Made by a program: the position numbers and the translations under genes. From Sinorhizobium sojae CCBAU 05684 (GTDB lineage: Bacteria > Pseudomonadota > Alphaproteobacteria > Rhizobiales > Rhizobiaceae), in NCBI RefSeq assembly GCF_002288525.1, contig NZ_CP023067.1:806001-870000 (forward strand): DNA of 64,000 nt, in the 5' to 3' direction. Positions 1 to 64,000 of this stretch are shown here, piece after piece (within the stretch, counting starts at the first letter, position 1; each line of letters begins with the position of its first letter). Below the pieces are notes generated by a model. It saw nothing but the letters and a program-made list of their open reading frames with translations, ran no database searches and was not told the DNA's origin.

Positions 1-286
1 AAAGCGCTTCGAGCACTTCCACCTCCGTGCGTTTCGCAGGCTTCTTGGGGTAGAGGTTGCCCTTGGTCTCTCGATCGATGAAGTGCATGATCGCGCGGCT
101 GTCGTAGATCGCCTGGCTCTCCGAGGTGACGAGGGTCGGAATCTTGCCGAGAGGATTATTGGTGACGAGTTCCGGCGGATTGGCGTTGGTATCCGTGAGG
201 ACGCTTTCCGCGGCCAGGCCGACGTGATGCGCCGCCATGCGGACCTTGTTCGAATAGGGGGAGGCGGGGGAATAGAATATCTTCAT
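1..286 (-). CDS. glutathione S-transferase family protein (partial, 3' end outside window)
   Basis: The reverse strand from ATG at 286 reads MKIFYSPASPYSNKVRMAAH, the start of a thioredoxin-fold GST N-terminal domain. It is followed by the family-typical NPLGKIPTLV cis-proline segment and an ESQAIYDSRAIMHFID stretch matching the glutathione gamma-glutamyl binding Glu/Ser site. About 95 residues are present; the C-terminal helical domain lies beyond base 1. GSTs conjugate or reduce substrates with glutathione in the cytoplasm; the substrate cannot be inferred. It lies 16 bp downstream of the RNase T2 gene on the same strand. Confidence 0.85.
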   Translation of the reverse strand, partial: MKIFYSPASPYSNKVRMAAHHVGLAAESVLTDTNANPPELVTNNPLGKIPTLVTSESQAIYDSRAIMHFIDRETKGNLYPKKPAKRTEVEVLEAL

Positions 287-302
287 GCGGCGACTTTCTG
301 TT

Positions 303-1010
303 TCATTGGGCGGGAGGCAGGACGACCACGCTTCTTCTGCAGGCGCGGCTATCCACTTCCGGGCAAGTCCTGAAGTTCAGCTCCTTGTCAAAGCAGATCC
401 TGATTTCGTCGAGAAGCCGGCCCTCGCAGGTAACGGCGATCGTCTGCGGTGTCATCCCCGGATTTCTCTCCACGAAAGCTGTTTCGATTGCCGCGATGGA
501 CAGGTTGCGCGATTGACTCGTGCTCAGGAGGTCCGGCGGGACGGCGAGCCTTTCGCGGGCGGCCCGTGTTGCGGCGAGATAATCGGCCTGATCAAGCCCG
601 GAGCAGGTGCCATGCTTGCGCCACTGATGGCCGATCAGGCCCATGGACGGGATGAGATCGAGATATTGCCGCCCCAGCACCTCGGGCACGCGCCGCGGCG
701 CCCAACTTGGGCAATTTTCCGGATAGCCGCTTTCGTATTGTGGCCACAGGCCATGAACGACGAGACCATGCCCGTCACCCTCTTCGCATTGATCCGTCTT
801 TCCCTTCGCGTCGTTGGCCTTGCACCAAGTCGGCGACCAGGAAAGCGACAACACGTAGAAATCAAATCCCGTGCCGACGGGAATTGCTGCCGCATTCGCT
901 GTGGGCGACGCCGCCCTGCCGCCGTCTTCGCCGCTACATCCCGCGATCGCCAACAGGGCGACGAACGCCGGTAAGAACCTTTCTGCCGCGATCAACGCAA
1001 CGAAGCGCAA
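303..1010 (-). CDS. ribonuclease T2 family protein, predicted lipoprotein
   Basis: 235 aa. An N-terminal hydrophobic segment ends in a lipobox (LAIAGC, Cys25), so the enzyme is probably a lipid-anchored periplasmic protein. Both RNase T2 catalytic motifs are present: HGLWPQY (CAS I, His86) and GHQWRKHGTCS (CAS II, His128 and His133). Family members cleave single-stranded RNA through 2',3'-cyclic phosphate intermediates, which fits nutrient scavenging from external RNA. The start overlaps the end of the upstream 147-aa gene by 19 bp, so the two are probably translationally coupled. Confidence 0.88.
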   Translation of the reverse strand: MRFVALIAAERFLPAFVALLAIAGCSGEDGGRAASPTANAAAIPVGTGFDFYVLSLSWSPTWCKANDAKGKTDQCEEGDGHGLVVHGLWPQYESGYPENCPSWAPRRVPEVLGRQYLDLIPSMGLIGHQWRKHGTCSGLDQADYLAATRAARERLAVPPDLLSTSQSRNLSIAAIETAFVERNPGMTPQTIAVTCEGRLLDEIRICFDKELNFRTCPEVDSRACRRSVVVLPPAQ

Positions 1011-1435
1011 TGGGCGCCGTAGACATACCAGGGATCAAGCCCCCCAATGCAGAACTCGACATTGGAACCGACGCCGGCAAAGCCCCATGGCCGCTCGATC
1101 ACGTACCACATCGGGCGGCGCACGCCGTCCGTCGTCACGGCCGTTCCGTAGCAATATTCGCGCTCTACCAGATGCGTGTAATCACGCGGCTCGTACCGCG
1201 TGAGGCCCATGTCGCGGATCTCGGAAATGGCGATGTTCGCGTGCAGATAATTCACTGCCTTGTAGTCGAAGCGCCGGGTAATGAAGCCGAGGACGGAGGG
1301 ATTGCCGCAAGCGCCGATATCGTAGGTCGGCTTGACGACGGGCGCCTCGGCATAATCGGCAGCCGCGGCGTGGCCGACTGCTCCGGCGGCGAGGGAAAGC
1401 GAGGTGAGAAGCATTGCGGCAAGCTTGCAGGTCAT
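992..1435 (-). CDS. small exported protein of unknown function, coupled to RNase T2
   Basis: 147 aa with a clear signal peptide (hydrophobic stretch ending GHAAAA, cleavage near residue 25). The mature part has four Cys (in GACGNP, REYCYG, VEFCIGG and GAHCAS), suggesting two periplasmic disulfides. No family is recognised. It is the first gene of a two-gene unit with the RNase T2 gene, whose start it overlaps. A role linked to secreted RNase activity, for example as partner or inhibitor, is only an inference from the overlap. Confidence 0.7.
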   Translation of the reverse strand: MTCKLAAMLLTSLSLAAGAVGHAAAADYAEAPVVKPTYDIGACGNPSVLGFITRRFDYKAVNYLHANIAISEIRDMGLTRYEPRDYTHLVEREYCYGTAVTTDGVRRPMWYVIERPWGFAGVGSNVEFCIGGLDPWYVYGAHCASLR

Positions 1436-1486
1436 GGCTACCTCCCTGAATCACCTGGAGAGATTGCGGCCAGCAGCTTGGCTCCG

Positions 1487-2356
1487 TCAAGCCCCTCGGT
1501 TGAGAGGCGCTTCCCCACGCAGCCAGAAGCAGCGTGCCGAAGCGAACCGATCCTGCCGCAGCTTCTCCTTCAGGTAAGGCAGCAGAATGTCGAGTTCGCC
1601 CTTGAGCGTGTAGGGCGGGTTGACGATGACTAGGCCTGATCCGGCAAGCCCCGTCGTGTCACGGTCGCTTCGGACGGAAAGCTCGGCGACAAGCATTTTC
1701 GGGATATCCAGCGCCTTCAGTGCCGCGTGAAGATCCTTGACCGGTGCCCCCTTCTTCAGCGGATACCAGAGGCAATAGATGCCTCCTGCGAAGCGGCGAT
1801 ATGCCTTGGCGAGGCCGTCGACCAGCCGCTCGTACTCGCCTTCGATCTCGAAGGGCGGATCGACGAGGACGAGACCGCGCTTCTCCTTCGGCGGCAGATG
1901 GGCGCCGAGCGCCAGCCAGCCGTCAAGCTGCGTCACCCGGCTTTGGAAGTCGCCCTCGAACAGACGGTGCAGCGTCTCGTAGTCCTCTGGATGAAGTTCC
2001 ATTGCCGAAAGTCGATCTTGCGGGCGAAAGAGCATGCGCACGAGCTTCGGCGAGCCCGGATAATGTGTGAGCCCGCCCTCCGGATTGAGGTCGCGCACAA
2101 CCGAGAGATAGGGCTCCAGAATGGCCGCGACCGGTAAAGGCAGGTCGGCATCGATCAGCCGTCCGATGCCCTCGCGCCATTCGCCCGTCTTTTGCGCTTC
2201 CTCGCTCGAAAGATCGTAGAGCCCGATGCCGGCATGGGTGTCGAGCACCCGGAAGGCTTTGTCCTTCTGCTTCAGATAGGTGACGAGCCGCGCCAGCACT
2301 GCGTGCTTCAGGACATCGGCGAAATTGCCAGCATGGTAGATGTGCCGATAGTTCAT
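1487..2356 (-). CDS. rlmJ: 23S rRNA (adenine2030-N6)-methyltransferase RlmJ
   Basis: 289 aa, close to the usual RlmJ length. The N-terminus MNYRHIYHAGNFADVLKH is diagnostic of the family (YhiR/ComJ). VLDTHAGIGLYDL is the SAM-binding motif I and LVDPPFE is the DPPF methyltransferase catalytic motif. The enzyme methylates A2030 of 23S rRNA. It is divergent from the molybdopterin oxidoreductase gene, with 68 bp between the starts. Confidence 0.93.
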   Translation of the reverse strand: MNYRHIYHAGNFADVLKHAVLARLVTYLKQKDKAFRVLDTHAGIGLYDLSSEEAQKTGEWREGIGRLIDADLPLPVAAILEPYLSVVRDLNPEGGLTHYPGSPKLVRMLFRPQDRLSAMELHPEDYETLHRLFEGDFQSRVTQLDGWLALGAHLPPKEKRGLVLVDPPFEIEGEYERLVDGLAKAYRRFAGGIYCLWYPLKKGAPVKDLHAALKALDIPKMLVAELSVRSDRDTTGLAGSGLVIVNPPYTLKGELDILLPYLKEKLRQDRFASARCFWLRGEAPLNRGA

Positions 2357-2424
2357 AAGAGTCGCCGATGGCTATGATCAATTGTTTCGATGAATGGCGA
2401 AAGTGGCTTTGAGCGCCAGGAACC

Positions 2425-4557
2425 ATGCCATATAGAAAAGCCATGACCGTAGCGACCCCTATCAAGCCAGAAAAATCCGTTGGCCATTCGGTATGTCCGC
2501 ATGACTGTCCCTCGGCCTGCGCGCTGGAGGTCGACCTGACCGCGGAGGGGCGGATCGGGCGGCTGCGCGGTGCCGCCGACAATAGCTATACGGCCGGCGT
2601 CATCTGCGCCAAGGTGGCGCGCTACAGCGAGCGTATCTACCATCCCGCCCGACTGATGGTGCCGCAGCGCCGCATCGGCGACAAGGGCGGGGGCAAATGG
2701 CAGGAGATGTCCTGGGAAGCCGCCCTCGACGAGATCGCCGACCGCTTCCTGAAGGCCGAGCAGAGGCACGGTGCGGAAGCGGTCTGGCCCTATTTCTATG
2801 CGGGCACCATGGGGCAGGTTCAGCGCGACTCGATCGAACGGCTGCGTCACGCGAAGCGCTACTCCGGCTTCTTCGGCTCGATCTGCACGAACATGGCCTG
2901 GACCGGTTTCACCATGGCGACCGGTGCCTTGCGCGGTCCCGACCCGCGTGAAATGGCGAAGTCCGATTGCGTGGTGATCTGGGGCACCAACGCGGTGGCG
3001 ACACAGGTCAATGTGATGACTCATGCCGTCAAGGCGCGCAAGGAGCGCGGCGCCCGGATCGTCGTCATCGACATCTACGACAACCCGACAATGAAGCAGG
3101 CCGATATGGGGCTGGTGCTCAAGCCCGGCACCGATGCCGCGCTCGCCTGCGCCGTCATGCACGTCGCCTTCCGTGACGGCTATGCCGATCGCGACTACAT
3201 GGCCAGGTTCGCCGACGATCCGGCGGGTCTCGAGGAGCACCTCAGGACGCGCGGGCCCGAATGGGCATCGGTCATTACCGGGCTGCCGGTCGAGGAAATC
3301 GAGGCCTTTGCGAAGCTCGTCGGCACGACGCAGAAGACGTATTTCCGCCTCGGCTACGGTTTCACCCGCCAGCGCAACGGCTCCGTCGCCATCCATGCGG
3401 CCGCCTCGGTCGCCACCGTGCTCGGCTCGTGGAAACACGAAGGCGGCGGTGCCTTCCATTCGAACAACGACATCTTCAAGATCGACAAGCGCGAACTCGT
3501 CGGCTCCGCGCTGCACGATCCCGACGTGCGCATGCTCGACCAGTCGCAGATCGGCCGCGTGCTGACGGGCGACGCAGAGGCGTTGCGCCACCGCGGGCCC
3601 GTGACGGCGATGCTCATTCAGAACACCAATCCGGTGAACGTCGCGCCGGAGCAGCGGCTGGTGAAGCGAGGCTTCCTGCGTGACGACCTGTTTGTCGCCG
3701 TGCACGAGCAGTTCATGACCGATACGGCGCAAGTCGCCGACATCGTCCTGCCGGCCACGATGTTCCTGGAGCACGACGATCTCTATCGCGGCGGCGGTCA
3801 CCAGCACATCCTGATCGGCCCGAAGCTCGTCGAGCCGCCGCCGACGGTGCGCACGAACCTCTTCGTCATCGAGGAACTGGCAACGCGTCTCGGCGTCGCC
3901 GATCTCCCCGGCTTCGGCCTGACGGAGCGGCAGCATATCGACCGGTTGCTCGCCAATTACGGCATCGGCCACGAGGAGATGAAAGAGAGGAAATGGCTCG
4001 ATTGCCAGCCGGCCTTCGAGACCGCGCATTTCCTGAACGGCTTCGGGCATCCGGACGGCAAGTTCCGCTTCAGGGCTGACTGGACCGGCACACCCGCCCC
4101 GAACCGGCCGCCAAAATCGATGGGCTCCCAAGGGCCGTACACTGAGCTGCCGCAATTCCCGGATCACGTGGAACTGATCGAAGTCGCCGACGAGCGCCAT
4201 CCTTTCCGGCTTGCGACCTCGCCGGCGCGCTCCTTCCTGAACTCGACCTTCGCCGAAACGCCGTCCTCGATCGCCAAGGAAGGGCGACCGGAGGTCATGA
4301 TCCATGCGGAGGACGCGGCCGGACTCGGCATTGCCGACGGCGACGTCGTCTGTCTTGGCAACGAGCGCGGCGAAATCCGCCTGCACGCCAGGATCGGCGG
4401 CGGCGCCCGCCGTGGCGTCCTCGTCGCCGAGGGGCTCTGGCCGAACGGCGCCCATCTCGACGGCGAGGGAATCAACGTGCTGACCGGCGCCGACGCGGTC
4501 GCGCCCTATGGCGGCGCGGCCTTCCACGACAATCGAGTCTGGTTGCGCCGAGCCTGA
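2425..4557 (+). CDS. molybdopterin-dependent oxidoreductase (DMSO reductase superfamily)
   Basis: 710 aa. The N-terminus holds a 4Fe-4S ligand set (Cys24, Cys28 and Cys32 in CPHDCPSAC, plus Cys61), followed by the Mo-bisMGD domain and a C-terminal molydopterin dinucleotide-binding domain from about residue 590. There is no Tat signal, so it is probably cytoplasmic. The substrate cannot be assigned; it resembles the unspecified FdhF-like oxidoreductases of rhizobia rather than formate dehydrogenase or nitrate reductase. An alternative ATG at 2443 (MTVATPIKPE) is equally plausible. The NUDIX gene follows 45 bp downstream. Confidence 0.85.
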   Translation: MPYRKAMTVATPIKPEKSVGHSVCPHDCPSACALEVDLTAEGRIGRLRGAADNSYTAGVICAKVARYSERIYHPARLMVPQRRIGDKGGGKWQEMSWEAALDEIADRFLKAEQRHGAEAVWPYFYAGTMGQVQRDSIERLRHAKRYSGFFGSICTNMAWTGFTMATGALRGPDPREMAKSDCVVIWGTNAVATQVNVMTHAVKARKERGARIVVIDIYDNPTMKQADMGLVLKPGTDAALACAVMHVAFRDGYADRDYMARFADDPAGLEEHLRTRGPEWASVITGLPVEEIEAFAKLVGTTQKTYFRLGYGFTRQRNGSVAIHAAASVATVLGSWKHEGGGAFHSNNDIFKIDKRELVGSALHDPDVRMLDQSQIGRVLTGDAEALRHRGPVTAMLIQNTNPVNVAPEQRLVKRGFLRDDLFVAVHEQFMTDTAQVADIVLPATMFLEHDDLYRGGGHQHILIGPKLVEPPPTVRTNLFVIEELATRLGVADLPGFGLTERQHIDRLLANYGIGHEEMKERKWLDCQPAFETAHFLNGFGHPDGKFRFRADWTGTPAPNRPPKSMGSQGPYTELPQFPDHVELIEVADERHPFRLATSPARSFLNSTFAETPSSIAKEGRPEVMIHAEDAAGLGIADGDVVCLGNERGEIRLHARIGGGARRGVLVAEGLWPNGAHLDGEGINVLTGADAVAPYGGAAFHDNRVWLRRA

Positions 4558-4602
4558 ACACTTCCCAGACATAGGCTTCGCTTTCTCAAACAAGGACTGG
4601 CC

Positions 4603-5199
4603 ATGAAGGAACATTCCGACTCACGCGTCCGGATCATCGACCGGCGGCCGCTCTGGAACGGCTTCATCAGCCTCGAGCAGGTCACGCTTGAGCAGCAGAT
4701 GTCCAATGGGACCACCGCGCGTCTCGTGCGCGAGGTGCACGACCACGGCCGCGCGGCGACAATCCTGCTTTTCGACCCGGTGCGGCAGGTGGTCGTGCTC
4801 GTGCGCCAGCTCCGGATTCCGGTGTTCATGCAGGGTGAGCCGGCCTACCTGATCGAGACGCCGGCGGGTCTTCTCGATGGCGAGGCGCCGGAGGTGGCGA
4901 TCTGCCGCGAGGCTATGGAGGAAACCGGTTACCACATCGAAAGCGCCATGCACCTCTTCGACGCCTATATGAGTCCCGGCTCGATAACCGAGCGGACGAG
5001 TTTCTTCCTCGGCCATATCGACACCTCCAAGAAGGTGGCAGCGGGCGGCGGGCTTGCCCATGAGGGCGAGGACATCGAGGTTTTGGAAATCCCCTTCGAA
5101 GAGGCGATCCGGATGGTCGGCACCGGCGAGATCTGCGACGCCAAGACCATCATGCTGGTGCAATGGGCGATGCTGAACCGCGCTTTCCTGTCGGAATGA
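4603..5199 (+). CDS. NUDIX hydrolase, NudK/ADP-sugar pyrophosphatase type
   Basis: 198 aa. The NUDIX box is at residues 89-110, with the core REAMEETGY binding the divalent metal. The flanking VRQLRIPV and MSPGSITERT segments are typical of the GDP-mannose/ADP-ribose pyrophosphatase (NudK) subgroup. It probably hydrolyses a nucleotide-sugar diphosphate in the cytoplasm. It is convergent with purN. Confidence 0.85.
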   Translation: MKEHSDSRVRIIDRRPLWNGFISLEQVTLEQQMSNGTTARLVREVHDHGRAATILLFDPVRQVVVLVRQLRIPVFMQGEPAYLIETPAGLLDGEAPEVAICREAMEETGYHIESAMHLFDAYMSPGSITERTSFFLGHIDTSKKVAAGGGLAHEGEDIEVLEIPFEEAIRMVGTGEICDAKTIMLVQWAMLNRAFLSE

Positions 5200-5253
5200 A
5201 CGCCTGAAGAGCATCCCTTGCGGCAGGACAGAGTGGGGCGCGGCGCTATCGTA

Positions 5254-5916
5254 CTAAACGGCGGGAGAAATTAGCGCTCCCATTTCTTCGCTAAGGGCAT
5301 GGCTGACGGCGCAGCCATTCTTCATCTCGACCTTGCCCTCCGCAACCAGCCTCAAGGCCAGCGGATAGATCTTGTGCTCGACGGTCAGGATGCGGGCGGC
5401 AAGGGTCTCGGGCGTGTCGCCGGCGAGGACCGGAACGGCGGCCTGGGCGATGATCGGGCCGTCATCCATGCCCTCGGTCACGAAATGGACCGTGCAGCCC
5501 GCAATCTTCATGCCCGCGTCGATCGCGCGCTGGTGCGTGTGGAGCCCCGGGAAGAGCGGCAGGAGCGAGGGATGGATGTTGAGGATCCTGCCCTCGTGGC
5601 GATGGATGAAGGCCTCGGAGAGCAGCCGCATGTAGCCGGCAAGGCAGATGACGTCCGGCTGCAGCCGGTCGAGTTCGGCAAGGATCGCCGCCTCATGTGC
5701 TTCCTTGCTGGCAAAATCCTTGCGGACGAAGGAGGAGGTCGGGATGCCGAGCGCCGCCGCCTTGGCGAGGCCGCCGGCCTCCACCTTGTCCGAGATGACG
5801 GCGATGATCTCGGCAGGGAAATCTGGCTCGGCAGCGGCCTTTGCCAGCGACAGCATGTTCGACCCCCCGCCGGAGATGAAGACGACAACCCTTTTCCTGG
5901 CTGCGGATGGGCTCAT
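5254..5916 (-). CDS. purN: phosphoribosylglycinamide formyltransferase PurN
   Basis: 220 aa. The ATG at 5916 overlaps the purM stop (ATGA), and the protein begins [20 protein letters not shown], which carries the glycine-rich phosphate-binding loop. Catalytic residues are visible as Asn and His in LNIHPSLLP and Asp in EGMDDGPII. It transfers the formyl group of 10-formyl-THF to GAR, the third step of purine synthesis. The reading frame stays open upstream into purM, but the coupled ATG is the convincing start. Confidence 0.95.
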
Positions 5917-6983
5917 AGGGCGAGGCTGCCCTTGTAGATCGTGCCGGCGGCGTCTTCCTCGCGCGCGACCATGCGGCCGAGCGTGAAGACCGTTTCGCCC
6001 TCGCCGGCGAGCACTGCCGCGACGCGGTCTGCCTCCGCGGACGGCACCACGGCGATCATGCCGACGCCGCAATTGAAGGTGCGCAGCATCTCGTTGGCGG
6101 CGACGCCGCCGGTCCTGGCGAGCCAGGAGAAGACGGCCGGCGGCTTGATGGCGCCGAGGTCGATCTCCGCGGCAAGATGCTTCGGCAGCACGCGCGGGAT
6201 GTTTTCCGGAAAACCGCCGCCGGTGATGTGGGCGAGCGCCTTGATCGCTCCGGTCTCGCGGATTGCCTTCAAGAGCGGCTTCACATAGATGCGGGTGGGC
6301 GTCATCAGGAGGTCGGCGAGCGTACCCTCGCCAAAGGGCGCCGGCGCGTCCCAGCCGAGGCCGGACAGTGTGACGATCTTGCGCACCAGCGAATAGCCGT
6401 TCGAATGCACGCCGGAGGAGGCGAGCCCGAGGATCACGTCGCCTTCGGCGATATCACCGGCCGGAAGCAGCTGCCCGCGTTCGGCAGCCCCCACGGCGAA
6501 GCCGGCAAGGTCGTAGTCGCCGCCGGAATACATGCCCGGCATCTCGGCCGTTTCCCCGCCGATCAGCGCGCAGCCCGCTTCGCGGCAGCCGGCGGCAATG
6601 CCGGCGACGATCGCCGCGCCCTGGTCCGGATCGAGCTTTCCGGTGGCGAAATAGTCGAGGAAGAACAGGGGTTCCGCACCCTGCACGACGAGGTCGTTGA
6701 CGCACATGGCCACGAGGTCGATGCCGACCGTATCGTGCTTGTCGGCGTCGATGGCGATCTTGAGCTTGGTGCCGACCCCATCATTGGCCGCCACCAGGAC
6801 CGGATCGCTGAAACCCGCGGCCTTTAGGTCGAAAAGCCCGCCGAAACCGCCGATCTCGCCATCGGCGCCCGGACGTCGGGTCGAGCGCACATGCGGCTTG
6901 ATCTTCTCGACCATCAGGTTGCCGGCATCGATATCCACACCCGCGTCGCTATAGGTGAGGCCGTTCTTGCCCGACTGGCTCAT
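5913..6983 (-). CDS. purM: phosphoribosylformylglycinamidine cyclo-ligase PurM
   Basis: 356 aa, the standard length. It starts [20 protein letters not shown]; the DAGV segment and the following GGFGGLFDL and NDGVGTKLK motifs are the PurM signature for FGAM and ATP binding. It converts FGAM to AIR. The start at 6983 is preceded by a GGAG ribosome-binding site, and in-frame upstream ORF sequence is RIME-derived. The order purM-purN with ATGA coupling is common in Proteobacteria. Confidence 0.96.
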
Positions 6984-7141
6984 GCTCGTTCTCCAAGGCT
7001 CGTCGTATTTGCGGATGCGATTGGCACGGTCGGCCGGGGAGTGCAAGCGCGCATGCCGGCGGGCGCGCTGTTTTTTCACCTTTTTGCCGATGGGCAGCGT
7101 CAATGACCGGCCCGGCGGGTGAAGTTCCGGCGTTCTGGCCC

Positions 7142-7241
7142 ACAGCGCCGCCGTCTCATCAGACGCGCAAAGATCGCTGCAGGGCTTTGAATTGCTGCAT
7201 GTCTTCTCAAATCGAGGGCGATATAACGAGACATGCAGTAG
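7142..7241 (+). repeat. RIME-like mosaic palindrome, modules A+B
   Basis: Within the 330-bp gap between purM and the permease gene. Module A (acagcgccg, then a degenerate left arm and AGACGCGC right arm) is followed by module B, a hairpin with outer arms CTGCATGTCT and AGACATGCAG (7195-7238). The same two-module arrangement recurs at 27961-28054. The family is the rhizobial intergenic mosaic element type. Nothing else is recognised in this gap. Confidence 0.8.
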
Positions 7242-7313
7242 CCGGGCTTGACCTCGGCGCGCGCAGGACCCTATCTCGTCCACATGGATGCACGGGCCGG
7301 GGCAGGAAGTGAC

Positions 7314-8435
7314 ATGAGCAATCGGGTGAGCGGTTTGGGACTTCGGCGCCAGATCTTTTTCTGGATGCTCGTTCTTGCCACTTTCATCCTGTTCCTGATG
7401 GTCTTCAGCTCGATCCTGCTGCCGTTCCTCGCCGGCATGGCGCTTGCATATTTCCTCGACCCCGTCGCGGATCGACTGGAGCGCCTGGGCCTCAGCCGTC
7501 TGATGGCGACGATCGTCATTCTCGCCACCTTCATCGTCATCTTCGCGCTGTCCCTAGTGATCATCATTCCGCTGGTCTTCTCGCAGGCCGCTGATTTCAT
7601 CCAGAAGATGCCCGGCTACATCACCAGGCTGCAGGCGTTCCTGACCGACTCGCAGGCGATGCTGCTGCCGGACTGGCTCGGCGACGAGATGACGGCCATA
7701 AAGCAGAATTCGGCCAAACTGCTGGAGCAGGGGGCAAGCTTTCTCGGCACGCTGTTCCAGCAGATCTGGAACTCGGGCATGGCACTTCTGGACATCTTGT
7801 CGCTGTTCATCATCACGCCGGTCGTTGCCTTCTACCTGCTGCTCGACTGGGACCGGATGATCGAGACCGTGGATAGCTGGATACCGCGCGATCACGTCGA
7901 GGTAGTCCGCCAGATCGCCCGGGACATGAACGCCACCATTGCCGGCTTCGTTCGCGGGCAGGGCTCGCTCTGTATCATTCTCGGTCTCTATTATGCCATC
8001 GGCCTGTCGCTCGTCGGCCTCAACTTCGGACTGCTGATCGGGCTCTTTGCCGGCATGATCAGCTTCATCCCCTATGTCGGCTCGCTGGTCGGCCTTGTCC
8101 TGGCGGCCGGCGTCGCCATCGTCCAGTTCTGGCCGGAATATTTCTGGATCGTGCTCGTCCTCGTCATCTTCTTCAGCGGCCAATTCCTTGAAGGTAACGT
8201 TCTCCAGCCGAAGTTGGTCGGCAAAAGCGTCGGTCTCCATCCGGTCTGGCTGATGTTCGCGCTGCTTGCCTTCGGCGCGCTGTTCGGCTTCGTCGGCCTA
8301 CTGGTGGCGGTGCCGGCCGCAGCCGCGATCGGCGTCCTTGTTCGCTTCGGCATCCAGCGATACCTTGAAAGCGACCTTTATCACGGGCATAGGACAGCCG
8401 CGAACCAGCCGTCGAAGGGCGAGGAGCCCCGCTGA
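7314..8435 (+). CDS. AI-2E family transporter / PerM-type permease
   Basis: 373 aa from ATG 7314, chosen because AGGAAG lies 5-10 bp upstream; an in-frame ATG at 7284 would add ten residues. Several TM helices are visible, including an N-terminal pair, a broad amphipathic middle region, and the conserved C-terminal stretch [18 protein letters not shown] ... [19 protein letters not shown] typical of UPF0118/PerM. The substrate is unknown. It lies 21 bp upstream of hdaA, an arrangement usual in Rhizobiales. Confidence 0.87.
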
Positions 8436-8456
8436 CGGAATTGTCCAGAGCAAAGC

Positions 8457-9146
8457 ATGACAAGAAGTCCGTACGAACAACTGCCGCTCGTCTTCAGGCA
8501 TGATCCGGCTACGGGCAGAGAGGATCTGCTCGTTTCCGACCGCTTGAGCGCGGCCATTGCCATCGTCGACCTCTGGCCCGACTGGCCGTCGCCTGTCGTC
8601 ATCATCGCCGGACCGGTCGGTTCCGGTAAATCGCATCTCGCCAGCATCTGGCGGGAGAAGACGGGTGCCGAGTCGATCCACCCGATTGCGGGCTCGAACG
8701 CCTCCGACATTGCCGCCGCAAAGCCCGTCCTCTTCGAGGATGTCGATCGGCAGGGTTTCGACGATACGGCGCTTTTCCATGTCATCAACAGCGTGCGCCA
8801 GAACGGCACGGCCCTGTTGATGACCTCGAGGCTGTGGCCCATGTCCTGGCCGGTGACGCTTCCGGATCTGCGGTCCCGGCTCAGGGCCGCCACGGTTGTC
8901 GAGATCGGCGAGCCGGACGACGAACTCTTGACTCAGGTGCTTTTCAAGCTCTTTGCCGATCGCCAGCTTCTCGTCGACGAGCGCCTCGTCGCCTATATCG
9001 TCAATCGGATGGAGCGCTCGCTGGAGGCGGCGCAGATCGTCGTCGAGCGGCTGGACCATTTGGCGCTCGCGCGCGGTACGCGGCTTACGCGCGCGCTCGC
9101 GGCGGAAGTCTTGGATGAACTGGCAAATGCCCGTTGCGTCGATTGA
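8457..9146 (+). CDS. hdaA: HdaA, DnaA-related regulator of replication initiation
   Basis: 229 aa. It is a DnaA-like AAA+ protein with a Walker A motif GPVGSGKS (residues 52-59), a degenerate Walker B (VLFEDVD) and no DnaA domain IV DNA-binding helices. In Caulobacter, HdaA bound to the sliding clamp stimulates ATP hydrolysis by DnaA and prevents re-initiation. The N-terminal QLPLVF is a good clamp-binding motif (consensus QLxLF). The position between perM and ppk matches other rhizobia. Confidence 0.88.
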   Translation: MTRSPYEQLPLVFRHDPATGREDLLVSDRLSAAIAIVDLWPDWPSPVVIIAGPVGSGKSHLASIWREKTGAESIHPIAGSNASDIAAAKPVLFEDVDRQGFDDTALFHVINSVRQNGTALLMTSRLWPMSWPVTLPDLRSRLRAATVVEIGEPDDELLTQVLFKLFADRQLLVDERLVAYIVNRMERSLEAAQIVVERLDHLALARGTRLTRALAAEVLDELANARCVD

Positions 9147-9175
9147 CTGTCACAGTTCCGTCGTCAAACTGAGAT
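9147..9175 (+). promoter_or_regulatory. candidate Pho box upstream of ppk
   Basis: Immediately after the hdaA stop there are three heptamers on an 11-bp period: CTGTCAC (9147-9153), CCGTCGT (9158-9164) and CTGAGAT (9169-9175). Against the PhoB heptamer CTGTCAT they match at 6, 5 and 5 of 7 positions. The ppk start codon follows 19 bp later. PhoB control of ppk is known in several bacteria, so a phosphate-starvation promoter is likely, but no -10 was clearly identified. Confidence 0.5.
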
Positions 9176-9194
9176 AGCTCGTTCAACCGGAGCA

Positions 9195-11414
9195 ATGGGG
9201 TTTGATTGGATGGATAGCGCGACGTCTGCAGCAACCGAACAGAAGCCGGCTATTGAGCAAAAGGCCCCGGCGGAGGCTGTGGACCTGCTCACGAGCCCGG
9301 AGCGCTTCGTCAACCGTGAGTTCTCCTGGCTGCAGTTCAACCGTCGCGTCCTCGAGGAGACGCTGAACACGGCGCATCCGCTTCTCGAACGCGTCCGCTT
9401 TCTCTCCATCTCGGCCGCCAACCTTGACGAATTCTTCATGGTTCGCGTCGCCGGCCTCGAGGGACAGGTTCGTTCCGGCGTTTCGCTGCGCAGCCCCGAC
9501 GGCAAAACGCCGGCCGAACAGCTTGAGGAAATCTTGAAGGAAATCGTCAATCTGCAGATGGAGCAGCAGGCATCGCTCGCGGTTCTGCAGCAATATCTCG
9601 CCAAGGAGGACATCCTCATCGTCCGCCCGGCCGCCTTGTCCGCCCAGGACAGGAGTTGGCTCGCCAACGAATTCGACCAGGCGATTTTCCCGGTCCTGAC
9701 GCCGCTCTCGATCGATCCGGCGCACCCGTTCCCCTTCATTCCGAATCTCGGCTTCTCGATCGGCCTCCAGCTCGTCAGCAAGACGGGCCGCGAGCCGATG
9801 ACGGCGCTCTTGCGCCTGCCGGTTGCCCTCGACCGCTTCATCCGCCTGCCCGACGTCAAGAACGTCATCCGCTACATTACGCTGGAAGACGTCGTCGGCC
9901 AGTTCATCGACCGCCTCTTTCCCGGGTACGAAGTGAAAGGCTCCGGAACGTTCCGCATCATCCGCGATAGCGATATCGAAGTCGAGGAAGAGGCCGAGGA
10001 CCTGGTCCGCCTGTTCGAGACGGCCCTGAAGCGCCGCCGCCGAGGCTCGGTGATCCGCATTGAAACCGATTCCGAAATGCCGGCCTCGCTGCGCCAGTTC
10101 GTGGTGCACGAACTCGGCGTTCCGGATAATCGCGTCGCCGTCCTGCCGGGCCTCCTGGCGCTCAACACCTTTTCCGAAATCACCAAGGCGCCGCGCGAGG
10201 ACTTGCGTTTCGAACCCTACAATCCGCGCTTTCCGGAACGCGTGCGTGAACATGGCGGCGATTGTTTCGCAGCGATTCGCGAGAAGGACATGGTGGTCCA
10301 CCATCCTTACGAGTCCTTCGACGTCGTGGTGCAGTTCCTGCTGCAGGCGGCGCGCGATCCGGACGTGCTCGCCATCAAGCAGACGCTTTACCGCACCTCG
10401 AACGACAGCCCGATCGTGCGCGCGCTGATCGACGCGGCGGATGCCGGCAAGTCGGTGACGGCACTGGTCGAGCTCAAGGCCCGCTTCGACGAGGAGGCGA
10501 ACATTCGCTGGGCGCGCGACCTGGAGCGCGCGGGCGTTCAGGTCGTCTTCGGCTTCATCGAGCTCAAGACGCATGCGAAAATGTCTATGGTCGTGCGCCG
10601 GGAGGAGGGCAAGCTCCGCACCTATTGCCACCTCGGCACCGGCAACTACCATCCCGTGACGGCGAAGATCTATACGGACCTGTCGTTCTTTACCTGCAAC
10701 GCCGTGATCGCCCACGACATGGCGAACATCTTCAACTTCATCACCGGCTATGGCGAACCGGAGGCGGGCATGAAGCTCGCGGTTTCGCCGCACACGCTGC
10801 GCCCGCGCATCCTCAAGCATATCGACGAGGAGATCGCGCATGCGGAGGCTGGCCGGCCGGCGGAAATCTGGATGAAGATGAACTCGCTCGTCGACCCGGA
10901 AATCATCGACGCGCTTTACAAGGCAAGCCGCGCCGGCGTCGAGGTCGATCTCGTCGTGCGCGGCATCTGCTGCCTGCGTCCGCAGGTGCCGGGACTCTCC
11001 GACAATATTCGTGTCAAGTCCATCGTCGGCCGTTTCCTCGAGCATTCCCGCATATTCTGCTTCGGCAACGGCCATGGGCTTCCCTCAGAAAATGCGCTTG
11101 TCTATATCGGTTCGGCGGATATGATGCCGCGAAATCTGGACAGGCGGGTCGAGACGCTCGTGCCTCTGATCAACCGGACTGTGCACGAACAGGTTCTTTC
11201 GCAGATCATGTTGGGCAATCTCATCGACAACCAGCAGAGCTACGAAATTCTTCCGGACGGCACCTCGCGCCGCTTGGAAGTCGGCAAGGATGCCGAGCCG
11301 TTCAATGCGCAGCATTACTTTATGACCAATCCCAGCCTTTCGGGCCGGGGTGAGGCCCTGAAGTCCAGTGCACCGAAGCTGATTGCCGGCTGGAAAAGCG
11401 GTTGGCGCAAGTAA
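9195..11414 (+). CDS. ppk: polyphosphate kinase Ppk1
   Basis: 739 aa. The N-domain signature [18 protein letters not shown] is present, as are the catalytic-domain segments [11 protein letters not shown] and [13 protein letters not shown] and the sequence [12 protein letters not shown] with the His residues used in phosphoryl transfer. The enzyme makes polyphosphate reversibly from ATP. A second ATG at 9210 is possible. It is followed by ppx, whose start lies 11 bp beyond the stop, giving a synthesis/degradation pair. Confidence 0.96.
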
Positions 11415-11425
11415 ACTGGAATCGC

Positions 11426-12949
11426 ATGGTCGAATCTGAAGCGCAGGGGCGTCTGCCCGGCATCCGCCCCGTTTCCGTTGTGGACATCGGCTCCAACTCC
11501 ATTCGCCTCGTTATCTATGAGGGCTTGAGCCGTGCGCCGGCGGCGCTGTTCAACGAGAAGGTAATGTGCGGTCTCGGCAAGGGCATCGATGCGACCGGCC
11601 GCATGGAAGAGGAAAGCGTTGAACGGGCGCTCAAAGCGCTGCAGCGCTTTCGCGCCCTGTCGGATCAGGCGCGCGCCACAAATATGTTTGTGCTGGCCAC
11701 GGCCGCTGCGCGCGAGGCGTCAAACGGCCCCCCCTTCATTGCAAAGGCCGAAGCCATTCTCGGACAGAAGGTACGCATCCTGACGGGGGAAGAGGAAGCC
11801 TATTTCTCCGCAATGGGCGTCCTCAGCGGTTACTACGACACCGATGGCATCGTTGGCGACCTCGGCGGCGGCTCGCTCGAGTTCGTCGATATCAAGGGCA
11901 AGGAGATCGGCAAGGGCATAACGCTGCCCCTCGGAGGCATTCGTCTCTTCGAACACTCCGGCGGCTCGCTGCCGAAGGCCAGGACATGGGCCCGCAAGTT
12001 CATGAGGGAAGCCGAGGTCGTCAAAAGAGGAGCAGGGCGGACTTTCTACGCTGTCGGCGGCACCTGGCGCGCGATCGCCAAGCTTCACATGGAAATGCGC
12101 AACTACCCGCTGCACATGATGCAGGGCTATGAGATTTCCCCCGACGAGGCGATGGCGATCCTGGCGGAGGTGATCGAGCCGAAGCTCCTCAAGCCATCGG
12201 CCTTTTCGACGATTTCCAAGAGCCGCCGCAGCCTGCTTCCCTTCGGGGCGGTGACGATGCAGGAGGCGATTTCGACCATGAAGCCCGCGAGCATCTCGTT
12301 TTCCGCGCTTGGGGTGCGCGAAGGGTATCTCTTCTCGCTGCTGTCGGAGGCGGAGCGCTCGCGGGATCCTCTGCTCACGGCCGCCGACGAACTCGCGATA
12401 TTGCGGGCGCGGTCCCCGGAGCATGCGCGCGAACTTGCCGAATGGACCGGCCGCATGGTGCCGTTCTTCGGCGTCGAGGAAACCGAGGAGGAAAGCCGCT
12501 ACCGCCAGGCGGCTTGTTTGCTGGCGGATATAAGCTGGCGCGCGCATCCGGACTACCGCGGTCTGCAGGCATTGAACATCATCGCCCACTCCGCCTTCTC
12601 CGGAATCACCCACGCCGGCCGCGCCTACATCGCGCTCGCGAATTACTACCGGCTCGAGGGGCTTAACGACGATGGGGCGACGGGGCCGCTCGCCCGGGTC
12701 ACGACGCCGCGCCTGCTGGAGCTGGCTAAGCTTCTCGGCGGCCTGCTGCGTGTGGCCTATCTCTTCTCCGCGTCCATGCCGGGCGTTGCCCGTCACCTCA
12801 CATTGCGGCCGTCGTCTCAGCCCGACACCGACCTCGAATTCGTGGTGCCTGCCGCCTATGCGGACTTCGAGGGCGAGCGGCTGGAGGCCCGTCTGCAGCA
12901 GCTGGCCAAGCTGACGGGCAAGAGGCTCGCCTTCCGGTTCGAGCGCTGA
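11426..12949 (+). CDS. ppx: exopolyphosphatase Ppx/GppA family
   Basis: 507 aa from ATG 11426; a TTG at 11402 overlapping ppk would add eight residues. The actin-like ATPase fold shows phosphate-1 VVDIGSNSIRLVIYE and phosphate-2 GDLGGGSLEF motifs. A C-terminal HD-like region follows (NIIAHSAFSGITH). It releases phosphate processively from polyphosphate, or converts pppGpp. It is co-directional with ppk. Confidence 0.93.
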   Translation: MVESEAQGRLPGIRPVSVVDIGSNSIRLVIYEGLSRAPAALFNEKVMCGLGKGIDATGRMEEESVERALKALQRFRALSDQARATNMFVLATAAAREASNGPPFIAKAEAILGQKVRILTGEEEAYFSAMGVLSGYYDTDGIVGDLGGGSLEFVDIKGKEIGKGITLPLGGIRLFEHSGGSLPKARTWARKFMREAEVVKRGAGRTFYAVGGTWRAIAKLHMEMRNYPLHMMQGYEISPDEAMAILAEVIEPKLLKPSAFSTISKSRRSLLPFGAVTMQEAISTMKPASISFSALGVREGYLFSLLSEAERSRDPLLTAADELAILRARSPEHARELAEWTGRMVPFFGVEETEEESRYRQAACLLADISWRAHPDYRGLQALNIIAHSAFSGITHAGRAYIALANYYRLEGLNDDGATGPLARVTTPRLLELAKLLGGLLRVAYLFSASMPGVARHLTLRPSSQPDTDLEFVVPAAYADFEGERLEARLQQLAKLTGKRLAFRFER

Positions 12950-12968
12950 TGCACGCGCCGTAGCGCTT

Positions 12969-13071
12969 ACAGCGCCGCGCGTCTTTTCAGACGCGCGAAG
13001 GTCACCGTAACTCTTTGAATCTGCGTATCGAGTTTTCCGAAAATCGGATACGATTTTCGAACCGATGCGCT
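12969..13071 (+). repeat. RIME-like mosaic palindrome, modules A+C
   Basis: Lies between the convergent ppx and cyclase genes. Module A is acagcgcc plus a hairpin with GCGCGTCT and AGACGCGC arms around TTTC. Module C contains the inverted repeat CGAAAATCG-gata-CGATTTTCG and ends accgatgcgc. The same A+C composition occurs at 34639-34733 and 51219-51319. It could act as a bidirectional transcription terminator here. Confidence 0.8.
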
Positions 13072-13089
13072 GAAGGCGGACAGCTCAAT

Positions 13090-14196
13090 TCAGCCGGGCT
13101 TTGCCCATGCACGGAGCTCCTCGTGCTGCTGCAGATCTTGCCGCTGCAGCCCATGCCCGGTGCGATGGAGCGCGAGCACGCCGAGTTTTTGGCCGCGGCC
13201 CTTGACCTCGTGCGCGCCGAGATCCTCCTCACGGATGAAGTCCGGCAGACGGATGCGCCGCAGCAGGTCGGCGGAAATCAGTACCTGCCGGTTGAGCGTT
13301 CGGCAGAAGCCTTCGAGGCGGGACGTCGTGTTCACCGTGTCTCCGAAATAGGTGATCTTGTGCTTGTCGACGCCGATTTCGGCGGCGACGATCGTTCCGC
13401 CATGGATCGCCGCCCGCAGGCGGGGCACTTCGCCATAGTCCTTTTTCCAACGACCGGCATCCGCTTCGATCGCGGCGAGGATGTCGAATATGCAGTGGAT
13501 ACAGGCGGCATCGGCGACGGCACGGTCGAAGGGCCAGCTGATGATCGCGGAATCACCGATATAGTCGTCGATCGTGCCCCGGTAGCGCAGCACTGGATCG
13601 GCCATGGCTGCAAACAGCTTCCCCAGAAATTCCTGCGTCTTGAGATCGCCGAAGCGTTCGGCAAAGGAGGTCGAACCGACGAGATCGATGAATAAAAACA
13701 CGCGCTCTTCCTGGACCGGCTTACGATAGCGGCCGGTCAGCAGGCTCAGGAAAACGTCGCGACCAAGCAGTTCGCGTACGCGCAGGACGAAGATGATCGG
13801 GCCGGATACCACAAGCGCGTATAGGAGCACTTCGAAGGATGGAACCACGGCATCGGCCCAGTTCTGCTGCAGCACACCAGTCAGCTTCAGCACCGTGCCC
13901 GCCGCCACGAAACCTAAATTTTCCACGGCGAAATAGACGGCGACCGACGAAAGCAGAAAGCCGGGCGTCGGAAGGCTGTGTATCTTTTGATAAAGCCGCC
14001 GCAGGATAAGGCGCCGTTCGAAGGCGAGGATCGGCATGCAGACGAAAACCGCGAAGGTCGCTCCGATCAGAGCGCCGTCGCCATAGACGGCCCAGGCATA
14101 AGCCACGCCGCTGCCTGCAACGACGAGCAGCGACAGGATGAATTCGAACCGGGAGAACCTCCAGCGCATGCACAAGGCCCTCGGAAAAGAGAACAC
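13090..14196 (-). CDS. membrane-bound class III adenylate/guanylate cyclase
   Basis: 368 aa. The N-terminal third holds about five hydrophobic helices (residues 15-165), and the cyclase homology domain spans about 190-345. Catalytic landmarks are the metal-binding Asp in FLFIDLVGST, the second Asp in YIGDSAIISW, and the transition-state Asn/Arg in GDTVNTTSRLEG. It should make cAMP (or cGMP) at the inner membrane. S. meliloti has many such cyclases; the input signal is not evident. ATG 14169 is an alternative start. Confidence 0.87.
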   Translation of the reverse strand: MFSFPRALCMRWRFSRFEFILSLLVVAGSGVAYAWAVYGDGALIGATFAVFVCMPILAFERRLILRRLYQKIHSLPTPGFLLSSVAVYFAVENLGFVAAGTVLKLTGVLQQNWADAVVPSFEVLLYALVVSGPIIFVLRVRELLGRDVFLSLLTGRYRKPVQEERVFLFIDLVGSTSFAERFGDLKTQEFLGKLFAAMADPVLRYRGTIDDYIGDSAIISWPFDRAVADAACIHCIFDILAAIEADAGRWKKDYGEVPRLRAAIHGGTIVAAEIGVDKHKITYFGDTVNTTSRLEGFCRTLNRQVLISADLLRRIRLPDFIREEDLGAHEVKGRGQKLGVLALHRTGHGLQRQDLQQHEELRAWAKPG

Positions 14197-14277
14197 GATG
14201 AAGAATCTCAGCCGGGAAGGGCGAATGTCTGAGTTTCGGCAGTCTCGCCGGGATCAGTTTTTCGTTCGTGCTGGTTA

Positions 14278-14325
14278 CTGCATGTCTCTTCCTTGAAACT
14301 TGGATTGAAGGACAAAGGCATGCAG
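14278..14325. repeat. RIME-like module B alone (degenerate)
   Basis: Outer arms CTGCATG (14278-14284) and CATGCAG (14319-14325), with an inner CTT/AAG pairing. It is located upstream of the cyclase and downstream of rnd. It resembles module B of the 7142 and 27961 elements without module A. Confidence 0.55.
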
Positions 14326-14385
14326 CGATTCAGAGGCCCCCTATAGGGCCGGATTCGGGCGGAAAGTTGTTGTTCGCGCGCGCCT

Positions 14386-15537
14386 TCAATCGCTGATCGT
14401 CATCGTCTCGATCTTCTTGTCGACGAAACGCAAAGCAACCTCGCCATTGATGAGCTTGAGCGCCTTGTCGCCGAAAAGCTCGCGGCGCCATCCCTTGAGC
14501 GCGGCGACGTCCGCCTTCTCGCCTTCCGCGGCAATCCGGTCGAGATCTTCGCTATTGGCGATGATCTTGGCCGCAACGCCTTCCTTCTCGGAGATAAGCT
14601 TCAGCAGCACCTTCAGCATCTCGCCCGCTGCCCCCGCGCCCTCCGGGGCATGATTCTGTCGCGGCAATCGCGGCAGTTCGGCCTTGGGAATCGCAAGTGC
14701 CTCGTTCACCGCCTCGACGATGGCCGCGCCGGAGCTGGAGCGTTCCCAGCCCTTCGGAATAGTCCGGAGGCGGCCGAGCGCCTCCGCATCTTTCGGCTGC
14801 TGCTGGGCGATCTCGTAGATCGCGTCGTCCTTCAGAATGCGGCCGCGCGGCACGTTGCGGCCGCGCGCCTCGCGCTCGCGCCAGGCTGCCAACTTCTGCA
14901 GCACTGCAAGCTCAATCGGCTTTCTGACGCGCAGCTTCAGGCGCTGCCAGGCATTGTCCGGATGGAGGTCGTAGGTCTCGCGGCTTTCGAGGATCGCCAT
15001 TTCCTCGGCGAGCCAGGAGGAGCGTCCTTCACGCTCGAGTTCCGTCCTGAGATACTCGTAGATGTCTCGGAGATGCGTGACGTCGGCCAGCGCATATTCG
15101 AGCTGCTTGTCCGTCAGCGGCCTGCGGCTCCAGTCGGTGAAGCGTGAGGACTTGTCGATCTGTTCGTTCTTGATGCGACTGACGAGCTGGTCGTAGGAGA
15201 CGCTGTCGCCGAAGCCGCACACCATGGCGGCCACCTGCGTGTCGAACAGGGGATGCGGGATGAGGTCGCCGAGATGATGGATGATCTCGATATCCTGGCG
15301 CGCGGCATGGAAGACCTTGACGACGTCCGCGTTGGCCATCAGCGCGAAGAACGGCGCGAGATCGATCCCCGGCGCCATCGGATCGACGATGACGGCCATT
15401 TCGGGGTTGGCCATCTGAATCAGGCAGAGCTCCGGCCAGAAGGTGGTTTCACGCAGGAACTCGGTGTCGATGGTAATGTAGCTCGAGCGGGCCAGCGCCT
15501 GGCAGGCGGCCTCCAAATCTGCTGTCGTTTGTATCAT
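14386..15537 (-). CDS. rnd: ribonuclease D
   Basis: 383 aa from ATG 15537 (MIQTTADLEAACQALARSSY). DEDDy 3'-5' exonuclease motifs are visible: ITIDTEFLRE (Exo I), VVKVFHAARQDIEII (Exo II) and YALADVTHLRDIY (Exo III, with the Tyr replaced within YALADV context). HRDC-type helices follow. RNase D trims tRNA and small RNA 3' ends. The open frame extends upstream to 15675, but that part overlaps the next gene's end and lacks homology-like sequence. Confidence 0.92.
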   Translation of the reverse strand: MIQTTADLEAACQALARSSYITIDTEFLRETTFWPELCLIQMANPEMAVIVDPMAPGIDLAPFFALMANADVVKVFHAARQDIEIIHHLGDLIPHPLFDTQVAAMVCGFGDSVSYDQLVSRIKNEQIDKSSRFTDWSRRPLTDKQLEYALADVTHLRDIYEYLRTELEREGRSSWLAEEMAILESRETYDLHPDNAWQRLKLRVRKPIELAVLQKLAAWREREARGRNVPRGRILKDDAIYEIAQQQPKDAEALGRLRTIPKGWERSSSGAAIVEAVNEALAIPKAELPRLPRQNHAPEGAGAAGEMLKVLLKLISEKEGVAAKIIANSEDLDRIAAEGEKADVAALKGWRRELFGDKALKLINGEVALRFVDKKIETMTISD

Positions 15538-15617
15538 TGGAATTTTATTCACTGTGGCGAAAATGAGGCTTGTGCCCCCCGTGTATCGCTTCGCATCACC
15601 TGTCACAATCGAAAATG

Positions 15618-17018
15618 TCAGAGGATCTTGAAATAACCGGTCATGCCGGTCTTTTGATGTTCGATGATGTGGCAATGCATCACCCAGTCGCCGGGATTGT
15701 CGGCAACCAGTGCCACTTCCGCCCGCTCATCGGGCAAGAGCAGGATCGTGTCGGTCGGCGGCGGCAGGAAGCTCCGCTTGTTCGAGCTCAGGATGCGGAA
15801 GCTGAGGCCGTGCAGGTGGATCGGATGCGCATGCGGCGTGCGATTGGCGATCTCCAGCACATAGCTTTCACCGAGCTTCATTTCCTCGATGGGCGCGATC
15901 GAGTCCGGCGTGTCCCCGGGCCACGACACCTTGTTGAGCGCCCAGAAGGTGTAGCCGAGGGAACCGCAGATCGAGGACACGGCCTTGTGCTCGGCCGTCG
16001 CCGTCAAGTCGATTGGGATCCGCTTTGCCGTCGAGAGGTCCGCCTCGGCGATTGGATTGGCGGGGAGGGGCGTGAGGTCGCCGAGGTCCCGCTTCAGCGA
16101 GGCGCCAACCGAGCGGAAGCCGGCGATCGTCCACGGGTGCGATCCACGAAAATTGCCGAGCGTGACCTGCGCGCCCTCGCTTTCTGGCATGCGCAGGACG
16201 AGGTCCAGGCGCTGCCCCGGCCCGATGTCGTAGAGATCGAGCAGGAATGGGCTCTCGACAGGATTGCCGTCGAGCGCGACGACTTTCGCTTCCGCGCCTT
16301 CTAGACCGAGCGTGTAGATGCGGGTGACGTCGGTTGCGGCGATGCGTACCCGAACGAGACCGCCGGCGGGTGCGTCGTAGATCGGTTCGCGCTGCCAGTT
16401 GGCCGTCCTGACCGTGCCGTAGGTTCCGCCGCGCGCGGCATCGCGCGGCTTGAAGGGAGCGATGAACTTGCCGCCGGCGCCGAGCCGCCAATCGCGGAGA
16501 TTGAGGACGATTTCCGCGTCGAAGTCCGGGTCTTCGGAATTTTCGACGATGAGCACCCCGGTCAGCCCCCGACCCATCTGCGTCAGCGTATTGCAATGGG
16601 GGTGATACCAGAAGGTGCCTGCGTCAGGGGGGGGGAAAACATAGTCGAACTGGTCGCCGGGATAGACATAGGGTTGCGTCAGTTCCGGCACTCCGTCCAT
16701 CGCATTGGCGATGCGCAAGCCATGCCAGTGGACGGTCGTCGGCTCGTCGAGCCTGTTCACGAGCCTTGCCGCAAAGGTTTCGCCTTTGCGCATCCGCAAG
16801 GTCGGCGGCATGCCGGCATGGGGCGTTTCGCCGTGCGCATAGGTCATGACCGGACTGGCGCCCTCGGCCGCGATCTGCGTCTCTGCCGTTTGCGCGGTCA
16901 GGATCTGTGCTTCCGGTGTAGCCCCGGCCCTTGCCGAGAGCCCTGCGCCGAGCGCAAAGGCGCCGCCGAGCGCGGCCGAGCCTTGCAGGAAGGAGCGGCG
17001 GCTGAGCATCGGCGTCAT
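15618..17018 (-). CDS. multicopper oxidase, Tat-exported (CueO-like)
   Basis: 466 aa. The N-terminus LSRRSFLQGSAALGGAFALG is a twin-arginine signal. Copper ligands appear in HWHG, WYHPH, HPIHLHG and MHCHIIEHQKTGM; the last contains the His-Cys-His and axial Met of the type 1 site. It probably oxidises Cu(I) or organic substrates in the periplasm. The codons for the FPPPDAG stretch contain a run of nine C (nine G on the plus strand, 16627-16635), a possible slippage site. An MFS gene lies directly upstream on the other side of a 126-bp gap. Confidence 0.9.
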   Translation of the reverse strand: MTPMLSRRSFLQGSAALGGAFALGAGLSARAGATPEAQILTAQTAETQIAAEGASPVMTYAHGETPHAGMPPTLRMRKGETFAARLVNRLDEPTTVHWHGLRIANAMDGVPELTQPYVYPGDQFDYVFPPPDAGTFWYHPHCNTLTQMGRGLTGVLIVENSEDPDFDAEIVLNLRDWRLGAGGKFIAPFKPRDAARGGTYGTVRTANWQREPIYDAPAGGLVRVRIAATDVTRIYTLGLEGAEAKVVALDGNPVESPFLLDLYDIGPGQRLDLVLRMPESEGAQVTLGNFRGSHPWTIAGFRSVGASLKRDLGDLTPLPANPIAEADLSTAKRIPIDLTATAEHKAVSSICGSLGYTFWALNKVSWPGDTPDSIAPIEEMKLGESYVLEIANRTPHAHPIHLHGLSFRILSSNKRSFLPPPTDTILLLPDERAEVALVADNPGDWVMHCHIIEHQKTGMTGYFKIL

Positions 17019-17144
17019 GGCGTTCTGTCCCGGACTTGGGCGGGAGTGAGGTCGCCTCCCGCTCTTCTCGATCGTTTCTATCGCTTCTAAAGCTGATGTT
17101 TACTTTCAGCATTTCGCATCACCCGCGCACCTTGCCGCAGGCGA

Positions 17145-18380
17145 TCACCGATCGTTTTTCGAGTGGCCGCCGACCAGCTTGTTGAAGAAGGAGGAAGTGC
17201 GCAGCAGACTGCGGAACGGCATCGACCGTTCCGCCGCTGGAACCGGGCCTCGGGCCGTCATGCGCCGGATCGTATAGAGCATGAAAAGGGCGAGGATAAC
17301 GGCCGTGTAGATGAAGAGTGCCTGGGGGCCGAAGAGGTCGAGCAGAAAGGAGGCGAGGAGCGGCCCGATGATGGCGCCGAGCGACCAGAAGAAGAGCATT
17401 CCGGCGGAAACGAGCGCATGCTGGCCTTCCGCCGCGTGATCGTTCGCATGGGCCGAACAGAGTGAATAGAGCGGCATCGCGAAGGCGCCGAAGGCGAAGA
17501 TGCCGGCGAAGTTCAGCCATTCGTCGCTGCCGGCGCCGAATGCCAGGAACAGCCCCGCCAGGAGTGAGCCGAAAGTGGCGATCAGGATGATCAGACGTCG
17601 GTCGAGCTGATCGGAATAATGCCCGAGCGGATATTGCAAGACGACGCCGCCAATGATTCCGGCGCTCATGAAGGTGGCGATTGCGGTCACGGAAAGGCCG
17701 ATCTCCTGCGCATAGATCGGCCCGAGAGAACGGAAGGCGGCATTGGTGAGCCCGACGACGATGCAGCCGATCGTGGCGAGCGGCGAGATGTTCCAGAGCG
17801 CCTTTACGTCGAAACGGATCGCTTCCGGTGCGACCGGACTGGAGCGGTCGGCAAAGGAAATCGGCACCAGCGAAAGCGTCAGCGCCATGGATATGATGGC
17901 GAAGAGCTCGAAGCCGCCGATCCCGACGCCCGGGATGAGGTATTGCGCAGCGGTGACGGAGCCGAGGTCGACGAGACGGTAGATCGACAGCGTGCGCGCT
18001 CGATTGGCATTGGTGACGCTGGCATTGAGCCAGCTTTCGACCGTCGCAAACAGGCTCGCGAAGCAAATGCCGGCGACGAGTCGCATCAGGAACCAGAACC
18101 ACGGCTCTATGACGAGCACCATCGCGATCGCCGCCGCTGAGGCGATTGCCGCCATGGCGGAGAAGGTGCGGATATGGCCGATCGAACGCAGGATACGGGT
18201 CACATAGACGCAGCCAAGCGCGAATCCGACATTGTAGCCCGCGCCGATCACGCCGATGAGCGAAGTCGAAAAGCCTTCTTCCAGTGCCCGGAGCGAAATG
18301 AAGGTGCCCTGAAGGCCGTTGCCGCCGATGAGGATGCCGGCGGTGGCGAGGAGCGGGATGAGCGGACGGATATTTGACAT
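17145..18380 (-). CDS. MFS transporter (YcaD-like)
   Basis: 411 aa with about twelve hydrophobic helices. The N-terminal half carries ISLRALEEGFSTSLIGVIGAGYNVGFALGC, and the loop 2-3 region VTRILRSIGHIRTF replaces the classical G-X3-D-R/K motif. It resembles the YcaD/CynX-like uncharacterised MFS permeases; the substrate is unknown. It is divergent from aspS, with 289 bp between them. Confidence 0.8.
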   Translation of the reverse strand: MSNIRPLIPLLATAGILIGGNGLQGTFISLRALEEGFSTSLIGVIGAGYNVGFALGCVYVTRILRSIGHIRTFSAMAAIASAAAIAMVLVIEPWFWFLMRLVAGICFASLFATVESWLNASVTNANRARTLSIYRLVDLGSVTAAQYLIPGVGIGGFELFAIISMALTLSLVPISFADRSSPVAPEAIRFDVKALWNISPLATIGCIVVGLTNAAFRSLGPIYAQEIGLSVTAIATFMSAGIIGGVVLQYPLGHYSDQLDRRLIILIATFGSLLAGLFLAFGAGSDEWLNFAGIFAFGAFAMPLYSLCSAHANDHAAEGQHALVSAGMLFFWSLGAIIGPLLASFLLDLFGPQALFIYTAVILALFMLYTIRRMTARGPVPAAERSMPFRSLLRTSSFFNKLVGGHSKNDR

Positions 18381-18561
18381 GGTCGCATCCGGACTTGCAG
18401 TCGCGGCTTGGGGGGCGGAAGAGGCTCGCTCTATCTACCGGTCGCAGGCGATCGGGGACAGTAGCTATTTGTAGCCTCTGCATTCGCTTTGGGTCGGCTC
18501 CGACAGAATGCGGCGGGAGGGGCACTCGGACGGGCCGATCGCCGTTGGATGGCGCCGCGGC

Positions 18562-18590
18562 CTTGACAAAAGCGGCGCATCATGCGCTTT
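18562..18590 (+). promoter_or_regulatory. candidate sigma-70 promoter of aspS
   Basis: A perfect S. meliloti-type -35 (CTTGAC, 18562-18567) is followed after 17 bp by CGCTTT (18585-18590), a weak match to CTATAT. It lies 80 bp before the aspS start. No other feature is seen in the 289-bp divergent region. Confidence 0.4.
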
Positions 18591-18669
18591 TCCGCCCGAT
18601 TTTGACCCGTGCCGCCGCGCGCCGCCTTTGCGAGCCCCGCGCGGTCTTTGCGATTTCCAGGACTAGACG

Positions 18670-20457
18670 ATGCACCGTTACCGCAGCCACACCTGTGCCG
18701 CCCTCCGCAAGTCGGATGTCGGCTCCACCGTTCGCCTTTCCGGCTGGGTTCACCGCGTCCGCGACCATGGCGGCGTGCTCTTCATCGACCTGCGCGACCA
18801 CTACGGCGTGACCCAGGTCGTCGCCGATCCGGATTCCCCGGCCTTCAAGATGGCCGAGACGGTGCGCGGCGAATGGGTGATCCGCGTCGACGGCACGGTC
18901 AAGGCCCGTACCGATGAAACCATCAACAGGACCATGCCGACCGGCGAGATCGAGCTCTATGCCGGCGAGATAGAGGTGCTTTCGGCCGCCAAGGAATTGC
19001 CGCTGCCGGTCTTCGGAGAGCCGGACTATCCGGAAGACGTCCGCCTCAAGTACCGCTTCCTCGATCTGCGCCGCGAGACGCTGCACAAGAACATCGTCAA
19101 GCGTACCGAGATCATCGGCGCCATGCGCCGGCGCATGAACGAGATCGGCTTCACCGAATACACGACGCCGATCCTGACCGCCTCCTCGCCGGAAGGTGCG
19201 CGCGACTTCCTGGTTCCGAGCCGCCTTCACCCCGGCAGCTTCTACGCGCTGCCGCAGGCGCCGCAGCAGTACAAGCAGCTTCTGATGGTCGCCGGATTCG
19301 ATCGCTACTTCCAGATCGCACCCTGCTTCCGCGACGAGGATCCGCGCGCCGACCGCCTGCCCGGCGAATTCTACCAGCTCGACCTGGAGATGAGCTTCGT
19401 CGAGCAGGAAGACGTATGGGACACGATGGAGCCGATGATCCGCTCGATCTTCGCGGATTTCGCAGGCGGCAAGCCGGTCACGGAGAAATTCCCGCGCATC
19501 CCCTATGACACGGCGATCCGCAAATACGGCTCCGACAAGCCGGACCTCCGCAACCCGATCGAAATGCAGGAAGTCACCGAACATTTCGCCGGCTCCGGCT
19601 TCAAGGTCTTCGCCAACATGATCGCCTCCAACCCGAAGGTGGAGATCTGGGCGATTCCGGCAAAGACCGGCGGCAGCCGCGCCTTCTGCGACCGCATGAA
19701 CAGCTGGGCCCAGAGCCAGGGCCAGCCCGGCCTAGGCTACATCTTCTGGCGCAAGGAAGGCGAAAAGCTGGAAGGCGCCGGTCCGCTCGCCAAGAACATC
19801 GGCGAGGAGCGCACGGACGCAATCCGCACGCAGCTCGGCCTCGAGGATGGCGACGCCTGCTTCTTCGTCGCCGGTGAGCCCGCCAAGTTCTACAAGTTTG
19901 CCGGCGAAGCCCGCAGCCGGGCCGGCGAGGAACTGAACCTCGTCGACCGTGACCGCTTCGAACTCTGCTGGATCGTCGACTTCCCGTTCTACGAATGGAA
20001 CGAGGACGAAAAGCGCGTCGACTTCGCCCACAACCCCTTCTCCATGCCGCAGGGCGGCCTCGGGGCGCTCTCGGGCGACGACCTGCTTTCGACCAAGGCG
20101 TTCCAGTACGACATGGTCTGCAACGGCTTTGAGATCGCGTCGGGCTCGATCCGTAACCAGTCGCCGGAGTTGATGGTCAAGGCTTTCGAGAATGTCGGCC
20201 TCACCCAGGCGGATGTGGAAGAGCAGTTCGGCGGCCTCTACCGCGCCTTCCAGTACGGCGCTCCGCCGCATGGCGGCATGGCCTTCGGCATCGACCGCAT
20301 CGTCATGCTGCTGGTCGGCGCCAAGAACCTGCGCGAGATCTCCCTCTTCCCGATGAACCAGCAGGCGGTCGACCTTCTGATGGGCGCGCCGTCGCCGGCG
20401 ACGCCCGCGCAACTGCGGGAACTGTCGATCCGTCCAATCCCGCAGAAGAAGGACTGA
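18670..20457 (+). CDS. aspS: aspartyl-tRNA synthetase
   Basis: 595 aa, the bacterial AspRS length including the GAD insertion domain. It has an N-terminal OB anticodon-binding domain (residues about 1-105), class II motif 2 ([10 protein letters not shown]) and motif 3 ([13 protein letters not shown]). It starts [13 protein letters not shown], which is typical of alphaproteobacteria. It charges tRNA-Asp; whether it also charges tRNA-Asn cannot be judged by eye. It is monocistronic, flanked by non-coding DNA. Confidence 0.97.
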
Positions 20458-20520
20458 ATTTCGCCCGGGCGAATTGAGAAAACCCGGCGCTGGCGCAGCA
20501 AGTGCCCGATTGCTCCTCTC

Positions 20521-20663
20521 CTCGGGTTTGACCTGGTTTGACCCGAGAACTAATAACTGTCTCGCCGCAAGCGGGGCGAGGTGCACCGGCAGCATGTCCC
20601 CCGGCGATGTGGGTGTGCGCCAATCGGCGCCGCGAGTCTCTTTCGCTCCGCTTGCGGGGAGAC
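20521..20663. repeat. intergenic structured element downstream of aspS
   Basis: The 307-bp space after aspS contains two nested features. CTCGGGT (20521-20527) pairs with ACCCGAG (20541-20547), a likely aspS terminator-type hairpin without a T run. A 16-bp inverted repeat with one mismatch (20559-20574 and 20648-20663, core CCGCAAGCGG/CCGCTTGCGG) then bounds a 105-bp segment. The latter resembles the rhizobial intergenic repeats carrying the CCGCAAGCGGGG signature. No coding potential is seen. Confidence 0.5.
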
Positions 20664-20677
20664 GGTGGCCGGTCCAC

Positions 20678-20744
20678 CCTCCGCAGCTCCAGCTGAGCTG
20701 CTGCGGAGGATGGGCAGGCCGGATGAGGGGGCGAGATCGCCCCC
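20678..20744 (-). terminator. tandem stem-loops after the sugar ABC operon
   Basis: Two perfect hairpins lie just beyond the stop of the solute-binding protein gene: CCTCCGCAGC/GCTGCGGAGG (20678-20709, 12-nt loop) and GGGGGCGA-ga-TCGCCCCC (20727-20744). Neither has a U tract, so they may terminate factor-dependently or protect the mRNA 3' end. Confidence 0.4.
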
Positions 20745-20764
20745 GATGCTCGGAGAACGCGGGC

Positions 20765-22090
20765 CTAGATATTGGCGAGCAGGTCGTTGATGCGGGACTC
20801 CATGTCTGCCAGAGCTGCGTCGATCTCCTTCTGACCGGTGACCGCCGCATTCATCTCCTGGCCGATGATGTCTTGGATGGCGAACTGGCGCTGCACGGTC
20901 GACGGGAGCGGCGTACCAAGCGTTGCGACGGCCGAGATCGTGTCGCGATGCGGCAGTGCCTTGAACTCCTCCGACCCAAGCACGGCCTTCACCGCCGGAA
21001 GGTGGCCGGTGCGCGACCATTCGAAGTCGTTGTCGTTGAAGAACTTCAGGAATTTGCCGATCGCCGCTTCTTCCTCTGGTGTGCGATCCTTCTGCGAGAC
21101 GGCCCAGCTGTGGCCGTCCGCATATTGCGCCTTTTTGCCGGAGAAGAGCTGCGGGTAGGGATAGACGGCATAACCGCCCGCATTGAGTGCCGTCCCGGGC
21201 GTTTCCGAGGAGGCCGTATAGTCGCCGATTACCCATGTGCCGTTCAAATGCACACCGCCTTCGCCGGCGAGGAAGGCATTGATGCCGGCGGCATAGTCCA
21301 TGTCCTTTGTCGTGTAGTCGTTGTCGTAGATCGCCTTGTACATTTCGAGGACCTTTTTGGCCTCGGGCGTATTGATTTTCACCAGCTTGGGATCGGCAAA
21401 GGCACCGGAATCCTGCTGGAAGAGATAGGTGTAGAGGTTGCGAGTATAGAGCGCGACCTCGTTCGCCAGGTTCTGGACGAAATAGGGTTTGTCGGTCTTC
21501 TCCTTGAACTCTTTGGCCTGGGCCATCAGTTCATCGACGCTGGTCGGCAGCTTCGGCGTGCCGTCGGCATTGACGAGGCCGGCCTTTTTGAAGAGGTCCA
21601 TGTTGATGTGGAACAGCATCGTCCAGTTGTCGATCGGCAAGGCATAGATCTGGCCGTCCTTCGTGACGCCGCTGAGGCTTGCTTCGGTGAAGTCTGAGGG
21701 TGCGACGCCGACCGACTTCAGAAGGTCGTCGAGCCCCATCAGCAGGCCCTTGGACTGGTAGTCGCCGAGGACGGAATGGTGGATCGTCACGATGTCCGGC
21801 GGGTCGCCGGCTGCAAACTGCGCCGTGAGCTGGTCGTAACCCGGCCATTCGACGGTGGTCACGGTCACGTGCACGTCTGGATTGTCGGCATTGAACTTGT
21901 TGATCAGCGACGTCATGATGCCGCATTCTCCGACGGCCTTGCTGGCATCGGTGTTGGTGCCGAATTCCGCATCACACGCCCCGAAGAAGCGCTGCACGGT
22001 GAGTTCCGTTGCCGCCAGCGCGGGCGCCGCCGCGGTGAGGGCGAGCACCGAGGCGGCCGTCAGCATAAATCTGCGCAGGGTATGCGTCAT
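20765..22090 (-). CDS. ABC transporter sugar-binding protein (family 1)
   Basis: 441 aa from the second ATG (22090), which has AAGGAGGAG at the right spacing; the ATG at 22096 is too close to it. The signal peptide MTHTLRRFMLTAASVLALTA ends at APALAA, so the protein is periplasmic. Family-1 features include FNADNPDVHVTV, GDPPDIVTIHH and LAGEGGVHLNGTWVIGDY. It delivers the sugar to the two permeases encoded upstream. Context with a GH51 enzyme suggests arabinose or arabino-oligosaccharides. It is the last gene of the operon, which is unusual for a binding protein. Confidence 0.88.
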   Translation of the reverse strand: MTHTLRRFMLTAASVLALTAAAPALAATELTVQRFFGACDAEFGTNTDASKAVGECGIMTSLINKFNADNPDVHVTVTTVEWPGYDQLTAQFAAGDPPDIVTIHHSVLGDYQSKGLLMGLDDLLKSVGVAPSDFTEASLSGVTKDGQIYALPIDNWTMLFHINMDLFKKAGLVNADGTPKLPTSVDELMAQAKEFKEKTDKPYFVQNLANEVALYTRNLYTYLFQQDSGAFADPKLVKINTPEAKKVLEMYKAIYDNDYTTKDMDYAAGINAFLAGEGGVHLNGTWVIGDYTASSETPGTALNAGGYAVYPYPQLFSGKKAQYADGHSWAVSQKDRTPEEEAAIGKFLKFFNDNDFEWSRTGHLPAVKAVLGSEEFKALPHRDTISAVATLGTPLPSTVQRQFAIQDIIGQEMNAAVTGQKEIDAALADMESRINDLLANI

Positions 22091-22170
22091 TTCCATCTCC
22101 TCCTTCGGGTATCGAGACCCAGTTTGGCCCTCCTCCCGAGAGCCGGTTGCGACCCATCGATAGAAAGTCT

Positions 22171-23019
22171 TCAGCGCACGGCGGCGCCGGAGACGGCCGT
22201 CACGATGTATTTCTGGAAGAACAGGTAGAGAATAAGGATCGGCGCGCCTGCGAACACCGCTTGCGACATCAGGAAGCCCAGCCCTTCCGATTGCGCGAAG
22301 TTCGTCTGGCTCGAAGCGATGCCGATCGTTAGCGTGTACATTTCCTTCTTCGTGCCGGAGATCAGTGGCCACAAGTAGTCGTTCCACGAAGTCAGAAAGG
22401 TGAAGATCCCGAGGGTCGCCTGAGCGGGCAGCGTGAGCGGTAGGAGCACCTTCCAGAAGATCTTGAAGCGGCTGGCATTGTCGAGCAGTGCTGCTTCGTC
22501 GAGTTCCTTCGGAATGGCGCGAAAATATTGCGTCATCAGGAACACGCCGAAGGGTGCCGCCAGGCCCGGCAGAATCAGCCCGTGATAGGTGTTGTGAAAT
22601 TTCAGCCAGCTGAAGAGCTGGTGGCGGGCGATCAGCACCGCCTGCTCTGGAACGGCAAGTCCGAGCAGCACAATGACGAACAGCGTATTGCGAAAAGGAA
22701 AGTTCAATCGAGCAAAGCCGTAGCCGGCGAGCGATGAGAGGACCAGCGTGAAGATCGTCAGCGTGCCCGAGACGATCACACTGTTCAGGATCCAGCGGAA
22801 GACCGAGGATGTCGCGAGGATATTGATGTAGTTGATGATCGTATACGGCGCATGGAAGACGGAGTTCATATCCGTCATCAACTCCTTGTTGTCCTTGAGC
22901 GACATCGCGACGACCCAGGCGATCGGCGCCATCATCAGAAGCGCAAGGCTGATCGCGAGGATCAGGATGATGCGATCGCCGGTTGAGCGCCCGACCATGC
23001 CGGAAGAGACGGAGCTCAT
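22171..23019 (-). CDS. carbohydrate ABC transporter permease (MalG type)
   Basis: 282 aa, starting at the ATG that overlaps the upstream permease stop (ATGA). Six TM helices are visible, and the EAA loop reads ELDEAALLDNASRFKIFWKV, which couples to the ATPase. It ends 80 bp before the binding-protein gene. Inner-membrane subunit of the same importer. Confidence 0.92.
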   Translation of the reverse strand: MSSVSSGMVGRSTGDRIILILAISLALLMMAPIAWVVAMSLKDNKELMTDMNSVFHAPYTIINYINILATSSVFRWILNSVIVSGTLTIFTLVLSSLAGYGFARLNFPFRNTLFVIVLLGLAVPEQAVLIARHQLFSWLKFHNTYHGLILPGLAAPFGVFLMTQYFRAIPKELDEAALLDNASRFKIFWKVLLPLTLPAQATLGIFTFLTSWNDYLWPLISGTKKEMYTLTIGIASSQTNFAQSEGLGFLMSQAVFAGAPILILYLFFQKYIVTAVSGAAVR

Positions 23020-23951
23020 CCTTCTACTCCCTTTCGACGCGAGATGAAGTACTGCGCGAGCGCTGCGATCATGATCAGGATGAAGAGGATCTCGGATGCT
23101 GCGGCGCCAAGCCCGAGATCCCATTTGGTAAAGGCGGCTTCGTAGATATAGAGCACGATCGGCTTCGAGACGTTGTTGGGGCCGCCCTGGGTCATGAGCC
23201 GCGCCTGCCCGAAGAGCTGAAACTGCAGGACGATCTCGATGATGATCACCAGGACGAAGGTGCGCCGGATCGAGGGCAGGGTGATGTGCCAAAGTGTGCG
23301 CCAGCGGCTCGCATTGTCGAGCGCCGCAGCCTCGTAGATCTCCTGAGGCACCTGCTGCAGGGCTGAGAGAAACAGCATCATCGGCAGGCCGATGCACCAC
23401 CATACGGTCGCGATCGCAATCCCGATCATTGTCAGCTTCGGATCGGAGAGGAATGCCGGCGCGGTTGCACCGAACCAGCCGTAGATGGTGGCGAGCAGCC
23501 CGAAATTGCCGATGAAGACAATGCGCCAGATCAGCGTCACGATCGTCACCGACAGCACCGACGACGAGAAGTATACGGCGCGGAGCGCTGCCGCTGTCTT
23601 GGTCTTGCGATTGAGCGCCAGCGCCAGGAAGAGGCCGATGAGGGCAAGCGCGGGAACGGTCAGGAAAACGAAATAAAATGTATTACCGACGGCCTGGAGG
23701 AAGATCTTGTCCCTGAAGAGCCGAAGATAATTGTCGAGGCCGACGAACCGCCCGGTACCGAAGGCATCGGCCTTGTGCAGGCTGAGCCAAATTCCCCAGA
23801 AGAGCGGCACAACGAGCAGCGTCACGAAAAAGAGGAGGTAGGGCGCGATGAAGATGGCGTTGCGCCAAAGCGGTGCATTGATGTTTTGCACCGCCCGCCG
23901 AGCGGCTGCGCTCGCGGTCGAACTGCTGCCGGGGAGGGCCGCCTCAGCCAT
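23016..23951 (-). CDS. carbohydrate ABC transporter permease (MalF type)
   Basis: 311 aa from ATG 23951 (MAEAALPGSSSTASAAARRA), overlapping the ATPase gene by 8 bp. It has six TM segments and the EAA motif QEIYEAAALDNASRWRTLWH. The open frame extends to 24038, but only by reading through the end of the ATPase gene. It pairs with the MalG-type permease downstream. Confidence 0.92.
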   Translation of the reverse strand: MAEAALPGSSSTASAAARRAVQNINAPLWRNAIFIAPYLLFFVTLLVVPLFWGIWLSLHKADAFGTGRFVGLDNYLRLFRDKIFLQAVGNTFYFVFLTVPALALIGLFLALALNRKTKTAAALRAVYFSSSVLSVTIVTLIWRIVFIGNFGLLATIYGWFGATAPAFLSDPKLTMIGIAIATVWWCIGLPMMLFLSALQQVPQEIYEAAALDNASRWRTLWHITLPSIRRTFVLVIIIEIVLQFQLFGQARLMTQGGPNNVSKPIVLYIYEAAFTKWDLGLGAAASEILFILIMIAALAQYFISRRKGVEG

Positions 23952-25044
23952 GGCCCGCCTCCTCATTGTGCCAGGCCCGACCCTCGGTGTTGAAAAGATG
24001 GGTGCGGACGCCGTCGAGCGAAAGCGCAATTTCGTCACCGATCGCGGCGCGGCTATTGCCGATATCCTCGGCGACGATGACGCTTCCCTCCTTGAGGCGA
24101 GTGTAGAGCAGCGTGCGGTCGCCGAGCCTTTCGATCACGTCGACCTTGCCCGTGGTCGTCGCCGTCCCGCCATTCGCGAGCTTGACCGCCTCGGCGCGAA
24201 TGCCGAGCGCGTGCTCGCTGCCGTCAATGCCGGCAAGAGGGATCGCAGTCTGGAGTTCGGTCCCGTCCGGCAATCTGGCTCGAACAAAGCCTCCCTGGTT
24301 CGAAAGGCTGACTGGCAGGAAGTTCATCGTCGGCGAGCCGACGAAGGTCGCGACGAAGCGGCTTGCCGGCCGCGAATAGATCTCCATCGGCGTGCCGATC
24401 TGCTCGACCTTGCGATTGTTCATGACGACAATGCGATCGGCGAGCGTCATCGCCTCGATCTGGTCGTGGGTGACGAAGACCATCGTCGATTTGACGCGGT
24501 TGCGAAGCTGCGCGATCTCGACGCGGGTGCGCACGCGCAGCGCCGCATCGAGATTGGAGAGCGGCTCGTCGAATAGGAAGGCCTTCGGCTCCTTGACGAT
24601 GGCGCGGCCGATCGCGACGCGTTGGCGCTGGCCGCCGGAAAGCTGGCCGGGCTTTCGTTCGAGCAAATGGCTGATCTCCAGCATGCGTGCGGCTTCCGCG
24701 ACGCGGGCGGAAATGACATCGGCCGGCACGTTGATGTTGCGCAGTCCGAAGGCCATGTTGTCGGCGACGGTCATGTGCGGGTAGAGCGCATAGCTCTGGA
24801 ACACCATGGCGATGTCGCGCTTTCCCGGTGGCAGATTGTCGATGCGCTGGCCGTTGATTTCGATCGTTCCCTCGTCGACGCTATCGAGACCGGCGATCAT
24901 GCGCAGAAGCGTTGACTTGCCGCAGCCCGAGGGCCCCAGGAAGACCATGAACTCATTGGCCCTGATCGACAGCGACAGGTCGTCAAGGACGGTCAGCGAG
25001 CCGTAGCGCTTGCTGACATTCTGGATGTCGATTTGGGCCGTCAT
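23944..25044 (-). CDS. sugar ABC transporter ATP-binding protein (UgpC/MalK type)
   Basis: 366 aa. Walker A GPSGCGKST (about residues 37-45), signature LSGGQRQRVAIGRA, Walker B AFLFDEPLSNLDA and the switch His in VTHDQ are all present. A C-terminal TOBE/OB regulatory domain follows. It is the first gene of the four-gene transport operon. A 17-bp operator-like site and a TTGACA hexamer lie in the 226 bp upstream. Confidence 0.93.
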   Translation of the reverse strand: MTAQIDIQNVSKRYGSLTVLDDLSLSIRANEFMVFLGPSGCGKSTLLRMIAGLDSVDEGTIEINGQRIDNLPPGKRDIAMVFQSYALYPHMTVADNMAFGLRNINVPADVISARVAEAARMLEISHLLERKPGQLSGGQRQRVAIGRAIVKEPKAFLFDEPLSNLDAALRVRTRVEIAQLRNRVKSTMVFVTHDQIEAMTLADRIVVMNNRKVEQIGTPMEIYSRPASRFVATFVGSPTMNFLPVSLSNQGGFVRARLPDGTELQTAIPLAGIDGSEHALGIRAEAVKLANGGTATTTGKVDVIERLGDRTLLYTRLKEGSVIVAEDIGNSRAAIGDEIALSLDGVRTHLFNTEGRAWHNEEAGHG

Positions 25045-25261
25045 CCTGCCGCTCCGCTCGGGCAGTCAGAACAGGAAAACCTGATAACGTTTGGCCGAAA
25101 CACGCCGGACGCCTTGATTTTCGCGTCGTTTGGCGAGCCCCGACCCGTCAGCGATAGTGCCAAAACAGAAGCGCTGGCTCCCATCTTCTCCTCCTAGCGG
25201 CACGTCGAGCCTGTCCCCGACATTAAATCATACAATTATGCTGTCAACCATTTACGATACA

Positions 25262-25278
25262 TATCAAATATTATGATA
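25262..25278. promoter_or_regulatory. candidate operator A of the arabinofuranoside regulator
   Basis: TATCAAATATTATGATA, an inverted repeat with TATCA/TGATA arms, lies over the last codons and stop of the arabinofuranosidase gene, 218 bp before the transporter ATPase start. A TTGACA hexamer for a minus-strand promoter is at 25242-25247. It matches sites B and C, which lie before abfA and the regulator gene. Confidence 0.55.
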
Positions 25279-26791
25279 GTAATCCTTGCAGTCGAATCAT
25301 GCGATAGGAGAGGGGCGGAATCCTGGCGCCGAGTCTCCCATCCGAAGCCACGGCACCGTCTCCCTTCCTCGGGACCACGTTGTCCGGCCTTTTGGCCGTG
25401 TTGGTGACGTTGATGTCCGAATGGGCGAGCACCTGGTCATCGACAATCGTCAGCGCGCCAAACTCGATCAGGCGGACATCGAGATCGAGCGTTTCCGTGT
25501 GGTGCCGGTTGACGATGAAGAAGGTGATGGCTTTTTGGTCCGCGTCGTGGACGGCCGAGACATCGAGATACGGCACGTCGCCGAGACCGTCGACCCGATA
25601 GGTCGGGCTGTCGACATGCAGCTTGAGCGCCGTCCCGCGGCCAAAGACCGAGGCGAAATAATAGGGATAGAAGATCGTCTGACGCCAGGCCGGGCCGCCC
25701 GGCACCGTCATGATCGGAGCGATGACGTTTACAAGTTGTGCCAGACAGGCGATCTTCACGACGTCGGCGCGGTTGATGAACGTGTTGAGGATGCAGCCGA
25801 CCTGAAGCACGTCCTCGAAATTGTAATCATCCTCGAGCAGGGCTGGTGCATGCGGCCAGCCATGGGCGCCCGCAAGTGTCGCCTTGTCGCGCTCCTTGGA
25901 ATGGTACCAGACGTTCCATTCATCGAAAGAGATGTAGATGTCCTTGGTCGAGCGCTTCTTCGCTTTGATATAGGCGATCACGCCGGCGACGGTGCCGATA
26001 TAGTTGTCGAGCTCGATGCTGCGGGCGAGATAGTTGGCGGTGTTCTTGCCGCGGTTCTCGAAATACATATGCAGCGAGATGTAATCGACCTCGTCGTAGG
26101 TGTGATCGAGAACGGTCGCTTCCCACTCGGGGTATGTCGGCATATGCGCATTGGAGGAGCCGCAGACGACGAGCTCGAGCGAACTGTCGAAAGCGCGCAT
26201 CGCCTTGGCGGTCTCGTGCGCCAGCCTGCCATATTCGTCCGCGGACTTGTGGCCGATCTGCCAGGGGCCGTCCATCTCGTTGCCGAGGCACCAAAGCTTG
26301 ACGCCCCAGGGTTCGGCGCGGCCATTGGTGCGACGCTTGTCGCTCCATTCGCTGCCGCACGGGTGATTGACGTATTCGAGGAAGTTGCGCGCGTCGTCGA
26401 GCCCGCGCGAGCCGAGATTGACGGCGAGCATCATCTCGGTGTTGGCGGCCGCGCACCACTCGGCGAATTCATGGATGCCGACCTGGTTGCTCTCTGAGGT
26501 GTGCCAGGCGAGATCGAGGCGGGTCGGCCGGCTCTCCTTCGGCCCGATTCCGTCTTCCCAGTTATAAGCGGAAACGAAATTGCCACCCGGATAGCGGACG
26601 ATCGGAACCTTGAGTTCCCTGACGAGGTCGATCACGTCCCGGCGCATGCCGTTCTCGTCGGCGGCCGGATGGTCGGGTTCGTAGATGCCGGTGTAGACGG
26701 CGCGGCCGAGGTGTTCGATGAAGGAGCCGTAAAGGCGGGGATCGATATCCGAGATAGTATATTTGCTGTGCGCCGTAACCGCAGCCTTCAT
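25271..26791 (-). CDS. abfA: alpha-N-arabinofuranosidase, GH51
   Basis: 506 aa with no signal peptide, hence cytoplasmic. The GH51 TIM barrel carries the acid/base Glu in KLWCLGNEMDGPW and the nucleophile Glu in ISFDEWNVWYH. It starts MKAAVTAHSKYTISDIDPRLYGSFIEHLGRAVYTGIY in part, the family's usual N-terminal motif. It releases L-arabinose from arabino-oligosaccharides after uptake, which fits the ABC importer encoded directly downstream. GGAGGAG precedes the ATG. Confidence 0.93.
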   Translation of the reverse strand: MKAAVTAHSKYTISDIDPRLYGSFIEHLGRAVYTGIYEPDHPAADENGMRRDVIDLVRELKVPIVRYPGGNFVSAYNWEDGIGPKESRPTRLDLAWHTSESNQVGIHEFAEWCAAANTEMMLAVNLGSRGLDDARNFLEYVNHPCGSEWSDKRRTNGRAEPWGVKLWCLGNEMDGPWQIGHKSADEYGRLAHETAKAMRAFDSSLELVVCGSSNAHMPTYPEWEATVLDHTYDEVDYISLHMYFENRGKNTANYLARSIELDNYIGTVAGVIAYIKAKKRSTKDIYISFDEWNVWYHSKERDKATLAGAHGWPHAPALLEDDYNFEDVLQVGCILNTFINRADVVKIACLAQLVNVIAPIMTVPGGPAWRQTIFYPYYFASVFGRGTALKLHVDSPTYRVDGLGDVPYLDVSAVHDADQKAITFFIVNRHHTETLDLDVRLIEFGALTIVDDQVLAHSDINVTNTAKRPDNVVPRKGDGAVASDGRLGARIPPLSYRMIRLQGLLS

Positions 26792-26805
26792 GCTTCTCCT
26801 CCTAG

Positions 26806-26826
26806 TGAATCATAATCCATGATTCA
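26806..26826. promoter_or_regulatory. perfect palindrome in the abfA leader
   Basis: Arms TGAATCAT (26806-26813) and ATGATTCA (26819-26826) flank a 5-bp centre. The palindrome lies 15 bp before the abfA start and abuts operator B. It may be a second regulator site, or an RNA hairpin close to the ribosome-binding site. Confidence 0.45.
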
Positions 26827-26843
26827 TATCACAAATTGAGATA
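26827..26843. promoter_or_regulatory. candidate operator B upstream of abfA
   Basis: TATCACAAATTGAGATA, 36 bp before the abfA start. It shares TATCA at positions 1-5, A at 7 and 9, T at 11 and GAT at 14-16 with operators A and C. Confidence 0.55.
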
Positions 26844-26896
26844 ACTAAGCGGAAGCTTTGACGTTGGTCAAGAGGCGAAATTTGAGCCGTGCGCTC

Positions 26897-27823
26897 TCAG
26901 CGCCTCTGGAGGCGCAACAGGATGTCCTGCCCGTAGTTGCCGAAGCCGCGGCCGAAGATGTTGATACCGCCGGGGTGGCGGGCATTGTCGCGTACGCCGA
27001 CGCGAAGCCGGATTGAGTGATGTTCTTCGACCTTCAGGTCCGCGAGCTTGACATTGGAGATACGCAGCCCATCGACAAAGGCGCCGTCGTCATTGACCCT
27101 GAAGCTCTTGAGCTTGCCGTATTGAGAGCCCTTGAGTTTCCACCAATCGGGCGTGAAAACCCCGCGTTTGTCCCCGAAATCACCCAGAGAGGTCCAGGTG
27201 CCGATGTCGACGCCGTTGACAGTCAGCGTAATGTCGGAAGGCCAGTCGGCACTGGTTCCGGGCACTTCCGAGCTCAACTCCATGACGAATTCGACCTCGC
27301 GAATGCTGGTATTCGTCAGTCGCGCATTGTTGGGAAACTGATACTCGACATAGCCGCGCGTGAACCAGATGAGTGCCGCCTTCATGCGGTCGGGATCGAG
27401 AAACGTGTCGGGGACGTCGAGCAGGCCGATAATGCCGTCGACCGAGCACAGCCCACAAGGGGCGGTCACCTCGACGCTCGTATAGAGCCCGAGTGGCATC
27501 GACACTTCGATCGCGTCCGGTTCGGTTTCCTTGATATCATTTTTGAAGACGACAAGGACCTCGTCATAGACGCTGTGGCAGACCTTCTGGTTGCCCTTGC
27601 GCGCCTTCTGCGCCTCGGTGCGGATGAGCCCCGCCTCCTCCAGCATCTGAACGTTTGTCGACACGCTCGACTGCGGCATATCGAGAATATCGGCAATCTC
27701 GTTGACGTTCAGGGGCCCTTGCTCGTGCAGCAGCTTCAAGACAGCGACCCTTGCGGGGGAGGCCAGCCCTTTCAGAATCGGCATGCCTTCCTCCGGGTCG
27801 ACGACAAGAAAATTGCGACTCAT
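26897..27823 (-). CDS. ArsR-type winged-helix regulator with large C-terminal domain
   Basis: 308 aa, three times the length of a plain ArsR protein. Residues about 14-95 form the winged helix (ILKGLASPARVAVLKLL ... SSVSTNVQMLEEAGLI). The remaining ~200 residues are unrecognised and look beta-rich, with a CGLC motif at 123-126. The adjacent GH51 gene and ABC operon point to a sugar-responsive local regulator, with the C-terminal domain as the likely effector domain; this is inferred. It probably regulates itself through operator C, 44 bp upstream. Confidence 0.8.
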   Translation of the reverse strand: MSRNFLVVDPEEGMPILKGLASPARVAVLKLLHEQGPLNVNEIADILDMPQSSVSTNVQMLEEAGLIRTEAQKARKGNQKVCHSVYDEVLVVFKNDIKETEPDAIEVSMPLGLYTSVEVTAPCGLCSVDGIIGLLDVPDTFLDPDRMKAALIWFTRGYVEYQFPNNARLTNTSIREVEFVMELSSEVPGTSADWPSDITLTVNGVDIGTWTSLGDFGDKRGVFTPDWWKLKGSQYGKLKSFRVNDDGAFVDGLRISNVKLADLKVEEHHSIRLRVGVRDNARHPGGINIFGRGFGNYGQDILLRLQRR

Positions 27824-27866
27824 GGGGCTCCGATCTGATACGAATGACGATCCTGCCGACCTTCTA

Positions 27867-27883
27867 TATCAAAGAATTCGATT
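27867..27883. promoter_or_regulatory. candidate operator C upstream of the regulator gene
   Basis: TATCAAAGAATTCGATT, 44 bp before the regulator start; same 17-bp pattern as operators A and B. The remainder of this 305-bp gap holds a RIME-like element and the groEL terminator. Confidence 0.5.
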
Positions 27884-27960
27884 TATTCAATTGGACGCCA
27901 GCCGGTCCCCGCGAAGACAAGCGCATCGCGATCGCTGGCTTGCCTGACGAGCCCAGGCCC

Positions 27961-28054
27961 ACAGCGCCGCGCGTCTTATCAGACGCGCAAAAGGTCGCTG
28001 CAGCACTTTAAATTGCTGCATGTCTTTGTCCCTAGATTAGGAGACATGCAGTAG
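27961..28054 (+). repeat. RIME-like mosaic palindrome, modules A+B
   Basis: Module A has perfect 8-bp arms GCGCGTCT and AGACGCGC around TATC. Module B has CTGCATGTCT (28016-28025) and an AGACATGCAG counterpart (28042-28051). This is the cleanest A+B copy in the window and lies between the regulator promoter and the groEL 3' end. Confidence 0.82.
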
Positions 28055-28092
28055 CCTCTTCGAGGTGTTTGACGGATGGGGACGTGAAAAGG

Positions 28093-28114
28093 GAGCCTGG
28101 CGGCATCCAGGCTC
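28093..28114 (-). terminator. terminator of groEL
   Basis: GAGCCTGG-cggcat-CCAGGCTC, a perfect 8-bp stem 14 bp after the groEL stop. On the minus strand it is followed by CCCTTTTC, a short U-rich tail. Confidence 0.65.
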
Positions 28115-28128
28115 GATAGGCATTTCGT

Positions 28129-30103
<1,975 letters not shown>

Positions 30104-30220
30104 GGCGTACTCCTTCCGTTTCATCGGTCGGGCGATGCACGACTTTCGGCAACCCAGACAATAGATAGGCAGCCGCCTGCATGCATCAAGCGCGCCATCA
30201 TAGCATCAATTGTCGGGATG

Positions 30221-30248
30221 AAAAAAAGCCCGGCGCCAGGGCCGGGCT
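30221..30248 (-). terminator. rho-independent terminator
   Basis: On the minus strand AGCCCGGC-cctggc-GCCGGGCT is followed by seven T in total. It lies 29 bp after the stop of the 397-aa exported protein gene. This is the most classical terminator in the window apart from the hppA one. Confidence 0.85.
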
Positions 30249-30276
30249 CGAACTTGGTTGTCGGAAGCAGCGGCAA

Positions 30277-31470
30277 TCAGTCGTTCGCTGTCACCTTCAC
30301 GCCCAGAACGGAGGGAACTGTATTCGGCGCGCCCATGGCCGCGCCGACGATCATCGGGAACGGCACCGGGTTTTCCGGTTCGGCGCTGATGGTCAAGCTC
30401 TTCGGGCTGTCGAGATAGGCATTGACGGCCGCAGTCACCTGGTTCTGCAGTTCCGGCAGGTTGAGTTGCGCCATCATGATCGGTACCAGTCCCTTCAGCG
30501 ACTGCGCCAGTTGCTCGCCGGTGACGCCCTGCTGGCCGCCCGCGAAATCCAGCGCCTTCCTCGTTATCGATGCGTCGTCGAAACGGATCGAGGCGCTGTT
30601 GAACGTCAGTTGCTGCATCAGGCCGAGCATGGCAAGGCCCATTGCCTGCTCCGCCTCTTCCTTGTTCGGGTTTGCCTCGGCGGCCTTGACCGCTTCCTGC
30701 ATCGATTTCAGGAACTCGAGCGTGTAGCCGGAAAAGTCCATCGTGATATTCAGCCGCCCGATATTCTGAAAATCCAGGGCGTATTCCTCGACTGCGAGGT
30801 TGCCGCTCTGCAGTTCCCAACTGCCTTTCATGGTGATTTCGCCGTCGATCTGCTCCAGGCCGAGCTTCTCGATCGCTTCCTTCGCCTTGGCGTCGTCCAT
30901 TTCGGAGAGGTCCGCCTGCACGCCGGCGATCGTGGCATCGAAGTCGAACCCGGCATTGTTCTCCTGCCGCGTCAGATTGCCCTCCATGCTTGCGATGGTG
31001 AAGGCCTCCCTGCCTTTCACCGTCAGCACGAGCGGCCCGGTGCTGAACGATTCGTAGAGAAGGATATCGTCTATGGTGTCGCCCGACGGATTGCCGGGGA
31101 TCTCAAGCCCACCGATGACGATATCCTTGAGGGAGATTGCGTCCTTTCCGTCCGTCGCATCGACGTCGGGAAAGGAGACCGTCTCGGCGTGGTAGCCGCC
31201 ATCGTCCATTTCCTCGACGCCCTCGAACGTCACCTCGCCAATATTGAGGGATTGGCCGGACTTGGTCGCCACCTGCAGCTTGACGCCCGTGGCGGTGACG
31301 GTATCGCCGTCGGCCTCCGCCTTGTCGAAGCTGAGTTTGGACCCGTTGAGTTCGAGGGCGGCGCTCAGCTTCTTCATCATGTCCGCGCCGTCCACGGCAA
31401 AGGCCGGGCCGGCAAGCGTAAGAACGGCGGCGCTGGCCATCATCAGGCGGATCGTGCGCGCGTGCATCAT
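30277..31470 (-). CDS. exported protein of unknown function (397 aa)
   Basis: Starts [20 protein letters not shown] at 31470, with AAGGAA upstream; the signal peptide ends at GPAFA. The mature protein is acidic and beta-rich, with repeated phrases such as [16 protein letters not shown] and [12 protein letters not shown]. It has no Cys in the mature part. It recalls the envelope proteins of rhizobia annotated only as hypothetical; no function is proposed. It is monocistronic with its own terminator. Confidence 0.8.
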
Positions 31471-34156
<2,686 letters not shown>

Positions 34157-34327
34157 CTGCAAGATTCGGCATCTTGAAATTATAGGTTGCCGCGTCATGT
34201 TGAATGACAGCGCCCCCGTCTTTTTCTCGAGGCGGGACTTTCCGGTAGGGGCGCCATCACTCTTTGTTCCATGATTCCTGAAGTCCGACGAGACGCGGGG
34301 GATCCTGCGCCCGGAGAGAGGAACGCG

Positions 34328-34627
34328 ATGATTTCGGCCCTTGACGACACCCTGCTGGCGCTCGCCGACCCGACGCGCCGCCGCATACTCGAAGTCCTGC
34401 TCGCCGGCGAGGCCTCCGACGCGGATATCGCCACTGCTGTCGGTGTTCGACGGGACGAGCTTTCAATGCATATGAGGATTCTCGAAGAGGCGGAGTTGAT
34501 TTCTCGGCGCCCGCAGGGCGAAGGCGAGCTTGTCGCAGCCAATCCTGCGCCGCTGGAAATTGCTGCCGAGTGGATCAACACCAACCGCGAACTCTGGGCG
34601 ATGCGCTCGCAGATGCAGGAGACTTGA
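34328..34627 (+). CDS. ArsR family helix-turn-helix regulator
   Basis: 99 aa from ATG 34328, with GGAGAGAGGAA upstream. LADPTRRRILEVLLAGEASDADIA begins the ArsR fold, and the recognition helix lies near RRDELSMHMRILEEAELI. No metal-binding Cys pair is present, so it is not an obvious metalloregulator. Its target is unknown. It is convergent with an EamA permease, separated by a RIME-like repeat. Confidence 0.82.
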   Translation: MISALDDTLLALADPTRRRILEVLLAGEASDADIATAVGVRRDELSMHMRILEEAELISRRPQGEGELVAANPAPLEIAAEWINTNRELWAMRSQMQET

Positions 34628-34638
34628 GGCGGGCATCT

Positions 34639-34733
34639 ACAGCGCCGCGCGTCTTATCAGACGCGCAAAGGATCGCTGTGTCTGAATCTGCGCATCAAGC
34701 CCGAAAATCGGGTAGGATTTCGGGCCGGTGCGC
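34639..34733 (+). repeat. RIME-like mosaic palindrome, modules A+C
   Basis: Module A hairpin GCGCGTCT-tatc-AGACGCGC is followed by a module C with CCCGAAAAT and ATTTCGGG arms. The terminal gcgcta reaches the stop codon of the convergent permease gene (TAG read from CTA at 34733-34735). Confidence 0.8.
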
Positions 34734-35641
34734 TAACCGGCAAGCGGTAGCTCCGGACAGGAATGCTGCGGCTTTGCCATCTTGCGCATCTGCAGGAGAG
34801 AATGGCCGACCAAAGCAAGGACCAGGACCGCACCGCCGGCGAGCGTCTGGTCAGTGGGCGTCTCGGAAAAGACGATCCACACCCAGATCGGTGCCAGCAC
34901 AGTCTCCAGGAGATAGAACATGCCGACCTCCGGCGCTGAGAGGTAGCGCGGCCCCGTCGCCAGACAGAAGAAGGCGAGGGGGATCACGACGAGACCATTG
35001 AAGATAATGTAACCGGGCTCGGCGACGGAGAAGCCGCTGGTCGGCAGGAGAAGGAGAGCGGCGAGTGCGGGAAAGATCGCCGTCGTCAGCGGCACGAGAG
35101 CCATGTCCCGACCGCTGGCGCGGCTGACGGTGATGGCGCTTGCCAGCAGGAAGGCGGAGCACGCGGCCATGGCATCCCCGAAGAAGTGGCCGCTTTCGAG
35201 GCCGCCCGCGACGATTACTCCGACTCCCAGAAGCATGACGGCCATCGTCAGGAGCGTGGCGCGGGAGGGCCGCTCCTTCAGGAATATCCAGGAGAGCATC
35301 GCTGCGAACATCGACGTGAATGCAAGGATGAAGACGACATTCGCGGTCGAGGTATTGAATACGGCAAGCAGGAAGGTGAAGGAGTTGATGCCGTAGAAGA
35401 GACCGGCAATGAGACCGGCCTTGCCGGGGATCAGCGCGATTGGCCGGCGCAGCACGCGATTGATGACGAACCAGGCGACAATGGCGATGGCGAAGGTCGA
35501 TAGGCTGCGCAAGGCGAGCAGCGACCAGACCTCGCCATTCGCCAGGCGGATCAGCGGAATGTCGAAGGAAAGCGCAAGGCCGCCAAGGCCGGTGATGGCA
35601 AGACCGCGCCGGTGCCGGGCCGCGTCAGGAGAGGGGCGCAA
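34733..35641 (-). CDS. DMT superfamily permease (EamA domain)
   Basis: About 302 aa if started at TTG 35641 (RPSPDAARHRRGLAITGLGG after the initiator). About ten TM helices form two EamA repeats, for example LSWIFLKERPSRATLLTMAV and the GMFYLLETVLAPIWVWIVF end. The only in-frame upstream ATG (35767) lies inside bpt and would add frame-shifted bpt sequence, so the start is uncertain. The substrate is unknown. It lies downstream of bpt on the same strand. Confidence 0.78.
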   Translation of the reverse strand: MRPSPDAARHRRGLAITGLGGLALSFDIPLIRLANGEVWSLLALRSLSTFAIAIVAWFVINRVLRRPIALIPGKAGLIAGLFYGINSFTFLLAVFNTSTANVVFILAFTSMFAAMLSWIFLKERPSRATLLTMAVMLLGVGVIVAGGLESGHFFGDAMAACSAFLLASAITVSRASGRDMALVPLTTAIFPALAALLLLPTSGFSVAEPGYIIFNGLVVIPLAFFCLATGPRYLSAPEVGMFYLLETVLAPIWVWIVFSETPTDQTLAGGAVLVLALVGHSLLQMRKMAKPQHSCPELPLAG

Positions 35642-35667
35642 GATCAGTCCGTGGAGGTTTGTCTGGG

Positions 35668-36423
35668 TTAGGGATCGCCAGTATAGCGCTCCCAGCCGCG
35701 CGCCATAAGATGCTCCTGCGGCAAAAATTTCGTCTTGTAGCCCATTTTCCGAGAGCCCTTGACCCAATAGCCGAGATAGACATGCGGCAGGCTGCGCTCC
35801 TTCGCCCTGCGGATGTGGTCGAGGATCATGAAGGTGCCGAGCGATCGGTACGAGAGCGCCGGATCGAAGAAGGAATAGACCATCGACAGCCCGTCGCCCA
35901 TACGGTCGGTCAGCGCCGTGGCAACGAGCGGACCCCTGGCCCTTTCGCTGATCCCGTCGCCATCGGCCCTTAGCCGGTATTCGATGATGTGCGTGTGGAC
36001 ATGGGTGTCCTCGACCATCATCGCATAGTCGAGCACGGACATATCGGACATGCCGCCCTTCTGGTGGCGGTGGTCCAGATACCGGCGGAAAAGGTTGTAT
36101 TGCTCGCTCGAAGGCTCGGCCGGGTATTCGGCGGACACGATGTCCCCGTTGCCGGCGAGCACGCGGCGCATCGACCGGGTCGGCGCAAATTCATTGGCGA
36201 GGATGCGCACGGAGACGCAAGCGCGACAGGTTTCGCAGGCCGGACGATAGGCGATGTTCTGCGACCGGCGGAAGCCACCCTGCGTCAGGAGATCGTTGAG
36301 CTCGGGAGCCCGTTCACCCACCATGTGGGTGAAGACCTTCCGCTCCATTTCGTTCGGCAGGTATGGGCACGCTGCCGGCGCGGTCAGGTAGAATTGTGGA
36401 GAAGGTGTGGTCTGCGTGTTCAT
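35668..36423 (-). CDS. bpt: aspartate/glutamate leucyltransferase (Bpt; ATE family)
   Basis: 251 aa. Signatures are [16 protein letters not shown] near the N-terminus, [25 protein letters not shown] with its Cys cluster, and [21 protein letters not shown] near the C-terminus. Bacterial members transfer Leu from Leu-tRNA to N-terminal Asp or Glu, feeding proteins to ClpS-ClpAP. It is cytoplasmic. Confidence 0.93.
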
Positions 36424-36543
36424 CGAGCGTGGGAGTCACTCTTCGTGCGGCTGCTCATCGCCATAGGATGGCCGAAGAATAGAAAACGTCAACACACTCG
36501 TTCTGCAAAGCGCGAGCAAACTCAGGCGGGCTTGCCCGGGCTA

Positions 36544-37008
36544 TCAGTACATGTCGCGCCGGACCATGACGGTGCCGATCAGAAGATCGTGCAGCAGCCT
36601 GCCGCGGTCGGTGAAGAGCCCGAGCAGCAGGATAAGCGGCGTCAACAGCGCATTGGCGATCCAGAAGATCGCCAGGTGCACGATGGCCGTCAGGAAATCC
36701 ATCGGCCGCCCGTCGGTGCGGGCGATCGCCACGCCCATCACCTTCATCCCCGGGGACGCCTGATCGCGTCCGCCGACAGTGAGCCCGAAATAGAGCATTG
36801 CCACCAGCGCGAAGAGGATCGGGTACAGGAAGAAGCCGAGGCCGAGCGTCAGAATGCCGATGAAGAAGACGACCACCGCTGCCGGGATCCAAAGAAGAGC
36901 GACGATCACGTAGTCGAGGATGAAGGCAAACACCCGGCGAGAAAGCACGCCCTGATAGGCGCGCCAGTCCTGGCTAGGAAGTCGGAGTTCTTGATCGTGC
37001 ATGCTCAT
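36544..37008 (-). CDS. RDD family membrane protein
   Basis: 154 aa with three to four TM helices. The RDD signature residues appear in SRRVFAFILDYVIVALLW (Arg, Asp) and ASPGMKVMGVAIARTDG, with the final LLIGTVMVRRDMY. Its role is unknown; some family members affect ion homeostasis. It lies between hemB and bpt, all on the minus strand. ATG 37002 is an alternative start. Confidence 0.85.
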   Translation of the reverse strand: MSMHDQELRLPSQDWRAYQGVLSRRVFAFILDYVIVALLWIPAAVVVFFIGILTLGLGFFLYPILFALVAMLYFGLTVGGRDQASPGMKVMGVAIARTDGRPMDFLTAIVHLAIFWIANALLTPLILLLGLFTDRGRLLHDLLIGTVMVRRDMY

Positions 37009-37077
37009 TTCAGTCCTCGCATCGTTCCCGATTCATATGGGGAACGATTTCGACAAAACAATGCGCGGTCGACCGGG

Positions 37078-38091
37078 TCACCGCTTTGCGAGGATCTTCG
37101 CCGCCTCGACGGCGAAATAGCTGAGGATGCCGTCGCAGCCCGCTCGCTTGAAGGCGAGCAACGTTTCGAGCATTACCCGTTCTCCGTCGATCCAGCCATT
37201 GGCGGCGGCTGCCTTGATCTGCGTGTATTCGCCCGAGACCTGATAGGCGAAGACCGGCAGGCCGAAGGCCTCCTTCATTCGCCAGCAGATGTCGAGATAG
37301 GCAAGCCCCGGCTTGACCATCAGCATGTCGGCGCCCTCTTCGACGTCCAGCGCGGCGTCGCGAATTGCCTCGGTGCCGTTGGCCGGGTCGATATAGTAGG
37401 ACTTCTTGTCGCCCTTGAGCAGTCCGCCGGTGCCGATCGCCTCGCGATAGGGGCCATAAAAGGCGGAGGCGAATTTCGTAGCATAGGACATGATACCGAC
37501 ATTCTGGTGCCCGCTCGCATCGAGCGCCTCGCGGATCGCGCCGATCCGCCCGTCCATCATCTCGGAGGGGGCGATGATGTCGGACCCTGCATTCGCCTGG
37601 ATCACGGCCGCCCTGGCGATCGTCTCCACTGTCTCGTCATTGACGATCTCGCCGTCGCGCAGGATGCCGTCGTGACCGTGGCTGGTGAAGGGATCAAGTG
37701 CCACGTCGGTGATGACGCCGATATTGGGGACGGCCTTCTTGATCGCCCGCGTCGCCCGGTTGATGAGGTTGTCGGGCGCGAGGCTGTGCGAGCCGGTCTC
37801 GTCGCGCAGCGCCACGTCGATATTGGGGAAGGTGGCGATGGCCGGAATGCCGAGATCGGCCGCCTCCTTCGCCGCCTCGACCGCCCTGTCGACGCTCATT
37901 CGGTTGACTCCCGGCATCGCATCGATCGGCTCGACGATGCCATTGCCCGGGACGATGAAGATCGGCCAGATGAGGTCGTCGATGGTGAGGCGGTTTTCCT
38001 GCACCAGCCGGCGCGACCAGTCCGCCTTGCGGTTGCGGCGCATGCGGCGGTGCCCGGTGATCCTGTCCACAAGATTTGTGCTGTCGTTCAT
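37078..38091 (-). CDS. hemB: delta-aminolevulinic acid dehydratase (porphobilinogen synthase)
   Basis: 337 aa. Schiff-base Lys motifs are visible in YATKFASAFYGPYR and ADMLMVKPGLAYLD. The metal-binding segment reads DVALDPFTSHGHDG (residues 129-142): the three Cys of the zinc enzyme are replaced by Ala131, Asp133 and Asp141. This indicates the zinc-independent Mg-type enzyme described in Bradyrhizobium and Pseudomonas. It condenses two ALA to porphobilinogen in haem synthesis. Confidence 0.96.
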   Translation of the reverse strand: MNDSTNLVDRITGHRRMRRNRKADWSRRLVQENRLTIDDLIWPIFIVPGNGIVEPIDAMPGVNRMSVDRAVEAAKEAADLGIPAIATFPNIDVALRDETGSHSLAPDNLINRATRAIKKAVPNIGVITDVALDPFTSHGHDGILRDGEIVNDETVETIARAAVIQANAGSDIIAPSEMMDGRIGAIREALDASGHQNVGIMSYATKFASAFYGPYREAIGTGGLLKGDKKSYYIDPANGTEAIRDAALDVEEGADMLMVKPGLAYLDICWRMKEAFGLPVFAYQVSGEYTQIKAAAANGWIDGERVMLETLLAFKRAGCDGILSYFAVEAAKILAKR

Positions 38092-38273
38092 CGCGCTTGG
38101 CGCCTTTCCTTCGTCTCTGTCCGTGAAGGCGGTTTATCACGCGCCTGACCGGGTTGAAAACCGCATTGCGAGCCGCGTGCCTGCGGCATTTTTCGTTTGC
38201 AGACGTGTGACCGGAGCCGCCTTCCCGTCCTTCGCGCTGGTGCACCGAAGGCGCTCGGCCTATCTTGCCGCCC

Positions 38274-38711
38274 ATGCTTCATGATTCTCAGCATGTGCCG
38301 AAGCCATCGCTTGCCGAAATTCTTTTCGGCTGGTTTCTGCGCATGGTGTCCGTCGCCTGTTTCTGGTTCGCGCTCGAATACTGGGCGATGCTGATCGGCT
38401 TTTCCCATGGCGGTGCCGGCCGTTTCGATCTTTTGCCGCCTCAATGGCGCGCCGCCGCGACGGCACTTGCCGTGGTCTATCCGGTCGCGGCCATCGGGCT
38501 GTGGCTGTTCGTCTCCTGGGGCCCGGTGGTCTGGGTCCTCGCCGCCGCGGTCGAAATCGCGATGTACGAGTTCTATCCGGGCATTTTCGGCACGCGACCG
38601 CTCCTGCTCCTGCTGCACGGGAGTGTCGCCGTCACGTTCGTTCTCTTTCGTGCCGTGCTTTTTTACCAGCGGCTGCGCCAGGCGCGGAAGGTAAGGGTTG
38701 ATTCACCCTGA
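38274..38711 (+). CDS. four-TM membrane protein of unknown function (DUF6163-like)
   Basis: 145 aa from ATG 38274 (MLHDSQHVPKPSLAEILFGW). Four hydrophobic helices lie at about 22-42, 60-83, 87-105 and 110-130. Function unknown; the position upstream of ldtR is conserved in rhizobia as far as I recall. It is divergent from hemB with 182 bp between. Confidence 0.75.
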   Translation: MLHDSQHVPKPSLAEILFGWFLRMVSVACFWFALEYWAMLIGFSHGGAGRFDLLPPQWRAAATALAVVYPVAAIGLWLFVSWGPVVWVLAAAVEIAMYEFYPGIFGTRPLLLLLHGSVAVTFVLFRAVLFYQRLRQARKVRVDSP

Positions 38712-38841
38712 GACAGGCTCCGCCCATGGTAAGTACATGTTAAGGCTGCGGTTTAAGTAGAATTTTATACGTATTCGATAGGGTCTCACTCAAGGCGGGA
38801 AAACAAAGAGACACCGCCAAACGAAACAGTGAGGCACGAAA

Positions 38842-39366
38842 ATGAACACGAAAATGAAGCCGCAGGCCGCAGCGCCCAAAGCCCCCCAAAGCGATCTCCA
38901 GGACGAGACGATCCGTGGTCTCTATCTGGAATCCCTTCACCTCGTCGAGCGTCTGCATCGGCGCCTGCTGGACGTCATCAAGGACGAGTTCGATCGCCAG
39001 GGGCGCAGCGACGTCAACGCCGTCCAAGCGCTCTTGCTCTTCAATATCGGCAATTCAGAACTGACCGCCGGCGAGCTTCGTTCCCGTGGTTACTATCTCG
39101 GCTCGAACGTTTCCTACAATGTGAAGAAGCTCGTCGATCTTGGTCTCATCAACCACCAACGCTCCCGCGTCGACCGCCGTTCGGTTCGCATCAGCCTGAC
39201 GGAGGAGGGCCAGGAGATCGCCGAAACCGTCGCCAAGCTCTACGAGCGTCATATCGGCTCGATCGACAAGGTCGGCGGCATCGGCTCCGAGGAGTTCACA
39301 CAGATGAACAAGCTCCTGCAGCGCCTGGATCGCTTCTGGAACGACAGTATCATGTATCGCCTCTGA
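38842..39366 (+). CDS. ldtR: MarR family regulator LdtR
   Basis: 174 aa. The winged helix is at about residues 60-125 (AGELRSRGYYLGSNVSYNVKKLVDLGLI ... RVDRRSVRISLTEEG in separate parts). LdtR of Liberibacter and Sinorhizobium controls the L,D-transpeptidase gene ldtP and osmotic tolerance, and that gene is indeed next. The 130-bp leader has AT-rich DNA around 38755-38785, likely the promoter. Confidence 0.88.
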   Translation: MNTKMKPQAAAPKAPQSDLQDETIRGLYLESLHLVERLHRRLLDVIKDEFDRQGRSDVNAVQALLLFNIGNSELTAGELRSRGYYLGSNVSYNVKKLVDLGLINHQRSRVDRRSVRISLTEEGQEIAETVAKLYERHIGSIDKVGGIGSEEFTQMNKLLQRLDRFWNDSIMYRL

Positions 39367-39393
39367 TCAGGCGATAACCCACCCTCCAGCATC

Positions 39394-39428
39394 AAAGGTC
39401 GGGCACAATCCCTGCGTGTCCGACCTTT
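39394..39428 (+). terminator. terminator of ldtR
   Basis: AAAGGTCGG (39394-39402) pairs with CCGACCTTT (39420-39428), 28 bp after the ldtR stop. The stem is 9 bp with a 17-nt loop; there is no long T run beyond the TTT in the arm. Confidence 0.6.
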
Positions 39429-39634
39429 GCTGAATCTTGCCGCACCGATTGCTGCATCCCTCCGCCGAGCCCGTCCCCATTGGGGCGCCGAGACACGAAT
39501 TGGCCATATTGCTGTGACAGCGACGCAGGCATGCGGCAGGTCTCGTTAACGACTGCGATTCTTCGCCATTCTCCGGCCGGCATGGCTCTCGCTCGCATGA
39601 TCGTGAGGGGGCTAGAGGCCGGATGGGGCTTGCG

Positions 39635-39654
39635 GGTTAACCTTTGTTAACCAT
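39635..39654. promoter_or_regulatory. GGTTAAC palindrome with CtrA-like TTAACCAT
   Basis: GGTTAAC-cttt-GTTAACC (39635-39652), continuing into AT to give TTAACCAT (39647-39654), the kind of site reported for CtrA in Sinorhizobium. It lies 150 bp before ldtP in a 436-bp gap. LdtR is the other candidate binder. Confidence 0.4.
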
Positions 39655-39664
39655 GTTCATGCTA

Positions 39665-39707
39665 CTGCATGCCTGCTTGAATCGGCCTCGTTCAAGCAGA
39701 CATGCAG
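39665..39707. repeat. RIME-like module B upstream of ldtP
   Basis: Nested arms CTGCATG (39665-39671) / CATGCAG (39701-39707) and CTGCTTGAA (39673-39681) / TTCAAGCAG (39691-39699) with a 9-nt loop. This is module B without module A. The rest of the 436-bp gap shows no gene. Confidence 0.65.
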
Positions 39708-39802
39708 CAGTTCAAGGGCGGCAGGGCCGTTGCGCGTCTGAAGGATGCGCGGCGCTGCAGCGCTCGGGCAGCGCGTTTCGACGCATTGAGATGGTAGGGA
39801 CT

Positions 39803-41134
39803 ATGTCGAAAAAGAACGGAATTGATGCTCACTCGCGTCGCGCATTTCTGCGCTCGGCCGTAACGTTCGGTGCCGCGGCATGGGCGGGGTCTGCCTATGC
39901 GCAGACGGCGCTGGACGAGCTCATCAATTCGCCGCGCCGCGGCTCCTGGGACGACCAGTTCGACGCAAAGGCCTCGCGCACGGCGACGGCAGTCCTCTCC
40001 AACACGCCGGTCTTCGGACCGGAGACGATCGCGCATGTTCAGCAGGCGATCTTCGACTATCAGCAGATCGTCGCCGCCGGCGGCTGGCCGATGGTCACGC
40101 CCCCGTCGACGGTGCGGTTGGAACTCGGGGCCAACGACCCCGCCGTCCAGCAATTGCGGCAACGCCTGATGATCTCCGGGGACCTGCCGCGCGCGGCCGG
40201 CATTTCCTCCGCGTTCGATTCCTACGTCGACGGCGCGGTCAAGCGCTTCCAGGCACGTCACGGGCTGCCGGCGGACGGCGTGATCGGTGAGTTCACGCTG
40301 AAGGCGCTCAACGTCGACGCCACAACCCGGCTGGCACAGCTCGAGACCAACCTCGTGCGGTTGCAGTCCATGTCGGGCGATCTCGGCCGGCGCTATGTCA
40401 TGGTCAATATCCCCGCGGCCTATATCGAGGCGGTCGAAAACGGCCGCGTCGCGCTGCGCCACACCGCCGTCGTCGGCAAGATCGACCGGCAGTCGCCGAT
40501 CCTCAATTCTAAGATCTACGAGGTCATCCTCAATCCCTATTGGACCGCGCCGCGTTCGATCGTCCAGAAGGACATCATGCCGCTGATGCGCAAGGATCCG
40601 ACCTATCTCGAGCGCAATGCGATTCGCCTCTTGGATGCCAGCGGCAATGAGGTTTCGCCGGAAACGGTGGACTGGAACGCGGAAAAGGCGCCGAACCTGA
40701 TGTTCCGGCAGGATCCGGGCAAGATCAACGCGATGTCCTCGACGAAGATCAACTTCCATAACGAGCACGCGGTCTATATGCACGATACCCCGCAGCAGGG
40801 CCTGTTCAACAAGCTTATGCGCTTCGAATCCTCCGGCTGCGTACGCGTGCAGAACGTGCGTGACCTTTCGACCTGGCTGCTCAAGGAAACGCCGGGCTGG
40901 TCCCGCCAGCAGATCGAATCGACGATCAAATCGGGCGTCAACACGCCGATCAAGCTCGCCGAAGAGGTGCCGGTCTATTTCACCTACGTCACTGCCTGGT
41001 CGGCGAAGGATCGCGTGGTCCAGTTCCGCGACGATATCTACCAGCGCGACGGCGCGGCCGAACTCGCCCTGCAGACTACGACGGGAATCGAGCAATCGGC
41101 CGGCCCGATCGACGCGGACGCCTTGCCGCAATAA
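39803..41134 (+). CDS. ldtP: L,D-transpeptidase LdtP, Tat-exported
   Basis: 443 aa from ATG 39803; ATG 39791 is an alternative. The N-terminus holds a twin-arginine signal (SRRAFLRSAVTFGAAAW). A peptidoglycan-binding domain 1 follows (about 125-185: VKRFQARHGLPADGVIGE), then a YkuD catalytic domain with His in INFHNEHAVYMHDTP and nucleophile Cys346 in SSGCVRV. It forms 3-3 peptidoglycan cross-links or attaches proteins in the periplasm. Regulated by the adjacent ldtR. Confidence 0.92.
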   Translation: MSKKNGIDAHSRRAFLRSAVTFGAAAWAGSAYAQTALDELINSPRRGSWDDQFDAKASRTATAVLSNTPVFGPETIAHVQQAIFDYQQIVAAGGWPMVTPPSTVRLELGANDPAVQQLRQRLMISGDLPRAAGISSAFDSYVDGAVKRFQARHGLPADGVIGEFTLKALNVDATTRLAQLETNLVRLQSMSGDLGRRYVMVNIPAAYIEAVENGRVALRHTAVVGKIDRQSPILNSKIYEVILNPYWTAPRSIVQKDIMPLMRKDPTYLERNAIRLLDASGNEVSPETVDWNAEKAPNLMFRQDPGKINAMSSTKINFHNEHAVYMHDTPQQGLFNKLMRFESSGCVRVQNVRDLSTWLLKETPGWSRQQIESTIKSGVNTPIKLAEEVPVYFTYVTAWSAKDRVVQFRDDIYQRDGAAELALQTTTGIEQSAGPIDADALPQ

Positions 41135-41159
41135 GCAAATCCTTTCTTTCATCCATAAG

Positions 41160-41185
41160 GCCGCGCCTCTTCCAAGGGGCGCGGC
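41160..41185 (+). terminator. terminator of ldtP
   Basis: GCCGCGCC (41160-41167) and GGCGCGGC (41178-41185) form a perfect 8-bp stem 25 bp after the ldtP stop, followed by TTCGT. Confidence 0.6.
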
Positions 41186-41236
41186 TTCGTATGAGTTATG
41201 CCTTGAAATTTGTGCGCCCCGGAAGGTGGAAATGGC

Positions 41237-41274
41237 GCAATCCGCATAGCGGATATTGCCCTCGCCGTGCGAGG
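41237..41274 (+). promoter_or_regulatory. tandem hairpins in the glyA leader
   Basis: GCAATCCGC pairs with GCGGAT-a-TTGC (41237-41259, one bulge), immediately followed by CCTCGC-cgt-GCGAGG (41260-41274). They end 41 nt before the glyA start. No known riboswitch consensus was recognised. Confidence 0.4.
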
Positions 41275-41315
41275 AAGATAAAGGAACACCCACCCTTGAG
41301 AGGAGCCTCGAGCCG

Positions 41316-42611
41316 ATGCTTGCACAAACCAACGACGCCTTTTTCACCCGCTCTCTCGCCGATAGCGATCCGGAAATCTTCGGTGCGATCGAGAAGGAAC
41401 TCGGCCGCCAGCGCCATGAGATCGAACTGATCGCCTCCGAAAACATCGTTTCGCGCGCCGTGCTCGAGGCCCAGGGCTCGATCATGACGAATAAATACGC
41501 CGAGGGCTATCCGGGCAAACGCTATTACGGCGGCTGCCAGTTCGTCGACATCGCCGAGGAACTCGCGATCGAGCGCGCCAAGAAGCTCTTCGGCGTCAAT
41601 TTCGCCAACGTGCAGCCGAATTCGGGCTCGCAGATGAATCAGGCGGTGTTCCTGGCGCTGCTGCAGCCGGGCGACACCTTCATGGGCCTCGACCTCAATT
41701 CCGGCGGTCACCTCACCCATGGTTCGCCGGTCAACATGTCGGGCAAGTGGTTCAACGTCGTTTCTTACGGCGTGCGCGAAGGCGACCATCTGCTGGACAT
41801 GGACGACGTTGCCGAGAAGGCGCGCAAGCACAAGCCGAAGCTGATCATCGCCGGCGGAACCGCCTATTCGCGCATCTGGGACTGGAAGCGCTTCCGTGAA
41901 ATTGCCGACGAGGTCGGTGCCTGGCTGATGGTCGACATGGCGCATATCGCCGGTCTCGTTGCAGGCGGCCAGCATCCTTCGCCGTTCCCGCATTGCCATG
42001 TCGCGACCACGACCACGCACAAGTCGCTGCGCGGTCCTCGCGGCGGCATGATTCTCAGCAATGACGAGGAGATCGCCAAGAAGATCAACTCGGCCGTCTT
42101 CCCGGGCCTGCAAGGCGGTCCGCTGATGCATGTGATCGCTGCCAAGGCCGTCGCTTTCGGTGAAGCTCTGCAGCCCTCCTTCAAGGAATATTCGGCACAG
42201 ATCGTCAAGAACGCCCGCACCCTTGCCGAAACGCTGAAGGCCAACGGTCTCGATATCGTCTCGGGCGGTACCGACAATCACCTGATGCTGGTGGACCTGC
42301 GCAAGAAGAACGCGACGGGCAAGCGTGCCGAAGCCGCGCTCGGCCGCGCCTTCATCACCTGCAACAAGAACGGCATCCCCTTCGACCCGGAAAAGCCCTT
42401 CGTCACCTCGGGCGTGCGCCTCGGCGCGCCGGCCGGCACGACGCGCGGCTTCAAGGAGGCGGAATTCAAGGAAATCGGCGAGCTCATCGTCGAAGTCCTC
42501 GATGGCCTCAAGGTTGCAAATTCCGACGAGGGCAATGCCCCCGTCGAAGCGGCCGTCCGCGAGAAGGTGGTAAAGCTCACCGATCGCTTCCCCATGTACA
42601 GCTACATGTAA
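41316..42611 (+). CDS. glyA: serine hydroxymethyltransferase
   Basis: 431 aa from ATG 41316, the usual length; the longer frame to 41256 adds leader-encoded residues only. The PLP Lys is Lys236 in [10 protein letters not shown]. It interconverts serine and glycine, loading THF with one-carbon units that purN (upstream in this window) and other enzymes use. nrdR starts 13 bp after it. Confidence 0.97.
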
Positions 42612-42623
42612 TCGGAAGGCCGC

Positions 42624-43097
42624 ATGCGCTGCCCCTATTGTGGTTCAGAAGACAGCCAGGTGAAGGACTCCCGTCCGGCCGAGGACGGGAACGCCATTCG
42701 CCGCCGCCGCATCTGCCCGGATTGCGGCGGCCGGTTCACGACCTTCGAGCGGGTGCAGCTGCGCGAGTTGATGATCATCAAGAAGACCGGTCGGAAGGTG
42801 CCTTTCGACCGGGACAAGCTTTTGCGATCCTTCGAGATCGCGCTCAGGAAGCGCCCGGTCGACCGTGACCGGATCGAGCGGGCGGTGTCCGGCATTGTCC
42901 GCCGTCTGGAGAGCTCCGGAGAGACGGAGATCCACTCGGAGGAAATCGGCCTCCAGGTGCTCGAGGCCCTGAAAAGTTTGGACGACGTCGCCTTCGTCCG
43001 CTACGCCTCCGTCTATCGCGATTTTTCCCACGCCGAAGATTTCGAGAAGGTGATCGCGGAGATCAGCGCCAAGATCGCGCGCGATCCCGGGGAATAG
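42624..43097 (+). CDS. nrdR: transcriptional repressor NrdR
   Basis: 157 aa. The zinc ribbon has Cys3, Cys6, Cys31 and Cys34, followed by an ATP-cone domain from about residue 49 ([20 protein letters not shown] in part). NrdR represses ribonucleotide reductase genes in response to dATP/ATP. It sits between glyA and ribD, a standard alphaproteobacterial neighbourhood. Confidence 0.96.
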
Positions 43098-43100
43098 CCT

Positions 43101-43205
43101 AAGCAGATTTTTTGTTGGGCACACCCACGACGGTCTGCTTGGATTTGCTTTGTTTGCCGCAGGTCCTGATCGCAAAACCGTGGGATACTTTCGCGGGACC
43201 TGCTT
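43101..43205 (+). promoter_or_regulatory. structured leader of ribD, possible attenuator
   Basis: AAGCAGA (43101-43107) can pair with TCTGCTT (43134-43140), and its AAGCAG part can equally pair with CTGCTT at 43200-43205. GCAGGTCC (43159-43166) pairs with GGACCTGC (43196-43203). These alternatives are mutually exclusive. The FMN riboswitch consensus is not present. Confidence 0.4.
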
Positions 43206-43226
43206 TGGAGGCGGAGAGGAAGGCGC

Positions 43227-44366
43227 ATGAACGAGCCGGTGCATGAAGACGAAAGATTCATGGCGGCGGCGCTGCGTCTCGCTCGGCAGAACGTCGGCCT
43301 CACGTCTACCAACCCATCCGTCGGCTGCGTGATCGTCAAGAACGGTGTGATCGTCGGCCGCGCCGCGACGGCGCCGGGCGGACGCCCCCATGCGGAGACG
43401 CAGGCGCTTGCGGAGGCCGGCAAAGAGGCGAGGGGGGCAACGGCCTACGTCACCCTCGAACCCTGTTCGCATCACGGCAGAACGCCGCCTTGTGCCGACG
43501 CGCTCGTCGCCGCAGGCGTGGCCCGCGTCGTCGTTTGCATTCTCGACCCCGACGAACGTGTCGCTGGGCGCGGCGTGGTGAGGCTGCGCGAGGCTGGCGT
43601 CGATGTCGATCTCGGCATTCTGAGTGAGGAGGGCGAGCGGGTGCTGGAGGGTTATCTCATGCGTCAGCGCAACAAACGCCCGCATGTGATTCTGAAACTT
43701 GCCGTTTCCTCCGACGGCATGATCGGTAAGGAGGGGGAGGGTCAGGTCAGAATCACCGGCGCGATCTCCCGTGCGCAGGTACAGGTCCTGCGCGCCGAAA
43801 CCGACGCGATCCTTGTCGGTGTCGGTACGGCCAGTGCCGATGATCCGAAACTGACGGTGCGGCTCGGCGGTCTTGAGAAGCGCTCCCCCGTTCGCATCGT
43901 GCTCGACCGGCGCCTGGAACTGCCGATCGAGTCGAAATTGGTGCGCTCGGCACGCGACGTGCCGCTCATCGTGGTGGCGGACGATGCCAGTTTCCCTTCT
44001 TCCCGTGAGGGGGGCGAGGCGGGGAGAAGGGGCGATTATCCCGCTCGCCGAGCCGCGCTGGAGTCGGCCGGCGTCGAGGTCATCGGTGCGGACTCCATAG
44101 CCGACCTTCTGACGGCACTCGCCTCCCGTGGCATTTCTTCGCTCCTGGTCGAGGGCGGCGCCCGTGCCGCTCGCGATTTTCTCGTTGCCGATCTGGTCGA
44201 CCGCATCCTGCTCTTTACCGGTCCGGCAGCCATTGGCGACAGGGGCATCAGATCACCATTTGAACGGACGTCCGTTCCGCCCGGCTTTACGCTCCGGCGT
44301 ACAGCGCGTTACGGTGACGACATTTTCGAGGAATACGAGAGAGATACCGGATGTTCACAGGCATAA
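43227..44366 (+). CDS. ribD: bifunctional riboflavin deaminase/reductase RibD
   Basis: 379 aa. The N-terminal deaminase domain shows zinc ligands in PHAETQAL and PCSHHGRTPPCADAL. The C-terminal reductase domain starts near residue 152 (RPHVILKLAVSSDGMI). Residues about 256-269 (SFPSSREGGEAGRRG) are encoded by a palindromic sequence and look like an in-frame insertion between VVADDA and RRAALESAGVEV. It performs the second and third steps of riboflavin synthesis. The stop overlaps ribE by 16 bp. Confidence 0.95.
   Translation: MNEPVHEDERFMAAALRLARQNVGLTSTNPSVGCVIVKNGVIVGRAATAPGGRPHAETQALAEAGKEARGATAYVTLEPCSHHGRTPPCADALVAAGVARVVVCILDPDERVAGRGVVRLREAGVDVDLGILSEEGERVLEGYLMRQRNKRPHVILKLAVSSDGMIGKEGEGQVRITGAISRAQVQVLRAETDAILVGVGTASADDPKLTVRLGGLEKRSPVRIVLDRRLELPIESKLVRSARDVPLIVVADDASFPSSREGGEAGRRGDYPARRAALESAGVEVIGADSIADLLTALASRGISSLLVEGGARAARDFLVADLVDRILLFTGPAAIGDRGIRSPFERTSVPPGFTLRRTARYGDDIFEEYERDTGCSQA
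43994..44031 (+). repeat. palindromic repeat inside the ribD coding frame
   Basis: CCCTTCTTCCC (43994-44004) and GGGGAGAAGGG (44021-44031) form an 11-bp stem with one mismatch around a purine-rich loop. This sequence type (CTTCTCCCC...GGGGAGAAG) is common between genes in rhizobia; here it is translated without disrupting the frame. Confidence 0.6.
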
Positions 44367-44971
44367 TCACCGACATCGGCACGGTTGAGAAGGTCACGCC
44401 GCTTAGCGAGGGGATCAAGCTTCGCGTCGCCACCAATTACGATCCTCAGACGATCGACATGGGCGCCTCCATAGCCCATGCCGGCGTGTGTCTGACGGTG
44501 ACGGGACTGCCGGCGGCCGGCAGCAACGGGCGCTGGTTCGAAGCCGAGGCATGGGAGGAGGCGCTGAGGCTCACGACCATCGGCGCTTGGCGGGAGGGCA
44601 CCCGAATCAATCTCGAGCGGTCGCTGAGAATCGGCGACGAGCTTGGCGGTCATATCGTCTCCGGCCATGTCGACGGCGTCGCGGAGATCCTTGCCGTGGA
44701 GCAGGAAGGCGACGCCGTGCGCTTCCGGCTGCGAGTGCCGGACCACCTTGCCCGTTTCGTCGCGCCGAAGGGGTCAGTGGCGCTCGACGGCACTTCGCTC
44801 ACCGTCAACAAGGTCGACGGCGCCGAGTTCGATGTGCTGTTGATCCGCCACTCGCTCGAAGTCACCACTTGGGGAGAGCGCGAGGCCGGGGATCTCGTCA
44901 ATTTCGAGGTCGATACGATGGCCCGCTATGCGGCGCGCCTGGCGGAGTTTCCCGCTCCGAAGCCGGAGTGA
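44351..44971 (+). CDS. ribE: riboflavin synthase alpha subunit
   Basis: 206 aa with two lumazine-binding repeats: MFTGIITDIGTVEKV begins the first, and GGHIVSGHVDGVAEI begins the second near residue 98. It dismutates two 6,7-dimethyl-8-ribityllumazine to riboflavin. Its start lies inside the ribD 3' end, implying coupled translation. The lumazine synthase gene ribH is 1.7 kb downstream rather than adjacent. Confidence 0.95.
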   Translation: MFTGIITDIGTVEKVTPLSEGIKLRVATNYDPQTIDMGASIAHAGVCLTVTGLPAAGSNGRWFEAEAWEEALRLTTIGAWREGTRINLERSLRIGDELGGHIVSGHVDGVAEILAVEQEGDAVRFRLRVPDHLARFVAPKGSVALDGTSLTVNKVDGAEFDVLLIRHSLEVTTWGEREAGDLVNFEVDTMARYAARLAEFPAPKPE

Positions 44972-44995
44972 TTGCTCGCCACTGCCGCCAAAACA

Positions 44996-45018
44996 GTCCG
45001 CCCCCGTGGAGGGCGGAC
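44996..45018 (+). terminator. terminator of the ribD-ribE unit
   Basis: GTCCGCCC (44996-45003) and GGGCGGAC (45011-45018), perfect 8-bp stem with a 7-nt loop, 24 bp after the ribE stop and directly before a RIME-like module A. Confidence 0.55.
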
Positions 45019-45019
45019 C

Positions 45020-45054
45020 GCTTTGCGCGCCTGAAAAGACGCGCGGCTCTGTAT
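45020..45054 (-). repeat. RIME-like module A alone, minus orientation
   Basis: On the minus strand it reads acagag-ccGCGCGTCTTTTCAGGCGCGC-aaag, matching module A. It lies between convergent ribE and the 116-aa secreted protein gene, ending next to the latter's stop. Confidence 0.7.
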
Positions 45055-45059
45055 GAGGC

Positions 45060-45410
45060 TCAGCGGAGATAGATCGTCAGCCCGCCATCGGCAGCTTGCT
45101 CGGCGCCGGCGATATTGTTCAACTCGACGTCATGCGCCTTCAGCTTGGCGACAAGAGGCTTGTTGGATTGGACCGCAGAATGCAGCGCGGCACGCTGCTG
45201 CGGCGTGGCTTCGTCAATCCAGCTCCGGGTCTGGTCTTGCCGGCTTAGCGTGTCGACATTGACAATCCTGAGCTTGTTGCCCTTGAAACCGCGCACCGTC
45301 TGCTCGATCTGCTTTGGCCAGTTCATCTCGACGCTCGCGGCTTGCGCGATGCCGCCGAAGGTCAGGGCGGAAAGAGCGCCGATGACGGTTGCCCTTGCAA
45401 TGCGGTTCAT
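45060..45410 (-). CDS. small periplasmic protein of unknown function (116 aa)
   Basis: Starts MNRIARATVIGALSALTFGG at 45410 with AAAGGAG upstream; signal peptide cleavage after IAQA. The mature part is about 94 residues, without Cys, and includes TPQQRAALHSAVQSNKPLVAKL, predicted helical, and a C-terminal beta-like GGLTIYLR. No family is recognised. Confidence 0.75.
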   Translation of the reverse strand: MNRIARATVIGALSALTFGGIAQAASVEMNWPKQIEQTVRGFKGNKLRIVNVDTLSRQDQTRSWIDEATPQQRAALHSAVQSNKPLVAKLKAHDVELNNIAGAEQAADGGLTIYLR

Positions 45411-45723
45411 TGTCGTGCTCCTTTGGTTTGCGATGCTCGCTTCGCCGGCCATTGCGTCCGCGATTGGCTCGACCGTGCATGGCTCCGCAGGCCAGCGCCG
45501 GCCGTTTGCGGGGGGAGGTCCCACAGCGAAAGGCGTCTGGCTGTTTCGAACTGCCGGGGCGGCGTTTCCTCATTCAGAAGGTCTCGCGCCGTGCCGACGG
45601 TTGCAAAGCTGGGCGCGAATATGGCCGAAACCGTGGCGTAACTCTCTGAAAAATAATTAATAAAATTTATGTTCGCAACCTGTCGGGGCGGCCGAAGTCG
45701 CTAATGCGGTCGGCCGCACCGGT
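45411..45723. other. 313-bp region between two minus-strand genes
   Basis: It holds a hairpin GCGGCCGA/TCGGCCGC (45688-45717) just after the GNAT gene stop, a possible terminator, and an AT-rich block (45645-45670) that may contain the promoter of the 116-aa protein gene. No gene was found. Confidence 0.45.
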
Positions 45724-46260
45724 TCAGGCGGTGGTCGCCGGACGCCTTTCGTACATGATCATCGGCCGGCCGTGATAGTTTGTGCGCCAGAATTCCGTGA
45801 AGCCGTGCTTAAGCGCGACGCGGATCGAAGCCTGGTTACCGGGTTCGATAATGCAGGTCTTTCTCAGGGCGGGAAAGGCGCGGTCGCCCCAGGCGAGGGC
45901 GGCGGCGACCGCCTCTGTTGCTATGCCTCGGCCATGGCACTTCGGCGAGATTGCCCATCCCACTTCCATCGTTCCTTCAAGCGAAGGAGTGATCTGGCGA
46001 TGGGCATCGTGGAAGCCCGCCTCGCCGACGAATGCGCCGCTTTCCTTCTCCTGGATCGCGAAGAAGCCGAAGCCGAAATAGTGCCACATGCCGACCTGGC
46101 GCAGGAAGCGCGTCCAGGATTGCTCGCGCGTATACGGCACGCCGCCCACAAAGCGGGTCACCTCTTCGTCCGCGAAAAGCGCACAGTAGACGGGAAAATC
46201 CTCGCGCCGATAGGGGCGCAGGAGAAGCCGCTCGGTCTCGATCACGGGAACGCGATGCAT
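45724..46260 (-). CDS. GNAT family N-acetyltransferase (RimJ/RimL-like)
   Basis: 178 aa from ATG 46260 (MHRVPVIETERLLLRPYRRE). The TERLLLRPY start is the RimJ-like signature, and acetyl-CoA binding motif A is in SPKCHGRGIATEAVAAALAW. Substrate unknown. It interrupts the riboflavin gene neighbourhood on the opposite strand. Confidence 0.87.
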   Translation of the reverse strand: MHRVPVIETERLLLRPYRREDFPVYCALFADEEVTRFVGGVPYTREQSWTRFLRQVGMWHYFGFGFFAIQEKESGAFVGEAGFHDAHRQITPSLEGTMEVGWAISPKCHGRGIATEAVAAALAWGDRAFPALRKTCIIEPGNQASIRVALKHGFTEFWRTNYHGRPMIMYERRPATTA

Positions 46261-46400
46261 TTTCGCTCCAAATGTTTCCACGCCTGCAATTGAAATACAC
46301 CCCCGGCCGTCCCCGGACATCGGCCGCCGAGGGAGTGCGGTCGCCTGCCGCGGCTGGACTGGTTCTGGCGACAGCTTCAGCTTGCGGTGGAGGCGGAAAG

Positions 46401-46420
46401 ATACTTGAGGTTTCAAGTAT
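46401..46420. promoter_or_regulatory. perfect inverted repeat in the GNAT-ribH divergent region
   Basis: ATACTTGA-ggtt-TCAAGTAT, 8-bp arms, in the 388-bp gap (46261-46648) between the divergent GNAT gene and ribH. AT-rich DNA with TATGAT (46418-46423) follows. It looks like an operator for a dimeric regulator. The gap otherwise holds only a weak ~50-codon frame from 46446. Confidence 0.45.
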
Positions 46421-46648
46421 GATATACATCCCAAAGGTGGCGTTATGCATAAGTGTCTTCAACTTTTGATTGCCGCGACAGTAGTCCGTGACTTCATCCA
46501 AACATTGCGGCTCTCGGGAGGCGACGACGGGCATCGGCGCGGCAAATGGCTCCGCGTCGCGGAATTTGCTTGCCATTCCGCGCGCGTCATGGTTTGACCG
46601 CCGCCTGCACCGGCCAAGTCCGGTCCTAGATTTCAAGACAGGTGACCC

Positions 46649-47110
46649 ATGGCGAAGACCGAGCCTCTCCGCATCCTGATTGTGGAAGCGCGCTTCTATG
46701 ACGATATGGCCGATGCGATGCTGGACGGAGCGAAACATGCGCTCGACGCGACCGGTGCGACCTACGACATCGTCACCGTGCCGGGGGCTCTGGAAATTCC
46801 CGCGGCGATAGCCATGGCGCTTGATGCGGCGGACGAGGGCGGCACCGACTATGATGGCTTCGTCGCGCTCGGCATGGTGATCCGCGGCGATACCTATCAC
46901 TTCGACATCGTGGCCAACGAGTCTGCGCGCGCCCTGATGGATCTTGCCGTCAGCGAGAGCCTGGCGCTCGGCAATGGCATCCTGACGGTCGAGAACGAGG
47001 AACAGGCGTGGGCGCGTGCCCGCAGGTCGGAAGCCGACAAGGGCGGCTTTGCTGCGCGCGCGGCCCTGACCATGATCGAATTGAAGAAAAAGTTGGGCGC
47101 AGAAAAGTGA
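46649..47110 (+). CDS. ribH: 6,7-dimethyl-8-ribityllumazine synthase
   Basis: 153 aa. Conserved active-site segments are [36 protein letters not shown] (with the catalytic His) and [12 protein letters not shown]. It condenses the RibD product derivative with dihydroxybutanone phosphate. The terminal TGA overlaps the GTG start of nusB. Confidence 0.95.
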
Positions 47111-47589
47111 CGAATACCCCCTCTGATCAGCCGCTGAAGCAGGTCAACCAGCGTGGCGCAGCGCGTCTGGCGGCCGTGCAGGCGCTTTACCAGATGGATG
47201 TCGGCGGGACCGGCGTGCTGGAGATCGTCGCCGAATTCGAGGCGCATCGTCTCGGCCAGGAACTCGACGGCGAGACCTATCTGAAGGCGGACGCTTCCTG
47301 GTTCCGCTCGATCGTTTCCGGCGTCGTGCGCGACCAGCGCAAGCTCGATCCCCTCATCGGTTCGGCCCTGCAGGACGATTGGGCTCTCTCCCGGCTCGAT
47401 TCCACGGTCCGGGCCATCCTGCGCGCCGGCACCTTCGAGCTTCTGGAGCGCAAGGACGTACCGGTTCCGGTGATCGTCACCGAATATGTCGAGATCGCCA
47501 AGGCCTTCTTCGAGGACGAGGAGCCGAAGCTCGTCAACGCCGTCCTCGACCGGATCGCTAAGCAGATCCGCGGCGAGCGGCGGAAGTAA
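47107..47589 (+). CDS. nusB: transcription antitermination factor NusB
   Basis: 160 aa beginning at GTG 47107, overlapping the ribH stop as GTGA. The NusB fold is shown by [20 protein letters not shown] and [19 protein letters not shown]. It binds boxA RNA with S10 in rRNA antitermination. ribH-nusB coupling is widespread in Proteobacteria. Confidence 0.95.
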
Positions 47590-47592
47590 CCC

Positions 47593-48825
47593 ATGGTTAC
47601 TGCGGCGGTGGACGACGTCGGGGCGGTTCTTCGTGAGGCGCGCCGCAATGTTCTGCTGCTCGCCATCGCCCAGGCGCTTCTCGGCATCGTCGGGCCGATC
47701 AGCTTTGCCGTTGGCGGCGTCGCCGGCCACCAGCTGCTTGGCGACGACAAGTCGCTGGCGACCGCGCCCCTGACCGCCTTCAATATCGGCATGGCGCTCG
47801 GTGTTATCCTGGTGGCCATGCTGTCACGCCTCACGGGCAGGCGTTCCGCCTTCATGATCGGCGCTCTGATAGCCGCGGCCGGAGGCGTGATCGCCGCGGC
47901 TGCGCTGTTCCGGGAGAGTTTCTGGCTCTTCGCAGGCGGTCTCGCGGTGCTCGGCGCCTCCAACGGCTTCACCCAAAAATTGCGCTTCGCCGCGGCCGAT
48001 GCGTCGCCGTCCTTCTTCAAGCCAAAGGCTATCTCCTGGATTCTCGGTGGCGGTATCGTCTCGGCGGTCCTAGGGCCGCAGATCGTCATTTTCGCCGGCG
48101 ATTATTTTGCCCCCGTGTGGTTTGCCGGCGCATTCGTCGCCCTCGTACCAGTCTGCCTCGTCGCCCTCTTCTTCTTTGCGCCCCTGCGGTTGCCCGACGG
48201 TTCGCCGGCATCCGCTGCGCAGTCGGAGGCGCCCGCCCGGCCGCTGCGCGAGATCGCCGGCAGCCAGCGGTTCCTGACCGGCATGATCTGCGGCATCTCC
48301 GCCTATGCGCTGATGACATTCATGATGACCGGGGCGCCCATCGCCATGGTCGTCGGCTGCGGGTTCTCGAGCGATCTCGCGACGCTCGGGATCCAGTGGC
48401 ACGTGCTCGCCATGTTCGGTCCGAGCTTCGTCACGGGCTGGCTGGTCAGCCGCTTCGGTGCGGAGCGCATCGTCGCCTCGGGGTTCCTGCTGCTGATGGC
48501 CTGCGCGGCGATCGCGCATCTCGGCGTCGAACTCTGGAACTTCTGGGCCGCGCTGGTTCTACTCGGCCTTGGCTGGAACTTCGCCTTCATCGGCGCCACA
48601 GCGATCGTAGCCCAGAGCTACCGCCCGCACGAGGCCGACAAGGTCCAGGCCTTCCACGACATCGTGCTCTTTTCCGCCGTTGCCGTTTCCTCCTTCGCCT
48701 CCGGCAAGGTGCTGGCTGCCTATGGCTGGGACATGCTCAACGCCGTCGTTTGGCCGGTCGCCGGCCTGTGCCTCCTTCTTTTGTCCCTCCTGATGCGTGC
48801 GAGCAGGAAAGCCGCCGCGGCCTGA
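47593..48825 (+). CDS. MFS transporter
   Basis: 410 aa with about twelve TM helices; it starts 3 bp after nusB, so it is probably in the same operon. The loop 2-3 motif reads LSRLTGRRSAFMIG. The middle cytoplasmic loop (about residues 195-220) is Ala/Pro-rich. Substrate unknown. Confidence 0.83.
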   Translation: MVTAAVDDVGAVLREARRNVLLLAIAQALLGIVGPISFAVGGVAGHQLLGDDKSLATAPLTAFNIGMALGVILVAMLSRLTGRRSAFMIGALIAAAGGVIAAAALFRESFWLFAGGLAVLGASNGFTQKLRFAAADASPSFFKPKAISWILGGGIVSAVLGPQIVIFAGDYFAPVWFAGAFVALVPVCLVALFFFAPLRLPDGSPASAAQSEAPARPLREIAGSQRFLTGMICGISAYALMTFMMTGAPIAMVVGCGFSSDLATLGIQWHVLAMFGPSFVTGWLVSRFGAERIVASGFLLLMACAAIAHLGVELWNFWAALVLLGLGWNFAFIGATAIVAQSYRPHEADKVQAFHDIVLFSAVAVSSFASGKVLAAYGWDMLNAVVWPVAGLCLLLLSLLMRASRKAAAA

Positions 48826-48887
48826 ATTGCGTGCAACGGGCTTGCCGGAAAATCCCCCAGTCCCGGAGATGCGGGTATTTTCAGGGG

Positions 48888-48917
48888 CTTGACGTTCCCT
48901 GTTCGCAATCGCACTCT
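48888..48917 (+). promoter_or_regulatory. candidate promoter of hppA
   Basis: CTTGAC (48888-48893) with an 18-bp spacer to CACTCT (48912-48917), a weak -10. It is 107 bp before the hppA start in a 198-bp gap. Confidence 0.35.
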
Positions 48918-49023
48918 GGCCGCGCCGTGAGGACGTGCCGCTTGAGGAGGTGGTGCGCGAGTCGCGGCTTGAGGGGCCTGCGGCAGGGAGTGAGCCCGCA
49001 GGTTGTAACGGAGGATTGTGCGA

Positions 49024-51159
49024 ATGACCATTTTATTGGCCGTTATCGCATGCGGATTGCTTTCGGTGGCCTACGCCGTCTGGGCGGCACAGTCGGTGTT
49101 GGCTGCCGATCAGGGGAATGCCCGCATGCAGGAGATTGCAGGCTTTATCAGAGAGGGGGCTCAGGCCTACCTCATGCGTCAATACAAAACCATTGCCATC
49201 GTCGGTGTTGTCGTCTTCATCGCCGTTTGGTTTCTTCTCTCGGGTGCGGCCGCGATCGGTTTCCTGATCGGCGCGGTGCTCTCGGGCGCGGCCGGCTTCA
49301 TCGGCATGCATGTATCCGTCAGGGCCAATGTTCGCACGGCCCAGGCCGCTTCGGTCAGCCTTGCCTCCGGACTCGACATCGCCTTCAAGTCAGGCGCCAT
49401 CACCGGCCTCCTGGTGGCGGGCCTCGCACTGCTGGGGGTTGCTGTCTACTATTTCATCCTCACCATCGGCCTGGGGCATGACCCTGCCTCGCGCGAGGTA
49501 ATTGATGCTCTCGTGGCGCTCGGTTTCGGCGGCTCCTTGATCTCGATCTTCGCCCGTCTCGGCGGCGGCATCTTCACCAAGGGCGCGGATGTCGGCGGCG
49601 ATCTCGTCGGCAAGGTGGAGGCGGGCATTCCGGAAGACGACCCGCGCAATCCCGCGACGATCGCCGACAATGTGGGCGACAATGTCGGCGATTGCGCCGG
49701 CATGGCGGCCGACCTTTTCGAAACCTATGTGGTTTCCGTGGTCGCAACCATGGTTCTGGCGGCGATCTTCTTCGCCGACAGCCCGATGTTCGCGAGCATC
49801 ATGGTCTACCCGTTGGCGATCTGCGCCGTCTGCATCATCACGTCGATCATCGGCACCTTTTTCGTCAAGCTCGGAACCAACGGCTCGATCATGGGCGCGC
49901 TCTATCGCGGGCTGATCATGACCGGCGTGCTGTCGATATTGGGCCTCGGCGCCGCCACCTCGCTGACGATCGGCTGGGGATCGATCGGTGTGGTCGCAGG
50001 CAAGGATATCACGGGTTGGGGTCTGTTCTTCTGCGGCATCATCGGCCTGATCGTTACCGCGCTGATCGTCGTGATCACCGAATACTATACCGGCACAAAC
50101 AAGCGGCCGGTGAATTCGATCGCGCAGGCGTCGGTCACCGGCCACGGCACAAACGTGATCCAGGGGCTGGCGGTCTCGCTCGAATCGACCGCGCTTCCGG
50201 CGATCGTCATCGTCGGAGGCATCATCGCCACCTACCAGTTCGCCGGCCTCTTCGGCACCGGCATAGCCGTCACCACCATGCTCGGCCTCGCCGGCATGAT
50301 CGTTGCGCTAGACGCCTTCGGCCCGGTGACCGACAATGCCGGCGGCATCGCGGAGATGTCGAATTTGCCGCCGGAAGTTCGCAAGTCGACCGATGCGCTC
50401 GATGCGGTCGGCAACACCACCAAGGCGGTCACCAAAGGTTATGCGATCGGTTCCGCGGGCCTCGGCGCCCTCGTGCTCTTTGCGGCCTATTCGAACGATC
50501 TCGCCTATTTTGCCGCCAATGGGGAAAGATATCCCTATTTCGCGGATGTGGGCACGATCTCCTTCGATCTCTCCAATCCCTATGTCGTCGCCGGCCTCAT
50601 CTTCGGCGGCCTGATACCCTATCTCTTCGGCGGCATTGCCATGACCGCCGTCGGCCGGGCAGGGGGCGCCGTCGTCGAGGAGGTGCGTCGGCAGTTCAAG
50701 GAAAAGCCGGGTATCATGGAGGGCACGGACCGTCCGGACTATGGCCGCGCCGTAGACATGCTGACCAAGGCGGCGATCCGTGAAATGATCGTCCCCTCGC
50801 TGCTTCCGGTGCTGGCGCCGATCGTCGTCTATTTCGGCGTGCTGCTCCTTTCGGGCTCGAAGGCCTCCGCTTTCGCGGCACTCGGCGCCTCGCTTCTCGG
50901 CGTCATCGTCAATGGCCTGTTCGTGGCGGTCTCGATGACCTCCGGCGGCGGCGCCTGGGACAACGCGAAGAAGAGCTTCGAGGATGGCTTCGTCGACAAG
51001 GACGGCACGCGCCACATGAAGGGCTCGGAAGCGCACAAGGCATCCGTGACCGGCGACACCGTCGGCGATCCCTATAAGGACACGGCTGGGCCGGCGGTCA
51101 ATCCCGCGATCAAGATCACAAACATCGTGGCCTTGCTGCTGCTCGCGGTGCTTGCCTGA
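49024..51159 (+). CDS. hppA: K+-independent membrane-bound H+-translocating pyrophosphatase
   Basis: 711 aa with about sixteen TM helices. The PPi/Mg-binding motif is [20 protein letters not shown] (about residues 195-215), followed by [19 protein letters not shown]. Lys467 in [10 protein letters not shown] marks the K+-independent class. It couples PPi hydrolysis to proton export. The ATG at 49024 has GGAGG nine bases upstream; the GTG at 49018 is too close to it. Confidence 0.95.
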
Positions 51160-51178
51160 TACAAGTCCTTGAGCAAAA

Positions 51179-51208
51179 AAGCCCGCGGAACTGGTGTTCC
51201 GCGGGCTT
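51179..51208. terminator. strong bidirectional terminator after hppA
   Basis: GCCCGCGGAAC-tggt-GTTCCGCGGGC with an A tract before and TTTCT after; 11-bp perfect stem, 21 bp downstream of the hppA stop. It could also stop transcripts from the convergent bamE side. Confidence 0.88.
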
Positions 51209-51218
51209 TCTGGCACCT

Positions 51219-51319
51219 ACAGCGCCGCGCGTCATTTCAGACGCGCAAAGGACGCTGCAACTCTTTGAACCTGCGCTTCGAGCTTTCCGAAAATCGGGTA
51301 CGATTTCGGGCCGATGCGC
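51219..51319 (+). repeat. RIME-like mosaic palindrome, modules A+C
   Basis: Module A hairpin with a gcgcgtc/gacgcgc stem (loop atttca) and module C with CCGAAAATCG/CGATTTCGG arms, ending ccgatgcgc. It fills the space between the hppA terminator and the bamE stop. Confidence 0.8.
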
Positions 51320-51335
51320 AAGAGGACCGATTTCG

Positions 51336-51845
51336 TCACAGGTCGCCGAAATTCCTGAAGAGGTTCCGCGCTGCACCCTGGCCGACACCGGGGCCCGTCA
51401 GCAGCTGGCCGAGGAAGCTTGTCTCCTTGCCGCCGGTCGGAGTCGTGCGCGACAGCATGTCGAAGACCTTGCCGTCCTGCAGCGTATAATGGGCGAGTTG
51501 GCTGACCACGCCTTCCTTGTCGAAATAGACGGCGAGGATCGACTGGTCGATGATCTTCGGCTTCATGAAGGCGACCGGCCGTTTGCGGGTCTGCGAAATG
51601 TAGTAGAATACCTCGTTATCGAAGGTCGCGGTCGTCGACGGCGTGCCGAGCGAGAGGAGGACCTGTTCGCGGCTCGATCCGACAGGCACGAGGTTCAGCG
51701 TTTCTTGGTCGACGACATAGCCCTGATGCAGGACTTCGCCGACATCGAGCGCCTGGCAGCCGGCAAGGGCCGCAGTGGAGAGCGAAGCCACGACCACGGC
51801 ACGGGCCAGTACTTTCAGGTGTGATGTCAAATACCGCTTCGTCAA
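51336..51845 (-). CDS. bamE: outer membrane assembly lipoprotein BamE (SmpA/OmlA)
   Basis: 169 aa from TTG 51845, chosen because AAGGGGAG lies 6 bp upstream; an ATG at 51884 is the alternative. The lipobox is LAGC. The SmpA/OmlA core is seen in GSSREQVLLSLGTPSTTATFDNEVFYYIS (in parts) and VYFDKEGVVSQLAHY. It belongs to the BAM complex, which inserts beta-barrel proteins. Confidence 0.88.
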   Translation of the reverse strand: MTKRYLTSHLKVLARAVVVASLSTAALAGCQALDVGEVLHQGYVVDQETLNLVPVGSSREQVLLSLGTPSTTATFDNEVFYYISQTRKRPVAFMKPKIIDQSILAVYFDKEGVVSQLAHYTLQDGKVFDMLSRTTPTGGKETSFLGQLLTGPGVGQGAARNLFRNFGDL

Positions 51846-51985
51846 CGACTGCTCCCCTTGGAGTAACGATGGCAGATCCGCCATTGCAATTCGTGCCTGC
51901 TTCGGTAAACCAGCTTCGGCTATCATGCAACAACGTGATGGGCGCTTACCCATCGATTTCAAGCAAGCCACGGCTGGCCTTTGTG

Positions 51986-52528
51986 ATGATTTTTGGACTG
52001 TTCAAGAGAAAAAGCGGCAACATTGCGATAGTGGAGCGCCAATATGCGCTTCTGACCGAGGCGGCGCGCCAACCGTTTCTCTATAGCGATCTTGATGTGC
52101 CCGATACGGTGATGGGGCGGTTCGAGATGCTCTCGGCGATGCTGATCCTCTATTTCCGGCGCACCCGCAGCTCGGCGCGCACCGGCCAGGAGATCGCGCA
52201 GGAGATCGTCGATGCCTTTTTCGAAGATGTCGACCATTCCATCCGCGAGCTTGGCATCGGCGATGCAGGCGTTCCAAAGAAGATGAAGAAGCTCGCCGGC
52301 ATGTTCTACGGACGGCTCGAATCCTACGCGGCTGCCCTCGACAGCGGCGACTGTCAGGCGCTTGCCGCAGCGCTCAGGCGCAACTTCCACCCTGAGAGGG
52401 AGGACGCGCCCTCGATGGCGGGGCTCGCCGCCTACCTCTTTCTCGTCGAGGAGGCGCTGTCGGGCACTCCGGAGGACGCGGTCGAAGTGGGCCAGTTGCG
52501 CATTCCGCCGGCAGGGCCGCGGGCCTGA
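51986..52528 (+). CDS. ubiquinol-cytochrome c chaperone family protein
   Basis: 180 aa from ATG 51986 (MIFGLFKRKSGNIAIVERQY). The segment LYSDLDVPDTVMGRFEMLSAMLILYFRR is typical of the CBP3/UQCC1 chaperone family for bc1 complex assembly. The open frame continues upstream to 51821, but that part has no family similarity. It lies divergent from bamE and 58 bp before yceD. Confidence 0.87.
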   Translation: MIFGLFKRKSGNIAIVERQYALLTEAARQPFLYSDLDVPDTVMGRFEMLSAMLILYFRRTRSSARTGQEIAQEIVDAFFEDVDHSIRELGIGDAGVPKKMKKLAGMFYGRLESYAAALDSGDCQALAAALRRNFHPEREDAPSMAGLAAYLFLVEEALSGTPEDAVEVGQLRIPPAGPRA

Positions 52529-52586
52529 CCGGCGGTCGAGAAGACTGCGCCCGCCCTGCGCGCGGCGCGGCAGCAAGGAATTGATC

Positions 52587-53138
52587 ATGAAGCACGAAAG
52601 CAATTCGGCATTCTCCTTCCCGGTGAAGGTAGGGCATATTTCGGCAAATCCCGTCAAAGTGCACGTGTCGGCAAACGAGGCGGAACGCCGCGCGCTTGCC
52701 GAGCTCTGGAAGGTCGACGGCGTGCACTCGCTCGACGCCGACCTCGAGATCGGGCGGTGGAAGAAGGACGGCGTGAGGATCAGGGGTGAGGTGCGCGCGC
52801 AGATCGTTCAGACCTGTGTGGTGACGCTCGATCCGGTCGAAGCGGATATTTGTGAGCCGGTCGAGGCGATCTTCGTTCCGGAAGGCTCGCGTCTGGCACG
52901 CCAGGCCGATAACGACGGCGGAGAGATGATTCTCGATCCGGGCGGCCCCGACATCCCCGACACCTTTGCCGGCGACACGATCGACGTCGGCGCGGTCGTC
53001 TGCGAATATGTGGCTCTGGCGATCGACCCCTATCCGCGCAAGGAGGGGATCGCTTTCGGCGAGCGCATCGAGAGTTCCGCCGAGGACGACAAGCGGCCTA
53101 ATCCGTTTGCGGTGCTCAAGGATTGGAAAAAGAAATGA
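52587..53138 (+). CDS. YceD (DUF177) family protein
   Basis: 183 aa from ATG 52587. The family core is IVQTCVVTLDPVEADICEPV and the Asp-rich DVGAVVCEYVALAIDPYPRKEG. YceD has been implicated in 23S rRNA accumulation in plants and bacteria. In many bacteria it precedes rpmF and plsX; here no rpmF lies between it and plsX. Confidence 0.86.
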   Translation: MKHESNSAFSFPVKVGHISANPVKVHVSANEAERRALAELWKVDGVHSLDADLEIGRWKKDGVRIRGEVRAQIVQTCVVTLDPVEADICEPVEAIFVPEGSRLARQADNDGGEMILDPGGPDIPDTFAGDTIDVGAVVCEYVALAIDPYPRKEGIAFGERIESSAEDDKRPNPFAVLKDWKKK

Positions 53139-53335
53139 AGGGGTGCGGGCGCGGCCTACAATTCGGTTGTCACGCAAGCGAAAAGCAGTATTTTGGCCCG
53201 GCTCCAGCCAAGGGGTCGCAGTGCCGGGACGTTGTATGCTGGCCCGAGTGTCAGAAGGAACGCGGGATCGCTGCCGCTTGAAGAATGCGCCGCGGCCAGA
53301 CGCGTCGCATGGCGGGAAAAAGGGATAAGACACGC

Positions 53336-54379
53336 GTGGTCAGAATTTCACTTGACGTGATGGGCGGCGACTATGGTCCTGAAGTCGTCATCCCGGGCGC
53401 AGCAAGGGCGCTCGAACGTCATCCGGACATCAGATTCGTTCTGTTCGGCCAGGAATCGCGGTGCGCCGAACTGCTGGCGAAACATCCGAAGCTTCAGGCC
53501 GCGAGCACCTTCCACGATTGCGAGGTCGCGGTCGGCATGGATGAGAAGCCGAGCCAGGCGCTCAGGCGCGGGCGCGGCAAGTCGAGCATGTGGAAAGCCA
53601 TCGACGCGATCAATGCCGACGAGGCGGATGTCGTGGTTTCCGCAGGCAATACCGGCGCGCTGATGGCGATGTCGGTTTTCTGTCTCAGGACAATGCAGGG
53701 CATTCAGCGTCCGGCGATCGCCGCCATCTGGCCAACGCTCAAGGGCGAAAGCATCGTCCTCGACGTCGGCGCGACGATCGGCGCGGATGCGCAGCAGCTC
53801 ATGGATTTCGCCCTGATGGGCGGCGCGATGGCCCGCGCCCTCTTCGAGGTCGAGCGCCCGTCGGTCGGCCTGTTGAATGTCGGCGTCGAAGAGATCAAGG
53901 GCCAGGAAGAGGTCAAGGAGGCCGGCCGGCTTATCCGCGAAGCCAATGTCGAGGGAATCGACTATTATGGCTTCGTCGAGGGGGACGACATCGGCCGCGG
54001 TACCGTGGACGTGGTCGTAACCGAAGGGTTCTCAGGCAATATCGCGCTCAAGGCAGCGGAAGGCACCGCCCGGCAAATCGCTGAATATCTCCGCGCTGCC
54101 ATGTCGCGCACGCTCCTCGCCAAGGTCGGTTATATCTTCGCCAAGGGCGCCTTCGATCGGCTGCGCGAGAAGATGGATCCCCGCAAGGTCAATGGCGGCG
54201 TCTTCCTGGGTCTCAACGGTATCGTCATCAAGAGCCATGGCGGCACGGATGCCGAGGGTTTCGCCGCGGCCATCGACGTCGGCTACGACATGGTCAAGAA
54301 CGGCCTGAAGGCCAAGATCGAGACCGACCTGGCGCGCTATCACGGCACCCAGCCGTCGGAGGCCCTTCCACGGGCTTGA
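53336..54379 (+). CDS. plsX: phosphate acyltransferase PlsX
   Basis: 347 aa from GTG 53336, giving [20 protein letters not shown], the usual PlsX N-terminus; AAGGGATAAG lies upstream. ATG 53309 would add nine residues. It converts acyl-ACP to acyl-phosphate for PlsY in phospholipid synthesis. Only 17 bp separate it from fabH. Confidence 0.94.
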
Positions 54380-54396
54380 ATGAAAGGTTTAAGCAG

Positions 54397-55368
54397 ATGA
54401 TCCGTTCTGTCGTTCGCGGTTTCGGCGCAGCGTTGCCGAAGCGGGTGATGACCAATAAGGAAATGGAATCCAGGGTCGATACGACCGATGAGTGGATCGT
54501 GCAGCGGACCGGCATTCGCCAGCGCTACATCGCCGGCGAGGGCGAGACGACGGCCTCGCTGGGCGAGGGAGCGGCTCGCGCCGCCCTTCAGCGGGCCGGG
54601 CTGACCCCGGACGATCTCGACCTGATCATCGTCGCGACCTCGACCCCCGACAACACCTTCCCGGCAACAGCGGTCAATATCCAGAACCGTCTCGGCATGC
54701 GCCATGGGGCGGCGTTCGACCTGCAGGCGGTCTGCTCCGGATTCGTCTATGCGGTTGCAACGGCGGATGCCTATATCCGTGGCGGTCTTGCCAGACGCGC
54801 TCTAGTGATCGGCGCCGAGACCTTCTCGCGCATTCTCGACTGGTCCGACCGCACGACCTGCGTACTCTTCGGGGACGGCGCCGGCGCCCTTATCCTCGAA
54901 GCCCGGCAAGGCGAGGGCACCAATGCCGATCGCGGCGTTCTGACCGCGCAGCTGCGCTCCGACGGCGTCCACGGCGACAAGCTCTATGTCGACGGCGGCC
55001 CGTCGACGACCGGTACGGTCGGCCATCTTCGCATGGAGGGACGCGAGGTCTTCAAGCATGCGGTCGGAATGATCACCGATGTGATCGAGGCCGCTTTCGA
55101 GGCGACGGGGACGACGGCCGACGATGTCGACTGGCTCGTTCCCCACCAGGCCAATCGCCGCATCATCGACGGCTCGGCCAAGAAGCTCGGCATCCCACCC
55201 GAAAAGGTTGTCGTCACCGTGGACCAGCATGGCAACACGTCCGCGGCCTCCATTCCGCTCGCGCTCGACACGGCCGCTGCCGACGGCCGGATCAAGAAGG
55301 GCGACCTCGTGATGCTTGAGGCCATGGGCGGCGGGTTCACCTGGGGTTCGATTCTCATCCGCTGGTAA
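54397..55368 (+). CDS. fabH: 3-oxoacyl-ACP synthase III FabH
   Basis: 323 aa. The catalytic triad is Cys113 (AVCSGFVYA), His250 (PHQANRRI) and Asn280 ([10 protein letters not shown]). It starts fatty acid synthesis by condensing acetyl-CoA with malonyl-ACP. ATG 54397 ([14 protein letters not shown]) fits family starts. Confidence 0.96.
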
Positions 55369-55401
55369 GGCGCAAAGAAAATAATTGAAGTAAGGCAGGC
55401 G

Positions 55402-55430
55402 CTTGACCGGAAAAGGCAAGGGCAATAGTC
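55402..55430 (+). promoter_or_regulatory. candidate promoter of ihfA
   Basis: CTTGAC (55402-55407), 17-bp spacer, ATAGTC (55425-55430). It lies 40 bp before the ihfA start in the 102-bp gap after fabH. Confidence 0.42.
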
Positions 55431-55470
55431 TTCTTCCGCTGATCGGCATGCCAGACACCGGTGGGGGAAG

Positions 55471-55809
55471 ATGAGCGGAAAAACAGTAACGCGGGCGGAC
55501 TTGGCTGAGTCGGTTTTTCGCAAGGTCGGATTGTCTCGGACGGAATCCGCCGAACTTGTGGAGACCGTCATCGACGAGATCTGCAACGCTATCGTGCGTG
55601 GCGAGAGCGTGAAGCTGTCTTCCTTCGCAACTTTCCAGGTGCGCGACAAGAACGAACGCATCGGGCGCAACCCGAAGACCGGCGAGGAAGTGCCGATTTC
55701 GCCGCGCCGTGTCATGACCTTCAAGGCGTCGAATGTCTTGAAGCAGCGGGTGCTGAAGGCGCATCTGAGCCGCAAGGCCAAGAAGAAGCAAGCCGACGTG
55801 GCTTCGTGA
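55471..55809 (+). CDS. ihfA: integration host factor alpha subunit
   Basis: 112 aa. The HU/IHF fold is shown by [20 protein letters not shown], and the DNA-bending arm by [24 protein letters not shown] with the intercalating Pro. It has a basic C-terminal tail (SRKAKKKQ). It bends DNA as a heterodimer with IhfB. Confidence 0.95.
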
Positions 55810-55875
55810 TCGTGGCAAATGTGGTTGAAAACCTCTCCATAAGCCATTGAAATCGGCCTGATTCGTGCGATCATC

Positions 55876-55898
55876 GCGCAATGATCCGTTCATTGCGC
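55876..55898 (+). other. 9-bp stem-loop between ihfA and the MerR gene
   Basis: GCGCAATGA-tccgt-TCATTGCGC, 67 bp after the ihfA stop and 121 bp before the MerR gene start. There is no T tract, so terminator or operator are both possible. Confidence 0.45.
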
Positions 55899-56019
55899 AG
55901 GCTAATCGCTCACCGCTAACCGCTGCAGATTTTCCTCCGGGCCGCACCGAGGAAGACGTAGCGATCCAAGCGGTTACAGCGGTCGGGTGCGCATATCGCC
56001 GTGTAGAGATGGGGACGAT

Positions 56020-56550
56020 ATGGAAAAGAGCCCGGATGCCTTCCGTACCATCAGCGAGGTCGCAGACGAACTCGATCTGCCACAGCACGTGCTGAGGTTC
56101 TGGGAAACGCGCTTCCAGCAGATCAAGCCAATGAAGCGCGGCGGCGGCCGGCGCTATTACCGCCCGGAGGACGTCGACCTGCTCAAGGGCATCCGGCATC
56201 TGCTCTATGACCACGGCTACACGATCAAGGGCGTGCAGAAGCTCCTGAAGGCCAATGGCAACAAGTTCGTCGCCGCCATCGCAAGCGGCGATCTTGCGAC
56301 CGTCGAGGCCCTTGCGGCGTCCAGCCACGAGGAACCGGCGCCGCCGAAGGTGGGCATCGCCGACGAGGACCAGATCGTCGGCCGCGCCAAGGCGCCGCCA
56401 AGCCGTCGCTTCTTCTCCTTCGGCGGCGGCGGCGACGACGCGGATATCTCGATCGGCAAGGCATCCGTCAGCAAGGAAGACCGGGCGCTGCTGCAGGAGG
56501 CGCTTTATGACCTGCTCGAATGCAAGCGGCTGCTCGACCAGGTACGGTGA
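56020..56550 (+). CDS. MerR family transcriptional regulator
   Basis: 176 aa from ATG 56020, with GGGGACG upstream. The helix-turn-helix is [22 protein letters not shown], and [21 protein letters not shown] forms the wing and second helix. There is no metal-binding C-terminal loop; the tail has a Gly-rich segment ([10 protein letters not shown]) and a helix. The target is unknown. Its position after ihfA is common in Rhizobiales. Confidence 0.88.
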
Positions 56551-56607
56551 TTCGGTCGAAGGGGCTCAAGGCCCTCGATTGAAGCCTGAAGCCGATATCA
56601 GGTGCAT

Positions 56608-56808
56608 TCAGGAAGGGTTCTCCATGTCGCCCGTCGCACTTGGCGGGGTTTCGTCGACCGGCCCCGATCCGTCCGGTTCGCCCGTCGTGTCCTCGATCCG
56701 CGACTCATCGGCGGCGGGGAACCTTCCGACGTAGACATAGAAGACGGCGCTCGCGATAATGATGACGGCGGCGACGATCAAAGCGAGCCGCTCCCAGCGT
56801 CTGGTCAT
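56608..56808 (-). CDS. small single-pass membrane protein (66 aa)
   Basis: MTRRWERLALIVAAVIIIAS begins an N-terminal TM helix (about residues 8-30), followed by an acidic, Pro-rich hydrophilic tail of about 35 residues. GAGAAGAGA precedes the ATG. No family is recognised. A GGAAC-N18-TT sequence upstream fits the RpoE2 general-stress promoter of Sinorhizobium. Confidence 0.65.
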   Translation of the reverse strand: MTRRWERLALIVAAVIIIASAVFYVYVGRFPAADESRIEDTTGEPDGSGPVDETPPSATGDMENPS

Positions 56809-56836
56809 GTTCTCTTCTCCGATCGGTCGGCGTCAG

Positions 56837-56861
56837 AATCTCTGCGGAGTTAAAATGTTCC
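56837..56861 (-). promoter_or_regulatory. candidate RpoE2 (ECF sigma) promoter
   Basis: On the minus strand GGAAC (56861-56857), 18 bp, then TT (56838-56837), as in the RpoE2 consensus. The start codon of the 66-aa protein is 28 bp further on. Confidence 0.45.
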
Positions 56862-56903
56862 TGCGCGCCCAGCACCACGCCGGAATATGTTCCTGCGCGC
56901 CCA
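56855..56903. repeat. 17-bp direct repeat pair
   Basis: ATGTTCCTGCGCGCCCA occurs identically at 56855-56871 and 56887-56903, 32 bp apart start to start (about three helical turns). The proximal copy contains the -35 of the putative RpoE2 promoter. Confidence 0.75.
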
Positions 56904-57049
56904 CGGGTTAATGCCGCGCCATCGTAACGCATTTCGGGATTTTCTCGGGACCTTTGCGCCGACTTTCGTACTTGTAGCGCTTTTGTTCCGATTTTGACGC
57001 ATGCGGAAATCTCCGATACGTCTTTAAGTGATTGATCGTCGGGGGAAAA

Positions 57050-57126
<77 letters not shown>

Positions 57127-57302
57127 ACCCGCTTTGTTACAAGCCCGCTCTCATTAGTCGGATCGCTTGGTCGGCGCAAGGGAAAAATAGAATTGCCGTG
57201 TCCCGATCTCCGATCGGCTTTGCTGCTCGAATGCATCGTTTTGTGATTTGGATCGCGGTCCTGCCGCGGATACACTACGCCGGCAACAGCAGGAGAAGCC
57301 CG

Positions 57303-57518
57303 ATGAAGAGCATCCTCGTACTTGCAGCCGCCTTCGCCCTGTCGACGACGGTGGCGTCCGCCGCGTGCCTTGGACATGCCGACGTCACGGCATCCGCCTA
57401 CGCGGTGGACAAGGAGGTCACGACGGCGAGCGTGACGAAAGCCGAACAGTCCACCCCGAGTGATGACCTCCTCCTGCAGCGGAAGCTGCAGCAAGGCGAA
57501 GCGGCCGCTGAAGAATAG
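57303..57518 (+). CDS. small secreted protein of unknown function (71 aa)
   Basis: Starts MKSILVLAAAFALSTTVASA with AGGAGAAG upstream; cleavage is probably after ASA, leaving about 50 residues with one Cys near the new N-terminus. The mature part is rich in Ala, Thr, Ser and Gln. Family unknown. Confidence 0.68.
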   Translation: MKSILVLAAAFALSTTVASAACLGHADVTASAYAVDKEVTTASVTKAEQSTPSDDLLLQRKLQQGEAAAEE

Positions 57519-57538
57519 GCAGCACAGCGCCGAATAGA

Positions 57539-57573
57539 GGGCCTCACAGCGCGCTCGCCGCGCTTCGAGGCCC
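57539..57573 (+). terminator. stem-loop after the 71-aa protein gene
   Basis: GGGCCTC (57539-57545) and GAGGCCC (57567-57573), with an inner GCGC/GCGC pair, followed by GCTCTCTTTA. It lies 20 bp after the stop. Confidence 0.5.
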
Positions 57574-57630
57574 GCTCTCTTTATGTATACGTAATCCGCT
57601 CCGCTTGCGGCGCCGCGTACGCGAGCGGCT

Positions 57631-58812
57631 TCAGCCGCGCCGCCGTGCCGCCAGACGCCGATAGATCTCCTCCGTCCGGTCGAGCATCTGCCCGAGCGTG
57701 AAGCGGTTCTTGCGGGCTTCTGCGGCTTCGGCGAGCTCCGCATATCTCTCCGGATCGGTGGCGGCGATCATCGCCTTGGCGAGCTGCGAGACGTCGTCGC
57801 TGTTTTCGACGATGAAGCCGTTTTCGCCGTGGTCGACCGCGGTATGCGCGCCGCCGACGTTTGAAATGATGATCGGCCGCGCGGCGGCAGCCGCTTCGAG
57901 CATGACGTAGGACATGGCCTCATAGCGGCTCGGCATGACGAGCAGGTCGAAGGCGCAGACGGCCTGCGGGCCGGTGAACGCGGAGGTGAGGTGAATGCGC
58001 TCCTTCAATCCGCTTTCGGCAATGTATCTCCGGAGTTCTTCTTCCGCTTCGCCGGAGCCGACCATCACCAGGTGGCTGTTGCCGACCGAATGGGCGACGC
58101 GCTGAAAGGCCTCAAGCAGGCGCTCCGGCGCCTTCTGCGCCGCGAGCCGGCCGATGAAGCCATAAACGAAGGCGTCGGCCGGAATGCCGAAGCTCACGCG
58201 CACCGTCTGCGCCATCTCAGGGGAGGGGGCGAGAACGCCGTTGACGACGACCGACATCCGCGCTTCCGGAATTCCGATCGAGAGAGCGTGGGCGCGTTCG
58301 TCCTCGGAAACGGCGATCAGATGATCGGTATAGAACCAGGCGAGCGCCGTTTCGACCGCGCCATAGATCAACCTGCCGCCGCGCCCGAGCGTCGGGTCCA
58401 TGGTGCGGAAGGCGTGTGGCGTGTAGACGCGCGGCACGTGCCGGCCTGGAAACCTCAGGCGTGTCAAGGCTCCGGCCTTGGAGCTGTGGCCGTGAATGAC
58501 ATCGAATGGTTCGGCCCCGCGAATGATCCGCTGGATGGCGCTGAATGCCGGCAGGTCGGAAGGGCCTGGCGCGCGATGCATATCGACCACGTGCACGGCG
58601 GGAAGGCCGATTTCCGTCAACTCGCGCACGAAGCCGTCCTCCGCGCGCAGGGGCGAATAGATCGCCTCGACATGATGGCCGCGCGCATGCATGCCACGGC
58701 AGAGATCGAGGAAATGCCGCCCCGATCCCCCACCACTCGGTTCGAGGACCTGGAGGAGGCGCAGCGCAGCGGCTGCCGGTCTGTCGGTCGTCTGAGGTGA
58801 TTTCATGCTCAT
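57631..58812 (-). CDS. glycosyltransferase family 4 protein
   Basis: 393 aa. N-terminal GT-B domain motif LEPSGGGSGRHFLDLCRGMHARGH; C-terminal sugar-nucleotide-binding part with FIGRLAAQKAPERLLEAF and the EX7E-type MPSRYEAMSYVMLEAAAA. ATG 58812 overlaps the stop of the preceding polymerase-like gene (ATGA). It is the last gene of the minus-strand polysaccharide operon. Confidence 0.9.
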   Translation of the reverse strand: MSMKSPQTTDRPAAAALRLLQVLEPSGGGSGRHFLDLCRGMHARGHHVEAIYSPLRAEDGFVRELTEIGLPAVHVVDMHRAPGPSDLPAFSAIQRIIRGAEPFDVIHGHSSKAGALTRLRFPGRHVPRVYTPHAFRTMDPTLGRGGRLIYGAVETALAWFYTDHLIAVSEDERAHALSIGIPEARMSVVVNGVLAPSPEMAQTVRVSFGIPADAFVYGFIGRLAAQKAPERLLEAFQRVAHSVGNSHLVMVGSGEAEEELRRYIAESGLKERIHLTSAFTGPQAVCAFDLLVMPSRYEAMSYVMLEAAAAARPIIISNVGGAHTAVDHGENGFIVENSDDVSQLAKAMIAATDPERYAELAEAAEARKNRFTLGQMLDRTEEIYRRLAARRRG

Positions 58813-60053
58813 GCAAGCCTATGGGCACGCGCCTGCCGGCGGCTGCGGTATTCGAGCGCAGCGCATCCCCAGATGACGCCGAGCAGCATATAGAAATGGC
58901 GCCAATGGTCGGTGTCGATGACATTGCCGATGCCGACATGGCCGATCAGCGTGATCCAGGCGATCATCAGATAAGGCTGCCAGGGCCGGTCGAGCAGCAG
59001 GAATCGAAAGCCGAGTGAAAGCGTCCAGAGGATCAGCGTCACGTAAGCCGCGAAGCCGAGCCAGCCGTAGGATGTCAGGCACTTCAGCCAGATATTGTGC
59101 TCGTCTTCCGGAAAGATCGTGCTGAAAACCATGGGTCCGATGCCGAGCGGCTTCTCCATCGACATGAGAAAACCGATCCGGTGGCGCGCGAAGCGGCCGA
59201 GATGCCCACCGTCATAGTCCTGTACCAGCTGGGTGCGGTTCGAGAAGAGCGATGAAACCTGCTCCGACTGCAGAGCAACCGCCAGGGCCGCCGCAATGAA
59301 GAGGATGCCGCAGAGCGCCAGCACGAGAATTCTGAGGCGGAACAGGCCGCTCCGCTCCTTCAGGAGCATGATGAAGACGAGAGCGAGGACGCCGAAAAGA
59401 TTGAGCGCCCAGGCCGCTCGCGAAAAGGAGAGGAAAACGCCGAGCGTCAGCACGAGCAGCCCGGCTATCTTCAGCGGAGCACGCTGGATCGGCTGCGTAA
59501 GGAGCCCGTAGAGCAGGTAGAGCGCCGGCGCGGCGAGAAAGGGCCCGAAGACGTTCGGGTCCTGAAACGCCCCCTTTGCCCGATCGTAGAGCGTGAAGCT
59601 GCTCGCCCCTGGGATCGCGCCGAAATAGCCGAGAATGCCGAGAAGGGCGGTAATGACCGCGGCCGCGACCCAGGCATCGAAGATTAGCTGCAGCCGCCGG
59701 TGGCGCTCCTCGATGATGGCGGCGAAGAAGACGGCCGAGAGCGCGAGAAAGCCGGATACGGCCATATAGATCGGCGCGTCCGAAAGGTCGGCCATGACCG
59801 TCAACGACAGAATGCCTCCGATCATGAAGAGGATGAGCAAGGCGAGCAGAGGGGCGGTGGCGCGCGAAATCCTCAGGCCGAACAGCGCCCAGAGACCGAT
59901 GAGTCCGGTCAGGAACACTTCATAAGGTGCCGGCTCCGCGATCACGAAGCCCGAGCTGAAGACGGCAAGCGCCACCAGGCCGGAGCCGACGATCGAAACC
60001 GTTGCAAGCTGGGGCCGGATTACGGCGGGATGGGGAACGCTGGCGGTGCTCAA
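58809..60053 (-). CDS. O-antigen ligase/polymerase (Wzy-like) family protein
   Basis: 414 aa with about eleven TM helices and a large periplasmic loop (about residues 265-335). The family's conserved segments are LSFSRAAWALNLFG and the loop HLGRFARHRIGFLMSMEKPLGIGP, followed by EDEHNIWLKCLTSYGWLG. It starts at TTG 60053, overlapping the upstream stop (TTGA); no nearby ATG exists. It probably polymerises or ligates the repeat unit in the periplasm. Confidence 0.85.
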   Translation of the reverse strand: MSTASVPHPAVIRPQLATVSIVGSGLVALAVFSSGFVIAEPAPYEVFLTGLIGLWALFGLRISRATAPLLALLILFMIGGILSLTVMADLSDAPIYMAVSGFLALSAVFFAAIIEERHRRLQLIFDAWVAAAVITALLGILGYFGAIPGASSFTLYDRAKGAFQDPNVFGPFLAAPALYLLYGLLTQPIQRAPLKIAGLLVLTLGVFLSFSRAAWALNLFGVLALVFIMLLKERSGLFRLRILVLALCGILFIAAALAVALQSEQVSSLFSNRTQLVQDYDGGHLGRFARHRIGFLMSMEKPLGIGPMVFSTIFPEDEHNIWLKCLTSYGWLGFAAYVTLILWTLSLGFRFLLLDRPWQPYLMIAWITLIGHVGIGNVIDTDHWRHFYMLLGVIWGCAALEYRSRRQARAHRLA

Positions 60054-61612
60054 TACGCGTTTTCCGTGTTGAGCAGGCGGATTGGCGTCAGGAATAATAT
60101 CTTCAAATCGAGGAGCAGCGACCAGTTCTCGATGTAGTAGAGGTCGAACGCCGTCCGAAAGCGGATCTTCTCGTCATTGTCGACTTCGCCGCGCCAGCCG
60201 TTGATCTGCGCCCAGCCGGTCACGCCGGGCTTGACGCGATGACGGGCAAAATAGCCCTCTACGACATCCGAATAGATGCGGTCCTGGGTCTGCGCGTGAA
60301 CGGCATGCGGGCGCGGTCCGACCAGCGAAAGCTCGCCCTTCAGCACATTGAAGATCTGCGGCAGCTCGTCGATCGAGGACTTGCGCAGGAAGCGGCCAAT
60401 TGGCGTCACACGCGGATCGCCCTTGGTGACGGCGTTGCGCGCGGTCGGATCGCTCAGATGCGTGTACATCGAGCGGAACTTATAAACCTCGATGACCTCG
60501 TTGTTGAAGCCATGCCGCTTCTGCTTGAAGATGATCGGCCCGGGCGACGTGAGCTTGACGGCGATGGCGGCCCCGAGCATCACCGGCCAGAGCAGCGCGA
60601 GCGCGACGAGACTGAAGAAGACATCGAAGCATCGCTTGGCCACGGAATCCCAATCGGCGATCGGCTTGTCGAAGATGTCTAGCATCGGCACCTGCCCGAC
60701 ATGGGAATAGCTGCGGGGGCGGAAGCGCAGGTTGTTGGCATGGGCGGCAAGGCGTATGTCGACAGGCAGCACCCAGAGTTTCTTCAGGAGCGTAAGGATG
60801 CGGTCCTCAGCCGTCAGCGGCAGCGAGAAGATCAGCATGTCGATGCGGGCCATCCGGGCGAACTCGACGAGTTCGTCGACGGTCCCGAGCTTCGGATAGC
60901 CGGCGATGACATTCGGCGACCGCCGTTCGTCCCGGTCGTCGAAAATGCCGCATATGCGGATATCGTTATCCGGCTGATGCTCGATCGTGCGGATCAGTTC
61001 CCTTGCCGGTGCGCCGCCACCGATGATGACGGCGCGGCGTTCCATCGTGCCGTTGCGCGACCAATGCTTGATCGAATAGGCGATGAAGGTGCGTTCGGCG
61101 ACGAGGAACAGCACGCCTGCGGCGAACCAGCCGCCGACCCATACGCGGGAATAGAGATGGCCCGATTTCAGGAAGAACAGAGCCAATGCGATTGCGCCGA
61201 ATGCTCCGGCCCAGGCGCCGAGGATGCGGGGTAACATCCTGAGCCAGGCCCTCAGCGCCGGCACCTGATAGGCATCGGCAAGCTGCATGGCCATGACGGC
61301 AAAGGCCGAGCCGCCGGCGAGCATCGCAAGATAGACCGGCAGGTCCGGAAGCGAGGGGCCCACATATTGCGCATTGATCGCATAACCGATGGCGAAGAGG
61401 GCGCAGAAATCCAAAAGCCGGATGAGGCCGATCATCATGGCCGGCGAGTAGGTGTCGGCGCGAAACTGGAGCGCGATCTGACGAGCCAGGGGATTGAGCC
61501 CTGCTGGAGCCTTTTCCGGCTTCGACGCCTCGCGGTCGATCGTCCTGATCGTCGAAACCCTCTTGCGAAGTGCGTCTGCGTCGAATGTCTCGGGCCCGTC
61601 AAACTGGTTCAT
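60050..61612 (-). CDS. undecaprenyl-phosphate sugar phosphotransferase (WbaP/UppE-like)
   Basis: 520 aa from ATG 61612 (MNQFDGPETFDADALRKRVS). Four to five TM helices lead to a CoA-binding-like domain (AVIIGGGAPARELIRTIE), then a bacterial sugar transferase domain with KRCFDVFFSLVALALLWPVM and the catalytic KFRSMYTH and RKSSIDELPQIFNVLKGELSLVGPRP signatures (in parts). It transfers the first sugar-phosphate to the lipid carrier. It resembles UppE of the Agrobacterium unipolar polysaccharide locus. Confidence 0.92.
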   Translation of the reverse strand: MNQFDGPETFDADALRKRVSTIRTIDREASKPEKAPAGLNPLARQIALQFRADTYSPAMMIGLIRLLDFCALFAIGYAINAQYVGPSLPDLPVYLAMLAGGSAFAVMAMQLADAYQVPALRAWLRMLPRILGAWAGAFGAIALALFFLKSGHLYSRVWVGGWFAAGVLFLVAERTFIAYSIKHWSRNGTMERRAVIIGGGAPARELIRTIEHQPDNDIRICGIFDDRDERRSPNVIAGYPKLGTVDELVEFARMARIDMLIFSLPLTAEDRILTLLKKLWVLPVDIRLAAHANNLRFRPRSYSHVGQVPMLDIFDKPIADWDSVAKRCFDVFFSLVALALLWPVMLGAAIAVKLTSPGPIIFKQKRHGFNNEVIEVYKFRSMYTHLSDPTARNAVTKGDPRVTPIGRFLRKSSIDELPQIFNVLKGELSLVGPRPHAVHAQTQDRIYSDVVEGYFARHRVKPGVTGWAQINGWRGEVDNDEKIRFRTAFDLYYIENWSLLLDLKILFLTPIRLLNTENAY

Positions 61613-61636
61613 GGTCTCTATCCGGCGCCTAACTCC

Positions 61637-61740
61637 TGCTGCATGTCTCCTCAAATCGATCGCGATTTCAGGATGAAGACACGCAACAACTCCGATTCTA
61701 CAGCGACCTCCTGCGCGTCTCATCAGACGCGCGGGCGCTA
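61637..61740 (+). repeat. RIME-like mosaic element, order B+A
   Basis: Module B (ctgcatgtct hairpin, 61638-61688, degenerate right arm) precedes module A (acagcg, then GCGCGTCT-catc-AGACGCGC) ending near 61735. The order is opposite to the copies at 7142 and 27961. It sits inside the polysaccharide gene cluster, in the 162 bp between a GT4 gene and the sugar transferase gene. Confidence 0.72.
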
Positions 61741-61774
61741 TAGATCCGGATAGCAGAAAGCCACTAAGAAACGC

Positions 61775-62947
61775 TTACGTCGTGCGAAGCCGCGCCTCGG
61801 CGAACAGTGCTTCTTCCGAAAGCTCGCGATAGAGCTGGATGATGCGGCCAGCCATGGTCGAGGCCGAGAAGCGCGCCTTGATCCGCTCGGGGTCCGGCAT
61901 CGTTCGATGAGCCCAGCTCTCGTCGTCGACAATGTCGGCCATGAGATCGCCGAGCGCCTGCGCATTGCCAGGCTCGACCAGCGCGGGGCTGTCGGCGCCC
62001 AGAACCTCCGGGATACCTCCGACACGGGTCGCGATCACCGGCCGTCGCGCCGCAAGCGCCTCTAAAAGAAGATAGGGCATCGCCTCCGCGCGCGAGGGAA
62101 TGACGACGATCCGGGCAAGCGCCAACGCCGCGCGGGTCTTCATCGCGGGGAGCAGCATGAGGCGGTCGCCGAGCCCCATGCGCGATGCCATTTCCTCATA
62201 TTGCCGCTGCTGCGGGCCATCGCCGATCATCAGTGCCGACAAGTGCCGGCCCTTCAGGCGCTCGGCCCGTTCAAAGGCCTCTATAAACAGATCGGGACCC
62301 TTGAGGTCCCGCATCATGCCGATATAGAGGAAGTCGGCCATGTCCGGCCTTGTCTCGATCGGCGTGAACTCGGCGTCGTCGACGCCGTTGTAGACGAGTT
62401 CGCTTCGGCCCGGCGGGCGGCCGATCTTCGCGAAATAGGTTTGGCGTTCGTAGTCGCAGACGAAGACCAGGGCGTCGGTCAGGCGCTCCTGCAAGCGTTC
62501 CAGCCGGAAGATGGCGCCACCCGCCGGCGATTTTCGGTCGTAGTGCAGGCTGCCGCCATGCGGCGAATAGAGGCGGGCTACGCGATACTTGTTGACCCGC
62601 AGGGCTGAACCGATGATGCGCGCGAGCGCGCCGCCCTTGGCGCCGTGCCCGTGCAGCACATCCGGTTGCAAACTTCTGATTTCCTTGTAGCTGCGCCAGA
62701 GGAGGCCGAGATCCGAGGGCCCGACGGCGCGATGAATCGGCGTGCGGATTATGCCGAGTGCCAGATGGGGACGCACCGCCTCGAAGAGTCCGTCCTCATG
62801 GGTCCCGCCGGTGGTACTGTCGCACACGATCCCGACTTCATGGCCGGCACGCGCATGGGCTTCCGCCAGATCGCGCACGTGGCGGAAAATCCCGCCGATC
62901 GGCGACCTGAAGCAATGGATGATGCGCAGGGGGCGTTCGTTCCGCAT
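61775..62947 (-). CDS. glycosyltransferase family 4 protein
   Basis: 390 aa from ATG 62947 (MRNERPLRIIHCFRSPIGGI). Motifs include GIFRHVRDLAEAHARAGHEV, FLYIGMMRDLKGPDLFIEAF and VIPSRAEAMPYLLLEALAA (EX7E region). It starts 5 bp after the Wza-like gene on the same strand, so the two are co-transcribed. Acceptor and donor unknown. Confidence 0.9.
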   Translation of the reverse strand: MRNERPLRIIHCFRSPIGGIFRHVRDLAEAHARAGHEVGIVCDSTTGGTHEDGLFEAVRPHLALGIIRTPIHRAVGPSDLGLLWRSYKEIRSLQPDVLHGHGAKGGALARIIGSALRVNKYRVARLYSPHGGSLHYDRKSPAGGAIFRLERLQERLTDALVFVCDYERQTYFAKIGRPPGRSELVYNGVDDAEFTPIETRPDMADFLYIGMMRDLKGPDLFIEAFERAERLKGRHLSALMIGDGPQQRQYEEMASRMGLGDRLMLLPAMKTRAALALARIVVIPSRAEAMPYLLLEALAARRPVIATRVGGIPEVLGADSPALVEPGNAQALGDLMADIVDDESWAHRTMPDPERIKARFSASTMAGRIIQLYRELSEEALFAEARLRTT

Positions 62948-62952
62948 CGGTC

Positions 62953-63528
62953 TCAGAACAGCCGCTCGCGAACATAGATCGTGTCGCCCGCCAGAACCGG
63001 ATCGGTGATCGGCACCCGGCCGGTGATGATGCGGCCATTGATCTTTCGGGTGATATCGGCATTCGCCTGGTTGGCGCGCGGCGTGAAGCCGCCGGCGACC
63101 GCGATTGCGTTCTGCACCGTCATGCCCGGCACATAGGCGTATTGGCCGGCCTGGCCCACTTCGCCCATGATGAAGACGGAGCGGTAGCGGTCGACCTCGA
63201 TCGTCACGTCCGGATCGCGCAGGTACCCCTGGCGCAACTTGGCAGCGATCATCCCCTCGAGTTCCGGAAGCGTATGGCCACGCGATGGTACCGCGCCGAT
63301 CAGCGGGAAGGCGACATAGCCCGCCTGATCGACCGTATAGGTGCCGCTGAGGGCTGCCTGCTCGAAGACATTGATGCGCAGCCGGTCGCCACTGTCCAGC
63401 CGATAAGGCTGGATGGTCGCCTCGCTGAAGGCCTTCGGTGCCGGCTGGTAGCTCGTGCAGGCGCTTGCGAGCGCCGACAAGAGTGCCACGGCGAAAGCGC
63501 GCGCTGTCTTTTTGCCTGCGGTCGACAT
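62953..63528 (-). CDS. polysaccharide export outer membrane protein (Wza-like, short)
   Basis: 191 aa. Lipobox at LASAC, then the poly-export domain (YRLDSGDRLRINVFEQAALSGTY) and one SLBB-type segment (VFIMGEVGQAGQYAYVPGMTVQNAI in parts). It lacks the C-terminal barrel helix of full-length Wza, as do many rhizobial homologues. It is the first gene of the minus-strand operon, divergent from the Wzz gene. Confidence 0.9.
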   Translation of the reverse strand: MSTAGKKTARAFAVALLSALASACTSYQPAPKAFSEATIQPYRLDSGDRLRINVFEQAALSGTYTVDQAGYVAFPLIGAVPSRGHTLPELEGMIAAKLRQGYLRDPDVTIEVDRYRSVFIMGEVGQAGQYAYVPGMTVQNAIAVAGGFTPRANQANADITRKINGRIITGRVPITDPVLAGDTIYVRERLF

Positions 63529-63728
63529 GCGGGTTTGGCTCCGGGGAAATCACCTCTCTGGCGACGTTATCGATCCGTTAGGGTTAATAGCCGGTAAACT
63601 CCTGATGGAATTTGCGGTGCGCCGGCTTGGGAGGGCGGGGCACAGCTTGTGGTTGTCGTCGCTATTAACGGTTGGGTTACCATGTTCCTCTACCTTCGCT
63701 GCGGAGTGCAAAATGTTTGGAGTAGGGC

Positions 63729-64000
63729 ATGTCGGGCATCGGCGGACATGAGGATGTAGATATCGATCTCGGTGGACTGTTCCGCGCCGTGTGGCAGCGT
63801 CGCACCCGGGTCGTCCTCGCGACCGTGGTTGCGGCTGCCCTTGCCTTTGCGGCCGCGAAGATGATCGCTCCCCAATATGAAAGCGAAACGCGCGTCCTGA
63901 TCGAATCGCGTGAGCCCGAATTCAGCGGTGCTGGGCAGCTTCCCCAAGGCGGTTCGGACAGGATCTTCGACGAATCCGGGATCGCGAGCCAAGTCCAGGT
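63729..64000 (+). CDS. polysaccharide chain-length/Wzz domain protein (partial)
   Basis: Starts ATG 63729 (MSGIGGHEDVDIDLGGLFRA) with GGAG upstream and runs off the window after 90 residues. IDLGGLFRAVWQRRTRVVLA followed by a TM helix and QYESETRVLIESRE is the Wzz/BY-kinase N-terminus. It divides from the Wza-like gene with 200 bp between; that region contains TTAACggttgggTTACCAT (63665-63683), similar to the sequence upstream of ldtP. Confidence 0.88.
   Translation, partial: MSGIGGHEDVDIDLGGLFRAVWQRRTRVVLATVVAAALAFAAAKMIAPQYESETRVLIESREPEFSGAGQLPQGGSDRIFDESGIASQVQ

What the first reader, a model, noticed from the sequence alone, without database searches (positions are those of the whole stretch)
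25262..27883. Three matching 17-bp operators define a local arabinofuranoside regulon
Seen directly: TATCAAATATTATGATA (25262-25278), TATCACAAATTGAGATA (26827-26843) and TATCAAAGAATTCGATT (27867-27883) share TATCA at 1-5, A at 7 and 9, T at 11 and GAT at 14-16. They lie upstream of the ABC importer, the GH51 enzyme and the ArsR-like regulator, the last two only 36 and 44 bp before the start codons. Inference: the 308-aa regulator binds all three and derepresses uptake and hydrolysis of arabino-oligosaccharides when sugar is present. I know of no described operator for this regulator type.
Basis: partly seen in the sequence, partly recalled or inferred. Interest (0 to 1): 0.72.

Follow-up and report, generated by a model that had tools for sequence, protein, structure and literature searches.

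The report
Conserved switch for plant-arabinoside uptake genes
A short, nearly symmetric DNA motif marks the promoters of a regulator, an arabinose-releasing enzyme and a sugar importer in root-associated bacteria, and its conservation across many relatives, even where the importer has been replaced by an unrelated one, indicates that it is the binding site of that regulator; a similar regulator-enzyme pair was predicted earlier in a heat-loving bacterium.

Summary
The three 17-mers are real, correctly placed and not chance: the literal pattern occurs at 4 places in 6.09 Mb, the fourth inside a coding ORF. A motif learned without supervision only from more distant relatives (TATATCAGAAATTCTGATATA) ranks three window sites top: before the regulator, GH51 enzyme and importer. 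In 29 close loci held out of training, sites precede 29/29 regulators, 27/29 GH51 and 28/29 importer genes, with 1 of 111 sites elsewhere. In Devosia the operator precedes a different, Opp-type importer. Regulator and enzyme occur in exactly the same 35 of 100 genomes. Most likely an ArsR-type autorepressor with a possibly CBM-like sensor domain, released by arabino-oligosaccharide; the homologous R. leguminosarum system is rhizosphere-induced but not arabinose-induced (published). In the 51-55% clade the regulator's own site is missing. An ArsR-type regulator of abfA with predicted sites (ArbA, Caldicellulosiruptor, 2021) is a precedent, so this is a new variant of a known kind. Binding, repression and inducer remain untested.

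The parts
26897..27823 (-). Regulator, 308 aa: ArsR-type winged helix (about residues 14-92) plus an unannotated beta-rich C-terminal domain (about 98-308)
   Evidence: Pfam HTH_20/HTH_5 above cut-off on residues 20-69; no Pfam match at E<=1 for the window's C-terminal part; AlphaFold models
27865..27885 (.).
   Evidence: Matrix score 18.0, best in the window; site >13 before 29 of 29 clade A regulators
27863..27868 (-). Predicted -10 TATAGA of the regulator promoter, overlapped by the operator
   Evidence: Conserved in clade A alignment; hexamer assignment inferred
27885..27890 (-). Predicted -35 TTGAAT of the regulator promoter, 16-bp spacer
   Evidence: Conserved in clade A alignment; assignment inferred
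25271..26791 (-). GH51 alpha-L-arabinofuranosidase, 506 aa
   Evidence: NF051901 'arabinosylfuranosidase ArfA' 894.5 bits against cut-off 625; PF06964
26806..26826 (.).
   Evidence: Score 17.5, second best in the window
26825..26845 (.).
   Evidence: Score 4.6 alone; pair spacing conserved: 56 of 73 GH51 promoters score >5 at -19
26866..26871 (-). Predicted -35 TTGACC of the GH51 promoter
   Evidence: CTTGACC present in the 29 rows of the clade A alignment; assignment inferred
26843..26848 (-). Predicted -10 TTAGTT (TTTATT in most relatives), 17-bp spacer, touching operator A
   Evidence: Clade A alignment; assignment inferred
25260..25280 (.).
   Evidence: Score 17.0, third best in the window; site >13 before 28 of 29 clade A importer operons
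25243..25259 (-). Putative weak importer operator 2 (TATCGTAAATGGTTGAC), 19 bp on, running into the -35
   Evidence: Score -4.6 in the window; at the same place 13-16 in three Pararhizobium-like loci, L107-L109
25242..25247 (-). Predicted -35 TTGACA of the importer promoter
   Evidence: Conserved in clade A alignment; assignment inferred
25041..25184 (-). 47-codon leader ORF, stop overlapping the ATPase start (ATGA)
   Evidence: Kept in 28 of 29 clade A loci with 47 or 48 codons
23944..25044 (-). ABC ATPase, MalK/UgpC type
   Evidence: NF008653 461.9 bits against cut-off 432
23016..23951 (-). ABC permease 1
   Evidence: BPD_transp_1; start chosen from ORF and synteny
22171..23019 (-). ABC permease 2
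   Evidence: BPD_transp_1; start chosen from ORF and synteny
20765..22090 (-). Extracellular sugar-binding protein
   Evidence: SBP_bac_1; start chosen from ORF and synteny

Best explanation
The sites are operators of the 308-aa ArsR-type regulator. As a dimer it binds a 17-21 bp palindrome (TATATCAGAAATTCTGATATA). At its own promoter one operator fills the -35/-10 spacer (autorepression). At the GH51 promoter two operators 19 bp apart cover the -10 end to about +30 (blocking RNA polymerase, possibly cooperative). At the importer promoter one strong operator lies about 57 bp before the predicted start and a weak second one touches the -35. Imported arabino-oligosaccharide (rather than free arabinose) binds the C-terminal beta-sandwich domain, which may be carbohydrate-binding-module-like, and releases the repressor, so uptake and GH51 hydrolysis rise together. 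Shown by computation: motif, conservation, spacing, promoter context, gene co-occurrence. Inferred: protein-DNA binding, repression, transcription starts, inducer, sensor role of the C-terminal domain.
For: Unsupervised motif from 102 upstream regions of 52 loci with regulator identity <82% ranks three window sites first in 64 kb: 18.0, 17.5, 17.0, next 11.0; maxima in 50 Markov-1 sequences average 10.6, largest 16.4. Held-out clade A (29 loci, 640,969 bases): sites >13 before 29/29 regulators, 27/29 GH51, 28/29 importers; 1 of 111 sites elsewhere. 200 column-shuffled matrices: mean 0.18, largest 10, of 29 regulator upstreams, against 29. Two further clades outside the training set: GH51 7/7 (65-66% identity) and 13/14 (51-55%), regulator 7/7 and 0/14. 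Pair spacing of 19 bp. Full-length regulator and ArfA-type GH51 in exactly the same 35 of 100 genomes. Transporter swap: in 13 loci the extra site lies 119-146 bp before an SBP_bac_5 (Opp-type) importer gene. Sites also in S. meliloti, Roseibium, Roseomonas and R. leguminosarum loci. Literature: pRL110281, next to pRL110282 (putative arabinofuranosidase), is up in all rhizospheres, its mutant has a competitive index of 0.44 on pea, and it is not arabinose-induced (PMC3333776, passages); an ArsR-type regulator lies next to that GH51 gene in pRL11. C-terminal model: weak matches to CBM36, CBM22, CBM8 and lectin folds.
Against: No binding or expression data were found for this protein. The strong importer site is centred near -57, also a usual place for an activator. 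No importer site >13 in 18 of 23 training-side loci with this ATPase (one of the 23, L120, has it far from GH51). Read-through from GH51 may serve there where the gap is 50-67 bp (8 loci), but in 9 others it is 78-399 bp. In the 51-55% clade the regulator comes last in the cluster and has no site >10 before it in 14 of 14 (S. meliloti L172: 11.2), so autoregulation is not general. In Bosea nothing over 5.1 was found, in Deinococcus 5.3. In the mixed 63-76% genomes only 3 of 6 GH51 promoters pass 13. With the inner 17 columns alone, other genome places score like the real ones (ours rank 1, 4, 7, 8 of 50). C-terminal model: pLDDT 75, TM on the query 0.27-0.44 in the 50 rows listed, so the fold assignment is weak. 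Cys82, Cys123 and Cys126 (a CxxC) are invariant in 49 sequences, which leaves metal or thiol sensing open.
Confidence: 0.72

Rival explanations
1. The operators belong to the regulator, but it acts as an activator or a dual regulator at the importer promoter.
For: The strong importer operator is centred about 57 bp before the predicted start, upstream of the -35.
Against: Operators at the GH51 and regulator promoters overlap -10, spacer or start; ArbR sites in C. bescii lie in 5' UTRs or over promoter elements and were read as repression against mapped starts (PMC8579813, passages).
Confidence: 0.12
2. Another, unlinked transcription factor (for example a general arabinose or pentose regulator) binds these palindromes.
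For: Binding by the linked regulator is not shown; the motif is a generic ATC-N9-GAT palindrome; in the 51-55% clade the regulator gene has no site of its own.
Against: A site precedes the regulator gene itself in 77 of 81 loci (29/29 and 48/52) and follows the regulator-GH51 pair across transporter swaps and gene orders; the pair co-occurs perfectly in 100 genomes.
Confidence: 0.07
3. The regulator binds these operators but senses a metal or redox state through its invariant cysteines, sugar control coming from elsewhere.
For: ArsR-type winged helix; Cys82, Cys123 and Cys126 invariant in 49 sequences.
Against: No Cys in residues 1-81, where ArsR metalloregulators carry their recalled helix motif; score just under the metalloregulator cut-off; fixed pairing with GH51 and sugar importers.
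Confidence: 0.05
4. The motif is only AT-rich promoter sequence kept by descent, not an operator.
For: It overlaps promoter elements, and clade A upstream regions are related.
Against: Same palindrome in non-homologous promoters (regulator, GH51, two unrelated importers), fixed 19-bp pairing, and 1 of 111 sites elsewhere in held-out loci.
Confidence: 0.04

Closest known systems
ArbA (also written ArbR), ArsR-family TF next to abfA in Caldicellulosiruptor (PMC8579813; passages seen)
   Same: ArsR-type regulator beside an alpha-L-arabinofuranosidase gene; predicted conserved operators before it; predicted repressor of arabinoside catabolism
   Different: Divergent from abfA there, co-directional here; three sites in one intergenic region there, three promoters including an importer here; its sequence and motif letters were not seen, so homology of the whole protein is untested
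Rhizosphere-induced pRL110281-pRL110282 system of R. leguminosarum 3841 (PMC3333776; passages seen)
   Same: GH51 enzyme, importer and, in the record, an adjacent ArsR-type regulator; the same operator before regulator (23.7) and GH51 (19.9, 14.2)
   Different: Importer is PepT (Opp) type, here CUT1; no operator was described in the passages read
ArsR/SmtB metalloregulators and NolR (PDB 4omy, listed)
   Same: Winged-helix DNA-binding domain; palindromic operator (recalled)
   Different: 308 aa with a 210-residue C-terminal domain; no Cys in the helix region; sits with a sugar system
AraR-type arabinose repressors of the GntR, LacI or NrtR families
   Same: Local control of arabinose-related genes
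   Different: Unrelated DNA-binding protein families (recalled; GntR-type AraR in passages, NrtR-type in the listing)

Membership tests
ArsR/SmtB family | ArsR-type winged helix-turn-helix | tested here: met
   PF01022 40.2 bits against cut-off 22; PDB profile and fold matches to ArsR proteins over about the first 90 residues
ArsR/SmtB metalloregulator (NF033788) | Score over the curated cut-off | tested here: not met
   54.7 against 55 bits
ArsR/SmtB metalloregulator | Cys metal motif in the recognition-helix region (recalled) | tested here: not met
   No Cys in residues 1-81 of the window protein; invariant Cys at 82, 123 and 126, so other metal sites are not excluded
ArbA kind (ArsR-type regulator of abfA) | ArsR-type gene adjacent to an arabinofuranosidase gene | tested here: met
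   78 of 80 named loci (misses L129 and L137)
ArbA kind (ArsR-type regulator of abfA) | Conserved predicted operators before the GH51 gene | tested here: met
   27 of 29 held-out and 48 of 50 training-side
ArbA kind (ArsR-type regulator of abfA) | Homology to C. bescii ArbA over its full length and same motif | not tested
   ArbA sequence and motif were not available; a 40% identical homologue over 96% of the length was seen on a Bacillota plasmid
GH51 ArfA (NF051901) | Score over the curated cut-off | tested here: met
   894.5 against 625 bits
CUT1 ABC importer | SBP_bac_1, two BPD_transp_1 permeases, MalK/UgpC-type ATPase | tested here: met
   that these parts define CUT1 is recalled
Carbohydrate-binding module (as sensor domain) | CBM beta-sandwich fold | tested here: inconclusive
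   Foldseek E about 5e-4 to CBM36, TM 0.33-0.38 on the query; no convincing sequence match

The most novel reading that the evidence does not exclude
A family of sugar-sensing ArsR-type repressors in which a fused carbohydrate-binding-module-like domain, in place of the usual metal pocket, reads arabino-oligosaccharides directly, acting through 19-bp-spaced operator pairs, and carried as a fixed pair with one GH51 enzyme while the importer under its control is exchanged between unrelated transporter families.
Probability: 0.35. Interest if true: 0.6.

Novelty: new variant of a known kind. Interest (0 to 1): 0.42.

Why it matters
It gives a testable operator and regulon for an uncharacterised ArsR-type protein family found in many Rhizobiales, and ties it to a published rhizosphere-fitness locus of R. 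leguminosarum whose inducer is not known from the passages read. It adds a second lineage of sugar-linked ArsR-type regulators to a family best known for metals, and could give a plant-arabinoside reporter for roots.

Tried and rejected
Rejected: chance occurrence. Rejected: the literal 16-mer as the consensus. Rejected, by analogy only: L-arabinose as the most likely inducer. Tried: genome-wide extra members. WATCANNNNNNNTGATW gives 7 places: 2 are ours, the other 5 score -3.0 to 10.6. The 10.6 place (L154) has a 14.7-scoring neighbour 247 bp away that lies inside a 151-codon ORF on the other strand; its meaning was not followed up. The looser WATCNNNNWNNNNGATW gives 87 places (control 12), of which only the first 50 were listed and scored on 17 of 21 columns; ours rank 1, 4, 7, 8, so further regulon members are neither found nor excluded. 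The EM also converged on a second, weaker solution, TCAntAAATCnGATTTanTGA, not pursued. Deinococcus (43% identity) shows no convincing site: best 5.3, 118 bp before the regulator; Bosea neither: best 5.1, inside its regulator gene. Paper searches cover open-access PMC only; two searches found no paper, the others listed papers, of which I opened five, as passages only; RegPrecise itself could not be searched. PMC8424115 and PMC3616900 (passages) were not relevant.
Full report
OBSERVATION. The three 17-mers lie where stated. The fourth place is inside a 560-codon ORF, so it is unlikely to be an operator.

NEIGHBOURHOOD. The regulator carries an ArsR-type winged helix at residues 20-69 and falls just under the cut-off of the metalloregulator model (54.7 against 55). 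The GH51 enzyme matches NF051901 'arabinosylfuranosidase ArfA' at 894.5 bits, and the importer has SBP_bac_1, BPD_transp_1 and UgpC-type components. The nearest named relatives are Ensifer/Sinorhizobium and Rhizobium strains; that the window is Sinorhizobium/Ensifer is an inference from this.

INDEPENDENT MOTIF. From 80 named loci fetched with the regulator (229 stretches encoded a relative, the best 80 were kept) I took the 52 with regulator identity under 82%, so that the window's own clade had no part. I ran an unsupervised palindromic EM on 102 regulator and GH51 upstream regions. Of 40 random starts the six best were printed; three gave TAtATCAGaAaTtCTGATaTA, with an expected count of 99.9 sites in 102 regions. 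Scanning the 64-kb window with it puts the regulator site (18.0), an unreported GH51 site at 26806-26826 (17.5) and the importer site (17.0) first; the next place scores 11.0. In 50 simulated sequences the maxima average 10.6 and the largest is 16.4.

HELD-OUT TESTS. In the 29 clade A loci (window and L071-L098; 640,969 bases) sites over 13 lie before 29 of 29 regulators, 27 of 29 GH51 genes and 28 of 29 importer operons, and 1 of 111 sites lies elsewhere. On the training side the counts are 48 of 52, 48 of 50 and 5 of 23, with 15 of 130 sites elsewhere. Of those 15, 13 lie 119-146 bp before an importer gene of a different family, SBP_bac_5, in 12 Devosia loci and one unnamed Rhizobiales locus. 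The whole Opp-type gene set was checked by Pfam in one of them, L122; the others were found by tblastn with its binding protein, which hits 16 loci, 13 of them with the site. The remaining two are L136, whose contig ends soon after, and L148, unexplained. So the operator stays when the transporter is exchanged. Six mixed genomes of 63-76% give 6 of 6 regulators and 3 of 6 GH51 genes.

ARCHITECTURE. In GH51 promoters a second site stands 19 bp upstream of the best one: mean score 5.6 at -19 against a median of -25.9 over the other offsets tried, and 56 of 73 promoters over 5. At the importer +19 is also the top offset, more weakly (mean -2.0, 3 of 33 over 5). At regulator promoters +19 is the top offset too, but low (mean -10.3, 1 of 77 over 5), so those carry essentially one site. 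Aligned clade A promoters show CTTGACC-N17-TTTATT (TTAGTT in the window) followed by the operator pair and the ribosome-binding site at GH51, and TTGA.T-N16-TATA.A with the operator between the hexamers at the regulator. At the importer the strong site lies just upstream of a conserved TTGACA. Hexamer and start assignments are inferences.

LINKAGE. Among 100 genomes (own included) a full-length regulator and an ArfA-type GH51 gene (E<=1e-120) are found in exactly the same 35. The full-length set was read from the match rows; the other 38 genomes with a match there have only short matches in the winged-helix part. The pair is adjacent in 78 of 80 named loci. In the 51-55% clade the regulator is the last gene of the GH51-importer cluster and has no site of its own. 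In a sample of 398 Pseudomonadota genomes 11, own included, have the regulator at E<=1e-20, all in the same class. By tblastn 260 of 72,556 plasmid records match at E<=1e-8, 258 of them over at least 80% of the query, including Deinococcus and Enterococcus ones. Of seven annotated plasmid loci scanned, S. meliloti, Roseibium, Roseomonas and R. leguminosarum show sites before regulator, GH51 or importer genes (best 12.6 in Roseomonas, 16.9-23.6 in the other three). Deinococcus and Bosea do not. A 13.2 place 67 bp before the Enterococcus regulator gene lacks the ATC/GAT arms in a sequence with several places over 10, and I do not interpret it.

LITERATURE. PMC3333776 (passages): pRL110281, a PepT binding protein next to the putative arabinofuranosidase pRL110282, is elevated in all rhizospheres, its mutant has a rhizosphere competitive index of 0.44 on pea, and it was not induced by arabinose. 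The pRL11 record shows an ArsR-type regulator next to that GH51 gene, and the matrix finds sites before regulator (23.7) and GH51 (19.9, 14.2), the three best of the 45-kb stretch. That this regulator is pRL110283 is my reading of gene order. PMC4149787 (one passage) lists pRL110283, 'putative DNA-binding protein', at +2.0 in a table about praR. [quoted passage not shown] ArbR is read there as a repressor from mapped starts.

SENSOR DOMAIN. The C-terminal domain has no Pfam match for the window sequence at E<=1 and no PDB sequence relative of note. AlphaFold models are of medium confidence (mean pLDDT 77.1 and 75.0). Foldseek's first rows are GH87 and CITase enzymes, hinokiresinol synthase, CBM36, CBM8 and CBM22, with lectins and some toxins further down, all with low TM-scores on the query. 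A carbohydrate-binding sensor is therefore plausible, not established.

VERDICT. The regulon is strongly supported by computation. The mechanism (autorepressor, oligosaccharide-induced) is likely but untested. It is a new variant of a kind predicted once before.

Noticed in passing
window 25041-25184 (-): A 47-codon ORF (MGASASVLALSLT...SDCPSGAAG) with a strong ribosome-binding site fills the importer leader, and its stop overlaps the ATPase start as ATGA. It is kept with 47 or 48 codons and the same overlap in 28 of 29 clade A loci. Protein constraint is weak (mean pN 0.347, pS 0.441 over 264 pairs of 24 sequences).
   Followed up: partly
about 34 bp before the ATPase start in clade A relatives (e.g. 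L077 12760): A further operator-like sequence inside the small ORF scores up to 17 in many relatives but is not among the 25 best places of the window; it may be an operator or a by-product of the conserved codons.
   Followed up: partly
L122 12756 and 12 further loci: The same operator stands before an unrelated Opp-type importer (SBP_bac_5), a transporter swap under one regulator.
   Followed up: yes
window 27446-27580 (-), regulator residues 82, 123, 126: Invariant Cys82 and a CxxC (123-126) in the regulator in 49 sequences.
   Followed up: no
L070 (G004:C71) 6275-8199: Broken pieces of a second GH51-ATPase-regulator set (GH51 in two pieces, regulator from residue 171 on) in a genome with another set that looks intact.
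   Followed up: no
window 28129-29859 (-): A groEL-like chaperonin gene lies directly upstream of the regulator gene (identity by eye).
   Followed up: no
L154 1499-1766 (near an end of contig C1): Two operator-like places, 10.6 and 14.7, 247 bp apart; the second lies inside a 151-codon ORF.
   Followed up: partly
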